Shown: positions 1 through 64,000 of the stretch, piece after piece
Position numbering within the stretch: position 1 is the stretch's first letter
How the letters are laid out: every line of letters begins with the position of its first letter
Origin: Herminiimonas arsenicoxydans
Lineage (GTDB): Bacteria > Pseudomonadota > Gammaproteobacteria > Burkholderiales > Burkholderiaceae_D
DNA length: 64,000 nt
Direction of reading: 5' to 3'
Assembly: GCA_000026125.1 (NCBI GenBank)
Contig: CU207211.1
Coordinates: 1,116,001 to 1,180,000 of the forward strand
Notes under the pieces: generated by a model
What the model was told of the DNA's origin: nothing
The model's database searches: none
Seen by the model: the letters and a program-made list of their open reading frames with translations, nothing else
Translations under genes and position numbers: made by a program

Positions 1-1458
1 ATGTTTGCTGCAGTAGATTTGGGTTCCAATAGTTTCAGGCTGCATATCGGAAGGCATGACGGCGAAGTCATGCGCATCGTCAAGAGCGCACGCGATCCGG
101 TGCGGCTGGGAGCAGGACTGGACAGCAAGGGGAATCTGACTGCAGCAGCCATGGAAGGCGCGCTCGCGTCACTGACGCGTTTCAATGCGATTTTAAGCAG
201 TTACCCCTTGAGTGCCGTGCGGGTGGTTGCCACCAATACGATGCGTATTGCAAAAAACGCCGCCGTGTTTTTGCCGGCAGCGGAGGCTGCCATCGGTTAT
301 CCGATCGAGATTATTTCCGGCGAAGAAGAAGGCCGTCTGATTTACATGGGCGTTGCCAGCACTTTGCCATCGGCTGCTGAGCGTCGCCTGGTGCTGGATA
401 TCGGCGGCGGCTCTACCGAACTGATCCTGGGCAAGGGGCCGGAAATCGAACAGGTTGAATCATTCAGCATAGGCACGGTACCACAAACCATGTCATTTTT
501 CCCCGATGGGCATATAGGCGCCATGGTTTTCGACGCTGCCGTGCTGTCGGCGCGTTCGCGTTTTGAAGATGCCGCGTCCACGTACACATCCGAACGCTGG
601 TCGGCTGCCTATGGCTCATCCGGTACGATACGGGCGATTGCCGATGCCATCAGCAAGAATGGTCTGGGCGATGGCGCTTTATCCCTCAAGAGTATGGAGG
701 CGCTCAAGCGCCGCCTGATCCAGTTCGGTCATGCAGGGAAAATTGATTTGATCGGCATGAAAGCCGATCGCGCCACCAGCATGGCCGGCGGTCTGGCGAT
801 TTTGATCGCCGTCATGCAGGAACTGGGCATCAAGTCCATGAAGCCGGTTGATGCAGGCTTGCGCATGGGGGTGCTGTGGGATTTGCAACTGCGCGCCACC
901 AAACGCGATCGTCGCGAACAATCGGTGCACGATTTCCAGCTGCGTTTTCATGCCGATGATGCGCGCGCTTGTCGTGTTGCGCACACTGCCAACGCCATGT
1001 TCGCCTTGCTCAAGCCGGCAGAGGATCACTACATCAAGCTGCTGAACTGGGCTGCGCTGCTGCATGAAATCGGTCTGGCGGTATCGCATAGCGGTTACCA
1101 CAAGCATGCCGCTTACATGATCGAAAATGCCGATCTGCCTGGCTTCACGACACGCGAACAGCGTGCGATGAGCTCTCTGGTGCTGGCGCAGAAGGGGAGC
1201 TTGCGCAAGGTCGGTGATGCCTTGCATGAGGGCGATTTCGCCAAGGCGGTGCTGGCCCTGCGACTGGCCGTGATGTTCCTGCATGCGCGCATCGATATCG
1301 AAGCGGAAGAAGTGCGATTGAAGATGAAAAACCGCATCGAAATCGAATTGCGCAAGGAATGGGTGAGCGCACACCCGACGCTGGCCTACTGGATGGAAAA
1401 GGAAAAGGAAGCCTGGGACGAAGTAGGCATCGATTTTTCAATCAGGCTGCATGGATGA
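1..1458 (+). CDS. ppx: Exopolyphosphatase, Ppx/GppA family
   Basis: This protein should release orthophosphate from the ends of polyphosphate chains (or hydrolyse pppGpp, the activity of its GppA relatives) in the cytoplasm. The 485 residues fit the Ppx/GppA length. The actin-like ATPase fold shows in the first phosphate loop DLGSNSFRL (residues 6-14), the catalytic-acid region SGEEEGRL (106-113) and the second loop DIGGGSTE (133-140). A C-terminal HD-like helical part contains LLHEIG near residue 350. The ATG is the first base of the window, so its ribosome site cannot be seen. The ppk gene and the Pho regulon lie 8-18 kb downstream, which fits a polyphosphate role, although ppx is not in the ppk operon. 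Ppx is favoured over GppA from length and context; the family call is firm. Confidence 0.93.
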   Translation: MFAAVDLGSNSFRLHIGRHDGEVMRIVKSARDPVRLGAGLDSKGNLTAAAMEGALASLTRFNAILSSYPLSAVRVVATNTMRIAKNAAVFLPAAEAAIGYPIEIISGEEEGRLIYMGVASTLPSAAERRLVLDIGGGSTELILGKGPEIEQVESFSIGTVPQTMSFFPDGHIGAMVFDAAVLSARSRFEDAASTYTSERWSAAYGSSGTIRAIADAISKNGLGDGALSLKSMEALKRRLIQFGHAGKIDLIGMKADRATSMAGGLAILIAVMQELGIKSMKPVDAGLRMGVLWDLQLRATKRDRREQSVHDFQLRFHADDARACRVAHTANAMFALLKPAEDHYIKLLNWAALLHEIGLAVSHSGYHKHAAYMIENADLPGFTTREQRAMSSLVLAQKGSLRKVGDALHEGDFAKAVLALRLAVMFLHARIDIEAEEVRLKMKNRIEIELRKEWVSAHPTLAYWMEKEKEAWDEVGIDFSIRLHG

Positions 1459-1592
1459 GCCATGCATGCAGGCGCAAAGACCGGGATTGAACCATTTTCC
1501 CGCTACGTTTTCTGAGTAGGCGCAGCGCTTGCATGCCGTAAGGCGTTGCCATCAGCATCAGCAGTTCTGTTCATTTATTTCTGGAGTTTGTC

Positions 1593-2195
1593 TTGTTCAA
1601 TAGCATCGTCGATATCGTGTCGCAAAGCGGCTACCTGGGTATTTTTCTGCTGATGCTGGCGGAAAATGTGTTTCCACCGATTCCATCCGAATTGATCATG
1701 CCGCTGGCCGGCTTCGTTTCTGCGCGCGGCGAATTGAATATCGTGCTGGTCATACTGGCCGGCACCGCCGGTTCGGTCGTAGGCGCCTTGCCCTGGTATT
1801 ACGCCGGTGCGATCTTCGGCCAGCACAGGCTCAAGCGTATCGCCAACAAGCATGGCCGCTGGATGACACTGTCGTCGCGCGATATCGATGTTGCTTCCAT
1901 GTGGTTTGCACGTTATGGTGCGGCGGCGGTATTTTTCGGCCGCCTGATTCCGGCGATACGCACGCTGATCTCGGTGCCGGCCGGCATAGTGCATATGCCG
2001 ATGCTGCCGTTTCTGGCATATTCGACCATCGGTTCACTGATCTGGACGGCCCTGCTGGCGGTGACGGGTTACCTGATGCAATCGCAGTATGACCAGGTCG
2101 AACACTATATGGACCCGTTCTCGAAAGGCGTACTGCTGCTGGCGATTACCATCTACGTTTATCGCTTCATACGCTTCAAACCGCAGCAGTCGTAA
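1593..2195 (+). CDS. DedA family membrane protein (SNARE-associated/VTT domain)
   Basis: This is an integral inner-membrane protein of the DedA superfamily, whose members are linked to lipid carrier recycling, envelope homeostasis and membrane potential. The 200 residues carry the DedA marks: an N-terminal re-entrant segment with FPPIPSE (about residues 27-33), a Gly-rich membrane segment ending PWYYAG, and the conserved FGRLIPAIRT near residue 115, followed by two further hydrophobic segments. The start is TTG (1593) preceded by CTGGAG at 1581-1586; no ATG fits the conserved N terminus. It stands alone on the plus strand, facing a convergent binding-protein gene. The substrate cannot be read from the sequence. 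Confidence 0.9.
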   Translation: MFNSIVDIVSQSGYLGIFLLMLAENVFPPIPSELIMPLAGFVSARGELNIVLVILAGTAGSVVGALPWYYAGAIFGQHRLKRIANKHGRWMTLSSRDIDVASMWFARYGAAAVFFGRLIPAIRTLISVPAGIVHMPMLPFLAYSTIGSLIWTALLAVTGYLMQSQYDQVEHYMDPFSKGVLLLAITIYVYRFIRFKPQQS

Positions 2196-2231
2196 TCAGA
2201 TGCATCGCAATCAGACGCATCGCAATCAGAA
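2194..2231. repeat. Imperfect 15-bp tandem repeat at the dedA stop codon
   Basis: Two full 15-bp units (AATCAGATGCATCGC at 2194-2208, AATCAGACGCATCGC at 2209-2223) and a partial third unit (2224-2231) lie across the end of dedA and the end of the convergent gene. The units differ at one base. It looks like a small slippage expansion of a gene end. Confidence 0.8.
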
Positions 2232-3347
2232 TATGAGGCCGGTTTTCTTGAAGAGAGCAATATCGACGTAGTTTGACAGGTGATTGTTCCTGCCTGAAGA
2301 ACTGATCGCCAGACCGCCAAGATCGATATTGCTATCCTGCGCCAGAAAATCCTGCAGGGCCATGTGCAGCGGGCGTTTCGATTTCTGAATCGTCCTGGTC
2401 AGCGCCTTGGCGATGACGAATCCTTCCAGCGTCAGCGATGAAGGCGGCTCGTCGCGATACTTTTTCATCATCGTCAAATGCTCGAGTTGTATCGCGCTCT
2501 TGCCCGCATTCGGATTGGGCACTACCTGTGAAAATACCGTCCATTCCACCGCGCGGGCGCCGGCCAGTTCGCGCAAGGTGTCCAGATTGATCAGCGACGT
2601 GCCGGCGACAAAGGTTTGCGAGGAAAACTTGCGAAATTCCTTGAGGAATAGCGAGGTTCCTATCGTATCGGCAATCACGATGACAAAGCCCGGTTTGGTC
2701 GCGGCAAGGTGCGCGACTTCCTGGGCATTCTGCTTTTCGTTATCGCTTAAACGCAGCGTGCCACTCAGATTCAGGCCACGCCCGCGCAATTCGCTGGAGA
2801 CGCTGCGAAATGCCTGCTGCGTGGATGGCCCGTCCTGGTAAACAATGCCGACATTCGTGATTCCCAGTGGCGCGAAATGCGACAGAATATGCCGTACTTC
2901 CTGCAGATAAGTCGGGCGCCAGAATAGAGCACGGTTGTCGTTCAATTCGACGGCATCGACCAGCGGTGCAAATAAAACCAGATTGCTGCGTTTGAAGGCG
3001 GGCGCATTCAGCACCGCCTGCGTCACCTTGTCACCCACACCACCAAGCAGGAAATCGACCTGTTCGCGCTCGATCAGCTCGGATACGACCTTGACTGCAA
3101 CGGCCGGGGTCGCCTGATCGTCGCGCACGATGTAACGAATCTTTTTGCCGGCAATGCCGCCGGCGGCATTGAGCGCATCGAAATAGGTCTTGATGCCGGC
3201 CACATAGTCGCGGCCGATGGCGGCATTCGGGCTGGATAGATCGATGGCCTGGCCGATGACGATGGTTTCGTCCGCGGAAAACGCGGCAGCAGATATCAGG
3301 AAGGCTGCCGAAGCGACGGAGCATGAACGCAGGAATAGAAAGATCAT
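2226..3347 (-). CDS. ABC transporter periplasmic binding protein, branched-chain amino acid type (Peripla_BP_6)
   Basis: This is a periplasmic ligand-binding protein of the LivJ-like type I fold. The first 24 residues form a signal peptide with a hydrophobic core and cleavage near AFSADE. The mature part begins with TIVIGQAIDLS, the usual first strand, followed by GRDYVAGIKTYFDALNAAGG, the conserved helix of the family. The 373 residues match the family length. No permease or ATPase gene lies next to it, so it is an orphan binding protein and its ligand is unknown; such orphans may supply a distant transporter or act in sensing. It converges on dedA with about 30 bp between the genes and is transcribed away from the basic protein at 3595. 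Confidence 0.85.
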   Translation of the reverse strand: MIFLFLRSCSVASAAFLISAAAFSADETIVIGQAIDLSSPNAAIGRDYVAGIKTYFDALNAAGGIAGKKIRYIVRDDQATPAVAVKVVSELIEREQVDFLLGGVGDKVTQAVLNAPAFKRSNLVLFAPLVDAVELNDNRALFWRPTYLQEVRHILSHFAPLGITNVGIVYQDGPSTQQAFRSVSSELRGRGLNLSGTLRLSDNEKQNAQEVAHLAATKPGFVIVIADTIGTSLFLKEFRKFSSQTFVAGTSLINLDTLRELAGARAVEWTVFSQVVPNPNAGKSAIQLEHLTMMKKYRDEPPSSLTLEGFVIAKALTRTIQKSKRPLHMALQDFLAQDSNIDLGGLAISSSGRNNHLSNYVDIALFKKTGLIF

Positions 3348-3535
3348 GTATGGATGGAGGTTGTCGGATCAGACAGGAATTCTGCTGGCGAATTATGACG
3401 GGGCGATGAATTCAGTCTGCGTGCGACAAATAGGCGACAGAAACAGGCAAGGGAAACAAGCGAAAGAAATTTCTTTCGCAACAGGAAAAATCAGGTCTGC
3501 CGCATGTCGCGGGTGAGGCAAGGCGCGTAATCGGC

Positions 3536-3588
3536 TTGCACGGATGAAATAAACTGTATATATTATTTATACTATTAAAAACAAGGAG
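3536..3588 (+). promoter_or_regulatory. Sigma70-type promoter and ribosome site of the basic protein gene
   Basis: TTGCAC (3536-3541) and TATATT (3559-3564) are separated by 17 bp, in an AT-rich stretch that contrasts with the surrounding DNA. A second possible -10 hexamer, TATACT, lies at 3568-3573. The AAGGAG ribosome site follows at about 3583-3588, upstream of the GTG start at 3595. Confidence 0.55.
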
Positions 3589-3594
3589 TGCATC

Positions 3595-4149
3595 GTGTCG
3601 ACAGAGAATCCAGTCAAGGCGCCAGCCAAGAGAGCCGTAACAAAAAAAACCGTACCAGCAAAGACCGGCGAGGCAGTAACTGCCAAGCGGGCAACCCCTG
3701 TGACGAAGTCGAGCTTTGTAGCTAAAACGAACCCTCGAAAAGAGGTTGATGCAGTCGTGAAAAAAACCGCTACAGAAACTGTAACTGCCAGGAAACCGGT
3801 GACCAAACCGGCAAGCAAACCTGTAGCCAAGCCGGTAACCAAAGCTGTAACCAAGCCTGTATCGGCGAAGGTCGACAAGCAGCCGCAGGTTGCCAAGCCA
3901 GCGGCGCCGTCAAAAGAGAAGGTCAAGAAAGCCAAACTCGTTCGAGACAGCTTCACGATGCCGGAAACCGAATACCAGGTATTGAACGATGTCAAAAAGG
4001 CTTTTTTGAAATCCGGGGTATCGGTCAAGAAAAGCGAGTTGTTGCGTGCCGGAGTAGCCCTGATCAAGGCGATGAAATTGGATCAATTGAATGCAGTGAT
4101 TTCTGCATTGCCGCCGCTAAAGGCTGGACGTCCGAAGAAAGACAAGTAA
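3595..4149 (+). CDS. Lys/Ala/Pro-rich basic protein, histone H1-like N-terminal part with a C-terminal AT-hook-like tail
   Basis: No enzymatic function is recognised. The 184 residues split in two. Residues 1 to about 118 are low-complexity, rich in Lys, Ala, Pro, Thr and Val, with degenerate repeats such as KPVTKPASKPVAKPVTK, like the H1-type tails of bacterial nucleoid proteins. Residues about 120-178 look folded and helical (MPETEYQVLNDVKKAF, then KKSELLRAGVALIKAM), resembling a short DNA-binding helical domain. The chain ends in KAGRPKKDK, an AT-hook-like motif. Start GTG 3595 follows AAGGAG. The gene is a single unit between its own promoter and a strong terminator. A DNA- or polyanion-binding nucleoid protein is an inference from composition; polyphosphate binding would also fit so basic a tail. 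Confidence 0.7.
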   Translation: MSTENPVKAPAKRAVTKKTVPAKTGEAVTAKRATPVTKSSFVAKTNPRKEVDAVVKKTATETVTARKPVTKPASKPVAKPVTKAVTKPVSAKVDKQPQVAKPAAPSKEKVKKAKLVRDSFTMPETEYQVLNDVKKAFLKSGVSVKKSELLRAGVALIKAMKLDQLNAVISALPPLKAGRPKKDK

Positions 4150-4190
4150 CAGCGCAGTTGGCGCAGCTTGCCCGGGCTGCGTTACCACTA

Positions 4191-4220
4191 AAAGCCGATG
4201 CAGATGCATCGGCTTTTTTA
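4191..4220 (+). terminator. Rho-independent terminator
   Basis: AAAGCCGATGCA (4191-4202) pairs with TGCATCGGCTTT (4205-4216) and runs into a T-rich tail. It closes the basic-protein gene and insulates the Pho-box promoter just downstream. Confidence 0.9.
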
Positions 4221-4241
4221 TTGTGCTCTGCGTCTGTTGCC

Positions 4242-4274
4242 GTGTCATGAAAATGACATGCTCCTGTCATTGTG
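4242..4274 (+). promoter_or_regulatory. Putative PhoB-binding site (three 11-bp Pho-box repeats) upstream of olsB-plcP-agt
   Basis: Three consecutive 11-bp units each hold a copy of the Pho-box core: GTGTCATGAAA (4242-4252), ATGACATGCTC (4253-4263) and CTGTCATTGTG (4264-4274). The consensus unit is CTGTCATAWAW. The first and third units match TGTCAT exactly and the middle one has one mismatch. The array ends 51 bp before the olsB ATG, a normal promoter distance. PhoB is encoded at 16150 in this window. PhoB control is inferred from the repeat pattern. Confidence 0.75.
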
Positions 4275-4325
4275 CTGAAGCAATCGCCCGTTACGCTTGG
4301 CTCGTCACAATACAAAGGACGACAC

Positions 4326-5129
4326 ATGCGATTACTGAATGCTTCTGCCGATACCACCTCCGCTTCCCCCCGACTGACCTTGAGCATGGCCAGCACGCCG
4401 GCTGAAGTGCGGGAAGTACAGCGTTTGCGTTACAAGGTCTTTATCGAAGGCATGGGTTTGACCGCACTGGCAAACGACGAACGCCTCGACAAGGATGAAT
4501 ACGATACGTATTGCGATCACCTGATCGTACGCGACTCTACTACGCTCAAAGTGGTGGGAACCTACCGCGTGCTCAGCCCGCAAGCCGCGCGCAAGGCGGG
4601 CGGTTTTTACTCCGAGCAGGAGTTCGATCTCGGCCGGCTCGATCATCTCCGGGACCGCATTGCCGAAGCAGGCCGCGCCTGCATCCATCCAAAATATCGC
4701 AGCGGCGCAGTCATCATGATGTTGTGGGCCGGGATCGCCGCTTTCATGCAAAAGGAAAAGTGCACATATCTGATCGGTTGCGCCAGCATCAGTCTGGCAG
4801 ATGGCGGCCACAATGCCGCCGCGCTGTATCACGCGATCGCCGAGACCAATCTCGCGCCTGCTGAATATCGCGTCAAACCGCACTTGCCGTTCCCGGTTGC
4901 AGTGCGCGAAGCCGGTCACAATCCGGCGATCCCGCCGCTGATAAGAGGCTACCTGCGTAGCGGCGCGTGGATATGCGGTGAACCGGCATGGGACCCTGAT
5001 TTTCACAGCGCCGATCTGTTCATGATGCTGCCGCTGGCCAAGCTCGATAGCCGCTATGCGCGTCACTATTTAAAGGACGGCGTCAAAGACGGTGCGAAAG
5101 ACGACAGCAAAGAGGACGCGCCAGCATGA
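4326..5129 (+). CDS. olsB: L-ornithine N-alpha-acyltransferase (OlsB-like)
   Basis: OlsB transfers a 3-hydroxyacyl chain from acyl carrier protein to the alpha-amino group of ornithine, giving lyso-ornithine lipid, a phosphorus-free membrane lipid precursor. The 267-residue protein has the GNAT/autoinducer-synthase-like fold of the family: VQRLRYKVFIEGMG near residue 30, VGTYRVL near 80, the acceptor region GRACIHPKYRSG near 120, and a C-terminal block GYLRSGAWICGEPAWDPDF typical of OlsB. ATG 4326 is chosen because AAAGGA lies at 4314-4319; an upstream in-frame start at 4272 would overlap the Pho-box repeats. It overlaps plcP by 4 bp (ATGA). The second enzyme, OlsA (O-acyltransferase), is not in the window. 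Database labels such as hemolysin-like are inherited and misleading. Confidence 0.85.
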   Translation: MRLLNASADTTSASPRLTLSMASTPAEVREVQRLRYKVFIEGMGLTALANDERLDKDEYDTYCDHLIVRDSTTLKVVGTYRVLSPQAARKAGGFYSEQEFDLGRLDHLRDRIAEAGRACIHPKYRSGAVIMMLWAGIAAFMQKEKCTYLIGCASISLADGGHNAAALYHAIAETNLAPAEYRVKPHLPFPVAVREAGHNPAIPPLIRGYLRSGAWICGEPAWDPDFHSADLFMMLPLAKLDSRYARHYLKDGVKDGAKDDSKEDAPA

Positions 5130-5998
5130 AGCCGCGCGACCAGTTCCTAACGCCCGATTTTATCGATGCCGCTACTGGTAATAAATTTGATCCGCCGCGC
5201 GCTCCTGTTCGATTCCGCACGATCTGGATTTCAGACGTGCACCTGGGAACGACCGGCTGCCAGGCACAACGCCTGCTGGAATTCCTGCGCAAGACCGAAT
5301 CGGAAACCCTGTATCTGGTCGGCGACATCATAGATGGCTGGCAATTGAAGCGGCGCTGGTACTGGCAGCAGGCGCATAACGATGTGGTGCAAATCGTATT
5401 GAAGAAAGCGAAGAAGGGCACGGAAGTCATTTTCATTCCGGGCAACCACGACGAAGCGATACGCGAATTCATCGATCTGGATTTCGGCGGTATTCGGGTG
5501 CGCGACGAGCTGGTGCATACCACTGCGCAAGGCAAGCGCATGCTGGTGCTGCACGGCGACCGTTTTGATGGCGTGATCGCCTGTGCCAAGTGGCTGGCTT
5601 ACGTCGGTGACAATCTTTATTCGCTCATACTCAAATTCAACCAGTGGTTCAACGTCTGGCGCGCCCGCGCCGGTTTGCCCTATTGGTCATTGTCGCAATA
5701 CCTGAAGCTGAAGGTAAAAAATGCAGTCAGCTATATCTCTTCCTTTGAAAACGCGCTGGCGGCAGAAGCCAGGCAGCGTGGCCTGGATGGCGTCATCTGC
5801 GGTCACATCCACAAACCGGAAATTCGCGACATCGACGGCATCCTGTATTGCAATGACGGCGACTGGGTGGAAAGTCTGTCGGCGCTGGTCGAAGAGCCGT
5901 GTGGTGAATTGCGGCTCGTCACCTGGCAGGAAATCGTGATGTCGCACACATCAGCCAAACATGAAAAGGTAAACGACTTATGCGTATCGCCATCGTAA
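5126..5998 (+). CDS. plcP: Calcineurin-like metallophosphoesterase, probable phospholipase C (PlcP-like)
   Basis: This protein is predicted to cut the phosphate headgroup from membrane phospholipids, leaving diacylglycerol for glycolipid synthesis and freeing phosphate. The 290 residues show the full metal-binding set of the superfamily: ISDVHLG (about residues 35-41), VGDIIDGW (about 66-73), GNHDE (about 108-112), VLHGDRFD (about 139-146) and CGHIHKPE (about 225-232). The SDVHLGT-G-CQA start and the Trp-rich GW--KRRWYW segment are typical of PlcP. Such proteins are often labelled LpxH (UDP-2,3-diacylglucosamine hydrolase), but the position between olsB and a glycolipid glycosyltransferase behind a Pho box favours PlcP. 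It overlaps olsB by 4 bp and agt by 19 bp, so the three are translationally coupled. Confidence 0.78.
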   Translation: MKPRDQFLTPDFIDAATGNKFDPPRAPVRFRTIWISDVHLGTTGCQAQRLLEFLRKTESETLYLVGDIIDGWQLKRRWYWQQAHNDVVQIVLKKAKKGTEVIFIPGNHDEAIREFIDLDFGGIRVRDELVHTTAQGKRMLVLHGDRFDGVIACAKWLAYVGDNLYSLILKFNQWFNVWRARAGLPYWSLSQYLKLKVKNAVSYISSFENALAAEARQRGLDGVICGHIHKPEIRDIDGILYCNDGDWVESLSALVEEPCGELRLVTWQEIVMSHTSAKHEKVNDLCVSPS

Positions 5999-7017
5999 CG
6001 GACGCCTGGACACCGCAAGTCAACGGTGTCGTCAATACATTGAAGGCCACACGCAAGCAATTGCGTGCCAGCGGTCATGCGGTTCTGATGGTAACGCCGG
6101 AGCATATACGCAGTTATTCCTGCCCGACCTATCCGGAAATTCGCCTGGCCTACAAGCCCTACGGCAAGGTGGCGTCCGCGCTGGACGATTTCGATGCGGA
6201 TTGCATACACATTGCAACGGAAGGGCCGATGGGGCTGGCGGCGCGGCGTTACTGCCTCAATCGCGGGCTGGATTTCACGACCGCCTATCACACCCGTTTC
6301 CCCGAATATTTGCGTGCCCGCTTTCATCTGCCGCTGGCAGTGACGTATCGCTGGCTCAAATGGTTTCATGGCCCGGCCAAGGCGGTGATGGTGCCGACGC
6401 CGCGCATGCAGGATGCGCTGGAGCAGAGCGGTTTCAGGAATGTGGTGCAATGGAGTCGTGGTGTGGACACCGCTTATTTCAAGCCGGGCCCGCGCGAGGA
6501 AGCATCGCTGCAGCGTCCGCTTTATCTGTATGTGGGCCGCATCGCCGTCGAGAAAAATATCGAGGCTTTCCTGCAAATGGACTTGCCCGGTGCCAAATGG
6601 GTGATAGGCGATGGCCCGATGCGCGACGAGCTGGAGAAAAAATATCCGGACGTGCGCTTTCTCGGCGCCAAGCCGCATGAAGCACTGCCGGCATATTACA
6701 ACTGCGCCGATGTATTCGTGTTCCCGAGTCGTACCGACACCTTCGGCCTGGTGCTGGTCGAAGCGATGGCGTGTGGCGTGCCGGTGGCGGCCTATCCGGT
6801 CGAAGGGCCGATCGATGTGGTGGCGCATGGCAAAGCCGGCGTCCTCGATACGGATTTGACGCGTGCCTGTTTCGAAGCCTTGAAATTGAAGCGCTCGGTG
6901 GTGCGGGAGCATGCGCTGTGTTATTCGTGGGATGCGGCGACTCAGCAGTTCCTGCAACATTTGCATCCGGTACGCAAGAGCAATGGGCTGGCTGTGGTGC
7001 GATCCTCGCTGGCATAG
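5980..7017 (+). CDS. agt: Glycosyltransferase family 4, probable diacylglycerol glycosyltransferase (Agt-like)
   Basis: This GT-B enzyme probably adds a sugar to diacylglycerol at the membrane to make a phosphorus-free glycolipid. The 345 residues begin with MRIAIVTDAWTPQVNGV, the acceptor-domain start shared by glycolipid transferases of this type. A nucleotide-sugar half carries YVGRIAVEKNIEAFL (about residues 181-195), WVIGDGP, and the EX7E-like segment PSRTDTFGLVLVEAMACG (about 248-265). It overlaps plcP by 19 bp. The plcP-agt pairing is known from lipid-remodelling bacteria, where Agt makes glucosyl or glucuronosyl diacylglycerol. The sugar transferred here cannot be read from the sequence. 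Confidence 0.78.
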   Translation: MRIAIVTDAWTPQVNGVVNTLKATRKQLRASGHAVLMVTPEHIRSYSCPTYPEIRLAYKPYGKVASALDDFDADCIHIATEGPMGLAARRYCLNRGLDFTTAYHTRFPEYLRARFHLPLAVTYRWLKWFHGPAKAVMVPTPRMQDALEQSGFRNVVQWSRGVDTAYFKPGPREEASLQRPLYLYVGRIAVEKNIEAFLQMDLPGAKWVIGDGPMRDELEKKYPDVRFLGAKPHEALPAYYNCADVFVFPSRTDTFGLVLVEAMACGVPVAAYPVEGPIDVVAHGKAGVLDTDLTRACFEALKLKRSVVREHALCYSWDAATQQFLQHLHPVRKSNGLAVVRSSLA

Positions 7018-7086
7018 AATCAGGCTGGGCTGAGTTCTTTCAGTACAGAGGAAAATATTTCATCGTCTTATGCAGGGTTCTGACTG

Positions 7087-7114
7087 AGCCCGGACACATG
7101 TTTATGCCCGGGCT
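7087..7114. terminator. Hairpin between convergent agt and asparaginase genes
   Basis: AGCCCGG (7087-7093) pairs with CCGGGCT (7108-7114) in the 106-bp spacer between two convergent genes. Neither side has a strong T-run, so its efficiency as an intrinsic terminator is doubtful. Confidence 0.4.
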
Positions 7115-7123
7115 TGCCTGCGA

Positions 7124-8173
7124 TTAGCGGCTGAATGTTGCTTGCAGATCGGCCTGGTTGTTGACGCCGTTTTGCAGCGCCAGCATCAGCAGGATGCGTG
7201 CCTTGGCTGCCTTCAGATCGTCGGCCATGACGGCGCCAGCTTCAAAAGAAGTCTTGCCGCCGCCTTCAAAACCGTAGCTAGGCATGACACGGCCATTGTG
7301 TACGCGGGTGGTGACGACGACCGGCACTTTTTTGGCAACCGCATATTTCACGGCATCCAGCATGGCGACGTTCATATTGCCCATGCCCAAAGCCTCGACC
7401 ACGATACCCTTGACGCCACGATCGACCGCATTGCGCACGGCTATGCCGTTGGCACCGCCATACATGGCGAAAATCTCTACTTCAGGCATCTTGTCGGTGC
7501 GAATCGGAATGTATTGACGACGCACTGGCGTGGAAGCGTAAATCACGCGGTCCGGATAGACTTCGCCCAGAAAACCGAAATCGCCTGACTTGAATGTTTC
7601 GACGTTGGCAGTGTGCGTTTTGGTGACCGAACGCGCTGCATTGATCTGGTTGTTCATGGCCAGCAACACGCCTTTGTCCTTGGATTGCGTATCGACGGCG
7701 ATGCGTACCGCGTTCAGCAGATTGCGCGGACCGTCAAAGTCGGAAACCGACGCATTGCGCTGGGCGCCGATCAGGATCACCGGCTTGCTGGATTTCACCG
7801 TCAAATCCAGCCAGTATGCGGTTTCTTCCAGCGTGTCCGTACCGTGCGAGACGATGGCGCCGGCCACTTCCGGGCGATCCAGTGCAGTTTGCACGGCCTT
7901 GGTCAATGCGACCCAGCGCGTCGGGTCCATGTAATCCGATGGCACATTGGACAGATTGTTGACTTCGATGCTCGCGTATTTCGCTACATCCGGCACGGTG
8001 GCCAGCAGATCATCGCCGGAGATGGCAGGTACCGGCGCATTTTTCACCGGGTCGATCTTCATCGCGATCGTGCCGCCGGTTGCAATGAATTGCACGACCG
8101 GTTTGCTTTGTGCGAAGGCAGGCAAGGTTGCTGCTAATAACAGGCTGAGTACGGTCTTTTTTAGTTTCGTCAT
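7124..8173 (-). CDS. ansB: Type II (periplasmic) L-asparaginase
   Basis: The enzyme hydrolyses L-asparagine to aspartate and ammonia, probably in the periplasm. The 349 residues start with a signal peptide (basic MTKLKK, a Leu/Ala-rich core, cleavage near AFAQSK). The two catalytic threonine motifs are present: ATGGTIAM near residue 32 and SHGTDTLEET near residue 109. MYGGANG and the C-terminal TTRVHNGRV region are also typical. AAGGTAG precedes the ATG by about 8 bp. It is a single gene converging on agt. The signal peptide supports type II rather than cytoplasmic type I; some family members also use glutamine. Confidence 0.92.
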   Translation of the reverse strand: MTKLKKTVLSLLLAATLPAFAQSKPVVQFIATGGTIAMKIDPVKNAPVPAISGDDLLATVPDVAKYASIEVNNLSNVPSDYMDPTRWVALTKAVQTALDRPEVAGAIVSHGTDTLEETAYWLDLTVKSSKPVILIGAQRNASVSDFDGPRNLLNAVRIAVDTQSKDKGVLLAMNNQINAARSVTKTHTANVETFKSGDFGFLGEVYPDRVIYASTPVRRQYIPIRTDKMPEVEIFAMYGGANGIAVRNAVDRGVKGIVVEALGMGNMNVAMLDAVKYAVAKKVPVVVTTRVHNGRVMPSYGFEGGGKTSFEAGAVMADDLKAAKARILLMLALQNGVNNQADLQATFSR

Positions 8174-8430
8174 TGCTTGTCTACCTTTGATGTGGAAATT
8201 GGATTAATCAATATTTCAATCTCGGTGTTTCACTCGCGGAATGCGGGCAGCATGATATTACCGTCTTTTATCGAGCAAAAATCCATGCGTGCTACCGCAC
8301 GATGAAAACAAGATATGCATGGTGATGCGTACCGGTTTTTAAGCATCGACTTGTGCGCCACATTTCCTATACTGAGATCGGCGCGATCTCGCGCCCGATT
8401 TTCTTTCCTGAATGAAGCATGGAGTTGATC

Positions 8431-8634
8431 ATGACACGCAAATATATCGATTGCCGGGAGTTTCCCAGCGACATGAATTGTTCGGTCGCGATCGCGGCAG
8501 ATAGTGAAGATGAGTTGATGAAAGTCGCCGTGCAGCACGCGGTCGCCGTACACCAGCATGCCGACACACCGGAGTTGCGGCAGCAAATCCGGCAATTATT
8601 CAAGGACGGCACGCCGCCGGTTGAATACCGTTGA
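8431..8634 (+). CDS. Small DUF1059 family protein
   Basis: This 67-residue cytoplasmic protein of unknown function belongs to DUF1059. It starts MTRKYIDCREFPSDMNCSV, with the family Cys pair (CREF and NCS), and continues with an acidic helix (ADSEDELMKVAVQHAV) and HADTPELRQQIR. The ATG at 8431 is chosen because GGAG at 8421-8424 lies six bases before it; an in-frame ATG at 8419 would include the ribosome site. No adjacent gene is co-directional and close enough to suggest a role. Confidence 0.85.
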   Translation: MTRKYIDCREFPSDMNCSVAIAADSEDELMKVAVQHAVAVHQHADTPELRQQIRQLFKDGTPPVEYR

Positions 8635-8754
8635 CAAGCCATGAGGCGGCGGAGATGGCAGGACGGCCAAGTGGAGTTTTATCTGGCAAGGCAGAAAGCG
8701 CTGCACGCTGAGGACTGCGTGTGGCGCTTGATGGATGCCGCGCCTGCTTGCGGA

Positions 8755-9225
8755 TTATTTGCTGACTTGCTTGCTGAGCAAATCAGGCGCCATGACGGCG
8801 CGCACAAAATTACCGGCAATTTCATCCTGCTCGCGTTGCACTATCCACCAGACATTGCCTTTGCGGATCGTCCAGTCTTGTGCGGTGCCGGTAACGAGCA
8901 GCGCGGCCAGTTGTCCGAGCGTCGGCTGATGGCCGACGATCAGTACCGGTTCGCGACTGTCCGGCCAGTGTGCTGCGGTCAGAATTTTTTCGGCGGTCGA
9001 GCCAGGCGCCAGATCGTCCACAATCCTGAACTTGCGCCCCAGGGCTTCCGCGGTCTGTATCGTGCGGGTGGCGGGACTGACCAGGATTTTGCAGCTGTTG
9101 GGCAGATTATGATCCAGCCATTCAGCCATTTTCCATGCCTGCTTGTGGCCTTTTGCCGTCAATGCGCGGCCTTCATCGGGTTCGCCCACTTCCGCTTCTG
9201 CATGCCGCCACAAGATCAGTTCCAT
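8755..9225 (-). CDS. sixA: Phosphohistidine phosphatase SixA-like (histidine phosphatase superfamily)
   Basis: A 156-residue single-domain histidine phosphatase. The catalytic RHG-type motif is LWRHAEAE at residues 5-12, with the phosphorylated histidine at 8. SPATRTIQTAE (about residues 50-60) supplies the second arginine, and LIVGHQPTLGQLA (about 94-106) the second histidine. SixA removes phosphate from His residues of phosphotransfer proteins in E. coli; the substrate here is not evident. It starts 4 bp after the ppk stop codon and so forms an operon with ppk, which puts it under the same phosphate-responsive promoter. Confidence 0.88.
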   Translation of the reverse strand: MELILWRHAEAEVGEPDEGRALTAKGHKQAWKMAEWLDHNLPNSCKILVSPATRTIQTAEALGRKFRIVDDLAPGSTAEKILTAAHWPDSREPVLIVGHQPTLGQLAALLVTGTAQDWTIRKGNVWWIVQREQDEIAGNFVRAVMAPDLLSKQVSK

Positions 9226-9229
9226 GCTG

Positions 9230-11347
9230 TTACTCCATCGGGTTGCCCAGAACCTGCATTAAATATTGTTGCGCGCTGAAGGCGCCTGCCTTGCCGCGTG
9301 GTTTACGTTTTTGATAGACGCCATTGGAATCCAGTTCCCAGGTATTCGTATTATCTTTGAGGTAGGGATTCAAACCTTCCGCGATTACCCGTTTTTTCAG
9401 GCCGGGATCGAGAATCGGAAAAGCGACTTCAATCCGGCGGAACAGGTTGCGATTCATCCAGTCCGCGCTGGACAGATAAATGTCATGCGCCAGATCGTTG
9501 CGGAAATAATAGATACGAGTGTGTTCGAGAAAACGTCCGACGATGGAGCGCACGCGGATGTTTTCCGACAAACCCGGCACGCCGGGTCGCAAAGCGCAGG
9601 CGCCGCGCACGATCAGATCTATCTTGACGCCATCCGCCGACGCCGCATACAAGGCGCGGATCACCGATTCATCCAGCAGCGCGTTCATCTTGGCGATGAT
9701 GCGGCCGGGTCGTCCTGCCTTCGCTATCTTCGCTTCGTTGCGGATGGCGCGGATGAATTCCTTTTGCAAGGCAAACGGCGCCAGCCACAGATGCGTGAGC
9801 GTTTTCGGTTTGGTCAGGCTGGTCAGGTGGATGAAGATTTCATTGACTTCGGTGGCTAGCGCCGGATTCGCCGTCAGCAGCCCGAAATCGGTATAAAACT
9901 TGGTGGTGCTCGGATGATAATTGCCGGTGCCCAGATGGGCGTAATAACGCAATGCGCCTTCTTCGCGACGAATCACCAACGCCAGCTTTGCATGCGTTTT
10001 CAGTCCGACTACGCCGTACACGACTTGTGCGCCGGCGCGTTCTAGCCGGTCTGCCCAGTTGATATTGGCTTCTTCATCGAACCGCGCCATCAATTCGACA
10101 ATCACGGTGACTTCCTTGCCGCGTTGCGCGGCGATGATCAGCGATTCCATCAAGTCGGAGTTCATGCCGGTGCGATAAATGGTTTGCTTGATCGCCACCA
10201 CGTCCGGGTCCTGTGCAGCCGAGCGTATGAACTCAAGCACCGGCTGGAACGATTGGAACGGATGGTGCAGCAGCACATCGTGTTTGCCGATGGCGCCGAA
10301 CAGATCGACATTCGCCAGCTTGGGCGGATAGGTGGGCGAGTAGGGTGGAAAGCGCAGTTCGGGCTGGTTGACGTGCTCGATCAATTCCGACAGGCGAACC
10401 ATGTTGACCGGGCCATCCACTGCATACAGCCGGTTCTTGTCGATGGAAAATTGTTCCAGCAAAAATTGCGACAGACGCGGCGGACAGTTCTTGGCAACTT
10501 CCAGCCGTACGGCAACGCCAAAATTGCGGCTTTGCAGTTCTCCCTGCAAGGCCTGGCGCAGATTTTTCACTTCTTCTTCATCGACCCACAAATCGCTGTT
10601 GCGCGTGACCCGGAATTGCGAATACGCCAGTACGTCGCGTCCGGTGAACAAGTCCTTGATGTGTGCATGAATAATCGAGGACAGCAGACAGAAGGAAACG
10701 CCGTTCTGCGACAGTTCGGCTGGCAGCTGGATGACGCGCGGCAGTACGCGTGGCGCTTTCAGGATCGCAATCGCGGTGCCGCGGCCGAAGGCGTCCTTGC
10801 CGGACAGCTCGACGATGAAATTCAGACTCTTGTTGACGACCTGTGGGAAAGGATGGGCCGGATCGAGCCCGATCGGCGTCAGCAGCGGCCTTACTTCGCG
10901 ATCGAAATATGCTTTGACCCAGGCCCGTTGCGCTTCATTGCGATCTTGATCGCGTAATAGATGGATGCCCTGTTGCGCCAGTTGCGGCAACACTTCTTCA
11001 TTCAGTACGCGATACTGGCGTTCGACGATCTTGTGGCATTCTGCGCCTGCAACGGCCAGCGCGGCAGACAGAGTGGGTGGCTCGATGACTTCGCCATCCA
11101 GATGGTTGTTGGCCAGCAGGCTGGCGATGCGTACTTCAAACAGTTCATCCAGATTGTTGCTGACGATACATAAATACTTCAAGCGCTCCAGCAAGGGGAC
11201 GGCTGGATTTTCAGCTTGCGCCAGAACGCGGCGATTGAACGCCAACTGGGATAATTCTCGGTTCAGATAGATTGCACTTTGCGGAAGAGGAGATGCAGAA
11301 GCGCTTTCTGGTATGGCTTTCTTGTGCATTTTCTTGACTTTTGCCAT
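9230..11347 (-). CDS. ppk: Polyphosphate kinase 1
   Basis: Ppk1 reversibly polymerises the gamma-phosphate of ATP into polyphosphate. The protein has about 705 residues from ATG 11347. It shows the N-terminal helical domain (YLNRELSQLAFNRRVL), the central domain, and the two phospholipase-D-like halves with LKTHAKLALVIRRE (autophosphorylated histidine region) and YAHLGTGNYHPSTTKFYTDF, followed by IRVRSIVGRFLEHTRIYYF. An in-frame start at 11476 would read through the Pho box and promoter, so it is rejected. ATG 11329 is also possible, because the predicted transcript start leaves only a very short leader before 11347. It is divergent from pstS, shares its regulatory spacer and is followed by sixA after 4 bp. 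Confidence 0.95.
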   Translation of the reverse strand: MAKVKKMHKKAIPESASASPLPQSAIYLNRELSQLAFNRRVLAQAENPAVPLLERLKYLCIVSNNLDELFEVRIASLLANNHLDGEVIEPPTLSAALAVAGAECHKIVERQYRVLNEEVLPQLAQQGIHLLRDQDRNEAQRAWVKAYFDREVRPLLTPIGLDPAHPFPQVVNKSLNFIVELSGKDAFGRGTAIAILKAPRVLPRVIQLPAELSQNGVSFCLLSSIIHAHIKDLFTGRDVLAYSQFRVTRNSDLWVDEEEVKNLRQALQGELQSRNFGVAVRLEVAKNCPPRLSQFLLEQFSIDKNRLYAVDGPVNMVRLSELIEHVNQPELRFPPYSPTYPPKLANVDLFGAIGKHDVLLHHPFQSFQPVLEFIRSAAQDPDVVAIKQTIYRTGMNSDLMESLIIAAQRGKEVTVIVELMARFDEEANINWADRLERAGAQVVYGVVGLKTHAKLALVIRREEGALRYYAHLGTGNYHPSTTKFYTDFGLLTANPALATEVNEIFIHLTSLTKPKTLTHLWLAPFALQKEFIRAIRNEAKIAKAGRPGRIIAKMNALLDESVIRALYAASADGVKIDLIVRGACALRPGVPGLSENIRVRSIVGRFLEHTRIYYFRNDLAHDIYLSSADWMNRNLFRRIEVAFPILDPGLKKRVIAEGLNPYLKDNTNTWELDSNGVYQKRKPRGKAGAFSAQQYLMQVLGNPME

Positions 11348-11373
11348 GGCTAATCCCGCAGAGTGTAGTGGCT

Positions 11374-11395
11374 CATTATGACAACTTAATGACAG
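11374..11395 (-). promoter_or_regulatory. Pho box of ppk-sixA
   Basis: Read on the minus strand the sequence is CTGTCATTAAG followed by TTGTCATAATG, two 11-bp units that match the PhoB consensus closely. A -10-like TACACT lies at 11368-11363 on the same strand, the distance expected when the Pho box replaces the -35 element. It points to PhoB control of polyphosphate synthesis. Confidence 0.82.
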
Positions 11396-11436
11396 CCATT
11401 TTTGTGCAAAATCAAGTTTGTGACATGATTTCTGGG

Positions 11437-11458
11437 AAGTCATAAAGCTGTCATAATT
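11437..11458 (+). promoter_or_regulatory. Pho box of the pst operon
   Basis: AAGTCATAAAG (11437-11447) is followed by CTGTCATAATT (11448-11458); the second unit is nearly perfect. It lies 49 bp before the pstS ATG and faces the opposite way from the ppk Pho box 41 bp away. AAGGAG at 11496-11502 is the pstS ribosome site. Confidence 0.82.
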
Positions 11459-11507
11459 GTTCGCTAAAGTTCGCACTGTCTTATTTAGATAACCCTAAGG
11501 AGCAGAT

Positions 11508-12551
11508 ATGCGATTGAATCAATTTGTCAAAACCGCTGTAGTGGCTGCAGGTGCAGCAGTGGCGTTTTCTTCCGCAGTGGCCGCCGATATTACCGGTGCC
11601 GGTGCGACCTTCCCTTACCCGATTTTTTCAAAATGGGCTGAAGCTTACAAAACAGCAACTGGTACCGGCATGAACTATCAATCCATCGGTTCCGGCGGCG
11701 GTATCAAGCAAATCAAGGCAAAAACTGTCGATTTCGGTGCTTCCGACATGCCATTGAAGGCAGAAGAGCTGGAAACCGAAGGCTTGATACAATTCCCGGC
11801 GATCATGGGTGGCGTTGTGCCTATCGTGAACGTGGACGGCGTTGCGCCAGGTCAATTGAAACTGACTTCGGATGTCATTGCTGGCATTTACCTCGGCAAG
11901 ATCACCAAATGGAACGATCCGCAACTGACCGCATTGAATCCAGCCGCAAAACTGCCTAATGCAGACATTACTGTTGTTCATCGTTCGGATGGATCGGGCA
12001 CAACTTTCCTGTGGACTGACTATCTGTCGCAAACCAATGCCGAATTCAAATCGACAGTCGGTGCTGGCACTGCAGTCAAATGGCCAGCTGGCGTAGGCGG
12101 TAAAGGCAACGAAGGTGTTGCAGCCAACGTGCAACGTATCAAAGGTTCGATTGGCTATGTGGAATACGCATACGCCAAGAAAAACAAAATGTCCCACACC
12201 CAGTTGAAAAACCGTGATGGTCAATTTGTGCAACCAGAAGACGACAGCTTCAAGGCTGCCGCTGCAGGCGCAGACTGGGCTAAAGCTCCAGGCATGGGTT
12301 TGGTCCTGACCAACCAAAAGGGTAAAGACAGCTGGCCTATCACTGGTGTGTCTTTCATCCTGATGCACAAATCGCAAGCTTCGGCCGAACGCGGTAAAGA
12401 AGTGTTGAAGTTCTTCGACTGGGCTTATAAAAACGGTGGCGCAATGGCAACCGAGCTCGATTATGTCGGCATGCCAGCATCGGTAGTAAAAATGGTGCAA
12501 GACAGCTGGAAAGCAAATGTGAAAGACGCTTCCGGTAAAGCTGTTTGGTAA
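11508..12551 (+). CDS. pstS: Phosphate ABC transporter, periplasmic phosphate-binding protein
   Basis: PstS captures orthophosphate in the periplasm and delivers it to PstCA. The 347 residues start with a signal peptide (MRLNQFVKTAVVAAGA, cleavage near AVAADI). Phosphate-binding segments are visible: GAGATFPYPIFSKW after the cleavage site, GSGGGIKQI, DFGASDMPL and VVHRSDGSGTTFLWTDYL. Codon choice (many GGT, CGT and GCA codons) differs from the neighbours in the way expected of a highly expressed gene. It is the first gene of pstSCAB-phoUBR, behind a Pho box, and is separated from pstC by a strong hairpin. Confidence 0.97.
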   Translation: MRLNQFVKTAVVAAGAAVAFSSAVAADITGAGATFPYPIFSKWAEAYKTATGTGMNYQSIGSGGGIKQIKAKTVDFGASDMPLKAEELETEGLIQFPAIMGGVVPIVNVDGVAPGQLKLTSDVIAGIYLGKITKWNDPQLTALNPAAKLPNADITVVHRSDGSGTTFLWTDYLSQTNAEFKSTVGAGTAVKWPAGVGGKGNEGVAANVQRIKGSIGYVEYAYAKKNKMSHTQLKNRDGQFVQPEDDSFKAAAAGADWAKAPGMGLVLTNQKGKDSWPITGVSFILMHKSQASAERGKEVLKFFDWAYKNGGAMATELDYVGMPASVVKMVQDSWKANVKDASGKAVW

Positions 12552-12583
12552 AAACTGCTGTTATCGCTGTTTAACGTTACAAG

Positions 12584-12628
12584 GGCTGTCGCCATCATGC
12601 ATACAATTGATACGACATGGCGACAGCC
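12584..12628 (+). terminator. Strong hairpin between pstS and pstC (probable attenuator or mRNA stabiliser)
   Basis: GGCTGTCGCCAT (12584-12595) pairs perfectly with ATGGCGACAGCC (12617-12628) across a 21-base loop. Only a short T-rich stretch follows. In pst operons pstS is made in large excess over the membrane parts, and such a hairpin is a plausible cause, through partial termination or protection of the pstS message. Confidence 0.65.
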
Positions 12629-12660
12629 TTATCTGGCTACAAAATTAGCTACCAAATATT

Positions 12661-13689
12661 ATGAGCGCTACCCCCAACGCACTTTCTGCCCACGCAATGA
12701 ATCCTGATAAAGAAAAAAGTGACAGCGGCGTCTTCAGCAAAGCGTTGATGGCGACTATGCGCAGGCAACGACTGCAGGATTTTCTATTTCATAAAATCAC
12801 GTTCATCTTCGCGCTGAGCGTGTTGTTCGTTTTACTCGGCATCATTGCATCCTTGATGATAGGTGCATGGCCGGCACTAAAAGAATTCGGCTTGCCATTT
12901 ATAGCCAGCGTTGAATGGGATCCCGTCAACGACCAGTACGGTGCGGCGATTGCCATCGTCGGCACGCTGCTTACCTCATTCATTGCCTTGCTGATCGCAT
13001 TTCCGATCAGCTTCGGTATTGCATTATTTCTCACTGAAATCTGCCCGGCCTGGCTGAAGCGGCCGCTGGGAACCGCGGTCGAGTTGCTGGCCGGTGTGCC
13101 CAGCATCATTTACGGCATGTGGGGTTTGTTCGTGTTTGCTCCGCTGTTCGCCGATTACATCCAGCCGGCCCTGGCTGCCACGCTGGGCAATGTTCCTGTG
13201 ATCGGCCAGTTGTTCAAGGGGCCGATGATGGGCATAGGCATACTGGCGGCCGGCATTATCCTCGCCGTGATGATCATTCCCTTCATTGCCTCGGTGATGC
13301 GCGACGTGTTTGAAATCGTGCCGCCGGTATTGAAAGAATCTGCCTACGCGCTTGGTTGCACCAAGTGGGAAGTGGTACGCAAGGTGGTTCTGCCTTATAC
13401 GCGCATCGGCGTGGTCGGCGGCGTCATGCTGGGCCTGGGGCGGGCGTTGGGCGAGACGATGGCGATTACCTTTGTGATCGGCAATGCGCACAAACTGTCC
13501 TGGTCGCTGTTTTCGGCAGGTAACAGTATTGCGTCTACGCTGGCAAATGAATTTGCCGAAGCGGAATCTGTGCTGCACGTGTCCTCGCTGTTTGCGCTTG
13601 GCCTGATCTTGTTCGTGATTACCTTTATCGTGCTGTCGGCTGCGAAACTGATGCTGATGGGCATGTCCCGCAAGGAGGGTGCAAAATGA
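12661..13689 (+). CDS. pstC: Phosphate ABC transporter permease PstC
   Basis: This is one of the two inner-membrane permeases of the Pst phosphate importer. The 342 residues have a hydrophilic N-terminal extension of about 45 residues, then a first membrane helix and the ABC-permease core of about five more helices. The EAA-type loop that contacts PstB is [21 protein letters not shown], and [19 protein letters not shown] follows it, as usual in PstC. It overlaps pstA by 4 bp (ATGA at 13686). Confidence 0.95.
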
Positions 13690-14558
13690 AGACGGAAGCT
13701 ATTAAAGAGACGATGAATCCGGTCTACCGCAAACGTCTGCTGATGCACCGTGTCGGCATTACCTTGTCCTTCCTGGCGATGACGGTAGGGCTATTCTTTC
13801 TGCTGTGGATTTTGGGTACGCTGCTGATCAAGGGTGTCGGCGCGATCAACCTGGATATCTTTACGCAAACGACGCCAGCGCCGGGTAGTGAAGGCGGTGG
13901 CTTGATGAACGCGATTGTCGGCAGCCTGCTGATGGTAGGCGCGGCAGTTTTCATCAGCACGCCAATCGGCATTCTGGCCGGCATCTATCTGGCAGAATAT
14001 GGCGAAGTGAGTTGGTTCGCCAAGGTCACGCGCTTTGTTACTGACATCATGCTGTCGGCGCCGTCTATCGTGATCGGTTTGTTCATCTATGCAATTTACG
14101 TCGCGAACGTCAAGCATTTCTCCGGCTGGGCCGGCAGTTTCGCGATCTCGCTGATTGCGATTCCGGTCGTCGTGCGTACTACCGACAATATGCTGAACCT
14201 GGTGCCGACCAGCCTGCGCGAAGCAGCATTTGCGCTGGGTGCGCCGCGCTGGCGGGTTGCCACCTTCGTGCGTTTGCGTGCAGTCAAGGCGGGCGTGATT
14301 ACCGGTGTGCTACTAGCCGTGGCGCGTATTTCCGGTGAAACCGCACCCTTGCTGTTCACCGCATTGAACAACCAGTTCTACAGCGCCAACATGAATGCGC
14401 CGATGGCGAATCTGCCGGTGGTGATCTATCAGTTTGCGATGAGCCCTTACGATAACTGGCGTTCGCTGGCATGGGGCGGTGCCTTGCTGATTACCTTCAG
14501 CGTGCTGGCGCTCAACATTCTGTCGCGCTCGCTGTTCAATCAAAAAATAAATAACTGA
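13686..14558 (+). CDS. pstA: Phosphate ABC transporter permease PstA
   Basis: The second membrane subunit of the Pst importer, with 290 residues and six predicted membrane helices. Family marks are [14 protein letters not shown] after the first helix, the EAA loop [18 protein letters not shown], and [18 protein letters not shown]. It is translationally coupled to pstC by a 4-bp overlap and followed by pstB after 18 bp. Confidence 0.95.
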
Positions 14559-14576
14559 TTATTTCAGGCCAACACT

Positions 14577-15359
14577 ATGACTACCCAAACGTCTGTGGAC
14601 ATGATTAAAAAGACTCTCGAAATTGCCAACCTGAATTTTTTCTACGGAACTTTTCAAGGCTTGAAGAATATCAATCTGGATATTCACGACAAGAAGGTGA
14701 CGGCTTTCATCGGCCCTTCCGGTTGCGGCAAATCGACGCTGCTGCGGACCTTCAACCGCATGTATGACTTGTACCCGGGTCAGCGCGCCGAAGGCAAGAT
14801 CATGTATCACGGCAAGAACATTCTCGAGCCGGGCCAGGATGTCAACATGCTGCGCGCCAAGGTCGGCATGGTATTCCAGAAGCCGACGCCATTCCCGATG
14901 TCGGTCTATGACAATATCGCTTTCGGCGTGCGCTTGTATGAAAACCTGCCGAAAGGCGAAATGGACGAGCGCGTCGAATGGGCGCTGAACAAGGCGGCGC
15001 TGTGGACCGAGGTTAAGGATAAACTCAACAAGAGCGGGCTCAGCCTGTCCGGCGGCCAGCAGCAGCGTCTGTGCATAGCCCGCGGCGTGGCGGTCAAGCC
15101 GGATGTGTTGTTGCTGGATGAGCCGACCTCGGCGCTGGATCCAATCTCGACCGCAAAAATCGAGGAATTGATCAGCGAGTTGAAGGGCGACTACACGATC
15201 GCGATCGTCACGCATAATATGCAGCAGGCAGCGCGCTGTTCCGATTACACCGCGTATATGTATCTGGGCGAATTGGTTGAATTCGGCGAAACCGATCAGA
15301 TCTTCATGAATCCGAACAAGAAAGATACGCAGGACTACATTACCGGCCGCTTCGGCTGA
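14577..15359 (+). CDS. pstB: Phosphate ABC transporter ATP-binding protein PstB
   Basis: This cytoplasmic ATPase powers phosphate import. The 260 residues hold Walker [10 protein letters not shown] (about residues 46-54), the Q-loop [17 protein letters not shown] typical of PstB, the signature LSGGQQQRL, Walker [13 protein letters not shown] and the switch histidine in [14 protein letters not shown]. The length is normal. ATG 14577 has a weak ribosome site, and an in-frame ATG at 14601 is an alternative. Confidence 0.96.
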
Positions 15360-15434
15360 TTCTGCAAAAAATAATATTGCGCAGGCAAAGATCTGCGCGC
15401 GACGATCAAACAGAATTTATCTAGGAGAATCCTG

Positions 15435-16145
15435 ATGCAAGGCGAACACTCTTCCAAGCAATACGATATGGATCTGGAAACCATCCGTTCCAAGGTCTTG
15501 CTGATGGGCGGTCTTGTTGAAAACCAGTTTCAAGACGCGGTGTCGAGTTTCAAAAGCGGCAATATCGCGCAAGCGGAGCAGGTCATCAAGGTAGATCAAG
15601 ACGTCAACCGGCTCGAAGTGTCGCTGGACGATGCCTGCAGCCACCTGATCGTCAAACGCCAGCCGGCAGCAAACGACCTGCGTACCGTGATGGCAACCAT
15701 CAAGGTCATCATCGATCTGGAACGCATAGGCGATGAAGCAACCAAGATCGCGCGGTCGGCCAAGAGCATTACCGAACGGGGCGTGACCACCATCAATCAT
15801 TACGAAATCATACGCGTGATGGCATCCAGCGCCGGCAATATGCTGCATGATGCACTGGATGCCTTTGCCCGCCTGGATGGCAAGCAGGCCATTCAGCTGA
15901 TTGCGAAGGATGAAGTGGTCAATCATGAATTCCGCTCGATCATGCGCAATCTGATTACCTTCATGATGGAAGACCCCCGTACCATTTCCTGTGCGCTGGA
16001 CACCTTGTGGGTTGCCAAAGCCATCGAACGCATCGGCGACCATGCAAAGAACATTGCCGAATACGTGATCTATATCGTCGAAGGCAAGGATATTCGCCAT
16101 ACCGACTACGTCGCATCGCAATTGGAAGATCGTACGACCAACTAA
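15435..16145 (+). CDS. phoU: Phosphate signalling protein PhoU
   Basis: PhoU links the Pst transporter to the PhoR sensor and keeps the Pho regulon off when phosphate is plentiful. The 236 residues form two three-helix bundles, each with the metal-binding E/DxxxD-type motif: DLERIGDEATKIAR in the first half and AIERIGDHAKNIAEYV in the second. It lies 75 bp after pstB behind its own TAGGAG site and 4 bp before phoB. A small GC-rich inverted repeat (15379-15398) sits in the pstB-phoU gap. Confidence 0.96.
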   Translation: MQGEHSSKQYDMDLETIRSKVLLMGGLVENQFQDAVSSFKSGNIAQAEQVIKVDQDVNRLEVSLDDACSHLIVKRQPAANDLRTVMATIKVIIDLERIGDEATKIARSAKSITERGVTTINHYEIIRVMASSAGNMLHDALDAFARLDGKQAIQLIAKDEVVNHEFRSIMRNLITFMMEDPRTISCALDTLWVAKAIERIGDHAKNIAEYVIYIVEGKDIRHTDYVASQLEDRTTN

Positions 16146-16149
16146 AACC

Positions 16150-16839
16150 ATGGCTGCTGAAAAACCCACGATACTGATAGTTGAAGATGAACCGCCCATT
16201 ATTGAACTGGTGACGTTCACATTGAAGGGTGCCGGCTGGAACGTCACCGCCGTGCAAACCGCCGGCGAAGCCTGGGATTTCATCCAGCAGCGCCTGCCGC
16301 AACTGATCCTGCTGGACTGGATGCTGCCGGATCAAAGCGGCTTGCGCCTGCTGTCACGCATTCGTGCGGACCGGCAGTTCAACGAGTTGCCTATCATCAT
16401 GCTGACCGCGAAAAGCATGGAAGAAGACAAGATCGCCGGCCTGGACAACGGTGCGGACGATTACGTGACCAAGCCGTTTTCACCGCGCGAACTGACCGCG
16501 CGCATCAATGCACTGTTGCGCCGCAAGACGCCCGAACATGCGCAAACCCTGATGACGGCCGGCAGTATCAGCCTCGATCCGATCAGCTGCAGCGTCAGCA
16601 TGAACGATGAAAAAATCGATATCGGCCATGCCGAATTCAAGTTGCTGAAATTTTTTCTGGCGCATCCCGATCGCGTATTTTCGCGCAGCCAGTTGCTCGA
16701 CAAGGTATGGGGCGATCACGTCGTGATCGAAGAACGCACGGTCGATGTGCATGTACTGCGGCTGCGCAAGGCATTGAAGGAAGCGGAACACTTGATCAAA
16801 ACGGTGCGTAGTGTAGGCTACATGCTCTCGGAAAAATAA
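16150..16839 (+). CDS. phoB: Phosphate regulon response regulator PhoB
   Basis: PhoB binds Pho boxes and activates phosphate-starvation genes when phosphorylated by PhoR. The 229 residues have a receiver domain with the acidic pair in VEDEPPI, the phospho-acceptor Asp in LLDWMLPDQSG (about residue 55) and Lys in VTKPFSPREL. An OmpR-type winged helix follows, with recognition-helix region EERTVDVHVLRLRKAL. It lies between phoU and phoR, 17 bp from phoR. Its likely targets visible here are the boxes at 4242, 11374 and 11437. Confidence 0.96.
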   Translation: MAAEKPTILIVEDEPPIIELVTFTLKGAGWNVTAVQTAGEAWDFIQQRLPQLILLDWMLPDQSGLRLLSRIRADRQFNELPIIMLTAKSMEEDKIAGLDNGADDYVTKPFSPRELTARINALLRRKTPEHAQTLMTAGSISLDPISCSVSMNDEKIDIGHAEFKLLKFFLAHPDRVFSRSQLLDKVWGDHVVIEERTVDVHVLRLRKALKEAEHLIKTVRSVGYMLSEK

Positions 16840-16856
16840 GGCAGAGCCCGCCGTCT

Positions 16857-18149
16857 ATGAATCCTCAGCTGTTGTTCTGGATACCCGCAGCCCTGCGCCT
16901 ATCCCTTGTTCTCATTGCCTCCGGCCTGACCTGGTATTTCTTCGGGCCTGTCATCGGCCTGGCGGTGGCGATCGTCTGTCTGCTTGCACTGATCGTCATC
17001 CAGCTCAACTACCTCTATCAGTTAAGCGGCTGGCTGGAGCATCCCGATAGCGAAAAGCTGCCCGATGGCTGGGGCGCATGGACAGATATTTTTTCGCGTC
17101 TGTATCGGATGCGGCGCGACGACGAGCGTAATCGCAGCGAGCTGACTGAATGGCTGGCCCGTTTCCGGCAGGCGATGAGCCTGCTGCCCGATGGCGTGGT
17201 TATCATGGATGACGTACTGTTCCTTGAATGGTGCAATCCGGCAGCGGAACGGCATCTGGGTCTGAACAACGGTCGCGATAAAGGCATGCGCGTCACCAAC
17301 CTGATCCGTAGTCCGGATTTCATCGATTACATTATTCTCGGCCATTACGAACAGCCGCTGACGCTCAGTCTGAAAGATCGCAAGCTGATCGTGCAGATCA
17401 TCCCCTTTGAAAATCGCCGCCAGATTCTGGTCACGCACGATGCGACGGAGTCCGAGCGTATCGAAATGATGCGTCGCGACTTTATCGCCAATGCCTCGCA
17501 CGAGTTGCGCACACCGCTGACCGTCATCAACGGCTTCCTGGAAATCGCCCAGGCCCAGCCTGATCTGGATCAAGCCATACGCATGTCGCATCTGAAACTG
17601 ATGATAGAGCAGGGCCAGCGCATGCAGAATCTGGTGGAGGATATGCTGACCTTGACCAGGCTGGAATCGATCGACTATCCGCTACGCCCCGAACACGTCA
17701 ACATCCACAATCTGCTGGAACAAATCCGGCAGGAAGCCGAAGCCCTGTCCGGCGGCCGCCACGAGATTTCCCTGACGATAGACGGTCCGGATATTGAAGG
17801 CAGCGCCGATGAATTGCGCAGCGCCTTCAGTAATCTGGTTTCCAATGCCGTGCGGTATACGCCGATACACGGTCGTATCGACATCAAATGGCAAAATACT
17901 GCAGCCGGGCCGCAGTTCTCGGTAAAAGACACTGGCATAGGGATGCGTCCCGAGCATCTTGTGCGTTTGACCGAACGTTTTTACCGCGTGGACAAAAGCC
18001 GTTCACGGGAAACCCAGGGTACCGGTCTGGGCCTGGCGATCGTCAAGCATGTGTTGCTGCGACACGGAGCAGTGCTGGCAATTGAGTCGCAGCCGGATGT
18101 CGGCAGTACTTTCAGCGTGCAATTCAAGACAGAAAACTTGCCGGCATAG
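16857..18149 (+). CDS. phoR: Phosphate regulon sensor histidine kinase PhoR
   Basis: This is the membrane sensor kinase that phosphorylates PhoB during phosphate limitation. The 430 residues contain two N-terminal membrane helices (about residues 8-60) with almost no periplasmic loop, a charged linker, a PAS domain (DGVVIMDDVLFLEWCNPAAE, about 115-135), the H-box NASHELRTPL (about 213-222), the N-box SNLVSNAVRYTP, the G1 box KDTGIGM and the G2 box GTGLGLAIVKHV. Lack of a sensory periplasmic domain fits PhoR, which senses through Pst and PhoU. Two pieces of a related gene are found as a decayed remnant at about 23270-23420. Confidence 0.95.
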   Translation: MNPQLLFWIPAALRLSLVLIASGLTWYFFGPVIGLAVAIVCLLALIVIQLNYLYQLSGWLEHPDSEKLPDGWGAWTDIFSRLYRMRRDDERNRSELTEWLARFRQAMSLLPDGVVIMDDVLFLEWCNPAAERHLGLNNGRDKGMRVTNLIRSPDFIDYIILGHYEQPLTLSLKDRKLIVQIIPFENRRQILVTHDATESERIEMMRRDFIANASHELRTPLTVINGFLEIAQAQPDLDQAIRMSHLKLMIEQGQRMQNLVEDMLTLTRLESIDYPLRPEHVNIHNLLEQIRQEAEALSGGRHEISLTIDGPDIEGSADELRSAFSNLVSNAVRYTPIHGRIDIKWQNTAAGPQFSVKDTGIGMRPEHLVRLTERFYRVDKSRSRETQGTGLGLAIVKHVLLRHGAVLAIESQPDVGSTFSVQFKTENLPA

Positions 18150-18375
18150 TCTTGCTGCCAGATATTTCCACATACATGCCGGCATGCTGTCGTCTATGAG
18201 CGCGATCGTTCGGTATTTTTCCTTGCGGTAAGTTCTTGCAATCAATTCCGCCCAATCTTCATCAATCGGAGGGTTCCGGCGGGTGAGTTGACCTGATGCA
18301 ATCCCGACTCTCCCTGAAAAAATGCGCAGCGAATCAATACGATCATGCAGCGCTTGCCTGTGCAGCTGCCCAATA

Positions 18376-18403
18376 TTGAAATTGCAGGCATGTTGTCTAT
18401 ACT
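18376..18403 (+). promoter_or_regulatory. Sigma70-type promoter in the phoR-coxB spacer
   Basis: TTGAAA (18376-18381) and TATACT (18398-18403) are spaced by 16 bp. This is the best promoter in the 383-bp spacer 18150-18532, which shows no gene. It would give the oxidase operon a leader of about 120 bases before the ATG at 18533. Confidence 0.55.
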
Positions 18404-18532
18404 CATCTCATCTGGTGCGCGCTCGCAATACGGTGTCGGCAATTGTGTGGCAGGTATTTCTGCCGCGATGCACACGCATGAACGACGCGGCGAGATACCG
18501 GAGTCGATGCAACAAGGCCGTCCTGCTACGCA

Positions 18533-19771
18533 ATGTCGGCGGCTCCATGGGTGAGCAAGAGAATCGGCATGGTGATCTCCATCGTTCTCGTCGTGCTTGT
18601 GGTCGGTTCGGTGCTGTTTCATTTCCTCAGCCCGTGGCGGCTGACACCGCTGGCTTCCAATTGGCAGCAGATGGACGATACGTTGGCGATTACATTTGTG
18701 ATCACCGGTATTTTCTTTGTAGCCATCAACTTTCTCCTGGTCTACATGCTGTTGCGCTTTCGCCATCGTGAAGGCAGTCGGGCCGCCTATGCGCCGGATA
18801 ATAAAAAACTGGAACGCTGGTTGATAGGTGGTACGACGCTGGCGATCATGGCGTTGCTGGCGCCCGGCTTATTTGTTTATGCGGCCTATATCAAACCGCC
18901 ACCGGATGCGCTGCATCTGGAAGTGCTAGGGCAGCAATGGCAGTGGCGTTTTCGCTTTCCCGATCAGAACGGCAAGCTGGGCTTGAGCGATGCGCGCCTG
19001 GTGAGCGCAGCCAATCCCTTCGGTTTGGATCCCAAGGATCCGAACGGGCAAAACAATATCCTGATCAATAGCAATGAAGTGCATCTGCCGCTCAACAAGC
19101 CGGTGAAGATGCTCTTGCGTTCACAAGATGTCTTGCACGATTTCTACGTGCCGCAGTTTCGCGCACGCATGAACATGGTGCCGGGCATGGTGACCAGTTT
19201 CTGGTTTACGCCGACCAAAGCGGGACGTTATGAAATTCTATGCGCGCAATTGTGCGGCGTCGGTCATTACACAATGCGCGGCGTGGTGGTAGTCGAGGAT
19301 GAGGCAGCGTTTCAAAAATGGTTGCAGGCGCAACCGACCTTTGCAATGACGCTGGCTGCACCTGCCGTTGTTGCCGGCGCACACGATCAGGGTGCGCCCG
19401 ATGCCAAACTGGAACAAGGCAAGCAGCTGGCGCAATCCAAAGGTTGCGTAGCTTGTCATTCGCTGGATGGCAGCAGCGGGGTTGGCCCAAGCTGGAAAAA
19501 TCTGTTTGGCCACACCACAAGCCTGAGCGATGGCAAGAGCGTGCTGGCCGATGAAGCGTATCTGAAAAAATCCATACTCGATCCATCCGCCCAGATTGTG
19601 AAGGGTTTTGCTCCCATCATGCCGAAGCTGGAGATGTCGGATGCGGAACTTGCTGCGCTGATTGTCTATATTGAATCCCTGAGTGCGGCCGGGCAGGGCG
19701 TGCCGCCAAAGATGGAGAAAGACTCGCCGCAAGGTGCGCAGCGAAGTTCGCAGTACACGAGGCAGCAATAA
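18533..19771 (+). CDS. coxB: Cytochrome c oxidase subunit II with fused cytochrome c domain
   Basis: Subunit II accepts electrons at its CuA centre and passes them to subunit I. The 412 residues have two N-terminal membrane helices and a periplasmic cupredoxin domain. Its CuA ligands show in VLHDFYVPQFR (first His) and CAQLCGVGHYTM (Cys-x3-Cys-x3-His, then Met). A C-terminal class-I cytochrome c domain carries GCVACHS (about residues 303-309) and a distal methionine in FAPIMPKLEM. This is the caa3-type arrangement, with the electron-donor cytochrome built in. No clear ribosome site precedes ATG 18533; GTG 18551 is an alternative start. Confidence 0.93.
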   Translation: MSAAPWVSKRIGMVISIVLVVLVVGSVLFHFLSPWRLTPLASNWQQMDDTLAITFVITGIFFVAINFLLVYMLLRFRHREGSRAAYAPDNKKLERWLIGGTTLAIMALLAPGLFVYAAYIKPPPDALHLEVLGQQWQWRFRFPDQNGKLGLSDARLVSAANPFGLDPKDPNGQNNILINSNEVHLPLNKPVKMLLRSQDVLHDFYVPQFRARMNMVPGMVTSFWFTPTKAGRYEILCAQLCGVGHYTMRGVVVVEDEAAFQKWLQAQPTFAMTLAAPAVVAGAHDQGAPDAKLEQGKQLAQSKGCVACHSLDGSSGVGPSWKNLFGHTTSLSDGKSVLADEAYLKKSILDPSAQIVKGFAPIMPKLEMSDAELAALIVYIESLSAAGQGVPPKMEKDSPQGAQRSSQYTRQQ

Positions 19772-19787
19772 GCAAAGAGGAGATCTC

Positions 19788-21548
19788 ATGTCTTATTCCG
19801 AGCACGATACGCAGGACCATGTTCCCCAGGGATTCTGGACCAAATATGTATGGAGCCAGGATCACAAGGTGATCGCGATTCAGTATGCCAGCGTCGCCAT
19901 CGCGGTAGGGCTGGTTGGCGTGGCGCTGTCGAACCTGATGCGTTTGCAACTCGGCTTCCCCGGCCGCTTCGCCTTCATCGATGCGGCGCACTATTATCAG
20001 TTCATGACCATGCACGGCATGATCATGGTGATCTATCTGCTCACGGCATTATTTCTCGGCGGCTTTGGCAATTACCTGATTCCGCTGATGGTGGGGGCGC
20101 GGGACATGGTTTTCCCTTATCTGAACATGTTGAGCTTTTGGGTGTACCTGCTGTCTGTGCTGGTATTGATGGCAAGTTTTTTCGTAGCAGGAGGTCCTAC
20201 TGGTGCCGGCTGGACGCTGTATCCGCCGCAAGCGATTTTGCAGGGCACGCCCGGGCATGAGTGGGGCATCATTCTGATGCTGGTATCGCTGCTGATCTTT
20301 ATCGTGGCGGCGACCATGGGCGGCTTGAATTATGTGACGACTGTCTTGCAGGCGCGCACCGAAGGCATGACGCTGCTGCGCATGCCGCTGACCGTATGGG
20401 GTATTTTCGTCGCTACGATACTTGCCTTGCTGGCCTTTCCCGCGCTGTTTGTCAGCGGCATCATGATGCTGCTCGACAAAACGCTAGGCACGAGTTTCTT
20501 CATGCCGGCGATCGTTTCGATGGGACAGGTGACGCAATACACCGGTGGCAGCCCGCTGCTGTTCCAGCACTTGTTCTGGTTCTTCGGGCATCCCGAGGTG
20601 TATATCGTCGCGTTGCCGGCGTTCGGCATCGTGTCCGATTTGATCAGCGTGCATGCGCGTAAAAGCATCTTCGGTTACCGGATGATGGTGTGGGCGATAC
20701 TCGCGATCGGTGTGTTGTCGGTGGTGGTATGGGCGCATCACATGTTCGTCAGCGGCATGAATCCGTATTTCGGATTTTTCTTTGCAACCACGACGCTGAT
20801 CATTGCGGTGCCGACTGCGATCAAGGTGTACAACTGGCTGCTGACCTTGTGGCGTGGCGATATACATTTGTCTGTGCCCATGCTGTTCGCATTGGCGTTC
20901 ATCAGCACCTTTTTGATCGGTGGCTTGACCGGGCTATTTTTGGGTAATGTCAGCGTTGATATCCCCTTGTCGAATACCTACTTTGTGGTGGCGCATTTCC
21001 ATATGGTGATGGGAGTGGCACCGATCTTGGTAGTCTTCGGCGGCATCTATCACTGGTATCCGAAAGTGACCGGACGCATGTTGAACGACGCGCTGGGGAA
21101 ACTGCATTTCTGGATCACCTTCGTCGGCACCTATGCGATCTTCTTCCCCATGCATTACCTCGGCATGCTTGGCATGCCGCGCCGCTATTACAACTTCGAT
21201 GGCTATCAATTCATCCCGCAGTCGGCGCATACGCTCAATACATTTATCACCATCGCTGCTCTGATCGTCGCCACCGCACAACTGGTATTCGTAGCCAACC
21301 TGATCTGGAGCCGGTTTTACGGCGCGCGTGCAGACAGTAATCCGTGGCGCGCCGCTTCGCTGGAATGGCAAACGCCGCAGACACCGCCCGTACACGGTAA
21401 CTGGGGGCCGCATACGCCGGTGGTATATCGCTGGGCTTATGCCTATAGCGTACCGGGTGCGCCACAGGATTTCATCGCACAGAATGCGCCGCTGGAAGAG
21501 GGCGGCATGGAACCCGAAGCGCATAGCACTAAAGAGGTGCCGGCATGA
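19788..21548 (+). CDS. coxA: Cytochrome c oxidase subunit I
   Basis: The catalytic heme-copper subunit reduces O2 to water and pumps protons. The 586 residues have twelve predicted membrane helices. The low-spin heme ligand is in TMHGMIMVI, the CuB ligands in FGHPEVYIVALP (with the cross-linked Tyr and the D-channel Glu of type A enzymes) and VWAHHMFVSG, and the high-spin/low-spin heme histidines in VAHFHMVMG. ATG 19788 is chosen because AGAGGAG sits just before it; the longer reading frame from 19683 overlaps coxB and is not needed. It overlaps the next gene by 4 bp. Confidence 0.96.
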   Translation: MSYSEHDTQDHVPQGFWTKYVWSQDHKVIAIQYASVAIAVGLVGVALSNLMRLQLGFPGRFAFIDAAHYYQFMTMHGMIMVIYLLTALFLGGFGNYLIPLMVGARDMVFPYLNMLSFWVYLLSVLVLMASFFVAGGPTGAGWTLYPPQAILQGTPGHEWGIILMLVSLLIFIVAATMGGLNYVTTVLQARTEGMTLLRMPLTVWGIFVATILALLAFPALFVSGIMMLLDKTLGTSFFMPAIVSMGQVTQYTGGSPLLFQHLFWFFGHPEVYIVALPAFGIVSDLISVHARKSIFGYRMMVWAILAIGVLSVVVWAHHMFVSGMNPYFGFFFATTTLIIAVPTAIKVYNWLLTLWRGDIHLSVPMLFALAFISTFLIGGLTGLFLGNVSVDIPLSNTYFVVAHFHMVMGVAPILVVFGGIYHWYPKVTGRMLNDALGKLHFWITFVGTYAIFFPMHYLGMLGMPRRYYNFDGYQFIPQSAHTLNTFITIAALIVATAQLVFVANLIWSRFYGARADSNPWRAASLEWQTPQTPPVHGNWGPHTPVVYRWAYAYSVPGAPQDFIAQNAPLEEGGMEPEAHSTKEVPA

Positions 21549-22195
21549 ACACATGCATCTTGCTGAAAACCGATACAGCTCATTCCAGCGGTACGTCGAC
21601 TGCGTTGCGAGACCTGGAACCCGTTGCGCTTGGCACAGCGCTATGGATATTCATGGGCGTGGCCAGCTCCCTGTTTGCGCTCTTCATCGCTTCGTATGCG
21701 ATGCGCATGGATGCAAACGACTGGCATCCGCTCGCGATGCCTTGGCAGCTGTGGCTGAGCACGCTATTGCTGATATCCGGCAGCGTGGCCTTGCAGTTGG
21801 CGAGCCAGTCTGCACGCGGCGCAGACTGGCGGCGCGCGCGGACGCTATTGTTAGTGGGCGGGATCGCTGCGCTGGCTTTCATGTGCGCGCAGCTATGGGC
21901 GTGGCAAGCGCTGCTGACGGCGCAGGTAAGGCCGGCCGGCAATCCTGCCGGCAGCTTCTTTTACCTGCTTACGGCCATGCATGGTTTGCACGTGGCGGGC
22001 GGTTTGTTGGTTTGGGGCGGGACGGTACGCCGTGCATGGAGCGCTGACGCAGACGCTGCATCGTCCCGCATTGCATGGTCGATCAGGCTATGCGCACGCT
22101 ACTGGCATTTTCTGCTGGCAGTATGGCTGCTGCTGTTTGCGACACTGGGCTGGCTGACACCGGAAGTCGTACGTTTTATCTGCGGCCCGCGTTGA
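21545..22195 (+). CDS. Cytochrome c oxidase subunit III-like protein (first copy)
   Basis: This 216-residue membrane protein of the heme-copper oxidase subunit III family has about five helices, as in the shorter CyoC/caa3-type forms. The family element LTAMHGLHVAGGLLVWGG is near residue 140, and a C-terminal ARYWHFLLAVWLLLF helix matches the usual YWHF(V/L)D-type end. It starts inside the coxA stop (ATGA, 21545) and is followed after about 20 bp by a second, longer member of the same family. It is more divergent than its neighbour, for example lacking the conserved Asp after YWHF. Confidence 0.85.
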   Translation: MNTCILLKTDTAHSSGTSTALRDLEPVALGTALWIFMGVASSLFALFIASYAMRMDANDWHPLAMPWQLWLSTLLLISGSVALQLASQSARGADWRRARTLLLVGGIAALAFMCAQLWAWQALLTAQVRPAGNPAGSFFYLLTAMHGLHVAGGLLVWGGTVRRAWSADADAASSRIAWSIRLCARYWHFLLAVWLLLFATLGWLTPEVVRFICGPR

Positions 22196-22215
22196 GCTTG
22201 GGAACAGGAGACGGT

Positions 22216-22908
22216 ATGAGCACACCGATATTGACCTCAAGACCAGGTGCATCGCCTGCAATGGATGGCTGGCGCCAGCTGGTGGCTGATTGGTCGTCTG
22301 ACAGGCAAGCCTTCCAAGTGTCGTGGGGCAAGGCCATGATGTGGATCTTTTTGCTGTCGGACACCTTCATCTTCAGTTGCTTCCTGACCGGTTACATGAC
22401 GGTGCGTCTGACGACCACTGCGGCGTGGCCCAATCCTAGCGAAGTATTTTCCCTGAATATAGGCGGCACCGACATGCCGCTGCTGCTGATCGCGATCATG
22501 ACGTTTGTGCTGATCAGTAGTAGCGGCACGATGGCGATGGCGGTCAATTACGCCTATCGCCGTAATCGCGTCACGACAGGGATATTGATGCTGGCTACCG
22601 CGCTGCTGGGCGCCAGCTTTGTCGGCATGCAGGCCTTCGAATGGAGCAAGCTGATCGCAGAAGGCGTGCGGCCGTGGGGCAATCCTATGGGGGCGGCGCA
22701 GTTCGGTTCTACATTTTTCATGATCACCGGATTTCACGGCTTGCATGTGTCGGCTGGCGTGATTTACCTGGTGATCGTGGCGTCACGCGTGCTACGCGGA
22801 CGCTATGAGAAGACGGGTAACTATCAGATAGTCGAAATTGCCGGACTCTACTGGCACTTTGTCGATCTGGTGTGGGTATTCATCTTTGCCTTGTTTTACT
22901 TGTGGTGA
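22216..22908 (+). CDS. coxC: Cytochrome c oxidase subunit III (second copy)
   Basis: A 230-residue subunit III with about five predicted membrane helices. Family motifs are MMWIFLLSDTFIFSCFLTGY, FVGMQAFEWSKLI, FFMITGFHGLHVSAGVIYLV and GLYWHFVDLVWVFIFALFYLW. ATG 22216 follows CAGGAG at 22205-22210; a longer frame from 22075 would overlap the preceding gene. It ends 8 bp before the subunit IV start. Being the better-conserved copy, it is the likelier structural subunit III. Confidence 0.9.
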   Translation: MSTPILTSRPGASPAMDGWRQLVADWSSDRQAFQVSWGKAMMWIFLLSDTFIFSCFLTGYMTVRLTTTAAWPNPSEVFSLNIGGTDMPLLLIAIMTFVLISSSGTMAMAVNYAYRRNRVTTGILMLATALLGASFVGMQAFEWSKLIAEGVRPWGNPMGAAQFGSTFFMITGFHGLHVSAGVIYLVIVASRVLRGRYEKTGNYQIVEIAGLYWHFVDLVWVFIFALFYLW

Positions 22909-22916
22909 GGTGTGCG

Positions 22917-23234
22917 ATGACTTCAATTAGCGGTCAAGAACATCCGATCGGACTCTATCTGAAGGTATGGGGGCTGTTGTTCGTGCTCAGTACGATGTCC
23001 TATCTGGTCGACTATTTTCACTTCCATAGTTATCTGAGATGGGGGCTGATCCTTACTTTCATGCTGATGAAGGCGGGACTGATCGTCGCCGTGTTTATGC
23101 ACATGGCATGGGAACGGCTGGCGCTGATGTATGCAATTTTGCTGCCGCCGCTTTGTTTGTTGGTGCTGGTGGCGTTGATGGCGCTGGAGGCTGACTACAC
23201 TTTGGGGACGAGATTGCTCTTTTTTAGTAGTTGA
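22917..23234 (+). CDS. Cytochrome c oxidase subunit IV-like protein
   Basis: A 105-residue membrane protein of the prokaryotic cytochrome oxidase subunit IV (CyoD/CtaF-like) type. It has three hydrophobic helices, with KVWGLLFVLSTMSYLVDYF, MLMKAGLIVAVFMHMAWER (the usual lysine and MHM motif) and a Leu-rich third helix. ATG 22917 follows GTGAGG. It closes the cox operon; no strong terminator is seen. No assembly genes (Cox11, heme A synthase) follow, so those must lie elsewhere. Confidence 0.85.
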   Translation: MTSISGQEHPIGLYLKVWGLLFVLSTMSYLVDYFHFHSYLRWGLILTFMLMKAGLIVAVFMHMAWERLALMYAILLPPLCLLVLVALMALEADYTLGTRLLFFSS

Positions 23235-23267
23235 GTTTTTTTAAAATATGAGCGGTACAGTGCTTCG

Positions 23268-23425
23268 GTGATGGCTCCATCATGGATGACGTGCGGTGCC
23301 TCGAATGGTGTAGTCCGGCCGCAGAATGTCGTCGCGTCTCCAGCGCCGTGTGCCACATGCCATGAATATGGTCGTATCGACATCAAAGGGCAAAACACTG
23401 AAGCTGATTCACAGTTCACGGCACT
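23268..23425 (+). pseudogene. Decayed, internally deleted phoR-like fragment
   Basis: Two stretches match phoR of this window in order. Bases 23270-23325 decode, in the phoR frame, as DG-SIMDDVRCLEWCSPAAE, against DGVVIMDDVLFLEWCNPAAE of PhoR (PAS domain). Bases 23339-23420 match the DNA of the PhoR ATP-binding domain at about 17841-17921, including a 16-base identity GGTCGTATCGACATCA (phoR 17871-17886). About 585 bp of phoR between the blocks is missing, and a frame change separates them. It cannot encode a kinase. It lies exactly between the cox operon and the polysaccharide locus. Confidence 0.75.
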
Positions 23426-23430
23426 TATTC

Positions 23431-23842
23431 TTCAGATGTCACTAATTCAGGACTAAAGTAAGTTCGCCATAATCAGTCTAAGACATGTTGTGAGAGTGCT
23501 TGATCTTGCCGCCTAGCCGTTCCAAATTACAAACTTCTAGTTTTTGGGAAGCACCCCTCTGTTTTAAAATTTCGGTCAGAAAATGACGTATTAGCCTGCT
23601 ATTTCCAGTGCCTTGATTATGAATTTTTACAGTGAATGTGAAAATTAAGGTCAATATTTGAGGTGGAAATGTGTTTGTTTGGTAAGATTCTATCTTCGCT
23701 TCATGGTTCTGCTACCTATCAGAATTGAAGCCGCATGGATTAACCATATTGTTTCTGATTTTTTACAAAAATTAGAAAGATGATTTTTATTCCATGGTGT
23801 CAACATCATGCTGAAAAGCACCAAATTCTAAGGAATTTCACA
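23431..23842 (+). other. AT-rich spacer and leader before the polysaccharide cluster
   Basis: No gene is supported in this stretch. It is much richer in A+T than the preceding operon and probably holds the main promoter of the long plus-strand polysaccharide cluster. No JUMPstart/ops element (GGCGGTAG) is present. An in-frame ATG at 23780 gives an alternative, longer start for the next gene. Confidence 0.5.
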
Positions 23843-25018
23843 TTGACTATTCCCTATGGTCGTCAAGACATTTCAGAAGCTGACATTCAGGCAGTTGCTA
23901 CTGTCTTGCGTTCGGACTTTCTTACTCAAGGGCCAGTCGTCCCTGCATTTGAAAAAGCTGTCGCCGAGTATTGCGGCGCTCGTCATGCGATAGCCGTCAA
24001 TAGCGCCACCTCTGCATTGCATATAGCTTGTCTCGCTCTTGGTGTTGGCCCTGGCGATTGTGTGTGGACCAGCCCAATAACTTTCGTTGCAAGTGCAAAC
24101 TGTGCTCGTTATTGCGGTGCCGACGTTGATTTTGTGGACATCGATCCACGTACATACAACATGAGTGTGACGCATCTGGAAGAGAAACTGCTGAAAGCTG
24201 AAGCTGTTGGTAGACTGCCCAAGGTTGTCATACCCGTGCATCTATGCGGTCAACCATGCGAGATGGAAGCGATCCATGCTCTCTCGTTAAAATACGGTTT
24301 CCGTATCATTGAAGATGCGTCGCATGCGATTGGTGGCCGCTATAAAGGAAAGGCTATTGGCAATTGTCGCTATAGTGACATCACTGTCTTCAGCTTTCAT
24401 CCAGTAAAGATCATTACTACGGGTGAGGGTGGCATGGCGCTCACCAATGATCCTGAGCTATACAATCACATGGCTCGACTGCGAAGTCACGGTATAACAA
24501 GGGATCCTGCAGAGATGACGCAAGCCCCGGATGGTCCTTGGTATTATCAGCAGATCGAGCTCGGCTTTAATTATCGGATGACAGATATCCAGGCTGCCCT
24601 TGGTCTGAGTCAGATGCAACGCCTGGACGAATTTGTCGCCACGCGACATGAACTGGCAAAAAACTACAATGAGCTTCTCAAGAAATGCCCGGTTACCATT
24701 CCTTGGCAACATGGGGATAGCTATTCGGGTCTGCATCTTTATGTAGTTCGCCTCAAGCTCGAAGCAACCAATGCTAGCCATCATGAGATATTTGAGCGCT
24801 TGCGTGTTGCCGGCATCGGTGTGAATTTGCATTACATTCCAGTCTATCGACAACCTTACTATGCGCGTCAAGGCTTCAACCCGAGCGACTTTCCGGAAGC
24901 TGAACGTTACTATGCTGAAGCGATCAGTTTACCCATGTTCCCAGCACTGACGAAGGAGCAACAGAAGGAAGTAGTGCACAGCCTGACGACACCTATTGGG
25001 CACCAAACGCTCTTTTGA
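23843..25018 (+). CDS. pseC: UDP-4-amino-4,6-dideoxy-N-acetyl-L-altrosamine transaminase (PseC-like)
   Basis: This PLP enzyme aminates C4 of the UDP-4-keto sugar made by PseB, the second step to pseudaminic acid. It is a DegT/DnrJ/EryC1-family aminotransferase of about 391 residues, with YGRQDISEADIQAV at the start, NSATSALHIACLALG, TSPITFVASANC, EDASHAIGG, and the PLP lysine in FSFHPVKIITTGEGG, all close to PseC. The chosen TTG start at 23843 has TAAGGA about 8 bp upstream and gives the short N terminus usual for PseC; ATG 23780 would add 21 residues of unlikely sequence. It opens the nonulosonic acid module. Confidence 0.88.
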   Translation: MTIPYGRQDISEADIQAVATVLRSDFLTQGPVVPAFEKAVAEYCGARHAIAVNSATSALHIACLALGVGPGDCVWTSPITFVASANCARYCGADVDFVDIDPRTYNMSVTHLEEKLLKAEAVGRLPKVVIPVHLCGQPCEMEAIHALSLKYGFRIIEDASHAIGGRYKGKAIGNCRYSDITVFSFHPVKIITTGEGGMALTNDPELYNHMARLRSHGITRDPAEMTQAPDGPWYYQQIELGFNYRMTDIQAALGLSQMQRLDEFVATRHELAKNYNELLKKCPVTIPWQHGDSYSGLHLYVVRLKLEATNASHHEIFERLRVAGIGVNLHYIPVYRQPYYARQGFNPSDFPEAERYYAEAISLPMFPALTKEQQKEVVHSLTTPIGHQTLF

Positions 25019-25043
25019 TCATTGATATATATCCATAAATTAA

Positions 25044-25916
25044 ATGCACAATAGATTGGCACTGGGTACCGTGCAATTCGGTCTCGCATATGGTGTTGCC
25101 AACAATTCCGGTCAAATCGATCCTAATCAAGCCGGCAAGATACTCGCCGAGGCGAGGCAGGCGGGCATTAATATGCTTGATACTGCGATTGCCTATGGTG
25201 ATAGCGAGCGTACATTAGGACAGATCGGCGTTGCTGGCTGGCGCATTGTCACCAAGTTGCCAGAAATGCCGGAAACATGTTCCGACGTAGCAGAATGGGT
25301 TGAGAGCCAGGTAAAAGGATCGTTGGATCGCCTAGGCGTCCAGCAACTCCATGCCGTTTTATTGCATCGTCCCGCCCAGTTGCTGGAAGCGCGGGGACCG
25401 CAGTTGTTCGCAGCGCTTGAGCACCTGAAGATGCTTGGGTATACCAAAAAAATCGGTATTTCGATCTACGACCCCAGCGAGCTGGATAGCTTGTTTAGTA
25501 AAATGAACTTTGATTTGGTGCAGGCACCGTTGAATATACTGGACCGGCGCTTGGTCGATTCCGGTTGGGCGCGACGTCTCAAGCACATTGGTGCCGAGCT
25601 GCATGTGCGTTCCGCCTTCCTGCAAGGTTTGTTATTGATGTCTTCGGAAAAGCGCCCGCAAAAATTCAATCGTTGGCAGTCCCTATGGTTGGAGTGGGAT
25701 CGTTGGTTGAATGAAGTCGGGCTCTCGCCGCTGGAAGCCTGTTTGCGCTATACGCTAAGCGTTGAAGAAGTCGACAGTGTCGTAGTGGGTGTCGATAGCG
25801 TTGAGCAGTTCCGTGAAATTCATGCCGCTGCTAATGGCGTCTTGCCTGGCTTGCCCGCGTGGCCACACGCGATCGATCCTGTCCTGCTTAATCCTGCTCT
25901 TTGGTCAAAATTATGA
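25044..25916 (+). CDS. Aldo-keto reductase family protein
   Basis: A 290-residue NAD(P)H-dependent oxidoreductase with a TIM-barrel AKR fold: LALGTVQFGLAYGVAN at the start, DTAIAYGDSE (catalytic Asp and Tyr), VTKLP (lysine), VLLHRP (histidine) and a C-terminal SVEEVDSVVVGVDSVEQ cofactor segment. Its place between pseC and the cytidylyltransferase fusion suggests it acts on the nonulosonic sugar or on an acyl substituent of it, but it is not part of the standard pseudaminic acid pathway. The substrate is unknown. It overlaps the next gene by 4 bp (ATGA). Confidence 0.85.
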   Translation: MHNRLALGTVQFGLAYGVANNSGQIDPNQAGKILAEARQAGINMLDTAIAYGDSERTLGQIGVAGWRIVTKLPEMPETCSDVAEWVESQVKGSLDRLGVQQLHAVLLHRPAQLLEARGPQLFAALEHLKMLGYTKKIGISIYDPSELDSLFSKMNFDLVQAPLNILDRRLVDSGWARRLKHIGAELHVRSAFLQGLLLMSSEKRPQKFNRWQSLWLEWDRWLNEVGLSPLEACLRYTLSVEEVDSVVVGVDSVEQFREIHAAANGVLPGLPAWPHAIDPVLLNPALWSKL

Positions 25917-27940
25917 AAGTTGTTGCGCTTGTTCAAGCCCGTATGGGCTCTACCCGTCTTCCCGATAAAGTGATGAAGCCGATCGGTGGGGTGCCCATGA
26001 TAGAGCTTCTTCTTTCCCGCCTGTCACGCGCCACTGAAGTCGATCAGATTGTTGTTGCCACTTCGGTGGATGTACGCAATCTTCCCCTTGTTGAATACGT
26101 GCACAAACTTGGCTATGCCTGTGAGCAGGGTAGTGAAAACGATGTGCTTGACCGGTATGTTCAGGCTGCACGGGTACATCAGGCTGATGTGGTGGTGCGT
26201 ATTACCGGAGATTGTCCACTGGTAGATCCGCAACTGGTTGATGAAGTCATTCGTGGTTTCAAGTCGTCTAATACGGATTATTTCAGTAATATCAGCCCTC
26301 CGACTTATCCCGATGGGCTGGATATCGAAGTATTCTTTTTAAGTGCGCTGGAACAGGCAAGCCAGGAAACCGACAAAGCATATGATCACGAACATGTGAC
26401 ACCGTATCTGCGTGAATCAGGTCGTTTCAAAACTGCTTCTATGCAGTACCCCGAGGATCTTTCAGCGCTGCGCTGGACAGTGGATGAACCTGCTGATCTG
26501 GCAGTAATAAAAAACATTTTTCAAGCTTTTTCTCCCCGGACAGATTTCTCGTGGAGGGAAGTGCTTGAGTTGCAACGTCAGCAACCAGCTATTTTTCATT
26601 TAAATCAAAACATCATTCGTAACGAAGGAGCAAGTATGGGTACCGGGCAAAAACTCTGGAAACGCGCCAAGCAGATTATTCCGGGTGGAAGCATGTTGCT
26701 GTCCAAGCGCGCAGAAATGTTTTTGCCTGATTTATGGCCTGCCTATTTCAGCAAGGCTAAAGGATGCAAGGTCTGGGATCTCGATGGAAACGAGTACATC
26801 GACATGTCCATCATGGGAATCGGTACCAACACCCTGGGCTACGGACATCCGGAAGTTGACGATGCAGTGCGGCGTACCATTGATGCCGGCAATATGTCGA
26901 CCTTGAACTGTCCGGAAGAAGTCTATCTCGCCGAGAAGCTGATTGAATTGCATCCATGGGCCGACATGGCACGCTTTGCCCGTTCGGGTGGCGAGGCCAA
27001 TGCGATTGCAATCAGGATTGCGCGCGCGGCGTCTGGCAAGGACAAGGTCGCAATTTGCGGTTATCACGGCTGGCATGACTGGTATTTGTCGGCAAATCTG
27101 GGTGATGACAAGGTGCTCGCCGGTCATTTGCTGCCCGGCCTGCAGCCAAATGGTGTGCCGGAAGGCTTGCGCGGCACCGTATTTCCGTTCAACTACAACA
27201 ATTACGCCGAGCTTGAAGCGCTGGTCAATGAACACGACATTGGCGTCATCAAGATGGAAGTGGTGCGCAACTTCGGACCTGAAGATAATTTCCTGCACAA
27301 AGTACGTCAGCTTGCTACCGAGCGCGGCATCGTCTTGATTTTTGATGAGTGCACATCAGGCTTTCGTCAGACATATGGCGGCATACACAAAATGTACGGC
27401 GTCGAGCCGGACATGGCCATGTTTGCGAAAGCGCTGGGCAATGGTTACGCCATTACCGCAACGATCGGTCGTCGTGAAATCATGGAAGCTGCGCAAACGA
27501 CCTTCATCAGCAGCACCTTCTGGACCGAGCGTATCGGCCCTACGGCTGCGCTTGCGACACTGGATGTCATGGCGCGGATAAAATCGTGGGAAACCATTAC
27601 CAATACCGGGCTTGATATCACTGCACGGTGGAAGGCCCTTGCAGCGAAATACGACCTTTCCATTACCACCAACGGCTTGCCGGCCTTGACCGGATTCGGA
27701 TTTAACAGCCCGAACGCACTTGCATACAAGACTCTGGTAACGCAGGAAATGCTGGCCAAAGGCTATCTTGCAGGTACCAGTGTGTACGTGTGCACGGAAC
27801 ATACCCCCAAGGTTGTGAACGACTTCTTTGAAGCACTCGAGCCGGTGTTTGCGCTGGTCAAGGAGTGCGAGGAGGGTCGTGACGTGATGACCCTTCTCAA
27901 AGGACCAGTCTGCCATAGTGGTTTCAAAAGGTTGAACTGA
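25913..27940 (+). CDS. Fusion: SpsF/PseF-like cytidylyltransferase plus class-III (GSA-type) aminotransferase
   Basis: This 675-residue protein joins two enzymes. Residues 1 to about 235 are a nucleotidyltransferase with LVQARMGSTRLPDKVMKPIGG at the start, VRITGDCPLVDP (metal site) and DYFSNISPPTYPDGLDIEV, like SpsF, which activates sugars with CTP. Residues about 245-670 are a fold-type I PLP aminotransferase like glutamate-1-semialdehyde aminotransferase: RARFARSGGEANAIA-type glycine loop, CGYHGWHDWY, IFDECTSGFR, and the PLP lysine in FAKALGNGYA (Lys506). ATG 25913 is favoured over an upstream TTG by the 4-bp overlap with the preceding gene. It probably makes the CMP-sugar and an amino-sugar or amino-acyl modification; the second role is inference. 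Confidence 0.85.
   Translation: MKVVALVQARMGSTRLPDKVMKPIGGVPMIELLLSRLSRATEVDQIVVATSVDVRNLPLVEYVHKLGYACEQGSENDVLDRYVQAARVHQADVVVRITGDCPLVDPQLVDEVIRGFKSSNTDYFSNISPPTYPDGLDIEVFFLSALEQASQETDKAYDHEHVTPYLRESGRFKTASMQYPEDLSALRWTVDEPADLAVIKNIFQAFSPRTDFSWREVLELQRQQPAIFHLNQNIIRNEGASMGTGQKLWKRAKQIIPGGSMLLSKRAEMFLPDLWPAYFSKAKGCKVWDLDGNEYIDMSIMGIGTNTLGYGHPEVDDAVRRTIDAGNMSTLNCPEEVYLAEKLIELHPWADMARFARSGGEANAIAIRIARAASGKDKVAICGYHGWHDWYLSANLGDDKVLAGHLLPGLQPNGVPEGLRGTVFPFNYNNYAELEALVNEHDIGVIKMEVVRNFGPEDNFLHKVRQLATERGIVLIFDECTSGFRQTYGGIHKMYGVEPDMAMFAKALGNGYAITATIGRREIMEAAQTTFISSTFWTERIGPTAALATLDVMARIKSWETITNTGLDITARWKALAAKYDLSITTNGLPALTGFGFNSPNALAYKTLVTQEMLAKGYLAGTSVYVCTEHTPKVVNDFFEALEPVFALVKECEEGRDVMTLLKGPVCHSGFKRLN
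26625..26638 (+). promoter_or_regulatory. Internal ribosome site and in-frame ATG at the fusion junction
   Basis: AAGGAG (26625-26630) lies five bases before an in-frame ATG (26636) at the exact boundary between the cytidylyltransferase and aminotransferase domains. The downstream protein would start MGTGQKLWKRAKQIIPGG, a natural start for a class-III aminotransferase. The cell may therefore make both the fusion and a free aminotransferase. Confidence 0.7.
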
Positions 27941-27943
27941 TCT

Positions 27944-29038
27944 ATGAGAGTTGCTATTCGCGTTGATGCTTCAAGTGAAATTGGCATCGGCCATGTTATG
28001 CGGTGCCTGACTTTGGCGGATGCCCTGCATAGAAATGGAGCTACGGTTCGTTTCATTAGTCGCGTGATGCCCGCGCATATGGTGCAAATGATGCAGGAAA
28101 GAAAGCACGAATTCCGCCTTTTGCCAAAACGCCAAAATGACGATGGCATTCGTGAGTTTGCGCATTCTCATTGGCTGGATGTCAATCAGCATGTTGACGC
28201 AAGCGATACAATGGAAGCACTAGGAGATCACGTTTGGGACTGGGTTGTAATTGATCACTATGCGATAGGTGCCGCGTGGGAGAAGGTCGCTCGAATCAAA
28301 AATTCGCGAGTTCTTGTGATAGACGATCTTGCAGACAGAATGCACGATTGCGATGTCATTCTGGACCAGAATTATTACGTAAATGCACAAAGTCGTTATG
28401 ATTTACTTGTACCTGATAACTGCTTCAAGGCCTTAGGTCCATCATATGCATTGTTAAGGGAAGAATTTTACGAAACTGCTAAAACCGAAGCCGAGCGTGA
28501 TGGGTTGATACGCAAGATACTTGTGGGCTTCGGTGGATCGGATCCCACAAACGAAACTGCAAAGGTATTGCAAGCACTTGAGGCACCTGATTTCTATAAA
28601 TTTCAAATTGATGTGATTATTGGTAGCGTTAATCAGCATAAAAATTCCTTATTTGATCGCTATGCTGAAAATTCCCGTATTAATTTTCATGAAAATGCCA
28701 CAAATGTAGCTTCGCTTATGTCGCAAGCCGATTTATCTATTGGCGCGGGAGGGGCGATGAACTGGGAGCGTTGCTTTCTCGGCCTTCCAGCTATCGTGAT
28801 AGTAGTGGCTGAAAATCAGGCTGAAACCAGTGAGGCATTGCATCAAGCAGGAATAGTTTTAAACCTTGGACGTCATCATGAAGTAAGCGAAAATATGATC
28901 GCTCGCGCTGTGCGCAATCTCGATTCGGATCAGGTTGCGATGCATTGTTTTTCTGAGAGATCAAAAAACCTGATGTTACCTGATGGCCTCGCTATAACGA
29001 ATTTGAAAGTTTTATCAACAATATTGGACAGGAGTTAA
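27944..29038 (+). CDS. pseG: UDP-2,4-diacetamido-2,4,6-trideoxy-beta-L-altropyranose hydrolase (PseG-like)
   Basis: PseG removes UDP from the diacetamido-altrose intermediate before condensation with phosphoenolpyruvate. The 364-residue GT-B-like protein opens with AIRVDASSEIGIGHVMRCLTLADAL, the PseG/SpsG hallmark with the catalytic histidine in GHVMR. It continues with VVIDHYAIG, VIDDLADR, ILDQNYY, LVGFGGSDPTNET and LSIGAGGAMNWERCFLGLPAI. No acetyltransferase (PseH) domain is fused to the C terminus, unlike in some relatives. It begins 3 bp after the fusion gene and ends just before a methyltransferase. Confidence 0.88.
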   Translation: MRVAIRVDASSEIGIGHVMRCLTLADALHRNGATVRFISRVMPAHMVQMMQERKHEFRLLPKRQNDDGIREFAHSHWLDVNQHVDASDTMEALGDHVWDWVVIDHYAIGAAWEKVARIKNSRVLVIDDLADRMHDCDVILDQNYYVNAQSRYDLLVPDNCFKALGPSYALLREEFYETAKTEAERDGLIRKILVGFGGSDPTNETAKVLQALEAPDFYKFQIDVIIGSVNQHKNSLFDRYAENSRINFHENATNVASLMSQADLSIGAGGAMNWERCFLGLPAIVIVVAENQAETSEALHQAGIVLNLGRHHEVSENMIARAVRNLDSDQVAMHCFSERSKNLMLPDGLAITNLKVLSTILDRS

Positions 29039-29040
29039 TT

Positions 29041-29811
29041 ATGAGTGATGCATCCAGAGACGTTCTGGCATTTTGGAATAGCAGGGCCGGATTGGGGCAA
29101 TGGGCTGGAAGTCGCGATGTAATCGCCAAGCAATTGGAGATGGCCGCAATTTCGACTTATGTGAAAGATGGAATGCGCATTCTCGAAGTAGGATGCGGAA
29201 ACGGCATTACTGCAATTGAACTAGCAAGACAGTTCGACGTGGATATCATTGCTATTGACTATGCTGAAGAAATGATCACTTCTGCAAAACAACTGGCAGA
29301 AGGGCACGATTTCAAGGGCAGACTCACCTTTCAAACTGGTGACGTGACGGCATTGCCCGAGTTTCAAGGCGCTTTCGACCTGATCTATACCGAGCGTGTA
29401 TTGATAAATCTTCCTGACTGGGAGTCGCAACGGTCTGCCATTAAAGGGATTACAGACATGCTTGCGCCTAATGGTTTGTACGTGATGTGCGAAAACAGTC
29501 AGGATGGGCTCGATAAAACCAATTCATTGCGTGCAATGGTTCAACTTCCGAAAATGGATCCGCCATGGCATAACCGCTACTTTCGGGACTCCGAGCTGGC
29601 ACAGTTCTCCGAGCCAAAAGTCACGCTTGAGGGAATCAATCATTACAGCTCGACATACTATTTTTTAAGTCGAGTAGTTAATGCCGCGCTGGCGTCCAAG
29701 GCAGGTAAAGAACCTGAATACGATTCCGAAGTAAACCAGTTGGCTTTGAGTTTGCCGTCGATGGGTGATATTGGGCAAGGACGGATTTGGTTATGGCGCA
29801 AGAACTCGTAA
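29041..29811 (+). CDS. SAM-dependent methyltransferase in the nonulosonic acid module
   Basis: A 256-residue class I methyltransferase. Motif I is ILEVGCGNGITAIEL (about residues 46-60), the acidic residue after strand 2 is in IIAIDYAEEM, and motif II/III is DLIYTERVLINLPDW. The gene sits where pseH is often found but has no acetyltransferase features. AGGAG about 7 bp upstream supports ATG 29041. It overlaps pseI by 19 bp. It may O- or N-methylate the nonulosonic acid or an acyl substituent; the position modified is unknown. Confidence 0.82.
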   Translation: MSDASRDVLAFWNSRAGLGQWAGSRDVIAKQLEMAAISTYVKDGMRILEVGCGNGITAIELARQFDVDIIAIDYAEEMITSAKQLAEGHDFKGRLTFQTGDVTALPEFQGAFDLIYTERVLINLPDWESQRSAIKGITDMLAPNGLYVMCENSQDGLDKTNSLRAMVQLPKMDPPWHNRYFRDSELAQFSEPKVTLEGINHYSSTYYFLSRVVNAALASKAGKEPEYDSEVNQLALSLPSMGDIGQGRIWLWRKNS

Positions 29812-30848
29812 TTGCAGGGCGATTGATAGGGCGCGGTCACGCGCCTTTTGTTATTGCTGAAATGTCCGGCAATCATAATCAATCGCTTGAGCGAGCTTTG
29901 CAAATAGTCGATGCGGCTGCGCGCTCCGGTGCACACGCACTGAAGATACAGACTTATACGCCGGATACGATGACCATCGATCTCGACGAGCGCGAATTTC
30001 ATATCGGCGATCCAAACAGCCTGTGGTCTGGCACTTCGCTGTACAAGCTGTACGGCGAGGCTTATACGCCGTGGGAATGGCATGAAGCGATTTTTGCGCG
30101 CGCGCGTGAGCACGGCATGATCCCGTTCAGTTCCCCTTTCGATGCCAGCGCAGTTGATTTTCTGGAAAGCCTGAATGTTGCGTGCTACAAGATTGCTTCC
30201 TTCGAGAATACGGATTTGCCCCTGATTCGTCGCGTGGCGGCAACCGGCAAGCCCTTGATTATTTCAACCGGCATGGCGACAGCGGCCGAGCTTGACGAGT
30301 CGGTGCGTGCGGCACGTCAGGCCGGTTGCAAGGATCTGATTCTGCTCAAGTGCACCAGCACTTATCCTGCCACTGCTGCCAATACGAACATACTGACCAT
30401 CCCGCATATGCGTGAACTGTTCGGCTGTGAAATCGGATTGTCTGATCATACGATGGGCATTGGTGTGTCGGTAGCAAGCGTGGCGCTCGGTGCTGTCGTT
30501 ATCGAAAAGCACTTTACTCTCGATCGCGCAGATGGCGGCGTCGATAGTACTTTCTCGATGGAGCCGGCCGAAATGGCGCAACTGGTATTGGAAACCGGGC
30601 GGGCGTGGGAAGCATTGGGACGCGTGAGTTATGGCCCGACCGAAGTCGAGAAAAAATCGCTCCAATATCGGCGATCGCTCTATGTCGTGCAAGACATCAA
30701 GGCGGGTGATGTATTAACGCAGGAAAATGTCCGAGCGATTCGCCCAGGTTTAGGATTGCCGACAAAATATCTGGAGCAACTGTTGGGGAAAACCGTGAAA
30801 AGTGACGTCAAGCGTGGCACGGCTTTGACGTGGGAAATGATCGGGTAA
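29793..30848 (+). CDS. pseI: Pseudaminic acid synthase (PseI-like, NeuB family)
   Basis: PseI condenses the hexose released by PseG with phosphoenolpyruvate to form the nine-carbon acid. The 351 residues have the NeuB TIM barrel (FVIAEMSGNHNQSLERAL, ALKIQTYTPDTMT, PFSSPFDASAVDFL, YKIASFENTDLPLI, ISTGMATAAELDE, LLKCTSTYPA, GLSDHTMGIGVSVA, EKHFTLDR) and a C-terminal SAF/antifreeze-like domain from about residue 290 (RRSLYVVQDIKAGDVLT). The E-M-S-G-NH start and HTMG segment favour PseI over sialic or legionaminic synthases. AAGGA precedes ATG 29793, and the start lies inside the methyltransferase gene. Confidence 0.9.
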   Translation: MAQELVIAGRLIGRGHAPFVIAEMSGNHNQSLERALQIVDAAARSGAHALKIQTYTPDTMTIDLDEREFHIGDPNSLWSGTSLYKLYGEAYTPWEWHEAIFARAREHGMIPFSSPFDASAVDFLESLNVACYKIASFENTDLPLIRRVAATGKPLIISTGMATAAELDESVRAARQAGCKDLILLKCTSTYPATAANTNILTIPHMRELFGCEIGLSDHTMGIGVSVASVALGAVVIEKHFTLDRADGGVDSTFSMEPAEMAQLVLETGRAWEALGRVSYGPTEVEKKSLQYRRSLYVVQDIKAGDVLTQENVRAIRPGLGLPTKYLEQLLGKTVKSDVKRGTALTWEMIG

Positions 30849-30876
30849 ATATGCAAACTACTTTAAAGAATAAATA

Positions 30877-31815
30877 ATGAATACCCAATCTGATAAATCG
30901 CTTCATTCAGATGCTGAAGAATTACGGCTTTTGATAACGGGGATGCGTGATGTTTATGTGCGTGGTGAAAATGCAATGGAATACGCACGACAAACAGGGA
31001 GTGCCGTTGGCAATTCACCCGTCGCTACCTTAATTGCCTATGACCTTCAAGCCGGCTCATATATAGCTGAGGTAGAGAGTAATCCTGGCGCAAATTTACG
31101 TTGGTGTAGTCAGTTGGCGAAAATAATTGATCCATTTTTGTCTGAGCAGAGTTCTCTTCTTGAAGTCGGTTGCGGCGAGGCAACGACGCTTGCAGGCGTT
31201 TTGCAACATGTGAGCAATACGCCTCGTCATGGACTTGGTTTGGATATAAGTTGGTCGCGTTGTTCTGAGGGACAGCGCTGGCTTGCGGAAAAGGAAGCTT
31301 CTGCGCGACTTTTTGTCGCAGATCTTTTTAATATTCCTCTGGAAGATGCAAGTGTGGATGTGGTTTATACATCGCATTCACTGGAGCCTAATGGGGGGCG
31401 AGAAGAAGCCGCAATACGCGAGTTAATGCGAGTAGCTCGTCGGGCGGTGGTTCTGATTGAACCTATTTATGAGTTAGCCAGTACGGAGGCACAAGCTCGC
31501 ATGCTACGCCATGGGTATGTGCGTGGACTCAAAGAAACGGCTGAGCGTCTTGGTGCAAAAATTAGTGAATATCGCCTACTGGAAAATATTAATAATCCTT
31601 TAAATCCAAGCGGATTGATTTTGATAGAAAAATCTAATGTGTCGACAGATCATGAAGCTCCTCGTTGGAGATGTCCGCTTACTTATCAACCAATGAATGA
31701 TTTGGGAGATGTATTTGTAGGTGAGCAAGCTGATTTGGCATACCCCGTCTTGCGCGGAATTCCTTTGCTGAGAGTGGAGCATGGGGTGTTGGCATCTAAA
31801 ATTCTATCGAATTGA
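30877..31815 (+). CDS. SAM-dependent methyltransferase with Trm112-like C-terminal segment
   Basis: A 312-residue protein of two parts. The first about 245 residues form a class I methyltransferase core with LLEVGCGEATTLAGVL (motif I), GLGLDISWSRC, and VDVVYTSHSLEPNGG (motif near strand 4). The C-terminal about 45 residues, WRCPLTYQPM to YPVLRGIPLLR, resemble a Trm112-type zinc-ribbon end that has lost most of its cysteines. Relatives occur in surface-sugar loci. The substrate is unknown. It is about 28 bp after pseI and more A+T-rich. Confidence 0.75.
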   Translation: MNTQSDKSLHSDAEELRLLITGMRDVYVRGENAMEYARQTGSAVGNSPVATLIAYDLQAGSYIAEVESNPGANLRWCSQLAKIIDPFLSEQSSLLEVGCGEATTLAGVLQHVSNTPRHGLGLDISWSRCSEGQRWLAEKEASARLFVADLFNIPLEDASVDVVYTSHSLEPNGGREEAAIRELMRVARRAVVLIEPIYELASTEAQARMLRHGYVRGLKETAERLGAKISEYRLLENINNPLNPSGLILIEKSNVSTDHEAPRWRCPLTYQPMNDLGDVFVGEQADLAYPVLRGIPLLRVEHGVLASKILSN

Positions 31816-31861
31816 ACATGTTTAAGGAAAAATATAAGACGTCTGTAAAGTACATGTACTT

Positions 31862-33685
31862 ATGAAAGACGTTCAGTTGCCAGTGAAAGAAGAAGTTTTT
31901 CTTGCTACAACAGCTTTGGAAGAATTTTGGGATACATCGAAGCCCATTCTTTTTTTGGGGGAATGGTGTTTGCTCTACGGCCGTCGCTCATTCTGGGAGC
32001 CCCTCCAAGGGCAAGTTCTGAGCAGTCCATTTGATAGCGGGGATACTGCTCATGCTGCTTACCGCTATATCAATGCAATCTACGAGAGGCTATTGCCCAT
32101 CCTCGGGGAGACGCTCAACACTATCCATGGAACGAACCACAGCCAGCGTTATTGGAGGATTGTCATTGGCCCATGGTTGCAGCTTTATCTGCCGGTTATT
32201 TATGATCGATACAGTCATATAAAGTGCGCGTTGGAAAAACACCCTGATTTCTCTACCTTGGTATTGTCAGATAGCTCCTTTGTGGTTGCTGCAGACACCC
32301 TTGGATTTGCTTGTTACATTAAGGAAGACGCGTTTAATCTTCAAATTTATACCAAAATTCTTTCTGCACTTGGTCGGACTTTCCCTTGTCGTACTTCTCA
32401 AATAAAAGAGAATTGGTTATATAGCAAACTCTCTCGTAAATCATTGAAAAGTAATTTACTTGGCTGGATTACGCAATCCTACTTAAACATTGCAACAAAA
32501 TTGTCTCGGCCTATTTTTCTGAAAAGCACTTACTTTTCCAGGATCGTTGAGACTCGGTTTTTATTGAGGACTTTGGGTGGCGTTATGCCGGTTGTAGAAA
32601 AGTTGAATAAACAACCAGAACCTGTGGCCAAAATTAACAACGCTATTCGTAAAAATTTACCAAATATTGGCTTGGTAGAGGATGAGTTTGAGCGATGTTT
32701 GTCAGCGATGTTATTTGCAGATATGCCGATGTGTTTTGTGGAAAATTTCCACGAAGTTAGTCGAGATGCACAAAACGTTTATCCAAAATTTCCCAAGGCG
32801 GTTTTCAGTGCAAATTCTTGGTATTACGAAGAAAAATTTAAGCAATGGGCAGCTAAATCGGCAGAAAAAGGCGCGCTATTGATAGGGACTCCTCATGGAG
32901 GAAGTTACGGTGGTTTGCTCGATATGCCGAGTGAAAATCATGAAGTGGCGATAGTTGATCGCTATTATTCATGGGGATGGACTCGCACAGATTGTGCTGC
33001 GAAGGTGATCCCTTTTCCTGCAAGTAAATTGGTCGGCAGACAAAAAATAGGCGCAAGCAATCTAAAAGTTGGCATCTTATGGGCTGCTACTTCATCTTCA
33101 AGATATTTATTGCAGTTTCCCTCATTGCCGAAGTTTTTTTATGATTACATCGCCTGGCAAGGTCGCTTTGCTAAAACACTGAACTCACAATTGGTATTGG
33201 TAGCCCGTCTGCGGCCTCATCGTGAAGATGATGGCTGGGGCATTATTCCGAGGATCAAAGAATGTGTGCCAAGCATTGGGATTGAAACTTGGGACATTCC
33301 CTTTCAAGAAAGCCTGACCAATTGTCGTCTTTATGTGTGCGATCACTTCTCGACGACATTTGCCGAGGCGCTTGCAGCAAATAAGCCAACAATTTTATTT
33401 TGGGACAACCAGGCAAATGAATTGAGATCTGAGGCTCAGCCTTATTATGATTTGCTGCGGAAAGTCGGCATCCTTTTTGACTCACCTGAGCGTGCAGGAG
33501 AAGCCGTCAATCAAGTCTATGATGATGTCGAGAGTTGGTGGAATGACCCTGAGCGGAAAAATGCAGTTTTAATCTTTTGTGAGCGATTCGCCCGTAATTC
33601 TCCTGATGCCATTAAATTGTGGGTCGATGAGTTTAAGCGTATTGAAGCAACGCCGGAATTGAAGAGCGCTTCGCTCGCTGATTAA
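31862..33685 (+). CDS. LIC12162 family putative transferase
   Basis: A 607-residue soluble protein of the LIC12162 family, known from surface-polysaccharide loci of Leptospira and other bacteria. The start FLATTALEEFWDTSKPILFLGEWCLLY (two pieces) is diagnostic. RYWRIVIGPWLQLYLPVIYDRY follows near residue 90, then LIGTPHGGSYG near 340, and a GT-B-like C-terminal half with CDHFSTTFAEALAANKPTILFW near 500, which resembles the donor-binding end of glycosyltransferases. No membrane helix is obvious. Its place just after the nonulosonic module makes it a candidate transferase for that sugar; this is inference. Confidence 0.75.
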   Translation: MKDVQLPVKEEVFLATTALEEFWDTSKPILFLGEWCLLYGRRSFWEPLQGQVLSSPFDSGDTAHAAYRYINAIYERLLPILGETLNTIHGTNHSQRYWRIVIGPWLQLYLPVIYDRYSHIKCALEKHPDFSTLVLSDSSFVVAADTLGFACYIKEDAFNLQIYTKILSALGRTFPCRTSQIKENWLYSKLSRKSLKSNLLGWITQSYLNIATKLSRPIFLKSTYFSRIVETRFLLRTLGGVMPVVEKLNKQPEPVAKINNAIRKNLPNIGLVEDEFERCLSAMLFADMPMCFVENFHEVSRDAQNVYPKFPKAVFSANSWYYEEKFKQWAAKSAEKGALLIGTPHGGSYGGLLDMPSENHEVAIVDRYYSWGWTRTDCAAKVIPFPASKLVGRQKIGASNLKVGILWAATSSSRYLLQFPSLPKFFYDYIAWQGRFAKTLNSQLVLVARLRPHREDDGWGIIPRIKECVPSIGIETWDIPFQESLTNCRLYVCDHFSTTFAEALAANKPTILFWDNQANELRSEAQPYYDLLRKVGILFDSPERAGEAVNQVYDDVESWWNDPERKNAVLIFCERFARNSPDAIKLWVDEFKRIEATPELKSASLAD

Positions 33686-33691
33686 TACGTC

Positions 33692-35230
33692 ATGTTCCAT
33701 TCCACTTCTATCAAGATAAGATTCGCCGTTTCGGTAGGTTCGAATACTTTGCGTGCAGTTATCGGGTTTGCCACCGGTCTGGTGATTGCGCGTGCCTTGA
33801 ACCCTGCCGGATACGGTGACCTGATGTTTTTGCTTGGTAGTTTTGTGGCAATACGGTCTGTATTGGACATGGGAAGTTCCAGTGCATTTTTCACATTTTT
33901 ATCGCAACGTGCCAGGGCTCGGTATTTTTACTTTGTATATTTTTGTTGGTTGGCTTTTCAATTCTTTGTAACGCTATTACTGATCTGGTTAATTATTCCG
34001 GCAAGTATTTTTGAGCGTATCTGGCTAGGAGGAGATCGCGAGATCGTTTTACTTGCTTTTGTGGCCGCATTTATTCAACAGCAAGTATGGCAAACCGTTG
34101 GGCAGATCGGCGAGGCAATGCGTAAAACTATACAGATTCAATTGATGAATCTTGCTATTGCATTGTTTTATCTAATGACGATCTTGTTGGCATCAATTTA
34201 TGGCGAATTATCAATTACAAAGATACTCGGCATACTGATTGTTCAATATACGGTCGCGACTATATTTGCTTGCCATGTACTTAAGGGCGATCAAGCTGGT
34301 GTCTTAGTCAAAACGGAGTCGCTAGGTGAAATTTGGAGTGACTACTGGAAGTATTGCAAGCCGCTCGTTATACTTGCCCTGCTCAATTTTGCGTACGATT
34401 TTGCGGATAAATGGATGCTGCAAAAATTTGGAGGAGCCGCGCAACAAGGGTATTTTCAGATTGCGAGTCAATTTGCTGCTGTCAGTCTGTTGGCTACCAC
34501 TTCGATTTTGAGTGTGTTTTGGAAAGAAATCGCTGATGCCTGGGCGAGGGATGATCTAAGCCGCGTAGCGATGCTTTATCGAAAGGTGAGCCGTGGGCTC
34601 GTAATGCTAGGGGCAATTGTGAGCGGTTTTTTACTCCCTTGGTCAGTGCAAATTGTAAATACCTTTCTTGGTCCTGCTTATATTTCTGCATGGCCCGTTT
34701 TGGCGGTGATGTTGCTTTATCCAATTCACCAATCTATGGGGCAAATTGGAGGAACAATGTTCCTTGCTAGTGGACAAACGCATCGATACATGTTTATCAG
34801 TGCGGCCATGATGTTGCTGTCCATCTTGATGACATACATTATGTTGGCTCCATCTTCAGGTACTTGGATACATGGGCTTGAGATGGGCGCGCTAGGATTG
34901 GCGTGCAAAATGGTTGTGCTTGGAATTGTGTCAGTAAATATTCAGGCTTGGATCATCGCTCGTTATGGTGGCTGGAAGTTTGATTGGGTTTTTCAAGTCG
35001 TCGGTATTCCGTTGACTTTGAGTTTTGGTTATCTGGCAAGGATGCTGGTCGGCGCTTTATGGAATTTGGAAGGTATTAGCAACATCAAGTTGATGCCTCC
35101 ATTTTTATTGGCAGCCGTAATTTACGCTATGTTTATTCTTGTAATGATTTGGTTTGTTCCATCGCTTGTAGGCGCTGAAAAAACAGAAATAAAAAATATG
35201 TTGGAACGATTGAAAGCACGACGAGTGTGA
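33692..35230 (+). CDS. wzx: Wzx-type polysaccharide flippase (MATE/PST family)
   Basis: A 512-residue integral membrane protein with about 12-14 hydrophobic helices. The N-terminal RFAVSVGSNTLRAVIGFATGLVIAR and the following RALNPAGYGDLMFLLG match the O-antigen/teichoic-type exporters that flip undecaprenyl-linked units across the inner membrane. It is the only flippase in the cluster, and no ABC exporter (Wzm/Wzt) is seen, so assembly should be Wzy-dependent. It starts 6 bp after the preceding gene. The family call is firm; the substrate is inferred from context. Confidence 0.85.
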   Translation: MFHSTSIKIRFAVSVGSNTLRAVIGFATGLVIARALNPAGYGDLMFLLGSFVAIRSVLDMGSSSAFFTFLSQRARARYFYFVYFCWLAFQFFVTLLLIWLIIPASIFERIWLGGDREIVLLAFVAAFIQQQVWQTVGQIGEAMRKTIQIQLMNLAIALFYLMTILLASIYGELSITKILGILIVQYTVATIFACHVLKGDQAGVLVKTESLGEIWSDYWKYCKPLVILALLNFAYDFADKWMLQKFGGAAQQGYFQIASQFAAVSLLATTSILSVFWKEIADAWARDDLSRVAMLYRKVSRGLVMLGAIVSGFLLPWSVQIVNTFLGPAYISAWPVLAVMLLYPIHQSMGQIGGTMFLASGQTHRYMFISAAMMLLSILMTYIMLAPSSGTWIHGLEMGALGLACKMVVLGIVSVNIQAWIIARYGGWKFDWVFQVVGIPLTLSFGYLARMLVGALWNLEGISNIKLMPPFLLAAVIYAMFILVMIWFVPSLVGAEKTEIKNMLERLKARRV

Positions 35231-35284
35231 TCAGGGAAAGAGTCAATTGATGCTATTGAAATTCATTATATTTCGGGACGATGT

Positions 35285-36052
35285 ATGGAATTGACGGAAG
35301 TGAAATTCTGGGAAGACTATTGGGCTAACTGCAAGCTTCCCAGTACTGCGGACATGACTTTCTCTTTTGATCGATGTCTGGCGGATGCATTAAAGAAGCA
35401 TATGCCACATGTTCAAGGAGATGTTTTTGAGGTGGGTTGTGCGCCGGGTAAATGGCTGGCGTTCATGGCTAAAGAGTTCCCCCTCATCCCTAGTGGAATC
35501 GAATATTCTGAAGCAGGAATGCAAGCTACTTTGGAGAATTTCAAGATCCTTGATCTTGCCGCGGGTTCAATTCTGACAGGAGATTTTTTTCAGACTCAGC
35601 CCGACCGGAAATTCGATGTAGTGATGTCGTTTGGCTTCATTGAACATTTCGATAACGTGGATGATGTAGTTGAATTGCACCTTGGTTGGCTGAAACCAGG
35701 AGGGACCTTGATTCTTGGGGTGCCTAATTTTTGCGGTATAAATTCTTATATTCAAAATGTATTGGATCCAGAGATATTGGATAAGCACAACTTGAAGATA
35801 ATGAATTTGGGCTATTTTCAGAGTTTGGCAAAGCGTTTTAATTTGAAACCTGTTTTCCTGGACTACATCGGATCTTTTGAGCCTTCACTGCCGATTGCGA
35901 AGCATCGATTTGGCAATCCTATGCAATTCATCGTGAAAAGTTTTTTGTGGTTTGCGCATCGCATCAGACGCATCAAAAAACTTGATCATTTAAATCATCA
36001 ATTTTTTAGCTCATACATCCTGGCCATATATAAAAAGAGTGAACTTAATTGA
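35285..36052 (+). CDS. SAM-dependent methyltransferase
   Basis: A 255-residue class I methyltransferase. It starts MELTEVKFWEDYW, motif I is VFEVGCAPGKWLAFMA, the second-strand acidic residue is in GIEYSEAGMQ, and the strand-4 region is DVVMSFGFIEHFDNVDDVV followed by LKPGGTLILGVPNF. The C-terminal part is basic and hydrophobic, suggesting membrane contact. The stop codon overlaps the TTG start of the next gene. It probably caps or decorates a glycan; the target is unknown. Confidence 0.8.
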   Translation: MELTEVKFWEDYWANCKLPSTADMTFSFDRCLADALKKHMPHVQGDVFEVGCAPGKWLAFMAKEFPLIPSGIEYSEAGMQATLENFKILDLAAGSILTGDFFQTQPDRKFDVVMSFGFIEHFDNVDDVVELHLGWLKPGGTLILGVPNFCGINSYIQNVLDPEILDKHNLKIMNLGYFQSLAKRFNLKPVFLDYIGSFEPSLPIAKHRFGNPMQFIVKSFLWFAHRIRRIKKLDHLNHQFFSSYILAIYKKSELN

Positions 36053-37233
36053 GCAAGTTACTCGTATTTACCGAGAATTACGTTAAGGGCGGTGGCAATC
36101 GGTACATGATTGATGTGGTGAACGCTATTGAGGAACGTTATGATCACGTAGTCTTTGCTAGCAATAAGAACGGGATTTTTTCAGAAGATATTGCTCGCCT
36201 GAATAGACCTGCGATTTATCGTCATATTTGGTTTATTTCCCGGTCTTCGATGGACCATGCATTGCGATTTATTCATCCGATTACTCGAAGAATAATTCTT
36301 GCTCCTCTTATTTTGGCGGAGCCATTTTTTTTTCTGGCTAATTTGATGAGATTCATGCTGCTGCTCAGGTCTGTAAAACCTGCCTATATAGTTAGTTGTA
36401 ATGGTGGATACCCTGCGGCACAATCCAGTCTTGCCATGGTGGTGGCAGCACGCATTTTGCGACTTCCTGTTGTACTCAGTGTTGTCAGTATGCCCGTGCG
36501 ACGGAGAGCGTACTTTCGCCATTATGAAAGTTTTATAGACAAGCTGGTGTGGAAGTCCGTCAATGTTGTTATTGTCAATGCCAAGGCTATCTTGAAGTCT
36601 TTGCATGAACTTAGGGATATGCCTTTGGAAAAGGCCCGTGTCGTGTATAACGGACTCGAAGACATGCCTCCCAAAATTACAAATACAATGCGCGACCAGT
36701 CGTTGGTCAACATAGGTTGTGTTGCTCGGATGGATGCGGCAAAAGGCGTGTTTTTTCTTCTTGATGCTTTCGCATACCTAGCAAAAGAGCACCCTGAATT
36801 GCGGCTGATATTGGCAGGCGATGGTAACGCTTCCGCTGACCTTTTACGGCGTGCTGGCGTGCTTGGTATACAGGATCAAGTGCAGTTTCTTGGGCATTAC
36901 AGTGGTGATACCTGTGCCTTATTGAATACTTTTGACATATATGTTTTTCCCTCATTGTGGGAGGGTTTCCCTTACAGCATAGTTGAGGCATTGCGTTCTG
37001 CTTGTACGATAGTCGCCACTGATGTGGGTGGGATTCCAGAGGCGATAACAAATGGTGTAAATGGAATTTTGATTAAACCTGGTTCGGCAGATGCGATCAT
37101 TGAAGCAATAGAACAACTGTTATCGGATGCTGTGACTCGTGACATGCTAGCCCGGAATGCCCGCCTCAAATTTGAGAGTGACCTGGAACTAAAGAAAATG
37201 CATGGTCGAGTTCGAGAGATAGTGACTCCATAA
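36049..37233 (+). CDS. Glycosyltransferase family 4
   Basis: A 394-residue retaining GT-B glycosyltransferase of the GT4 type. The start is TTG within a TTGA overlap with the preceding stop. The acceptor half begins LLVFTENYVKGGGNRYMID and includes a hydrophobic patch (about residues 75-110) suited to membrane binding. The donor half has VARMDAAKGVFFLLDAF, LILAGDG and the EX7E element FPSLWEGFPYSIVEAL, followed by TDVGGIPEAI. A 9-T run (36325-36333) lies in the coding region. Confidence 0.87.
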   Translation: MSKLLVFTENYVKGGGNRYMIDVVNAIEERYDHVVFASNKNGIFSEDIARLNRPAIYRHIWFISRSSMDHALRFIHPITRRIILAPLILAEPFFFLANLMRFMLLLRSVKPAYIVSCNGGYPAAQSSLAMVVAARILRLPVVLSVVSMPVRRRAYFRHYESFIDKLVWKSVNVVIVNAKAILKSLHELRDMPLEKARVVYNGLEDMPPKITNTMRDQSLVNIGCVARMDAAKGVFFLLDAFAYLAKEHPELRLILAGDGNASADLLRRAGVLGIQDQVQFLGHYSGDTCALLNTFDIYVFPSLWEGFPYSIVEALRSACTIVATDVGGIPEAITNGVNGILIKPGSADAIIEAIEQLLSDAVTRDMLARNARLKFESDLELKKMHGRVREIVTP

Positions 37234-37331
37234 AAAACCATGGGTGAGATGGCGTTTTCCTGAAAGAGGATTTGAGAATTCAGATTCTAGAGTATGCAGC
37301 TTGCTTGTGCTTAAATTAAGAGGGTTTTATC

Positions 37332-38261
37332 GTGCTAAATGCAGCGATTTTAGGGGCCGGTTTCATTGGCCAAAGTTTTATTGAGTTCGCTCTTGAGCAC
37401 GGGTACAACCTGCGCGTGCTGGATCACAAAAGTTGCCCGGCTGAGTTCGATGGTAGATTGACGTGGGTGCAGGGCAATTTGAGCAGCGAGGAAGCCGTGA
37501 GGAAGGTGCTTCAGAAGAGTGACATTGTTTTTCACTTTATATCCAGTACTGTGCCCGGCGACGTTGCGGATGAAGGTGGGGAGTTGATACAGAATGTAGT
37601 GGAAACTCTTCATCTCTTGAAATTATGTCTGCAAGAAAAAGTATCGCGAGTGGTATTTATTTCTTCGGCGTCGGTTTATGGGGTGCAGCCAGTCTTGCCA
37701 ATAGCGGAAACAGCATTGACTGATCCAATTAGCTCTCACGGTATCCATAAGCTTTCGATAGAAAAATATCTTCAATTATACAAATACCAGTATGGCTTGG
37801 ATTGTAAAATTATGCGCTTGAGTAACCCATATGGACCTAGACAGAGCATCAAAGGGCGACAAGGATTTGTTGCGATAGCGCTGGGGAAGATATTGGCAGG
37901 GGATGCGATCTCGATAAGGGGTGATGGATCTGCTATTCGGGATTTTATTTATATTGCCGATGTTTGCAGTGCATTGCACCTCCTTGCAATCACCAAGGTT
38001 AAAGATAGCGTTTTCAATGTGGGGAGTGGTCAGGGGTACTCTCTAAACCAGGTCGTAGAGGGTATGGAGAAAATTACTGAGCAACGTTTGGTGACTAGTT
38101 ATGTTGCCAGTCGTTTCGTGGATATACCTGCAAGTGTTTTGGATGTCTCTCGTGCGAGAGAACAGTTAGGACATGTCATCAAGTATTCACTTGAGCAGGG
38201 ATTGGCTGAAACGTTCGCCTTTCATGGCATAAAATTGGCCGCTAATTCGAACCCCGATTAA
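37332..38261 (+). CDS. NAD-dependent epimerase/dehydratase family protein
   Basis: A 309-residue extended short-chain dehydrogenase, closest in type to UDP-glucose 4-epimerase-like enzymes. The nucleotide motif is AILGAGFIGQSFI (G-x-G-x-x-G, not GxxGxxG). The catalytic set is S in VVFISSASVYG and Y-x3-K in HGIHKLSIEKY, where the expected Tyr is replaced by His (HGIHK), so activity may be altered. NPYGPRQ is also typical. The start is GTG. The substrate is unknown; it may make the 4-epimer needed by neighbouring transferases. Confidence 0.8.
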   Translation: MLNAAILGAGFIGQSFIEFALEHGYNLRVLDHKSCPAEFDGRLTWVQGNLSSEEAVRKVLQKSDIVFHFISSTVPGDVADEGGELIQNVVETLHLLKLCLQEKVSRVVFISSASVYGVQPVLPIAETALTDPISSHGIHKLSIEKYLQLYKYQYGLDCKIMRLSNPYGPRQSIKGRQGFVAIALGKILAGDAISIRGDGSAIRDFIYIADVCSALHLLAITKVKDSVFNVGSGQGYSLNQVVEGMEKITEQRLVTSYVASRFVDIPASVLDVSRAREQLGHVIKYSLEQGLAETFAFHGIKLAANSNPD

Positions 38262-38379
38262 TAGAAATGATCGAGGCCTTCCAGTTATTTGAGAAAAGCC
38301 AAAAAATTAATTTTTCACCCCTAGTTTAGTTTGTGTCCGATATCTTATTTTGTGGTTTTTAAGAATTAATATCCTATTC

Positions 38380-39477
38380 ATGACGTTACAAAATACATTT
38401 CACAATAAAATTGTTCTCATCACTGGACACACAGGTTTTAAAGGTGCTTGGCTAACTGCCTGGCTCAAACAACTCGGTGCTAAAGTGGTTGGCATCGCTC
38501 TTGATCCACCGACTGACCCAGCACATTTTACTGTTGCGCATATGGCAGATAACATGACCGATTTGCGTGTCAATATCTGTGATCAGGCTGCTTTGGAAGA
38601 GGCGATTCTTGCTGTGCAACCTGATTTCGTATTCCATCTTGCGGCACAGTCTTTGGTTAGACGATCCTACGATAACCCTATCGAAACTTGGCAAACCAAT
38701 GTGATGGGGACGTTGCACGTTCTTGAGGCTTTGCGAAAGCTGGATAAATCTTGTGCGGCGGTGATCATTACCAGTGACAAATGTTATGACAATGTCGAGT
38801 GGGTATGGGGCTACCGTGAAACAGATGCCATGGGTGGCCCCGATCCGTATAGTGCTTCCAAAGGGGCTGCGGAATTGGCTATTCGATCACACATTAAATC
38901 GTATTTTCCTAAAGCTACCAGTAAGGTAAGAATTGCTGCAGCGCGGGCAGGCAATGTGATTGGTGGTGGTGATTGGGCAGATGATCGCATTGTGCCGGAT
39001 TGTGTGAAGGCTTGGGCAAATAATGATGATGTTGAGCTGCGTAATCCGCACTCAACCAGGCCATGGCAGCACGTGCTAGAACCCCTGAGCGGGTATCTGA
39101 GTCTTGCTGCTGCTTTATCACAACGTCCTGAATTACATGGCGAACCGTTTAATTTTGGCCCACCTGCACAGCAAAATCACAGTGTGTTGGAATTGGTAAA
39201 TCAGATGGCTTTGTATTGGGATCAGGTACGTTGGAAGGATGTATCGCAGTCAGCAATAGGGCCATATGAATCTGGTCTACTCAAGCTCAATTGTGATAAA
39301 GCACTACATCATTTGCATTGGCGTGCTGTGATGGGTTTTGAAGATACCGTGCGCATGACTGCTGAATGGTATCGTGCTTATTACCAGCAGCCGATGCAGA
39401 TTGCTGCCGTAACCGGCGAGCAGCTTGACGCTTATACGAAGCTTGCAAAACAGCAGGGATTGGTATGGGCGCAATAA
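38380..39477 (+). CDS. rfbG: CDP-glucose 4,6-dehydratase
   Basis: The enzyme converts CDP-D-glucose to CDP-4-keto-6-deoxy-D-glucose. It has 365 residues. LITGHTGFKGAWLTAWLKQLG is the special NAD motif of this subfamily, followed by HLAAQSLVRRSYDNP, TSDKCYDNVEWVWGYRE and the Y-x3-K pair in DPYSASKGAAE. ATG 38380 is favoured over an in-frame TTG at 38350. It forms a unit with a cupin protein, rfbF and a reductase. The rfbH gene for 3-deoxygenation is not present, so the product should keep its 3-OH. Confidence 0.92.
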   Translation: MTLQNTFHNKIVLITGHTGFKGAWLTAWLKQLGAKVVGIALDPPTDPAHFTVAHMADNMTDLRVNICDQAALEEAILAVQPDFVFHLAAQSLVRRSYDNPIETWQTNVMGTLHVLEALRKLDKSCAAVIITSDKCYDNVEWVWGYRETDAMGGPDPYSASKGAAELAIRSHIKSYFPKATSKVRIAAARAGNVIGGGDWADDRIVPDCVKAWANNDDVELRNPHSTRPWQHVLEPLSGYLSLAAALSQRPELHGEPFNFGPPAQQNHSVLELVNQMALYWDQVRWKDVSQSAIGPYESGLLKLNCDKALHHLHWRAVMGFEDTVRMTAEWYRAYYQQPMQIAAVTGEQLDAYTKLAKQQGLVWAQ

Positions 39478-39893
39478 GCCTGGACCATATTTTGGTTACA
39501 CCCTTGGCTCGTATTACGGTAGAGGGGGGGGATGTGCTGCATGCGATAAAGCATAGCGATAGTGGCTATGTGGATTTCGGTGAGGCTTATTTTTCCTGGG
39601 TGGCTATGGGGGCTATTAAAGCATGGAAGCGCCATACACGGATGACAATGAATATTGTTGTTCCTGTGGGCCAGGTCAGGTTTGTTTTTCATTTGGGCGG
39701 TGAGGACTCCTTTCGCATCGAAGAGATTGGTGTGGAGCATTATGCCCGTATCACTGTTCCACCTGGTATATGGTTTGGTTTTCAAGGGATGGCAGAGCCG
39801 CAAAGTTTAGTATTAAACATCGCCGATATTCCTCATGACCCTAGCGAAGTTGAGCGCGCTACGTTGTCACATAATAATTACGCTTGGAAATAA
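39465..39893 (+). CDS. Small RmlC-like cupin, probable sugar-nucleotide epimerase
   Basis: A 142-residue single-domain cupin related to dTDP-4-dehydrorhamnose 3,5-epimerases but shorter. It has HAIKHSDSGYVDFGEAYF near residue 27, WKRHTRMTMNIVVPVG (metal- or catalytic-type histidine) and a C-terminal VPPGIWFGFQG. It overlaps rfbG by 13 bp and precedes rfbF by 3 bp, so it most likely epimerises CDP-4-keto-6-deoxyglucose at C3 and/or C5. An 8-G run near the start of the gene could make it switchable. Confidence 0.75.
   Translation: MGAISLDHILVTPLARITVEGGDVLHAIKHSDSGYVDFGEAYFSWVAMGAIKAWKRHTRMTMNIVVPVGQVRFVFHLGGEDSFRIEEIGVEHYARITVPPGIWFGFQGMAEPQSLVLNIADIPHDPSEVERATLSHNNYAWK
39524..39531 (+). repeat. 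Eight-G homopolymer tract inside the cupin epimerase gene
   Basis: GGGGGGGG at 39524-39531 lies in codons 20-23 (V-E-G-G-D). It is the longest G run noticed in the cluster and is in frame in this copy. Loss or gain of one G would truncate the protein early. Confidence 0.8.
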
Positions 39894-39896
39894 ACT

Positions 39897-40658
39897 ATGA
39901 AAGTTATCTTACTTGCCGGCGGCTTTGGTACTCGATTGGCAGAATACACTGATGTAATTCCAAAACCGATGGTGCCGATTGGCGGCAAGCCGATTCTTTG
40001 GCACATCATGCAGACCTATGCGCGATTTGGACACAAGGATTTTTATGTGGCATTGGGTTACAAGGCCGAGGTCATTAAAGAGTACTTTCTTAATTATCGA
40101 GCGCTCAATGCCGACTTTACGATAGACCTTGCTTCTGGAGGTGTTACTTCACTACAGGTTGATCCGGTGGACTGGCGGGTGACTTTGGTAAATACGGGCG
40201 AGGCATCCATGACAGGTGGACGCGTCAAGCGTATGCGGTCATTGATCGGCAACGAGACCTGTATGCTGACCTATGGTGATGGCGTCGCCGATATTGATTT
40301 GGATGCATTGCTGGCATTTCATCGGAGCCACGGCAAGATGGTTACCGTATCTGCTGTTCGTCCAGCAGCACGTTTTGGGGAGCTGGATCTTGATGGCGCA
40401 CGTGTCGAGAGCTTTCAGGAAAAACCTCAGTTGCAGGAGGGTTGGATTAATGGTGGTTACTTCATATTTGAACCAGCATTCTTTGACATGATAGCAGGGG
40501 ATAGTACTTTGCTGGAAAGAGAACCTTTGGAGCAGGCAACCAAGGCTGGTGAGTTGATGGCTTATCGCCATGATGGTTTCTGGCATTGCATGGATACCAA
40601 GCGAGATCATGAGCTGCTGGAGTCACTGTGGGCCAAAGGTGCTCCTTGGGTGCGATAG
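39897..40658 (+). CDS. rfbF: Glucose-1-phosphate cytidylyltransferase
   Basis: RfbF makes CDP-glucose from CTP and glucose-1-phosphate, the first step of CDP-6-deoxyhexose synthesis. The 253 residues carry the nucleotidyltransferase signature LAGGFGTRLAEYTDVIPKPM, then GGKPILWHIM, MLTYGDGVADIDL (metal site), and GGYFIFEPAFFDMI. The length is typical. It lies between the cupin gene and a reductase, in an operon with rfbG. Confidence 0.93.
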   Translation: MKVILLAGGFGTRLAEYTDVIPKPMVPIGGKPILWHIMQTYARFGHKDFYVALGYKAEVIKEYFLNYRALNADFTIDLASGGVTSLQVDPVDWRVTLVNTGEASMTGGRVKRMRSLIGNETCMLTYGDGVADIDLDALLAFHRSHGKMVTVSAVRPAARFGELDLDGARVESFQEKPQLQEGWINGGYFIFEPAFFDMIAGDSTLLEREPLEQATKAGELMAYRHDGFWHCMDTKRDHELLESLWAKGAPWVR

Positions 40659-40667
40659 TCTAATCCG

Positions 40668-41624
40668 ATGCGTATCCTGATTACTGGCGGATATGGATTC
40701 GTCGGTGGGCGAGTAGCGCAGCATTTGCAGCAACTCGGACATCAAATTTTTTTGGGCTCACGTCAAGCACGCCTCCCACCAAATTGGCTTCCTCAAGCTG
40801 AAGTGCTTCAGACAGACTGGAGCAATGACCGCATCCTCGAGCAAGCTTGTGATGGGGTCGATGTGCTGATTCATGCTGCTGGAATGAATGCACATGATTG
40901 TGGAGCTGATCCGGTCGCAGCATTAGAATTCAATGGTTTAGCGACTTCGCGTTTAGTTGATGTCGCTAGTCGTGTTGGTGTGCAGCGATTTATTTATCTA
41001 TCAACTGCGCATGTGTATGCCAACCCTCTCATTGGTCATATTTCAGAAGATGTTTGCCCGCGCAATATGCATCCTTATGCAAGTTCGCATCTTGCGGGAG
41101 AGAACGCCTTATTGAGCGCTGCACAGTATGGAAAAATAAAAGGCATCGTGCTGCGTTTATCTAACGTTTTCGGCGCGCCCGCGCATAAGGATGTGAATTG
41201 CTGGACTTTATTGGTGAACGAACTATGTCGGCAGGCTGTTACGGCAGGTAGGCTGACCTTACGATCATCAGGCTTGCAAAGGCGGGATTTCGTGGGAATG
41301 CAGGAGACGTGCCGTGCAGTGTCTCATGTACTTGGTTTGAGTGAAGAGCAGGTCGGAGACGGAATATTTAATGTCGGAGGAGCGTGGGCACCACGTGTTA
41401 TCGATATGACTGAATTGATACAAGCCAGGTGTCTTGCCGTGTTAGGTTCCACCCCTGAAATCATGCGCGCTAAATCCAGTGGAGCAGAAGTGACACACGA
41501 GCTCGATTTTCAAATAGACAGGTTACTTGCATCAGGTTTCGATCGATCTGCAAATATAAATACGGCGGCTGAGATAGATGCGACTCTGTTATTTTGCAGA
41601 GAATTTTTTGGTAATAAACGATGA
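40668..41624 (+). CDS. NAD(P)-dependent sugar-nucleotide reductase/epimerase
   Basis: A 318-residue extended short-chain dehydrogenase. It has ITGGYGFVGGRVAQHL (GxxGxxG), DVLIHAAGMNAHD, a catalytic pair in YLSTAHVYANPL and YASSHLAGE (Y-x3-H, lysine not in the usual place), and LRLSNVFGAP. Following rfbG, a cupin and rfbF, it is the natural candidate for the 4-keto reductase that finishes a CDP-6-deoxyhexose. The atypical Y-x3-H deserves attention. It overlaps the next gene by 4 bp. Confidence 0.75.
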   Translation: MRILITGGYGFVGGRVAQHLQQLGHQIFLGSRQARLPPNWLPQAEVLQTDWSNDRILEQACDGVDVLIHAAGMNAHDCGADPVAALEFNGLATSRLVDVASRVGVQRFIYLSTAHVYANPLIGHISEDVCPRNMHPYASSHLAGENALLSAAQYGKIKGIVLRLSNVFGAPAHKDVNCWTLLVNELCRQAVTAGRLTLRSSGLQRRDFVGMQETCRAVSHVLGLSEEQVGDGIFNVGGAWAPRVIDMTELIQARCLAVLGSTPEIMRAKSSGAEVTHELDFQIDRLLASGFDRSANINTAAEIDATLLFCREFFGNKR

Positions 41625-42532
41625 ACGACTCACCTGTTGTTACGGTAGTTATCCCTACATACAATCACGCACATTTTTTGCGGGAAGCGTTGCAATCGCT
41701 GTGTGCCCAAAGCTTTTCCAACTGGGAAGCGATCGTTGTTAATAATTATTCTGAGGACGACACCATCGCAGTGGTGGCGTCTTTTTCCGATCCGCGTATT
41801 CGATTGGAAAATTTTAGAAATAATGGTGTCATTGCGAGCTCGCGTAATCGTGGAATTGCTTTGGCTCAAGGACAGTACATTGCGTTCCTTGATTCGGATG
41901 ATATTTGGTATCCTGAGAAGTTAACGCAATGTATGCAAAGCTTCGATGACAATGTTGATTTGGTTTGCCATGGCTTGTACTGGTTTGGCAATGAAGAAAG
42001 AAACATGTTTTGCGGCCCTGCGCAACGCGCTACGTTTGATGCCTTGCTCGATAAAGGCAACTGCATTACGCCCTCAGCCACAGTGGTGAGAAAAAGTATA
42101 TTGGACCTTGTCGATGGATTTTCGCAAAATCCGGCGGTCGTTACTTCAGAGGATTATCATCTATGGCTTAAACTGGCAAAAGTCGGTGCCAGAATGAAGT
42201 TTTTGGAGGAGATATTGGGTGGTTATCGCATCCACTCCTCCAATCAGAGCAGCGCGGCGCTACGGCATCTAGAGTCAGTTTTGCAAGTGGTAGAAGAATT
42301 CTTTCCAGCGCAGTCTTCCTCAACGATTTCCTTTCAAATTCGTCGTAGAAAACGTCTAGGCCTTGCGTATTACAGTGCAGGGCGGGTCATGCAAAAGAAC
42401 GGGAAAAGAAGTGATTCCCGTAGATTGTTTTTACAATCAATAAAATACTGGCCATTTTATCCCAAAATTTATTTGGGAATTGTCTTGAGCGTCATACATC
42501 ATTTACCGTTTGTCTCCCGTACGTCTAAATAA
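41621..42532 (+). CDS. Glycosyltransferase family 2
   Basis: A 303-residue inverting GT-A glycosyltransferase. VTVVIPTYNHAHFLREALQSL opens the nucleotide-binding fold, NNYSEDDT gives the first Asp, and the DxD-type motif is FLDSDDIWYPEKL. The acceptor part includes TSEDYHLWLKLA (ED motif) and GGYRIHSSNQS. It overlaps the preceding gene by 4 bp (ATGA). The donor is unknown, but a CDP-6-deoxyhexose is possible from context. Confidence 0.88.
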   Translation: MNDSPVVTVVIPTYNHAHFLREALQSLCAQSFSNWEAIVVNNYSEDDTIAVVASFSDPRIRLENFRNNGVIASSRNRGIALAQGQYIAFLDSDDIWYPEKLTQCMQSFDDNVDLVCHGLYWFGNEERNMFCGPAQRATFDALLDKGNCITPSATVVRKSILDLVDGFSQNPAVVTSEDYHLWLKLAKVGARMKFLEEILGGYRIHSSNQSSAALRHLESVLQVVEEFFPAQSSSTISFQIRRRKRLGLAYYSAGRVMQKNGKRSDSRRLFLQSIKYWPFYPKIYLGIVLSVIHHLPFVSRTSK

Positions 42533-43501
42533 AATTTTGAATATTTTTTTTAATAAAGCAATCAATTTAAAAAAATCCATATGGATTTTTTCTTCGATGA
42601 TTTGGATATTCGCGCTGGAGTATGCAATTTATCTCATAGGGGATGTGTTTTGGGATCGGACGATCAAGGTATCGGCTTTAATTCTTATGCTAGTTTTTTT
42701 CAAACGAAGCCCTAATGCAATAAGAGATAGTGAAAAAAATATCATTCTAATTTTTTATTTATTACTTCTCACGCTATTGGTCCCTGCGGTCTTGAATGGG
42801 GATGAAGTCGGTTTCTATCAATGGTCAAAATTTGCATTTATGACGTTGATTTTCCCTATCATACTGATGAGTGGTCATACTTTTCAATCTAAAAATAATT
42901 ATTTAAGTTCATTGTATATTTGGCTTGGTGTCGCGCTTTCCGTGCAATCTATTATTGCATTTGTAGCAATAAGGTGGAATTTACTAGACATATCAAATGT
43001 AGTTGAGATGAGCCGTCGTCCTGACGTGCCCCAAGTCAGTCTTGGTTTACTAGGGTTTGGCAATGCAATCCAATCTCCATTCGCCGACGATCTAGTATTG
43101 CGGCCACAAGCTTGGTTTCTTGAGCCATCAATCCTTGCTGCATTTCTTTTATTTCCTTTGTTTAAGTGTTGGGGAGAATTTTTGGAAAACAGAAAGGGAA
43201 TACTTCTGCTATTCAGTCTCCTCATATTTTCCGCACTTTTCTTAACCTTTTCACTGGCTGGTTACTTTGCAATTATCGCTACTTTACTGTTCGCAATATT
43301 ATCTAAACCTTTCTATGAAATTGTAAGGAGTAAGGGAGTCATAAGATACGGTTACGCTTTACTGATTTCTGTAATTTTCTTTTTCAGTGCTAGCGGTTTA
43401 ATGAAGATTTTAAATGGGATTGGCGACGTAGAGAAAGATGGATTTTCGAAGGGGACAGTGATCGCATTAAAAATGTTTTCTAGAGATTCTAGTGGGCCAA
43501 G
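42510..43501 (+). pseudogene. wzy: 5' part of O-antigen polymerase (Wzy-like) gene, interrupted by an IS3-family element
   Basis: This is the first about 331 codons of a membrane protein with some nine hydrophobic helices, typical of Wzy/ligase-type O-antigen polymerases: low sequence identity but many helices and a short periplasmic loop with RPQAWFLEPSILAAFLLF. The IS entered after base 43501. Joined to 44754-45162 without the IS and one copy of the AAG duplication, the frame is open for 466 codons with no other defect. The exact start is uncertain: TTG 42510, TTG 42537 and ATG 42597 are all possible. Confidence 0.85.
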
Positions 43502-43531
43502 TGGCCTGTCCCCAAACTGAAAGACACCGCA

Positions 43532-44398
43532 TTAAGCTAACTGAGCTTGCTGTTCAAAGTCAATTGGGCTGATATAGCCCAACGTTGAATGTCTTCGAAC
43601 CGGATTATAGAAACGTTCGATGTAGTCAAACACTTCTGCCCTGATGTCGTCTCGCGTGCGGAACATCTTTCTGGATAAGCGCTCTGTCTTCAATGAAGAG
43701 AAGAAGCTCTCCATGGCCGAGTTGTCCCACACATTACCCGCACGACTCATGCTGCACGTCACACCCAATTCAAGCAATAGCCGCTGAAACTGCTCACTCG
43801 TATATTGACTTCCACGGTCAGAATGATGCATCACGGATTCCGGCTTACCACGTCGCCATACAGCCATCATTAATGCATCGGCGACGAGTTGTGCATTCAT
43901 CTCAGGCTTCATCGACCAGCCAATGACACGCCTGGAATAGAGGTCTAGTACAACAGCGAGGTAAAGCCATCCTTCGGCTGACCAGATGTAGGTGAAGTCA
44001 GCGACCCATTTCCGGTTCGGTGCACTAGCGTCGAATTGCCGGTCGAGCACGTTGGCTGCAATACCGATGACTGGGCGCTCACCTCGGTCAATCGGCAAGC
44101 TGCGCCGGCGAGGTCGAGCCCGTAACGCTTGAGCCTGCATCAGCCGTTCGACGCGATGCAGCCCGCAACGATAGCCACTTGCCAACAGGTCGTGCCAGAC
44201 ACGACGTGCTCCATAGGTGCGGTCACTTTGAATAAAACTGTGATGAACGGCGCGACCGAGTTGCTCGTTCTCCGTGCGACGTTTGCACGGCGTACGCGTG
44301 AGCCATGCATAAAAACCACTGCGCGAGACGCCGAGTGTGTCGCAGGTCAGTGCCACCGGCCAGATTCCTCGGTGCTTCGCCACGAATCCAAATTTCAC
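43532..44398 (-). CDS. IS3-family transposase OrfB (DDE integrase catalytic part)
   Basis: The 288-residue catalytic part of the transposase has a helical HTH_21-like N-terminal part (YGARRVWHDLLASGYRCG) and an rve integrase domain. The DDE residues lie in WVADFTYIWS (first Asp), MHHSDRGSQYTS (second Asp) and NSAMESFFSSLKTE (Glu). The GTG at 44398 overlaps the orfA stop (GTGA). OrfB is in the -1 frame relative to OrfA, so it is probably made mainly as an OrfAB fusion by frameshifting at the A7G run within orfA. Confidence 0.95.
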   Translation of the reverse strand: MKFGFVAKHRGIWPVALTCDTLGVSRSGFYAWLTRTPCKRRTENEQLGRAVHHSFIQSDRTYGARRVWHDLLASGYRCGLHRVERLMQAQALRARPRRRSLPIDRGERPVIGIAANVLDRQFDASAPNRKWVADFTYIWSAEGWLYLAVVLDLYSRRVIGWSMKPEMNAQLVADALMMAVWRRGKPESVMHHSDRGSQYTSEQFQRLLLELGVTCSMSRAGNVWDNSAMESFFSSLKTERLSRKMFRTRDDIRAEVFDYIERFYNPVRRHSTLGYISPIDFEQQAQLA

Positions 44399-44688
44399 AT
44401 CGATTCCCTGGCGAAGTAGGCGGCGGCTTTTTTTAAAATGTCGCGCTCCATCTTCAGTTTGGCGACTTCTTTGCGCAACCTTGCTATCTCAAGTTGCTCT
44501 GGTTTGAGTTGACCATGCCCGGGAAAGGCATGCGATGCATCTTCCGATACGGCATGAACCCATTTGCGCAATACGTTCTCGTGCACATTGAGGTCTTTGG
44601 CGGCCTGCACGATTGAAACACCTCGTTCTTTAACTAGCCTAACCGCCTCTACCTTGAACTCCTTGCTGAACTGTCTACGATTTGCCAT
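44395..44688 (-). CDS. IS3-family transposase OrfA (helix-turn-helix part)
   Basis: A 97-residue DNA-binding part of the IS3 transposase: RRQFSKEFKVEAVRLVKERG, the helix-turn-helix with VVQAAKDL-like region and NVLRKWV, then a leucine-zipper segment LEIARLRKEVAKLKMERDIL. Near its end the minus strand reads A7G (complement of T7 at 44428-44434), the usual slippery site for -1 programmed frameshifting into orfB. Confidence 0.95.
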   Translation of the reverse strand: MANRRQFSKEFKVEAVRLVKERGVSIVQAAKDLNVHENVLRKWVHAVSEDASHAFPGHGQLKPEQLEIARLRKEVAKLKMERDILKKAAAYFARESM

Positions 44689-44753
44689 TTATTTCCTCCT
44701 GATTGATTAAAACACCTTATCTTGGTGTCTTTCAAGTCAGGGACAGGCCAAAG

Positions 44754-45162
44754 TGGAAATCTTTTACGAGAGCAGGACAGAATGGGTACCTATTTCGATT
44801 TACTTTCCGATCATCCTTTGGGAGTAGGACTCTCTCATACCTTGGGTTTGAATGATTGGGGTTCAGCAAGTGCTTTTTTCTTTTGGGTAATTTCTGGAGG
44901 GTTACCTGCCCTTATATTGCTTGTCTTTTTTTTCGGCTATATCTTCTTTTACTTTTGCCACCCACTATTAATATCAGGAAATAATGTATACAAATATATT
45001 GCGGCTTCGTTTATCGGTCACAGTATTCACAATCTTTCATATGGCAATTGGCTAGCACCGTTTTTTTTAATACATTTGGCAATTTTAATTATGACTTGTC
45101 GGCAACTTATGCAAAAAATGAAATTTCAAATCAAATCAAAATTTGAAATCACTGCAAATTAA
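44754..45162 (+). pseudogene. wzy: 3' part of the interrupted Wzy-like polymerase gene
   Basis: This continues the polymerase frame: after the second AAG copy it reads SGNLLREQDRMGTYFDLLSDHPLGVGLSHTLG in two stretches. The polar segment and GVGLSHT resemble the second periplasmic loop of Wzy and O-antigen ligases, and three more hydrophobic helices follow. The stop codon is directly followed by the ATG of the next gene. On its own this piece has no start that would give a functional polymerase. Confidence 0.85.
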
Positions 45163-46116
45163 ATGAAAACAATAGTGATAACTGGTGCCTCTGGTTATAT
45201 TGGCCGCTGTCTCGTGACTAAGCTTTTAGCGCTTGGAGACTATCGAGTAAAAGTGCTAACAAGGCATAGCCAAGAAATTTCATCTTCTGCCTGCTTATTT
45301 CCAAATAGCGTGGAGGTTGTGATTGGAGACTTACAGGCTCCTGAATTGTTGACGGGATTGTTTGAGCGGGATTGTACGGTTATTAATCTTGTATATATGT
45401 GGGGGGCAGGTATAGCAGATAACGTCGCTGTCACTACCAATTTGCTGAGGTTATGCAGCGCCGCCGGTGTCGGAAGAATTATTCACTGTAGCACTGCCGC
45501 CGTAGTTGGACGTGTCGAAGAAAATGATGTTACCGAAGATACAGTTTCAAATCCGATTACCGAATATGGCAAAACTAAACTCGCGGTAGAAGAAGTTATT
45601 AGAGGGGCACAGAACTTTTGTGATGTCGCGATTTTACGCCCTACCGCGGTATTTGGAATTGATGGTGCACCTTTAAAAAAGCTGGCTTCTGATCTTGCCG
45701 CTGGAAAACGGGTCACTAATTATCTCAAGTCCTGTCTTTTCGGCAGGCGCAGAATGAATCTGGTTCATGTCGATAATGTGGTGGCATCTTTGCTTTTTTT
45801 TATCGATTACCAAGATAAATTCGGAGCGGAAATTTTTATAGTTTCTGACGATGATGACCCTTCCAATAATTTCGCGGATGTCGAACATTTCTTAATGAAT
45901 AGACTCGCCATTCCCCCGTATAAATTTCCTCGTTTTTTAATTCCTTTGGGTGTATTGAGCTTTATCTTAAATAGACTCGGTAGAAACAATGTGAACCCTC
46001 GCTGTAATTATTCTCCCAATAAAATTAGCGCTTTAGGATTTAGACGACCTAAGAGTTTCATGAGTGGCTTGGAAGAGTACGCTGAATGGTGGCGCTCTAC
46101 TGGATTGAGACAATGA
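45163..46116 (+). CDS. NAD-dependent epimerase/dehydratase family protein
   Basis: A 317-residue extended short-chain dehydrogenase: VITGASGYIGRCLVTKLLALG (GxxGxxG), VINLVYMWGAGIADN, S/T in IIHCSTAAVVG and the catalytic Y-x3-K in TEYGKTKLAVEEV, then ILRPTAVFG. The C-terminal half has a hydrophobic stretch (FPRFLIPLGVLSFILN). The substrate is unknown. It is the last markedly A+T-rich gene before the cluster returns toward the base composition of the flanks. Confidence 0.82.
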   Translation: MKTIVITGASGYIGRCLVTKLLALGDYRVKVLTRHSQEISSSACLFPNSVEVVIGDLQAPELLTGLFERDCTVINLVYMWGAGIADNVAVTTNLLRLCSAAGVGRIIHCSTAAVVGRVEENDVTEDTVSNPITEYGKTKLAVEEVIRGAQNFCDVAILRPTAVFGIDGAPLKKLASDLAAGKRVTNYLKSCLFGRRRMNLVHVDNVVASLLFFIDYQDKFGAEIFIVSDDDDPSNNFADVEHFLMNRLAIPPYKFPRFLIPLGVLSFILNRLGRNNVNPRCNYSPNKISALGFRRPKSFMSGLEEYAEWWRSTGLRQ

Positions 46117-47267
46117 AAGCTTGTCCAATGCGGGTACTCAACGTCAACTCTTCTCTTGACTTCAGGAGTGGTGGTGGCACGGCGGAGCGTACATTCCAGA
46201 TGAGCCGCTTTTTGGCCAGAGTGAATACAAAATGTACCGTATTTACCATTGATACAGGGCTTGATCAGGCTAGAGTCGCGGCGCTTAAACCGGCCGAGGT
46301 CGTCGCCATACCATTGTTATGGCGGCGATTTTATGTCCCGAAAATAAACTGGAACACGATTCGAAAATTAGTAAATGATGCAGACATCATTCACTTAATG
46401 GGACATTGGGGCGTGCTGAACGCATTGGTTTATGTGGCCGCCCGTAGTGCGGGGAAGCCCTATGTTGTTTGTCCTGCTGGGGCATTGCCTATATTTGGCC
46501 GCTCTGCTGTTCTCAAGCGCTTATACAATTTTCTGATTGGCAATGCAATTATCAGAAATGCGTCTGCGTGGATAGCTGTGACACCAATCGAGTTTGCCCA
46601 ATTTGAAAAATATGGTGTTCCTGCATCGAGCATTACCGTCATTCCGAATGGTGTCGCAGTTGAGGATTTTCCGGCTGTAGATGTGACAGCATTTCGTGAA
46701 GCGAAAGCTCTTCCCGATCGGCCCTTGATATTATTCATGGGGCGTCTGAACCTGATCAAAGGGCCAGACTTGCTGTTGGAAGCCTTTGCATCGATAAAAG
46801 ACAGAATTAATGACTTCCATCTTGCGTTTGCCGGACCAGATGAGGGAATGCAGGATGGATTGCTTGAATTTGCGCGCCAGAATGGAATCGCCGATCGGGT
46901 ACATTTTCTGGGTTTTGTGAGCGGGCACGACAAGGTTGCGGCTTATCGTTCAGCGACGCTGCTCGCTGTACCCTCAAGACAGGAGGCGATGTCGATAGTG
47001 GCATTGGAGGCCGGAATTTGTGGCAGGCCGGTTTTGGTAACCGATCAATGCGGATTCGGAGAAATCAAGTCGATTTGCTCTGACCTTGAGACTACTGCCG
47101 ACGCTGCTGGTATCGCAGCCGGGTTGGAGAGCGTGATTACGGAGCCGGGTATGCTGGAGCGTCTTGGACTTCTTTTCCGTGATTTTGTTATGCAACGATA
47201 TACATGGGAGTCCATCGTTGCCGAGTATCTGAAACTATATAAAAACATACTGACGGTAAAAAAATGA
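46113..47267 (+). CDS. Glycosyltransferase family 4
   Basis: A 384-residue GT-B retaining glycosyltransferase. It starts VLNVNSSLDFRSGGGTAERTF, includes HLMGHWGVLNALVYVAAR and YVVCPAGALPIFGRS, and has the donor half with LFMGRLNLIKGPDLLLEAF, FAGPDEGM and PSRQEAMSIVALEAG (EX7E-type). ATG 46113 lies in a 4-bp overlap with the preceding stop, which favours it over an upstream in-frame start. The end overlaps the next gene by 4 bp. Confidence 0.88.
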   Translation: MKACPMRVLNVNSSLDFRSGGGTAERTFQMSRFLARVNTKCTVFTIDTGLDQARVAALKPAEVVAIPLLWRRFYVPKINWNTIRKLVNDADIIHLMGHWGVLNALVYVAARSAGKPYVVCPAGALPIFGRSAVLKRLYNFLIGNAIIRNASAWIAVTPIEFAQFEKYGVPASSITVIPNGVAVEDFPAVDVTAFREAKALPDRPLILFMGRLNLIKGPDLLLEAFASIKDRINDFHLAFAGPDEGMQDGLLEFARQNGIADRVHFLGFVSGHDKVAAYRSATLLAVPSRQEAMSIVALEAGICGRPVLVTDQCGFGEIKSICSDLETTADAAGIAAGLESVITEPGMLERLGLLFRDFVMQRYTWESIVAEYLKLYKNILTVKK

Positions 47268-48496
47268 AGGTACTTATCGTCAGCCAGTATTTTTGGCCTG
47301 AAAGCTTTCGTATCAATGAATTGATCCAGTCGCTGATAAAGAGGGGCGTGGATGTCGATGTATTGACGGGGCAGCCGAATTATCCGGAGGGTGTCGTATT
47401 TCCCGGCTACCGGGCGGGAGCTTGTCAACAAGAGTACTGGTCTGGCGCCAGGATATATCGTGTTCCCTTGGCTCCTAGGGGGAGCAAGAGTGCAATTAAA
47501 CTGGCCTTTAATTATTTGTCATTTGTCGTCTCTGGACTGTTGATCGGCCCTTGGATGCTGCGGAAAAATAATTATGATGTCATTTTCGTCTATGCTCCTT
47601 CCCCCATTCTGCAAGCTATTCCCGCCATTTTTTTGGGTTGGTTGAAACGCTGTGGTGTCATTGTCTGGGTTCAGGATCTATGGCCGGAAAGCTTGCAGGC
47701 GACCGGATATGTTCGCAATCCACGTATTCTTGCTGCCGTAGCGCAGGTAGTACGCTTCATTTATCGGCATAGCGATTTGTTGCTGGTTCAGTCGGAAGCT
47801 TTTGAGGCCCGAGTTGCGGCTTTGGCTCCAGGTACGCGGGTTGTCTATTACCCGAATTCAGTCGATTCGAGTTTTGCTGTGCCGTCTGAAATGTCGCTTC
47901 CCGATATTCCTGCATTGAAAGAGGGGTTTTGTATTGTGTTCGCCGGGAATATCGGCACCGGCCAGGCGGTAGAGGTTATCGTGGAGGCAGCAGCTTTGCT
48001 GACGGAGTATGCAGATATCCGTTTCGTGGTGCTCGGTCACGGTAGTCGTTGGGATTGGATGCGGGAAGAAGTGCAAGTGCGTGGTTTAAGCAATGTGTAT
48101 TTGCCTGGGCGCTATCCAGTGGAGACGATGCCGGGACTCATGCAGAAGGCTTCCGCGCTGCTGGTAACTCTGGCGGATCAACCGATTTTCGCTGCGACAG
48201 TGCCAAGTAAAGTTCAAGCCTATATGGCCGCAGGTAAGCCAATTTTGGCTTGCCTGAATGGCGAGGGTGCGCGCCTGGTCAGTAAGGCGCAGGCTGGCTT
48301 GGTGAGTGCTGCCGAGAATGCGCAAGCATTGGCGGATTCTATATTGTGTTTATATAAAATGACTGATGCCGAAAGAGCACAAATGGGGGAAAATGGTCGC
48401 CGCTATTTTAAAGAGCATTTTGATCAGGATATTTTGACGGACCAACTCATCGACCACTTCCATGCGGTCTCCGCATCAAGTAAGGGCCAGGAATGA
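47264..48496 (+). CDS. Glycosyltransferase family 4, WbuB-like
   Basis: A 410-residue GT-B enzyme close in layout to WbuB-type transferases, which use 6-deoxy-HexNAc donors. It starts MKVLIVSQYFWPESFRINEL, followed by GQPNYPEGVVFPGYR, VIFVYAPSPILQAIPAIFL (membrane-facing helix) and WVQDLWPESLQATGY. The donor half contains FAGNIGTGQAVEVI and a VPSKVQAYMAAGKPIL element. It overlaps the next gene by 4 bp, and the next three genes make a UDP-L-6-deoxy-HexNAc, which supports that as the donor (inference). Confidence 0.86.
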   Translation: MKVLIVSQYFWPESFRINELIQSLIKRGVDVDVLTGQPNYPEGVVFPGYRAGACQQEYWSGARIYRVPLAPRGSKSAIKLAFNYLSFVVSGLLIGPWMLRKNNYDVIFVYAPSPILQAIPAIFLGWLKRCGVIVWVQDLWPESLQATGYVRNPRILAAVAQVVRFIYRHSDLLLVQSEAFEARVAALAPGTRVVYYPNSVDSSFAVPSEMSLPDIPALKEGFCIVFAGNIGTGQAVEVIVEAAALLTEYADIRFVVLGHGSRWDWMREEVQVRGLSNVYLPGRYPVETMPGLMQKASALLVTLADQPIFAATVPSKVQAYMAAGKPILACLNGEGARLVSKAQAGLVSAAENAQALADSILCLYKMTDAERAQMGENGRRYFKEHFDQDILTDQLIDHFHAVSASSKGQE

Positions 48497-49347
48497 AAAT
48501 TTTAGTATTAGGTGCCAGCGGCATGTTGGGAAGTGCCGTTATGCGCGTGCTGAGTGAAAAAAAAGACTGGCAACTGTTCGGGACAGTTCGCTCGGCGAAC
48601 GCAGGCCGTTTTTTTTCGCCTCAGATTGCGGAATGTTTATTACCGGGTTGCGATGTCGAAAATCATGATGCTTTGGTCAAGGTATTCGACAGGGTCAAGC
48701 CGACAGTTGTCATCAATTGCATAGGCTTGGTCAAGCAATTGGCCGATGCGGATGATCCCTTGTTAGCACTACCTATCAATTCTTTGTTGCCGCATCGCCT
48801 GGCGGCTCTTTGCAATTTAAGCGGAGCACGCCTGATTCATATCAGTACCGATTGTGTATTTAAAGGTGATAAAGGGGCATATGAAGAGAAAGATATCTCT
48901 GACGCGACTGATTTATACGGCAAGTCAAAATTCCTAGGAGAGGTTTCTCTCCCACAAACTTTGACCTTGAGAACGTCGATCATTGGACATGAGCTGCAAA
49001 ATGCGCATGGTTTGGTGGAATGGTTTCTTGAGCAAAAAGATCGTTGCAATGGATATAAACGATCGATTTTTTCTGGCTTGCCGACGGTTGCTTTGGCACA
49101 GTTTATTCGTGATGTTGTTATTCCTAGAGCTGACTTGTCAGGGTTGTATCATGTGGCAGCCAAACCGATATCAAAGTTTGATTTGCTTGCGCTTATAGCA
49201 GACGTTTACGGCAAAGAGATCAACATCCTAGCCGATGAGAGCGTAGTGATTAACCGTTCATTGAGTGCAGAGAAACTCAGGCAAGACACAGGATATGAAG
49301 CGCCGGATTGGCGTAGTCTTATTCAATTAATGCATCTTTATAAATAG
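48493..49347 (+). CDS. RmlD-like sugar-nucleotide reductase (WbvR-type)
   Basis: A 284-residue short-chain reductase of the RmlD type: VLGASGMLGSAVMRVL (GxxGxxG), VVINCIGLVKQL, ISTDCVFKGDKG and Y-x3-K in DLYGKSKFLGEV. In FucNAc loci the matching reductase (CapF/WbjC/FnlB) is about 370 residues with a C-terminal cupin domain, which is absent here. The short form corresponds to WbvR of Vibrio cholerae O37, which acts between WbvB- and WbvD-type enzymes towards UDP-L-rhamnosamine and UDP-L-QuiNAc. The call rests on length and neighbours. Confidence 0.78.
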   Translation: MKILVLGASGMLGSAVMRVLSEKKDWQLFGTVRSANAGRFFSPQIAECLLPGCDVENHDALVKVFDRVKPTVVINCIGLVKQLADADDPLLALPINSLLPHRLAALCNLSGARLIHISTDCVFKGDKGAYEEKDISDATDLYGKSKFLGEVSLPQTLTLRTSIIGHELQNAHGLVEWFLEQKDRCNGYKRSIFSGLPTVALAQFIRDVVIPRADLSGLYHVAAKPISKFDLLALIADVYGKEINILADESVVINRSLSAEKLRQDTGYEAPDWRSLIQLMHLYK

Positions 49348-49360
49348 AAAAATTAAGCAT

Positions 49361-50371
49361 ATGTTTGACGATAAAGTATTGATGATCACCGGCGGAACAG
49401 GCTCATTTGGGAACGCTGTGCTTACCCGGTTTTTGTCGACGGCGGTACGTGAAATTCGTATTTTCAGCCGTGACGAGAAAAAACAGGAAGACATGCGGAT
49501 TGCGCTGAACAATCCGAAGTTGAAATTTTATATCGGCGACATTCGCAATTACGACAGTATCCATGAAGCGATGCATGGCGTGGATTACATCTTCCATGCC
49601 GCAGCGTTGAAACAGGTTCCGTCATGCGAGTTTTATCCGATGGAGGCAGTGCGTACCAATGTCCTCGGTACTGAAAATGTATTGAATGCAGCGGTTGCCA
49701 ATCGTGTGAAGAGAGTCGTGGTACTCAGTACGGACAAGGCAGTGTATCCAATCAATGCCATGGGTATTTCCAAGGCAATGATGGAAAAATTGATGGTCGC
49801 CAAAGCGCGCATGCGTTCTGCTGGCGAGACCGTTATCTGTGCGACGCGGTATGGCAATGTCATGGCTTCACGCGGGTCTGTGATTCCCCTGTTTGTTGGT
49901 CAGTTGAATGAGGGGAAGCCGCTGACGGTGACCGACCCGAATATGACGCGTTTTCTGATGTCCCTGGAAGATTCAGTCGATCTGGTATTACATGCCTTCG
50001 AGCATGGTGAGCAGGGAGATATTTTTATCCAGAAAGCGCCGGCATCGACGGTCGGTGATCTGGCCATCGCGTTGAAAGAAGTGTTTTCCAAAGATAATCC
50101 GGTGCGCGTGATTGGAACGCGGCATGGCGAGAAGCTATATGAATCCCTGGTATCTCGTGAAGAGATGGCGAAGGCTGATGATATGGGGCGCTATTTCAGA
50201 ATCCCCGCGGACAACCGCGATCTCAATTATGCGAAATATTTTGTTGAAGGCGAAACCAGAATTTCCGAGATCGACGACTACACGTCGCATAATACCGAGC
50301 GTTTGACTATTGAGCAGGTCAAAGAAATTTTATTGAAGCTGGATTTCATTCAAGAGCAACTGCATGCGTAA
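49361..50371 (+). CDS. UDP-GlcNAc 4,6-dehydratase/5-epimerase (FnlA/WbjB/CapE/WbvB type)
   Basis: The enzyme makes UDP-4-keto-6-deoxy-L-HexNAc sugars from UDP-GlcNAc, the first step to L-FucNAc, L-RhaNAc and L-QuiNAc. The 336 residues match CapE closely in MFDDKVLMITGGTGSFGNAV, RIFSRDEKKQEDMR, FHAAALKQVPSCEFYPMEAV, STDKAVYPINAMGISKAMMEK and GTRHGEKLYESL. Unlike WbpM there is no membrane domain. It overlaps the next gene by 8 bp. Because enzymes of this type pass through the PseB product, it might also feed the pseudaminic module, which lacks pseB. Confidence 0.92.
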   Translation: MFDDKVLMITGGTGSFGNAVLTRFLSTAVREIRIFSRDEKKQEDMRIALNNPKLKFYIGDIRNYDSIHEAMHGVDYIFHAAALKQVPSCEFYPMEAVRTNVLGTENVLNAAVANRVKRVVVLSTDKAVYPINAMGISKAMMEKLMVAKARMRSAGETVICATRYGNVMASRGSVIPLFVGQLNEGKPLTVTDPNMTRFLMSLEDSVDLVLHAFEHGEQGDIFIQKAPASTVGDLAIALKEVFSKDNPVRVIGTRHGEKLYESLVSREEMAKADDMGRYFRIPADNRDLNYAKYFVEGETRISEIDDYTSHNTERLTIEQVKEILLKLDFIQEQLHA

Positions 50372-51488
50372 AGTCATGACGATTGTCGGCACACGACCGG
50401 AACTCATCAAGATGAGCCGGGTGATTGCCGAACTTGAAAAACATACTCAGCATATCTTGGTACATACCGGCCAGAACTACGATTACGAACTAAACCAGGT
50501 TTTTTTCGACGATCTGGAAATCCGCAAGCCGGATTATTTTCTGGATGCCGCCGGTACAAATGCAGCGCAGACGATCGCACAAGTGATCATGAAGGCAGAT
50601 GAGGTTTTTGAAATCGAGAAGCCTGATGCCTTGCTGCTCTATGGCGATACCAACTCCTGTCTTGCCATCATTCCGGCCAAACGTCGCAAGATCCCGGTGT
50701 TCCATATGGAAGCAGGGAACCGCTGTTTTGATCAGCGTGTCCCTGAAGAATTGAATCGCAAGGTACTGGATCATCTGGCAGACATCAATATGGTGCTGAC
50801 AGAGCATGCCCGACGTTATTTGCTTGCCGAAGGAATCAAGGCTGAAACCATCATCAAGACCGGCTCACACATGCGCGAAGTTCTTGATTTTTACAAGCCG
50901 AAAATTGATCAGTCGGATGTGGTGCAGCGCCTGTCGCTGGAAAGCCGCAAGTATTTCCTGGTTAGCGCGCATAGGGAGGAGAACGTCGATTCATCCGAGG
51001 CCTTGCGCGATTTGCTGGAAACGCTGGATGCTTTGGTCAAGCGTTACGGTTACCCGGTTCTGGTATCGACGCATCCAAGGACGTTCAAGCGCCTTGAGGA
51101 ATTGGGGCATGGGCCGCTGGATGAAAGAATCATTCTTTCCAAGCCATTCGGTTTCATTGATTACATCAAGTTGCAAATGGAGGCCTTCTGCGTTCTGTCG
51201 GATAGTGGAACGATCACGGAAGAGACTTCCTTGTTGAATTTGTGTTCCATCACCCTGCGTAATGCGCACGAACGTCCAGAAGGTATGGATGTGGGCACCC
51301 TGATCATGTCTGGTTTGAGAGCGGATCGGGTCATCGAGGCAATCGACATTGTGACGTCTCAATACACGTCACATTCTGCGCCGGTTCTTCCCGTCGCTGA
51401 TTACGAAAATCCTTATGTATCGAAGCAGGTGATACGAGTCGTAGCCAGCTATATCGACTATATCAATCGGGTTGTCTGGTCAAAATAG
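50364..51488 (+). CDS. UDP-HexNAc 2-epimerase (WecB-like; FnlC/WbjD/WbvD type)
   Basis: A 374-residue non-hydrolysing 2-epimerase of the WecB superfamily. It has IVGTRPELIKMSRVI at the start, HTGQNYDYELNQVFF, YGDTNSCLAI, HMEAGNRCFDQRVPEELNRKVLD (in pieces), SAHREENVD and LSDSGTITEETSLL. It follows the FnlA-type dehydratase with an 8-bp overlap, so it most likely inverts C2 of the L-sugar in the last step. The product is UDP-L-QuiNAc with a WbvR-type reductase, or UDP-L-FucNAc with a FnlB-type reductase. Confidence 0.9.
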   Translation: MRKVMTIVGTRPELIKMSRVIAELEKHTQHILVHTGQNYDYELNQVFFDDLEIRKPDYFLDAAGTNAAQTIAQVIMKADEVFEIEKPDALLLYGDTNSCLAIIPAKRRKIPVFHMEAGNRCFDQRVPEELNRKVLDHLADINMVLTEHARRYLLAEGIKAETIIKTGSHMREVLDFYKPKIDQSDVVQRLSLESRKYFLVSAHREENVDSSEALRDLLETLDALVKRYGYPVLVSTHPRTFKRLEELGHGPLDERIILSKPFGFIDYIKLQMEAFCVLSDSGTITEETSLLNLCSITLRNAHERPEGMDVGTLIMSGLRADRVIEAIDIVTSQYTSHSAPVLPVADYENPYVSKQVIRVVASYIDYINRVVWSK

Positions 51489-51499
51489 CTGAATGCGAT

Positions 51500-51520
51500 C
51501 GCGGACATATTGTCCGCGAA
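51500..51520 (+). terminator. Hairpin after the WecB-like gene
   Basis: CGCGGACA (51501-51508) pairs with TGTCCGCG (51512-51519) over a three-base loop in the 62-bp gap between two gene blocks. No T-run follows, so it is a weak or partial terminator at most. Confidence 0.4.
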
Positions 51521-51550
51521 TCTTGCCACGCCATACATTCGATAAATTCC

Positions 51551-52489
51551 ATGAATAAAATTCTTGTCACCGGTGCCAACGGTTTTGTCGGTAGCAGCCT
51601 GTGCGACACCTTATGTCGGCGCGGTATGGATTTTGTTCCTGTCGTACGCAAGGCGGATCTGAATGGACAGATATCTGTTGGAGATTTGGGCCCGGATACT
51701 GATTGGACGGCGGCATTGGACGGGTGTGATGTCGTGATTCATCTGGCTGCGCGTGTGCATGTGATGAACGATAGTGCAAGCGATCCGCTTGCTGCGTTTA
51801 GAGCGGTGAATGTCGATGCAACATTGAATCTGGCTCGTCAAGCACTTGCAAAGGGAGTCAAACGTTTTGTTTTCGTCAGCAGCATCAAGGTCAATGGCGA
51901 AGAGACGACAAATCAAGCATTTACGGCATTTGACGAACCCGCTCCGATCGATCCCTATGGTCAATCCAAGCTGGAAGCGGAGATCGCATTGCAGGAATTA
52001 GGCAATGTGACAGGGCTGGAAGTGGTGATCGTTCGCCCGCCTTTGGTGTACGGACCTGGCGTTCGAGCAAACTTTCGACGATTGATGCAACTCGTGAAAA
52101 TAGGTGTGCCTTTGCCGCTAGGCGCCATCCATAATCGCCGGAGCATGGTGGCAGTGGATAATCTGGTGGATCTGCTGGTTCTATGCGCCTCGCATCCTGC
52201 AGCAGCTGGACAGGTATTCATGGTATCGGATGACCATGACGTGAGTATTTCAGAATTGCTGCGTTTGCTGGCGGCAGCCATGGGGAAACGCAGCATGTTA
52301 TTAGCCCTGCCTGCAGGATTGATAGCAGGCGCAGCAGCAGTGTTAGGCAAGTCTGCCGTAGCGAGCCGCTTGCTGGGCTCGCTGCAAGTCGACATCAATC
52401 ATACAAAATCGACATTGCAATGGCAGCCGCCAGTAAGCATGGAATTTGCCTTGAAGAAAACAGTTGCCGCTTATCGGGCTCATTCCTGA
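51551..52489 (+). CDS. UDP-4-keto-HexNAc 4-reductase/epimerase (WbpV/WreQ-like)
   Basis: A 312-residue extended short-chain dehydrogenase: ILVTGANGFVGSSLCDTL, VVIHLAARVHVMND (the HVM motif seen in WbpV/WbpK and related Gne-like proteins), SSIKVNGE and the catalytic pair in DPYGQSKLEAE, then IVRPPLVYGPGV. It stands directly before a PglC-like phosphoglycosyltransferase and a WbpM-like dehydratase. In Pseudomonas and Rhizobium that set makes UDP-D-QuiNAc (or D-FucNAc) and loads it onto undecaprenyl phosphate. Which epimer is formed cannot be read. Confidence 0.82.
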   Translation: MNKILVTGANGFVGSSLCDTLCRRGMDFVPVVRKADLNGQISVGDLGPDTDWTAALDGCDVVIHLAARVHVMNDSASDPLAAFRAVNVDATLNLARQALAKGVKRFVFVSSIKVNGEETTNQAFTAFDEPAPIDPYGQSKLEAEIALQELGNVTGLEVVIVRPPLVYGPGVRANFRRLMQLVKIGVPLPLGAIHNRRSMVAVDNLVDLLVLCASHPAAAGQVFMVSDDHDVSISELLRLLAAAMGKRSMLLALPAGLIAGAAAVLGKSAVASRLLGSLQVDINHTKSTLQWQPPVSMEFALKKTVAAYRAHS

Positions 52490-52498
52490 CAAACTATT

Positions 52499-53059
52499 AT
52501 GAAAAGAACATTTGACTTGACGCTGGCGATATTGGCATCGTTTGTTTTGCTAGTGCCGATTGGATTGGTAAGTTTATTTGTTAAACTGACATCTCAAGGG
52601 CCTATTGTCTATTGGTCGGATCGGGTAGGGCGGGGTAATAAAATATTTAAAATGCCTAAATTCCGGACGATGCAAATAGATACGCCGGCAGTGGCAACGC
52701 ATCTGCTTTCGAATCCAGAACAGTTTTTGACGCCTATCGGCTCTTTTCTGCGTCGCTCAAGTCTGGATGAATTGCCCCAGTTGTGGAGTATTCTCCGTGG
52801 GGATATGAGCTTTGTCGGTCCGCGTCCGGCCTTGTTTAATCAGGACGATCTGATAGCGCTGCGTACCCGTTATGGCGTCGATCAAGTGACTCCGGGCTTG
52901 ACCGGGTGGGCGCAGATTAATGGCCGCGATGAGCTGCCGATCCCGGAGAAGGTACAACTGGATGTGGAATACATGCAGCGACAGTCTTTCTGGTTCGATT
53001 TGAAAATCATATTTCTTACGTTTCTTAAAGTGCTAAAAAAAGATGGCATTACCCACTGA
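52499..53059 (+). CDS. Undecaprenyl-phosphate sugar phosphotransferase (PglC/WreU-like monotopic PGT)
   Basis: This enzyme starts glycan assembly by moving a sugar-1-phosphate onto undecaprenyl phosphate at the cytoplasmic face of the inner membrane. The 186 residues are the minimal catalytic unit: one N-terminal re-entrant hydrophobic helix (FDLTLAILASFVLLVPIGLV), GPIVYWSDRVGRGNKIFKMPKFRTM in two pieces, the Asp-Glu catalytic dyad in SSLDELPQLWSILRGDMSFVGPRP (two pieces), and PGLTGWAQINGRD. It lacks the N-terminal helices of WcaJ-type enzymes. Its neighbours point to D-QuiNAc-1-phosphate or a related amino sugar as substrate. Confidence 0.9.
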   Translation: MKRTFDLTLAILASFVLLVPIGLVSLFVKLTSQGPIVYWSDRVGRGNKIFKMPKFRTMQIDTPAVATHLLSNPEQFLTPIGSFLRRSSLDELPQLWSILRGDMSFVGPRPALFNQDDLIALRTRYGVDQVTPGLTGWAQINGRDELPIPEKVQLDVEYMQRQSFWFDLKIIFLTFLKVLKKDGITH

Positions 53060-53065
53060 GCCAAG

Positions 53066-55045
53066 ATGAAGCCTTTTCTCGAATTACCGCGTTTTCAAAA
53101 ACAGCTGATCGCCGCTACAGCCGATCTGCTTTTATTACCACTGACTTTTTATCTGTCAGTATTACTGCGTTACGACAGCAGTACGCCGCAGTTATTCCAG
53201 ATGTATTTCTGGATGATAGTCGCGGCGCCGCTGATTTCTATTCCGATTTTTCTCAAGCTGGGCCTTTATCGCGCGGTAATCCGTTTTATCGACCAAAAAA
53301 TCGTCTATGTGGTTGTGCTGGGGGTAACGCTGTCGGTTATTTGCCTGGCAGCATTGGCGACCTTTACCCACACCGTCACCTTGTCACGCGGGGTTTTTGG
53401 CATCTACTGGGTGAGCGCTATTCTGTACGTCGTCGCCAGTCGTTTCATGGCGCGCGGTTATCTGCTGCGGACAAATGATAAAAGCGGTGCGATACGCGTC
53501 GCCATTTATGGCGCCGGGCATTCAGGGATGCAGCTGGCCAGTGCATTGCGTGCAGGGAGTGCATACCTTCCCGTGGCTTTGCTTGACGACAAAAAGGAAT
53601 TGCAGGGAGCAACGATTGCCGGGGTAAAAGTATGGGCGCCGGATTGCCTACCTAAATTGGTTGCGGATAAACAGGTTCAGGAAATTCTGCTGGCAATGCC
53701 ATCCTTGCGCAAGGCGGAGCAGAAGGTCATTCTTGAAAGACTGGAACCGCTTAAGATCAAGATCAAGGTGACGCCGCCGATTGCGAGCCTGATTAACGGT
53801 GAATTGCGGGTACAGGATATACGCGATATTGAAATTGAGGATTTATTAGGCCGCGATACGGTAGAACCGAATGCGCAATTACTGACTACCTGTATTACCG
53901 GAAAAACCGTGTTGGTGACCGGGGCTGGCGGGTCGATAGGATCCGAATTATGTCGCCAGATCATTCGTTTGAAACCCAAGCGTCTGTTGTTACTGGATAT
54001 ATCGGAGTTTGCGCTGTATACGATTGAGCAGGATTTGCGGGCGATCGAACATGCCCATGATGAAAATATTGAATTGTTGCCGTTTCTCGGCTCGGTACTG
54101 GATGCGGAAAAGTGCGAACGTATTTTGCGTACCTTTGCAGTCGATACCATCTATCACGCAGCGGCGTACAAACATGTTCCGCTGGTTGAACACAATCCGA
54201 TTCAGGGCATTCGCAATAATGCATTCGGCACCATGATGCTGGCGCAAGCTGCGATTGCTGCGAAAGTCGCGTGTTTTGTCCTCATTTCTACCGACAAGGC
54301 GGTACGTCCCACCAATGTGATGGGAACGACCAAGCGTCTGTCGGAGCTGATTTTGCAGGGGCTGTCGCGTGCGCAGAGCCAGACACGATTTTGCATGGTG
54401 CGTTTTGGTAATGTTTTGGGATCATCTGGTTCCGTAGTGCCGCTGTTTCGCAAGCAAATCATGGCAGGCGGGCCGATTACATTGACTCATCCTGAAATTA
54501 CCCGTTACTTCATGACCATACCGGAAGCGGCGCAACTCGTATTGCAGGCAGGTGCTATGGGCGAGGGCGGCGATGTCTTCGTGCTGGATATGGGCGAGCC
54601 GGTCAAGATTCTTGACCTCGCCACGCGCATGGTGCATCTCAGCGGACTGGAAGTGCGTAGCGCATCCAATGAGTCCAGCGATGCGATCGAGATCAGGCAT
54701 GTCGGCCTTCGTCCGGGCGAAAAATTGTATGAAGAGTTGCTGATCGGCTCCAATGTCGAAGGGACGCAACATCCCTTGATCATGCGTGCACAGGAAAACG
54801 AAATTCCATGGGCTGAGTTACAGACGTTGTTGTTGCAACTGAAGCAGGCTTGTGAGCAGTTCGATTACGCTCAAGTACGTACCATGTTGCAGCGTATCGT
54901 GAGCGAATATACGCCGCAATGCGGAATAGAGGATTTGCTTTGGCTGGAAAAGAACGGCGCTTCGGGAGCCGATGATGATCTGTTACTACAATTGGAATCT
55001 GATACGCCCATAGTCAAGCCTGGATTGCGGCAGGTGAGCCCGTAG
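53066..55045 (+). CDS. Membrane UDP-GlcNAc 4,6-dehydratase (WbpM/PglF/CapD-like)
   Basis: This enzyme makes UDP-4-keto-6-deoxy-D-GlcNAc. The 659 residues have four N-terminal membrane helices (about residues 10-130), a CoA-binding-like Rossmann domain (AIYGAGHSGMQLASAL, about 150-165), and the catalytic domain from about residue 275 with VLVTGAGGSIGSELCRQI, AAYKHVPLVEHNP, STDKAVRPTNVMGTTKRLSE (catalytic TDK, and Met-x3-Lys in place of Tyr-x3-Lys) and HVGLRPGEKLYEEL. The length is typical of WbpM. It closes the reductase-transferase-dehydratase trio. Confidence 0.93.
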   Translation: MKPFLELPRFQKQLIAATADLLLLPLTFYLSVLLRYDSSTPQLFQMYFWMIVAAPLISIPIFLKLGLYRAVIRFIDQKIVYVVVLGVTLSVICLAALATFTHTVTLSRGVFGIYWVSAILYVVASRFMARGYLLRTNDKSGAIRVAIYGAGHSGMQLASALRAGSAYLPVALLDDKKELQGATIAGVKVWAPDCLPKLVADKQVQEILLAMPSLRKAEQKVILERLEPLKIKIKVTPPIASLINGELRVQDIRDIEIEDLLGRDTVEPNAQLLTTCITGKTVLVTGAGGSIGSELCRQIIRLKPKRLLLLDISEFALYTIEQDLRAIEHAHDENIELLPFLGSVLDAEKCERILRTFAVDTIYHAAAYKHVPLVEHNPIQGIRNNAFGTMMLAQAAIAAKVACFVLISTDKAVRPTNVMGTTKRLSELILQGLSRAQSQTRFCMVRFGNVLGSSGSVVPLFRKQIMAGGPITLTHPEITRYFMTIPEAAQLVLQAGAMGEGGDVFVLDMGEPVKILDLATRMVHLSGLEVRSASNESSDAIEIRHVGLRPGEKLYEELLIGSNVEGTQHPLIMRAQENEIPWAELQTLLLQLKQACEQFDYAQVRTMLQRIVSEYTPQCGIEDLLWLEKNGASGADDDLLLQLESDTPIVKPGLRQVSP

Positions 55046-55080
55046 TGCTCTGCAAGCTTACTCATAAATAGGAAGATGGA

Positions 55081-56184
55081 ATGATTTTAGTGACGGGCGG
55101 CGCCGGTTTTATCGGTTCGAATTTTGTGCTCGACTGGCTGGCGCAGAGCGATGAGCCGGTGGTGAATGTCGACAAGCTGACCTATGCCGGCAACCCGAAT
55201 AATCTGGCCTCGCTGCGCGACGACACGCGACATATATTTGTGCACGCGGATATCTGCGACAGCGACAAAATGCAGGAGTTGTTAAGCACATACAAGCCGA
55301 CTGCCATCGTGCATTTTGCTGCGGAAAGCCATGTCGATCGTTCCATCCATGGCCCGGCAGAATTCGTACGCACCAATATCAATGGCACCTTCAGCCTGCT
55401 GGAGGCGGCACGCACTTACTGGCCGCAACTGACGAGCGCAGAGAAAGAACAATTTCGCTTTCTGCACGTTTCCACCGATGAAGTGTATGGCACGCTGGGT
55501 CCTGACGATGCACCGTTTTCCGAGACGACTGCGTATGCACCGAACAGTCCTTATTCGGCATCGAAAGCGGCGTCCGATCATCTGGTGCGCTCCTACCACC
55601 ACACCTACGGTTTGCCGACACTGACCACGAATTGCTCGAACAATTACGGCCCTTACCATTTCCCGGAAAAACTGATACCCCTGATCATTGCCAATGCGCT
55701 TGCTGGAAAACCTTTGCCTATTTATGGCGATGGGCAGCAAATTCGTGACTGGCTGTATGTCGGCGATCACTGCACCGCGATACGTCGCGTGCTGCAAGCC
55801 GGCAAGCCTGGAGAAACCTACAATATCGGCGGCTGGAACGAGAAAGCCAATCTGGATGTAGTGAACACTCTGTGCGATATGCTGGATGCATTGCAGCCGA
55901 ATGGTGCTGGCAGCAGTTACCGGAAACAGATTACTTATGTTGCCGATAGGCCCGGCCATGACCGTCGTTATGCGATTGATGCGCGCAAGATCGAACGTGA
56001 ACTCGGCTGGAAACCTGCCGAGACCTTCGACAGCGGTATCAGGAAAACCGTGCAGTGGTATCTGGAGAATCAGGCATGGGTGCGCGATGTGCAGTCCGGT
56101 GATTACATGAAGTGGCTGGAGAAAAATTATCAGCAACGCAATGCCGCTAGTGAGCTATTCAACAAAGTACAAGAAAAAATTTAG
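55081..56184 (+). CDS. rmlB: dTDP-glucose 4,6-dehydratase
   Basis: This is the second step of dTDP-L-rhamnose synthesis. The 367 residues include [18 protein letters not shown] (NAD motif), [33 protein letters not shown] (catalytic Asp-Glu), Y-x3-K in [17 protein letters not shown], and [18 protein letters not shown]. It is the first gene of rmlBACD and is followed by rmlA after 12 bp. An AGGAAG ribosome site lies just before the ATG. Confidence 0.97.
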
Positions 56185-56196
56185 CAGGGAAGCGAC

Positions 56197-57102
56197 ATGA
56201 CAATACCGCAGGCTAATCCAGCATCACGGAAGGGCATCATACTGGCCGGAGGTTCTGGCACGCGCTTGTATCCGGTCACGATATCGGTTTCCAAGCAATT
56301 GCTGCCGGTGTACGACAAGCCGATGATCTATTACCCGCTGACGACGCTGATGCTGGCGGGCATACGCGATATCCTGCTGATCTCTACACCGCAGGATACG
56401 CCGCGCTTTCAGGAGTTGCTGGGCGATGGCAGCCAGTGGGGTATCAATCTGACTTATGCAGTGCAGCCTACGCCGGATGGTTTGGCGCAGGCATTCATTA
56501 TTGGACGCAGCTTTATCGACAACGGTCCATCCGCATTGATATTGGGTGACAATATTTATTATGGTCACGCGTTTGATCAACAGTTGCGGCAGGCGTCTGA
56601 GCGGAGGAGCGGATCGACAGTCTTTGCCTATCACGTGCAGGATCCTGAGCGTTACGGTGTAGTTGAATTTGATAAAGCGCGGCGTGCCATCAGCATTGAA
56701 GAAAAACCGCTGATACCAAAATCGAATTACGCGGTAACCGGCTTGTACTTCTATGACGATCAGGTATGCGATATTGCCGCGTCCATCAAACCGTCTGCGC
56801 GTGGCGAGCTGGAAATTACCGATGTCAATCGCACCTATCTGGCGCGCGGCGAGTTGAATGTCGAATTGATGGGTCGCGGCATGGCGTGGCTGGATACCGG
56901 TACGCACGAGTCATTGCTGGAGGCCGGGCAGTTCATTGCGACGATTGAAAATCGTCAGGGCCTGAAAGTCGCCTGTCCGGAAGAGATTGCGTTTCGCAAG
57001 GGTTATATCGATGCTGCAAAACTGGAACAGCTTGCAGAACCACTGAAGAAGAATGGCTATGGTCGTTATCTGATGCGCATACTTGACGATAAAGTATTCT
57101 GA
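56197..57102 (+). CDS. rmlA: Glucose-1-phosphate thymidylyltransferase
   Basis: RmlA makes dTDP-glucose, the first step of dTDP-L-rhamnose synthesis. The 301 residues carry [20 protein letters not shown] and [16 protein letters not shown] (the nucleotide and sugar-phosphate loops), [14 protein letters not shown] (metal site), [37 protein letters not shown], and a C-terminal [14 protein letters not shown]. The length is standard. Confidence 0.97.
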
Positions 57103-57104
57103 TT

Positions 57105-57650
57105 ATGAATGTTGTGAGTATGGCGATTCCTGATGTGCTGTTGATCGAACCGAAAGTGTTCGGCGACGATAGAGGATTTTTCTTCGAGAGTTTCAATGAA
57201 CAGCGTTTTGCTGCAGCCGTTGGCAAAACGGTGGAGTTTGTACAGGACAATCACTCCAGGTCTGCGCGTGGGGTGCTGCGCGGTCTGCATTACCAGATAC
57301 AACAGCCGCAGGGAAAATTGGTACGGGTGGTGTCAGGAGAAGTCTTCGATGTCGCCGTCGATATCCGTAAAAGCTCGCCGACTTTCGGTTTGTGGGTGGG
57401 TGCGCTGCTATCTGCCGAGAACAAGCGCCAGATGTGGATACCGGAAGGTTTTGCACACGGTTTTGTCGTGACCAGCGATTCGGCGGAATTTTTGTACAAA
57501 ACGACGGATTATTGGGCTCCCGGACATGAGCGTTGCATCGCCTGGAACGATCCTGCCATCGGCATAGAATGGCCGATCACTGGCAGTCCGATTTTGTCGG
57601 GCAAGGATCAAAACGGCACGTCGCTCGCTGATGCCGAGGTTTTCGCTTGA
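57105..57650 (+). CDS. rmlC: dTDP-4-dehydrorhamnose 3,5-epimerase
   Basis: RmlC inverts C3 and C5 of the 4-keto sugar. The 181-residue cupin shows EPKVFGDDRGFFFESFNEQR, the catalytic histidine in RGLHYQIQQPQGKLVRV, VAVDIRKSSPTFG, the catalytic tyrosine segment FLYKTTDYWAPGHERC, and IEWPI. It starts 3 bp after rmlA, and its stop overlaps the TTG start of rmlD. Confidence 0.97.
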   Translation: MNVVSMAIPDVLLIEPKVFGDDRGFFFESFNEQRFAAAVGKTVEFVQDNHSRSARGVLRGLHYQIQQPQGKLVRVVSGEVFDVAVDIRKSSPTFGLWVGALLSAENKRQMWIPEGFAHGFVVTSDSAEFLYKTTDYWAPGHERCIAWNDPAIGIEWPITGSPILSGKDQNGTSLADAEVFA

Positions 57651-58528
57651 AGATACTGCTTACAGGAAAAACCGGCCAGGTCGGTTACGAACTGGAACGC
57701 ACGCTGCAGGGCTTGGGTGAAATCGTTGCGCTTGATCGGCAGCAGATGGATCTGGCGAATCTGGATCAGGTGCGCGACGTCATCCGTAGCGTCAAGCCGC
57801 AACTCATCATCAATCCGGCCGCTTATACGGCGGTTGATCTGGCCGAAAGCGCTCCCGATCTTGCGATGCGCATCAATGCCGATGCACCGGGCGTGATGGC
57901 TGCCGAAGCGAAGAAGCTGGGTGCGGCAATGATTCATTATTCGACGGATTACGTTTTCGATGGCGATAAGGCGGAAAGCTATACGGAAGAGGATGTGCCA
58001 CATCCGCAAAGTGTCTATGGCCGCAGCAAGCTGGCCGGCGAACAGGCCATACAGGCAGCAGGAATTCCGCATCTGATTTTGCGCACCAGCTGGATTTACG
58101 GCTTGCGGGGGAAGAATTTCCTGCTGACGGTACAGCGTCTGGCGCAGGAGCGCGATGAATTGCGCATCGTGGCTGATCAGTTTGGCGCACCGACCTGGTC
58201 TCGCACACTGGCTGAAGTGACCGCGCACGCCATTTGTCAATTGCAGGGCGGCGGTACGCAGGCCAACGTTGATCATGCTGCCTGGTCGGCACATTCAGGT
58301 TTGTATCATGTGACTGCCCAAGGTCGAACGAGCTGGCACGGTTTCACGCAGGCTATCATCGCGCATTCGTCAGGCTTGAAACAGCCCAAGGTCACGCCGA
58401 TCGCGACGCAGGATTATCCATTGCCAGCCAAACGCCCGCAAAATTCGGTGCTGTCTTCGCAGCGCTTCATGCAGGCGTTTTGCCGTTTGCCGGAGTGGGA
58501 GGCTGCATTGAAGCTGTGCGTGGATTGA
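57647..58528 (+). CDS. rmlD: dTDP-4-dehydrorhamnose reductase
   Basis: RmlD performs the last step to dTDP-L-rhamnose. The 293 residues have LLTGKTGQVGYELERTLQ (GxxGxxG), INPAAYTAVDLAES, YSTDYVFDGDKAESY and the catalytic pair in SVYGRSKLAGEQ, then LRTSWIYG and QFGAPTWSRTLAEV. The start is TTG within a TTGA overlap with rmlC. It ends the polysaccharide cluster, and a strong bidirectional hairpin follows. Confidence 0.96.
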   Translation: MKILLTGKTGQVGYELERTLQGLGEIVALDRQQMDLANLDQVRDVIRSVKPQLIINPAAYTAVDLAESAPDLAMRINADAPGVMAAEAKKLGAAMIHYSTDYVFDGDKAESYTEEDVPHPQSVYGRSKLAGEQAIQAAGIPHLILRTSWIYGLRGKNFLLTVQRLAQERDELRIVADQFGAPTWSRTLAEVTAHAICQLQGGGTQANVDHAAWSAHSGLYHVTAQGRTSWHGFTQAIIAHSSGLKQPKVTPIATQDYPLPAKRPQNSVLSSQRFMQAFCRLPEWEAALKLCVD

Positions 58529-58566
58529 GATCGGTCAAATAGTCTGAATCGCTCGCCCTATATATA

Positions 58567-58610
58567 AAGGCTGCTGTTGCTCACGATGTACGTGAGCAAC
58601 AGCAGTCTTT
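58567..58610. terminator. Bidirectional terminator between rmlD and the iron-binding protein gene
   Basis: CTGCTGTTGCTCACG (58571-58585) pairs perfectly with CGTGAGCAACAGCAG (58591-58605) over a 5-base loop. It is flanked by AAAG on the left and CTTT on the right, so it can stop both the plus-strand rml operon and the minus-strand gene that ends at 58649. Confidence 0.92.
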
Positions 58611-58648
58611 GATGTTTCAAAGCTCGGAAACGAGCCTTCGCTATGTGC

Positions 58649-59683
58649 TTACTTGTAGCCGACCCGATCCAGAATACGCTGTGCCGCAATCTGGTTTTTG
58701 CCGATGGCAGCAACGGAAACATTTTCCATCTTGAACTTTCCGAGTGCAGCCAGAGCAGGATTCTTCACCTGAACTTTTGCCACGGCGGGCCATTCATTAT
58801 TGCCTTCTGCAAAGTAACCTTGCGCTTCATCGCTGGCCAGATATTCCAGGAACTTCACGGCCGCTTCGCGATGCGGAGCATTCTTTGCAACCCCGCCACC
58901 GGCAATGTTGAAATGCGTACCGCTGGTTTGTGCATTCGGCCAGATGAAGCCGACGTTTTTCATTGCCGCGATATCTTCCGGCTTGGTCGAACGCAGCAGG
59001 CGTACGTAATAGTAGGAATTGGCAATCGCCACGCCGCATTCACCGGAAGCGGCGCCTTTGATCTGATCGGTATCGCCGCCGCGTGGAGGACGGGCAAAAT
59101 TGGCAACCATGCCTTTGGCCCATTGTTCCGTCGCTTTTTCACCATCACGCTCTATCATCGAACCGATCAGCGACAGATTGTAAGGATGGGAGCCCGAACG
59201 GGTGCAGACCTTGCCTTTGTTGACCGGATTGGCCAGCGATTCATAGGTCGCGACATCGGCAGGGTTGACCTTGTCCTTGTTATAGACGATCACGCGTGCA
59301 CGTGTCGAGAAACCGAACCATTCCGGCCCCTTGCCATCGTCCTTGCCGTGCAGATTCGCTGGTATGCGTGCTTGCAGGATTTTCGACTGTACCGGCTGGA
59401 AAAAGCCTTCAATCTCGGCGCGCCAGATGCGTGCAGCATCGACCATCACGATGACGTCGGCCGGACTGTTTTTGCCTTCGTTTTTAAGGCGCTCAAATAG
59501 CGCATTGTCATCTGCTTCGATGCGATTGATCTTGATGCCCGTTTGCTTGGTGAAATTGGCATACAGGATTTCGTCCGTCTGGTAATGGCGGGCGGAGTAC
59601 AGATTCAATTCCTTGTCTTGAGCCTGTGCTGCCGACGCTGCCAAAGTGATCATGGCAAGCAGGGATGCGATGGGAAATCTCAT
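58649..59683 (-). CDS. Fe(III) ABC transporter periplasmic binding protein (FbpA/FutA-like)
   Basis: A 344-residue periplasmic protein that probably binds ferric iron for an ABC importer. It has a signal peptide (MRFPIASLLAMITLAASAAQ, cleavage near AQAQDK), then LNLYSARHYQTDEILYANF, the conserved start of the FbpA/FutA family, and the tandem tyrosines in NSYYYVRLL that coordinate iron. KGKVCTRSGSHPYN is also typical. No permease or ATPase gene is adjacent. A Fur-box-like sequence lies upstream. Iron as ligand is inferred from the family and the Tyr motif. Confidence 0.9.
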   Translation of the reverse strand: MRFPIASLLAMITLAASAAQAQDKELNLYSARHYQTDEILYANFTKQTGIKINRIEADDNALFERLKNEGKNSPADVIVMVDAARIWRAEIEGFFQPVQSKILQARIPANLHGKDDGKGPEWFGFSTRARVIVYNKDKVNPADVATYESLANPVNKGKVCTRSGSHPYNLSLIGSMIERDGEKATEQWAKGMVANFARPPRGGDTDQIKGAASGECGVAIANSYYYVRLLRSTKPEDIAAMKNVGFIWPNAQTSGTHFNIAGGGVAKNAPHREAAVKFLEYLASDEAQGYFAEGNNEWPAVAKVQVKNPALAALGKFKMENVSVAAIGKNQIAAQRILDRVGYK

Positions 59684-59746
59684 GTTTTTCCTTATGATTT
59701 AATGATTTTTTAACTTGAGAAAGTATATAGCGATCGCTCGCTTGAA

Positions 59747-59761
59747 TGCAAATTATTCTCA
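59747..59761 (-). promoter_or_regulatory. Fur-box-like site upstream of the iron-binding protein gene
   Basis: Read on the minus strand the sequence is TGAGAATAATTTGCA, which matches the 7-1-7 Fur consensus TGATAATNATTATCA at 11 of 14 defined positions. It lies 64 bp upstream of the ATG at 59683. Iron repression through Fur is the expected effect. Confidence 0.5.
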
Positions 59762-59865
59762 ATTGAAGATGGCTGCATGATGAAACGCGGGTGTAATTTC
59801 CCTTATTTCAAACGTGTATGCCAAAAAAAGGTAACCTTCGTACTTCTCAAATCAGCGCTTTTCCT

Positions 59866-60798
59866 ATGTCCCGTATCTCCCGCTCCCTATCCCGTTTTTC
59901 CAGCCTCATCCTGTCATGCATGGCGTTATCGATTGCAGGCTGTTCCACGCTGATGCCTTTCACGTCAGAACCGGCCGCGCCGGTGGCGGTGACTGCAAAA
60001 TCTGCAGCCCCGATCAAAGTCGCACTGGTACTGGGTGGCGGTGCAGCACGCGGATTTGCGCATATAGGAGTGATCAAGGCTCTGGAATCGCAAGGAATAG
60101 TGCCGGATATGGTGGTCGGCACCAGCGCAGGCAGTCTGGTCGGTGCCTTGTATGCGGCCGGCAACAATGGGTTTGCCTTGCATAAAATGGCGCTGGCAAT
60201 GGATGAGGCCGCCATCTCTGACTGGTCGGTGCCTTTCTTTGCCAAATCGAGCGGCGTATTGAAAGGCGATGCGCTGCAGAATTACGTCAATAAATCAGTG
60301 CGTAATGTCACCATCGAAAAAATGAAAATACCGTTTGCAGCAGTTGCCACGGATTTGAATAGCGGTCTGCCGATTCTTTTCCAGCGCGGCAACACCGGGC
60401 TGGCAGTGCGTGCATCGTCGGCAGTTCCTGGGCTTTTTCAACCGGTGAAAATAGGTGAACGTATATATGTTGATGGCGGCTTGGTGGCGCCGGTGCCCGT
60501 GCGTTTTGCACGCGAGATGGGAGCAGATTTCATTGTCGCTGTGAATATTTCGGTGCAGCCGGAGGCGCAACTGGCTTCCAGTTCGGTCGATGTACTGCTG
60601 CAAACCTTTGCCATCATGGGACAAAGCATCAACCATTATGAATTGAAGGATGCCGACATCGTGATTCGTCCCGGACTCGGCATGATGAAAGGCAACGATT
60701 TCAACGGCCGCAATCTGGCGGTGCTGGCCGGCGAACAGGCGGCGATGGCGCTGATGCCCGAGATCAAGCGCAAACTCAAAATCAGACGCGAACAGTAA
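59866..60798 (+). CDS. Patatin-like phospholipase, lipoprotein (RssA-like)
   Basis: A predicted serine lipid hydrolase anchored as a lipoprotein. From ATG 59866 it has 310 residues. Residues 1-26 form a lipoprotein signal with lipobox SIAGC and lipidated Cys26. The patatin domain follows with the oxyanion loop LGGGAARGFAHIG, the catalytic serine in GTSAGSLVGALYAAG (G-x-S-x-G) and the catalytic aspartate in VDGGLVAPVPV (DGG). An in-frame ATG at 59818 would add 16 residues before the signal and is less likely. The lipid substrate is unknown. An IS110-type element now lies between the gene and its probable terminator. Confidence 0.9.
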   Translation: MSRISRSLSRFSSLILSCMALSIAGCSTLMPFTSEPAAPVAVTAKSAAPIKVALVLGGGAARGFAHIGVIKALESQGIVPDMVVGTSAGSLVGALYAAGNNGFALHKMALAMDEAAISDWSVPFFAKSSGVLKGDALQNYVNKSVRNVTIEKMKIPFAAVATDLNSGLPILFQRGNTGLAVRASSAVPGLFQPVKIGERIYVDGGLVAPVPVRFAREMGADFIVAVNISVQPEAQLASSSVDVLLQTFAIMGQSINHYELKDADIVIRPGLGMMKGNDFNGRNLAVLAGEQAAMALMPEIKRKLKIRREQ

Positions 60799-60833
60799 AT
60801 GGCAAGATGAAAAAAAATCTATGGTCACCCTCC

Positions 60834-61078
60834 TTTTTGCAAGCTGATTTTGTATGATGTGGTTAGGCTTGCTTAAATCTATCCGGCGTCTGTTTAGAGA
60901 ATTGAAACCTCCGCGCCACGATGAGAGTCGCGCCTGTCGGTCCTAAAAACCGCATTGGCTTCGAAAGCCGGTTTTTTTTCCAGGTTATCCGTCAGGCCGG
61001 TGTGCCGTTCACGTCATCCAATGTCAGTCGTCGCAAAACCAGGTGGGTAATCTTGGTACTGCAAGTCTCAGGAGGCCG
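60834..61078 (-). ncRNA. Candidate bridge-RNA region of the IS110-type element
   Basis: This noncoding stretch lies between the transposase stop and the far end of the element. IS110-family recombinases use an RNA from the noncoding end of the element to pair with donor and target DNA; in the IS1111 group that end is downstream of the transposase, as here. The stretch holds several inverted repeats. The exact RNA ends and guide loops cannot be set by eye. Confidence 0.35.
60945..60979 (+). terminator. Terminator-like hairpin inside the IS noncoding end
   Basis: AAAAACCG (60945-60952) pairs with CGGTTTTT (60969-60976), with an inner GCTT/AAGC stem, and the plus strand ends in eight Ts (60972-60979). 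It would stop transcripts entering from the patatin gene. Confidence 0.7.
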
Positions 61079-61107
61079 TCACAAGTGCGTGACGGCCTCC
61101 TGCTTTT
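61069..61107 (+). terminator. Strong hairpin at the transposase stop codon
   Basis: CAGGAGGCCGTCAC (61069-61082) pairs perfectly with GTGACGGCCTCCTG (61089-61102), and the plus strand continues CTTTT. It overlaps the 3' end of the transposase gene. It can block antisense read-through into the transposase and may also mark the end of its message. Confidence 0.75.
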
Positions 61108-62104
61108 CAAATTCGGTATGTTTGGCGGCGATAGCCCATGCGGTTCGCGCCAGCTTGTTGGCTAATGCACAAGCCACCACGTTGGCGTGGCGGCGCATCA
61201 GCATGGCGCGTACCCACTGCGCCAACCGGTCCGTGTGCCGATCCAGCCGCTGCATGTAGGAACGCGCGCCCTGCACCAAAAGACGTCGCAGCGTCTTATC
61301 GCCACGCTTGCTGATGCCGAGCAGCTTGACTTTGCCACCAGTGCTGTATTGGCGGGGCACCAACCCGATCGATGCAGCAAAATCACGCCCGCAGCCATAT
61401 TGCTTGCCGTCGCCCATCTCGGCGGAAAGTACGCTGGCGGTGATCGGACCGATACCGGGAATCGTCATCAGACGCTGTCCCAAGTCATCTTCCTGCAGTT
61501 GCCGGCCTAGCTCCTTCTCGATGTCGGCGATCTGCTCCTCAAGATATTTGAAATGCAAGTGCAGCTTCTTCAGCACGCTCACCAATCTTGGCGGCAACGC
61601 TTGTTCTGCCAGCAGAGCAGGCAAGCGCCGGATGCTGGGGTGGCCAGTGGGCAGGCTGATACCAAACTCCAACAGGAAAGCATGGATCTGATTGCGTGCT
61701 TTGACCCGGTCATGCACCAGCGATTCGCGTATACGGTGTAGCGCCGACAGGCATTGCTGAGCCTCGGTCTTGGGCGTCACGAACCGCATGGCGGGGCGGC
61801 AAGCCGCCTCGCAAATAGCTTCAGCGTCGATGAAATCGTTCTTGTTGCTCTTGACGAAAGGACGTACGAATTGCGGCGAGATCAGTTTCGCCTCATGCCC
61901 GAAACCGGCCAGTTCGCGGGCCATCCAATGCGCGCCAGCACAGGCTTCCATGACGATAGTGCATGCGGGAAAGTTGGCGAGAAAGTCAATAAGCTGCCTG
62001 CGGCTGAACTTCTTGCGCAACAGCGCCTTGCCATGCCGGTCTTGGCCGTGGAGATGAAAGTTATACTTGCCTAAATCGATCCCGATGAGCGTAACGTCTT
62101 CCAT
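61079..62104 (-). CDS. IS110-family transposase (DEDD recombinase, IS1111 group)
   Basis: The 341-residue recombinase has an N-terminal RuvC-like DEDD domain with GIDLGKYNFHLHGQ (first Asp), VMEACAGAHWMAREL (Glu) and KNDFIDAEAI (Asp pair). A coiled-coil-like middle follows (LVSVLKKLHLHFKYLEEQIADIEKEL in two pieces). The C-terminal Tnp_IS116/IS110/IS902 domain has MTIPGIGPITASVLSAEMGD and the catalytic-serine segment FAASIGLVPRQYSTGGK. The frame is intact and full length, so the element may be active. Confidence 0.95.
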   Translation of the reverse strand: MEDVTLIGIDLGKYNFHLHGQDRHGKALLRKKFSRRQLIDFLANFPACTIVMEACAGAHWMARELAGFGHEAKLISPQFVRPFVKSNKNDFIDAEAICEAACRPAMRFVTPKTEAQQCLSALHRIRESLVHDRVKARNQIHAFLLEFGISLPTGHPSIRRLPALLAEQALPPRLVSVLKKLHLHFKYLEEQIADIEKELGRQLQEDDLGQRLMTIPGIGPITASVLSAEMGDGKQYGCGRDFAASIGLVPRQYSTGGKVKLLGISKRGDKTLRRLLVQGARSYMQRLDRHTDRLAQWVRAMLMRRHANVVACALANKLARTAWAIAAKHTEFEKQEAVTHL

Positions 62105-62175
62105 GATGGCCTCCTCAGAAGTGAAAACACCCTACAAGATTAGTACTTTGTAGGGTGGAGGGTGACCATCTCATT

Positions 62176-62200
62176 ACCGCACGATTCGTTGCGGTTTTTA
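62176..62200 (+). terminator. Plus-strand terminator stranded beyond the IS110-type element
   Basis: ACCGCA (62176-62181) pairs with TGCGGT (62190-62195), followed by a T-run. Its orientation fits only a plus-strand gene. The nearest one is the patatin-like gene at 59866-60798, which the IS now separates from this terminator by about 1.4 kb. Confidence 0.75.
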
Positions 62201-62219
62201 TTTGTGTGCAGAGAAATTC

Positions 62220-62771
62220 TTACTGATCCTGATCGCTGATGCGGCGGCCGCCGTTAAAGCGTTTTTTCCAGTAAGCGACATCCATGCTTTCAATTCTTAC
62301 CTGACCGCCGGGGGAGGGCGAATGGATGAATTTGCGGTCGCCCAGATAGATCCCGACATGGGAAAAGCCGCGTTTCAGGGTGTTGTAAAAAACCAGATCG
62401 CCGGGCTGCAGATCTTTTTTCTCGATATGCTCGCCGACCCGGCTGATTTCCACCGAAGTGCGCGGCAAGTCCTTGCCCCAGGCTTCCTTGAATATATGCT
62501 GAACCAGGCCGCTGCAATCCAGACCGTTTTCCGGCGTGGAGCCGCCGTACTTGTAGCGTATGCCCAGCATGCCCATGGCCTGCAAGGCCAGTTCTGAAGC
62601 GCGATGCGTCAAATCCTGCAATTTGCTGATGGGCTTGTCGGTTTCCTGCATGAGTAGATCACTACTCCAGGCGGCCGAAGTCGCCATCAAGCTGAGCGCG
62701 AATATGGCTGAGCGCGCTAATTTGAACGTGAGTAGAGGTCGTTGAGAAAATGTCATTAATTGCAATTTCAT
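62220..62771 (-). CDS. NlpC/P60 family cysteine peptidase (C40), cell-wall hydrolase
   Basis: A 183-residue exported endopeptidase predicted to cut peptide stems of peptidoglycan. It has a long N-terminal signal region with a hydrophobic core (LARSAIFALSLMATSAAWSS). In the NlpC/P60 domain, the catalytic cysteine is in ENGLDCSGLVQHIF (about residue 86), PGDLVFYNT follows, and the catalytic histidine is in GFSHVGIYLGDRKFIHSPSPGG. The basic stretch before the hydrophobic core is long, so a later start is possible (for example the Met in LMTFSQ). It is a single gene. Confidence 0.9.
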   Translation of the reverse strand: MKLQLMTFSQRPLLTFKLARSAIFALSLMATSAAWSSDLLMQETDKPISKLQDLTHRASELALQAMGMLGIRYKYGGSTPENGLDCSGLVQHIFKEAWGKDLPRTSVEISRVGEHIEKKDLQPGDLVFYNTLKRGFSHVGIYLGDRKFIHSPSPGGQVRIESMDVAYWKKRFNGGRRISDQDQ

Positions 62772-62868
62772 TCAATAGGACTTAGGGAATGTAAGGCAAT
62801 CTGGAAGTGCTGTCAAAATTTATTGGCTGGCGTTATGCTGTTACCAACATTGAAAAGGGTTAATTTGC

Positions 62869-64000
62869 ATGCTGAATGATTCGTATCGCGATATTTCGTT
62901 GAAGCCGCGTATTCTGATTGCCGACGATTCTCGCATCGTGCGTGCAACCCTGATCAAGCACATTGAAGGCATGTTTGAATTCCGTGAAGCGCTGGATGGC
63001 GAGCAGGCCTGGGAAATGTTGCTGATTGATCCCAGCATCCGCGTCGTGATTTCGGACCTGACCATGCCCAAGCTCGACGGCTATGGGCTCCTGAAACGCA
63101 TACGTTCGTCAAAAATCGGCCGCATACGCACGATGCCGGTTGTGGTTGTCTCGGGTAGCGATGAACAGGCCGAACGCGATCGTGCCAAGGCGGCGGGTGC
63201 CACTGACCTGATCACCAAGGGTATAGGCACCGGACAGCTTTTGTCACGGCTGGATATTCTTTCAAAACTGGTCAGCACCCAGAACGAGTTTGAGCGCGGC
63301 CTGGAAGCATTGGCCCAGCACGTTGACAGTAATCATCACATAGCCTTGCTGTCGCCGGATGCATGGGCTGTGCAGGCAGAAGGAATGCGTGCCAGCGCAG
63401 CACGCCAGCAGAGGAATTTTGTCGTGTTGAACGCCTGTATTGGTCTCAAGCATCTTGAGCTGGAAGGCTACCCGGCATTGCCGCCAGCCAGCGTCATCAA
63501 TGCCATCGGCCAGCTTTTGCATCGCACGGTACGACAAACCGATTGCGTTGCGCGCACCGGCGAGATCGAGTTTACGATTGCCACCGGCAGCATACATTTC
63601 GATTCCGCCCGCCACTTTGCCGAACGCGTTTGCCGCGCGATTGCACATGCCAACCTGATCAAGGATGGGCAGATGGCCCTGATTGCGAGTTGTGGCGTTG
63701 TTTCCATCAGTGAATATGTCGAAGAAACTGCAGCGACGACAGGAATGCTGGACGCCATGATGGTAGTGGCAAAAAAACGCGCCTTGCTGGGCTTGCAAAA
63801 TGCGATTACCGGGGTAATCGGCGCTCAGGAAGAAGCGTTATTGGAACAGGGCGAGCATTTGCCTGATATGGCGGCGCTTGCTGCTTCGACAGCGTCAAAT
63901 CGTGAGGCCGATTTGTCGATGGATCTGGCTACCTTGCTGCGCTGGATTAAAGAGGGGCGGGAAGCCGAAGTGCTGGCGCATATAGGCAAGATGTCTGCCG
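62869..64000 (+). CDS. Response regulator with degenerate GGDEF-like domain (runs off the window end)
   Basis: At least 377 codons are present without a stop. Residues about 14-135 form a receiver domain: LIADDSRIVRATL (acidic pair), VVISDLTMPKLDG (phospho-acceptor Asp), VVVVSGSDEQAERDRAKAAG and LITKGIG (lysine). After a linker, residues about 185-290 resemble a GGDEF domain in layout, but the signature is VARTGEIEFTI instead of GG(D/E)EF, so diguanylate cyclase activity is unlikely. CGVVSISE matches the SxG-V-type end of such domains. AAAAGGG precedes the ATG. The C-terminal part and any output domain lie beyond 64000. Confidence 0.85.
   Translation, partial: MLNDSYRDISLKPRILIADDSRIVRATLIKHIEGMFEFREALDGEQAWEMLLIDPSIRVVISDLTMPKLDGYGLLKRIRSSKIGRIRTMPVVVVSGSDEQAERDRAKAAGATDLITKGIGTGQLLSRLDILSKLVSTQNEFERGLEALAQHVDSNHHIALLSPDAWAVQAEGMRASAARQQRNFVVLNACIGLKHLELEGYPALPPASVINAIGQLLHRTVRQTDCVARTGEIEFTIATGSIHFDSARHFAERVCRAIAHANLIKDGQMALIASCGVVSISEYVEETAATTGMLDAMMVVAKKRALLGLQNAITGVIGAQEEALLEQGEHLPDMAALAASTASNREADLSMDLATLLRWIKEGREAEVLAHIGKMSA

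Follow-up and report, generated by a model that had tools for sequence, protein, structure and literature searches.

Membrane remodelling by PlcP and Agt is known from rhizobia and marine bacteria, as the earlier note on this DNA stated. S. meliloti and Agrobacterium possess the same enzymes considered here, PlcP, OlsB and Agt, under PhoB control, and replace phospholipid with phosphorus-free lipid, whereas the genes of A. tumefaciens are dispersed, with olsB at atu0344 and plcP at atu1649 (PMC3972451). In P. aeruginosa, which has plcP-agt1 (PA3219-PA3218) and agt2, plcP-agt1 is preceded by a Pho box, and Agt1 and Agt2 use different sugar donors (PMC8528852). The same succession of plcP and a GT4 glycosyltransferase gene behind a Pho box is found in Herminiimonas arsenicoxydans, with 53% and 50% identity, respectively; however, olsBA forms its own operon in P. 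aeruginosa (PMC9804370), while the Herminiimonas olsB heads plcP-agt and has no adjoining olsA. PlcP and OlsAB are PHO-dependent in P. putida BIRD-1 (PMC5082522), and olsB, but not olsA, is Pho-controlled in Acinetobacter (PMC11828411). A methanotroph requires a plcP-agt cluster for its glycolipid and also forms ornithine lipid at low phosphate, yet its OlsA and OlsB have distant locus tags and are not described as part of that cluster (PMC9239053). Marine plcP neighbourhoods of types 1-6 place plcP near lipid genes (btaBA, agt and other glycosyltransferase genes) and Pho boxes, while olsB has 0 occurrences in the main text of that study (PMC4796936). Finally, betaproteobacteria of Burkholderia sensu lato carry olsB with a predicted Pho box, but the passages describing it do not mention plcP and "phospholipase" has 0 occurrences in the main text (PMC7814305); the Burkholderia and Paraburkholderia loci analysed here show plcP-agt-dagK, with no olsB within the fetched flanks. 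Both routes and the Pho control of each are already published, at separate loci, and these sources, in their accessible parts, mostly deal with ornithine-lipid and glycolipid remodelling as two distinct arms of the Pho response. That known enzymes of both routes should be encoded together in a single conserved operon seems to be new.

In the window, the whole stretch of 64,000 nucleotides analysed from the Herminiimonas-type chromosome of H. arsenicoxydans, olsB, plcP and agt span 4326-7017 on the forward strand. The first gene, olsB (4326-5129), is predicted to encode a GNAT-type ornithine N-acyltransferase (PF13444), plcP (5126-5998) a metallophosphoesterase-type phospholipase C (PF00149) and agt (5980-7017) a GT4 diacylglycerol glycosyltransferase (PF00534/PF13439). 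The start of olsB was taken as the ATG at 4326; a GTG at 4272, proposed by the ORF finder, sits beside the Pho site and is an unlikely start. The three overlapping genes described in the earlier note are confirmed, with overlaps of 4 bp (olsB/plcP) and 19 bp (plcP/agt), and so is their position near Pst/Pho/Ppk genes. The phosphate-related gene upstream is of the ppx/gppA type (1-1458), and downstream lie sixA (8758-9225) and ppk (9233-11347), both on the reverse strand, pstS, pstC and pstA (from 11508), phoB (16150-16839, forward strand; TIGR02154, 296.8 bits, cut-off 296.2), encoding the likely activator, and phoR (16857-18149, forward strand; TIGR02966, 394.7 bits, cut-off 334.2), encoding the sensor kinase. 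A terminator-like hairpin at 4190-4217 (forward strand), found with a simple pattern, may close the upstream gene; it is weak alone, the pattern being found three times in the region versus 3.4 in shuffles. Protein families, homology, gene order and the regulatory site all point to olsB-plcP-agt under PhoB, and we consider it about 86% probable that the three genes form a PhoB-activated operon, probably translationally coupled, that switches on two phosphorus-free lipid routes together.

The three in-phase 11-bp Pho-box repeats reported before the operon are present at 4243-4270 on the forward strand, where a tandem pattern search identified the half-sites TGTCAT, TGACAT and TGTCAT starting at 4243, 4254 and 4265, exactly 11 bp apart and ending 55 bp before the olsB ATG. 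A two-unit Pho pattern was rejected as proof of the site, its count in the window being at chance level (8 matches versus 6.1 ± 2.7 in shuffles, with at least 8 in 27 of 100). The three-unit pattern with the middle unit as seen, which is derived from the site itself, has one match at up to three mismatches in the window; shuffled sequences averaged 0.08 matches, and at least one occurred in 8 of 100. In addition, a generic pattern of three identical TGTCAT units was run on the whole 3.42-Mb genome with its reversed form as control, giving 9 matches, two of them mutually overlapping, against 0 for the control. The olsB site is the single best of these (1 mismatch), followed by a site with 2 mismatches about 60 bp 5' of a PstS-family gene, whose product scores 258 bits against a cut-off of 206.6. 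Sites with 3 mismatches, one of which overlaps the PstS-family site, have no phosphate gene recognised beside them by eye; a few are expected by chance on a rough count, and they were set aside in favour of the 1- and 2-mismatch sites. Alignment of 36 box-bearing promoters revealed a conserved segment at 4276-4297 (forward strand). Within it, TGAAGyAAT (4276-4284) may be a further, degenerate unit in the same phase, and TTAnnCT (4291-4297) is possibly the -10 element. Since both are conserved in relatives, the regulatory region probably extends beyond the 4242-4274 previously assigned to it, although the three repeats within that interval stand. A sigma-70 scan found no forward-strand promoter in the region; a -35 element is often absent from PhoB promoters. 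An inverted-repeat reading, TGTCAT-GAAA-ATGACA, implying another regulator, is disfavoured, as relatives mostly have TGTCATnAAACnGACAT and the palindrome-completing A is not conserved. The tandem 11-bp half-sites in its promoter point to olsB-plcP-agt as a member of the Pho regulon, with PhoB as the predicted binding protein.

A search of other genomes of the family for the same three-gene order with a Pho box, as the earlier note had proposed, found olsB-plcP-agt in 21 of 116 sampled genomes and a Pho site matching at least 14 of 18 positions within 200 bp upstream in 35 of 48 olsB-first clusters. The site lies 54-73 bp upstream in 34 of these 35, while the remaining one (L192) falls outside the clade and its site is probably spurious. 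No site of at least 14/18 was present in the 200 bp before 13 of the 48 clusters, and the reversed pattern reached this score in 0 of 128 upstream regions. One whole subclade has no such site in any of its six loci (L068-L071 and the Herbaspirillum loci L126 and L128); upstream of L068-L071, the two-unit pattern matches only 9-10 of 12 positions and its reversed form 7-8. In 47 of the clade's 55 loci olsB lies next to plcP, and the third slot is occupied in relatives by agt, by an MGDG-synthase-type gene or by neither; the conserved protein encoded after the MGDG-type gene has no Pfam or NCBIfam family match. As 8 of 55 loci have no adjacent olsB and 14 of 55 have no recognised glycosyltransferase behind plcP, the gene set is not obligatory. 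The Undibacterium and Glaciimonas loci analysed are examples of olsB-plcP that no glycosyltransferase gene follows. The 19-bp overlap is shared by 16 of 24 plcP-agt pairs, and in other Burkholderiales lineages olsB is joined to plcP in different orders.

Public annotation names relatives of the plcP product LpxH, as do 24 of 32 plasmid-collection records with 30-61% identity to it, and the best solved relatives by sequence are LpxH proteins, with weak E-values (1.5e-6 at best). The middle gene might accordingly be an LpxH-type lipid A enzyme (UDP-2,3-diacylglucosamine diphosphatase) in a cluster concerned with lipopolysaccharide, a reading that we regard as extremely unlikely. The product falls far short of two LpxH models (48 and 41.5 bits; cut-offs 134 and 190), whereas a separate, genuine LpxH gene of the same genome exceeds both (294 and 268 bits); the latter protein is only 24% identical to PlcP and has GNRD at the position of GNHDE. 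Identity reaches 53% to the P. aeruginosa and 50% to the S. meliloti PlcP-type protein, which, judged by organism and neighbours, are probably the characterised ones; the P. aeruginosa record, judged by neighbours, presumably contains the PA3219-PA3218 pair. The LpxH identity was rejected on these scores and identities, which, with the separate LpxH gene, support the PlcP-type phospholipase C originally proposed; the names suggest that PlcP-like proteins often bear the LpxH label in annotation. The catalytic motifs noted earlier were also borne out, the calcineurin-type metal motifs D37xH39, GD67, GNHDE, HGD and GHIH being invariant in 10 aligned PlcPs. In a tree, PlcP has the PlcP-type proteins of S. 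meliloti and P. aeruginosa as its neighbours and LpxH stands apart, although the branches of these three references are long and flagged. Among the matches listed in 250 genomes of the order, two classes separate at ≥44% and ≤31% identity, fragments apart; the family search contains two matches with 40-41% identity to PlcP. Searches of solved structures gave nothing past fold class, and the fold is judged unable to separate PlcP from LpxH. PlcP is predicted to convert phospholipid to diacylglycerol.

The assignments of the two flanking genes, an ornithine-lipid acyltransferase and a glycolipid glycosyltransferase, are supported by family and homology, with the lipid products predicted. Agt carries the GT4 domains and shares 50% identity with the glycosyltransferase encoded next to plcP in P. 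aeruginosa. The olsB product matches PF13444 at 125 bits (cut-off 22.4), is 32% identical to an S. meliloti OlsB-type protein and has OlsB as its best family match, scoring 161 and 154 bits against two NCBIfam OlsB equivalog models, which falls short of the respective cut-offs, 320 and 350. As these models, judged by their names, stand for other groups, the protein was filed as OlsB-like with the same reaction predicted. The compound formed could instead be a different aminolipid, based on glycine, glutamine or lysine, or else an acyl-amino-acid signal, given these low scores, a GNAT family common to such enzymes and the Acinetobacter olsB route, which leads to ornithine and lysine lipids (PMC11828411), but the GlsB and exosortase acyltransferase models reach 24 and 39 bits, and this option is unlikely. 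Regarding control, many Burkholderiales loci contain a plcP-agt unit without adjacent olsB, as might be expected if the Pho site drove olsB alone and plcP-agt were expressed mainly from an internal promoter. Such divided control seems quite improbable, as olsB runs into plcP without any intergenic space in Herminiimonas and 42 of 50 olsB-plcP pairs have a start codon that allows the exact 4-bp overlap. Furthermore, a scan from -350 to +120 bp around the plcP start in L057-L076, a set that leaves out the Herminiimonas window itself, gave three-unit matches no better than 8-12 of 18, against 9-12 for the reversed pattern.

Under the favoured reading of a single PhoB-activated operon, PhoR would phosphorylate PhoB at low phosphate, and PhoB would bind the tandem half-sites at 4243-4270 and give rise to one transcript. 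OlsB would acylate ornithine to lyso-ornithine lipid, to be completed by a separately encoded OlsA-type enzyme not visibly under Pho control; the candidate gene lies elsewhere in the genome, behind pyrC, with no strong Pho site, and its best family is OlsA (130 bits versus a cut-off of 300). PlcP would cut membrane phospholipids into diacylglycerol and a phosphoalcohol, from which phosphate could be recovered, and Agt would add a sugar (glucose and/or glucuronate) to the diacylglycerol.

PlcP-Agt remodelling would thereby extend to Oxalobacteraceae, e.g., Herminiimonas, Herbaspirillum and Collimonas. With chances that we consider evenly balanced, the operon may be a family-wide, phosphate-sparing module in which PhoB sets aminolipid and glycolipid in fixed proportion through one transcript, an interchangeable terminal glycosyltransferase (GT4 Agt, a GT28-type MGDG synthase or, rarely, both) decides the sugar lipid, and the olsB-plcP linkage was assembled more than once in Burkholderiales. 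A conserved operon hard-wiring both lipids makes it testable whether both are needed, for charge or curvature balance, or either is enough. It could also be speculated that phosphate sparing bears on arsenate competition in H. arsenicoxydans. In the arsenic transcriptome of this species, the accessible text of which does not mention olsB, plcP or agt, pstSb mRNA was up 455-fold at 8 hours of arsenite (PMC3022917).

The operon comprises olsB (4326-5129), plcP (5126-5998) and agt (5980-7017), all on the forward strand of a single chromosome of 3,424,307 bases (window at G000:C1:1116001-1180000), and the three genes overlap as the earlier note had described. Upstream of olsB, the Pho half-sites TGTCAT, TGACAT and TGTCAT are found at 4243, 4254 and 4265 (+), and a terminator-like hairpin lies upstream of the promoter at 4190-4217, such hairpins being no more numerous than in shuffled sequence. 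The whole genome was scanned for three identical Pho units with at most 3 mismatches, with the same pattern backwards as control. This gave nine matches, of which two overlap. The top match, with 1 mismatch, was the site upstream of olsB, and the second best (2 mismatches) lies ~60 bp upstream of a PstS-family gene. The backwards pattern had no match in the whole genome. The in-phase repeats previously noted ahead of the operon are borne out. We infer a single olsB-plcP-agt transcript, PhoB binding ahead of it and the corresponding lipid products.

The OlsB protein matches PF13444 at 125 bits and scores 161 and 154 bits against the NCBIfam OlsB models, under their cut-offs of 320 and 350, while the GlsB model gives 24 bits, far below these scores. 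It is 32% identical to an OlsB-type protein of S. meliloti. For the plcP product, the main rival identity is LpxH, the UDP-2,3-diacylglucosamine enzyme of lipid A, whose two models it matches at 48 and 41.5 bits; these values are under the respective cut-offs of 134 and 190 bits, and this identity was rejected, as a separate LpxH encoded elsewhere in the genome passes both (294 and 268 bits) and is only 24% identical to PlcP. PlcP itself is 53% identical to a P. aeruginosa protein whose gene adjoins a glycosyltransferase gene and 50% identical to the S. meliloti counterpart. The listed matches from 250 genomes of the order fall into two PlcP/LpxH classes, with only fragments between them. Agt is 50% identical to the product of the P. 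aeruginosa gene directly 3' of plcP, and its closest named protein is from Herminiimonas sp. NPDC097707 (95% identity). The characterised P. aeruginosa Agt1 forms monoglucosyldiacylglycerol, according to the available text of PMC8528852. Three PF01553 proteins were found in the genome, one of which is a candidate for OlsA, a second ornithine-lipid acyltransferase; this is the family it matches best, at 130 bits against a cut-off of 300. Its gene comes immediately after pyrC, where the genome-wide scan placed none of its nine three-unit Pho matches; likewise, phosphate controls olsB and not olsA in Acinetobacter, as far as the available text of PMC11828411 goes.

Parts of this arrangement have been published, as judged from the accessible portions of the papers: plcP-agt behind a Pho box in P. 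aeruginosa (PMC8528852), olsB with a Pho box (PMC7814305, PMC11828411), and PHO-dependent PlcP and OlsAB within one organism (PMC5082522). Among the matches listed, no description of an olsB-plcP operon was recognised by title or abstract start in the open literature.

A tree of PlcP proteins was built by a quick method without bootstrap, and the program flagged the reference branches as long. Its 134 rows come from 140 loci, minus 2 without PlcP and 8 duplicates, plus the window, two references and LpxH. The window falls inside a 55-row clade (SH-aLRT 100), in which olsB is adjacent to plcP (same strand, within 900 bp) in 47 rows. The gene behind plcP is agt in 24 rows and of MGDG-synthase type in 17, and the remaining 14 have neither; L072, counted among the 24, has agt and an MGDG-type gene 375 bp further on. 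The MGDG-type gene (GT28, PF06925) replaces agt in L078, L079, L084, L087, L092, L093, L095 and relatives; all seven proteins tested passed the PF06925 cut-off, and the other ten were assigned by tblastn similarity. It is followed by a conserved hydrophobic, probably membrane protein of ~160 residues (L087:2222-2695 (-), L093:4077-4580 (+) and relatives) with no Pfam or NCBIfam match. Outside the clade, loci of Burkholderia, Paraburkholderia, Caballeronia and Cupriavidus show plcP-agt-dagK with no olsB within the fetched flanks, and other lineages show plcP-agt-dagK-hisP-olsB, plcP-agt-olsB, plcP-olsB or olsB-plcP (dagK and hisP labels were Pfam-tested in L100 and L102). In L097-L105, plcP-agt-dagK is followed by a histidine phosphatase gene, with olsB close behind in 7/9; the diacylglycerol kinase could recycle the PlcP product. 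The olsB label requires at least 13 changes on the tree. Repeated assembly of the olsB-plcP linkage is likely but not proven, because several branches have weak support and the number of changes does not distinguish gains from losses. In L106, agt lies directly behind olsB, and its genome (G250) has no PlcP match at E <= 1e-30. On a plasmid of the alphaproteobacterium Microvirga (L210), olsB sits within ~300 bp of a partial plcP match on the other strand, the two apparently arranged tail to tail.

Of the 116 family genomes, 85 have an OlsB match (E <= 1e-40), 60 a PlcP match (1e-30) and 36 an Agt match (1e-50); across the 250 genomes of the order, the numbers were 187 for OlsB (1e-6), 175 for the PlcP or LpxH class (1e-3) and 110 for Agt (1e-40). 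The earlier note had suggested searching the family for the three-gene order with a Pho box. The adjacent order was recovered in at least 21 of the 116 genomes (the window and L057-L076). The 60 stretches read were picked by match position and not at random. Among the best 80 loci of named genomes it occurs in Herbaspirillum rhizosphaerae, Herbaspirillum sp. CF444 and Collimonas sp. OK307. A start codon giving an exact 4-bp olsB-plcP overlap is available in 42/50 pairs, the script having chosen the in-frame start nearest to that overlap, and the 19-bp plcP-agt overlap occurs in 16/24 pairs.

Among 48 non-duplicate olsB-first clusters with at least 150 bp upstream, 35 have a three-unit site matching at least 14 of 18 positions within 200 bp. 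In 34 of these it lies 54-73 bp upstream of the aligned protein start; the remaining site, at 114 bp in L192, is probably spurious, and that locus falls outside the clade. The other 13 lack such a site: L068-L071, L126 and L128, forming one whole subclade; L080, L112 and L113; and L084, L087, L146 and L148, which have a weaker 12/18 site at 55-56 bp. A score of 14/18 was reached by 15/80 plcP-first clusters and by none of the 37 plcP-agt-dagK loci among them. The reversed pattern reached it in 0/128 upstream regions of all clusters (13/18 in 6/128). Of 640 random windows from the same loci, 7 reached it, some of which may overlap real sites. When the 35 boxed promoters and that of the window were aligned, anchored on the box, they read TGTCATnAAACnGACATnnAnCTGTCAT, then TGAAGTAATC, then TTAnnCT, with L192 plainly failing to align beyond the box. 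This pattern probably represents a pair of PhoB dimer sites, in which the fourth half-site is degenerate, together with a -10 element.

The Pst, Pho and Ppk genes that had been noted next to the operon are indeed present, with ppk, pstS, pstC, pstA, phoB and phoR downstream. A ppx/gppA-type gene lies at the left edge of the window. This neighbourhood is partly conserved, since ppk is seen in 27/54 other clade loci, whose fetched flanks are of unequal length. The ppk ORF (9233-11476, -) appears to be called too long, the likely start being the ATG at 11347 (9233-11347). The two-unit Pho pattern by itself is at chance level within the window; it gives a perfect site at 11378-11394 (-), ~30 bp upstream of the likely ppk start, and, divergent from it, a one-mismatch Pho-like site at 11438-11454 before pstS. 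On the 3' side of the operon, an asparaginase-type gene lies on the opposite strand (7124-8173, -), followed by sixA (8758-9225, -). The sixA product scores 75.8 bits against TIGR00249, above the cut-off of 74.5; the ORF opposite this gene (8641-9279, +) is probably spurious. Finally, 3595-4149 (+) encodes a Lys/Ala/Pro-rich repeat protein without family match, and a similar stretch is present in 25/54 other clade loci.
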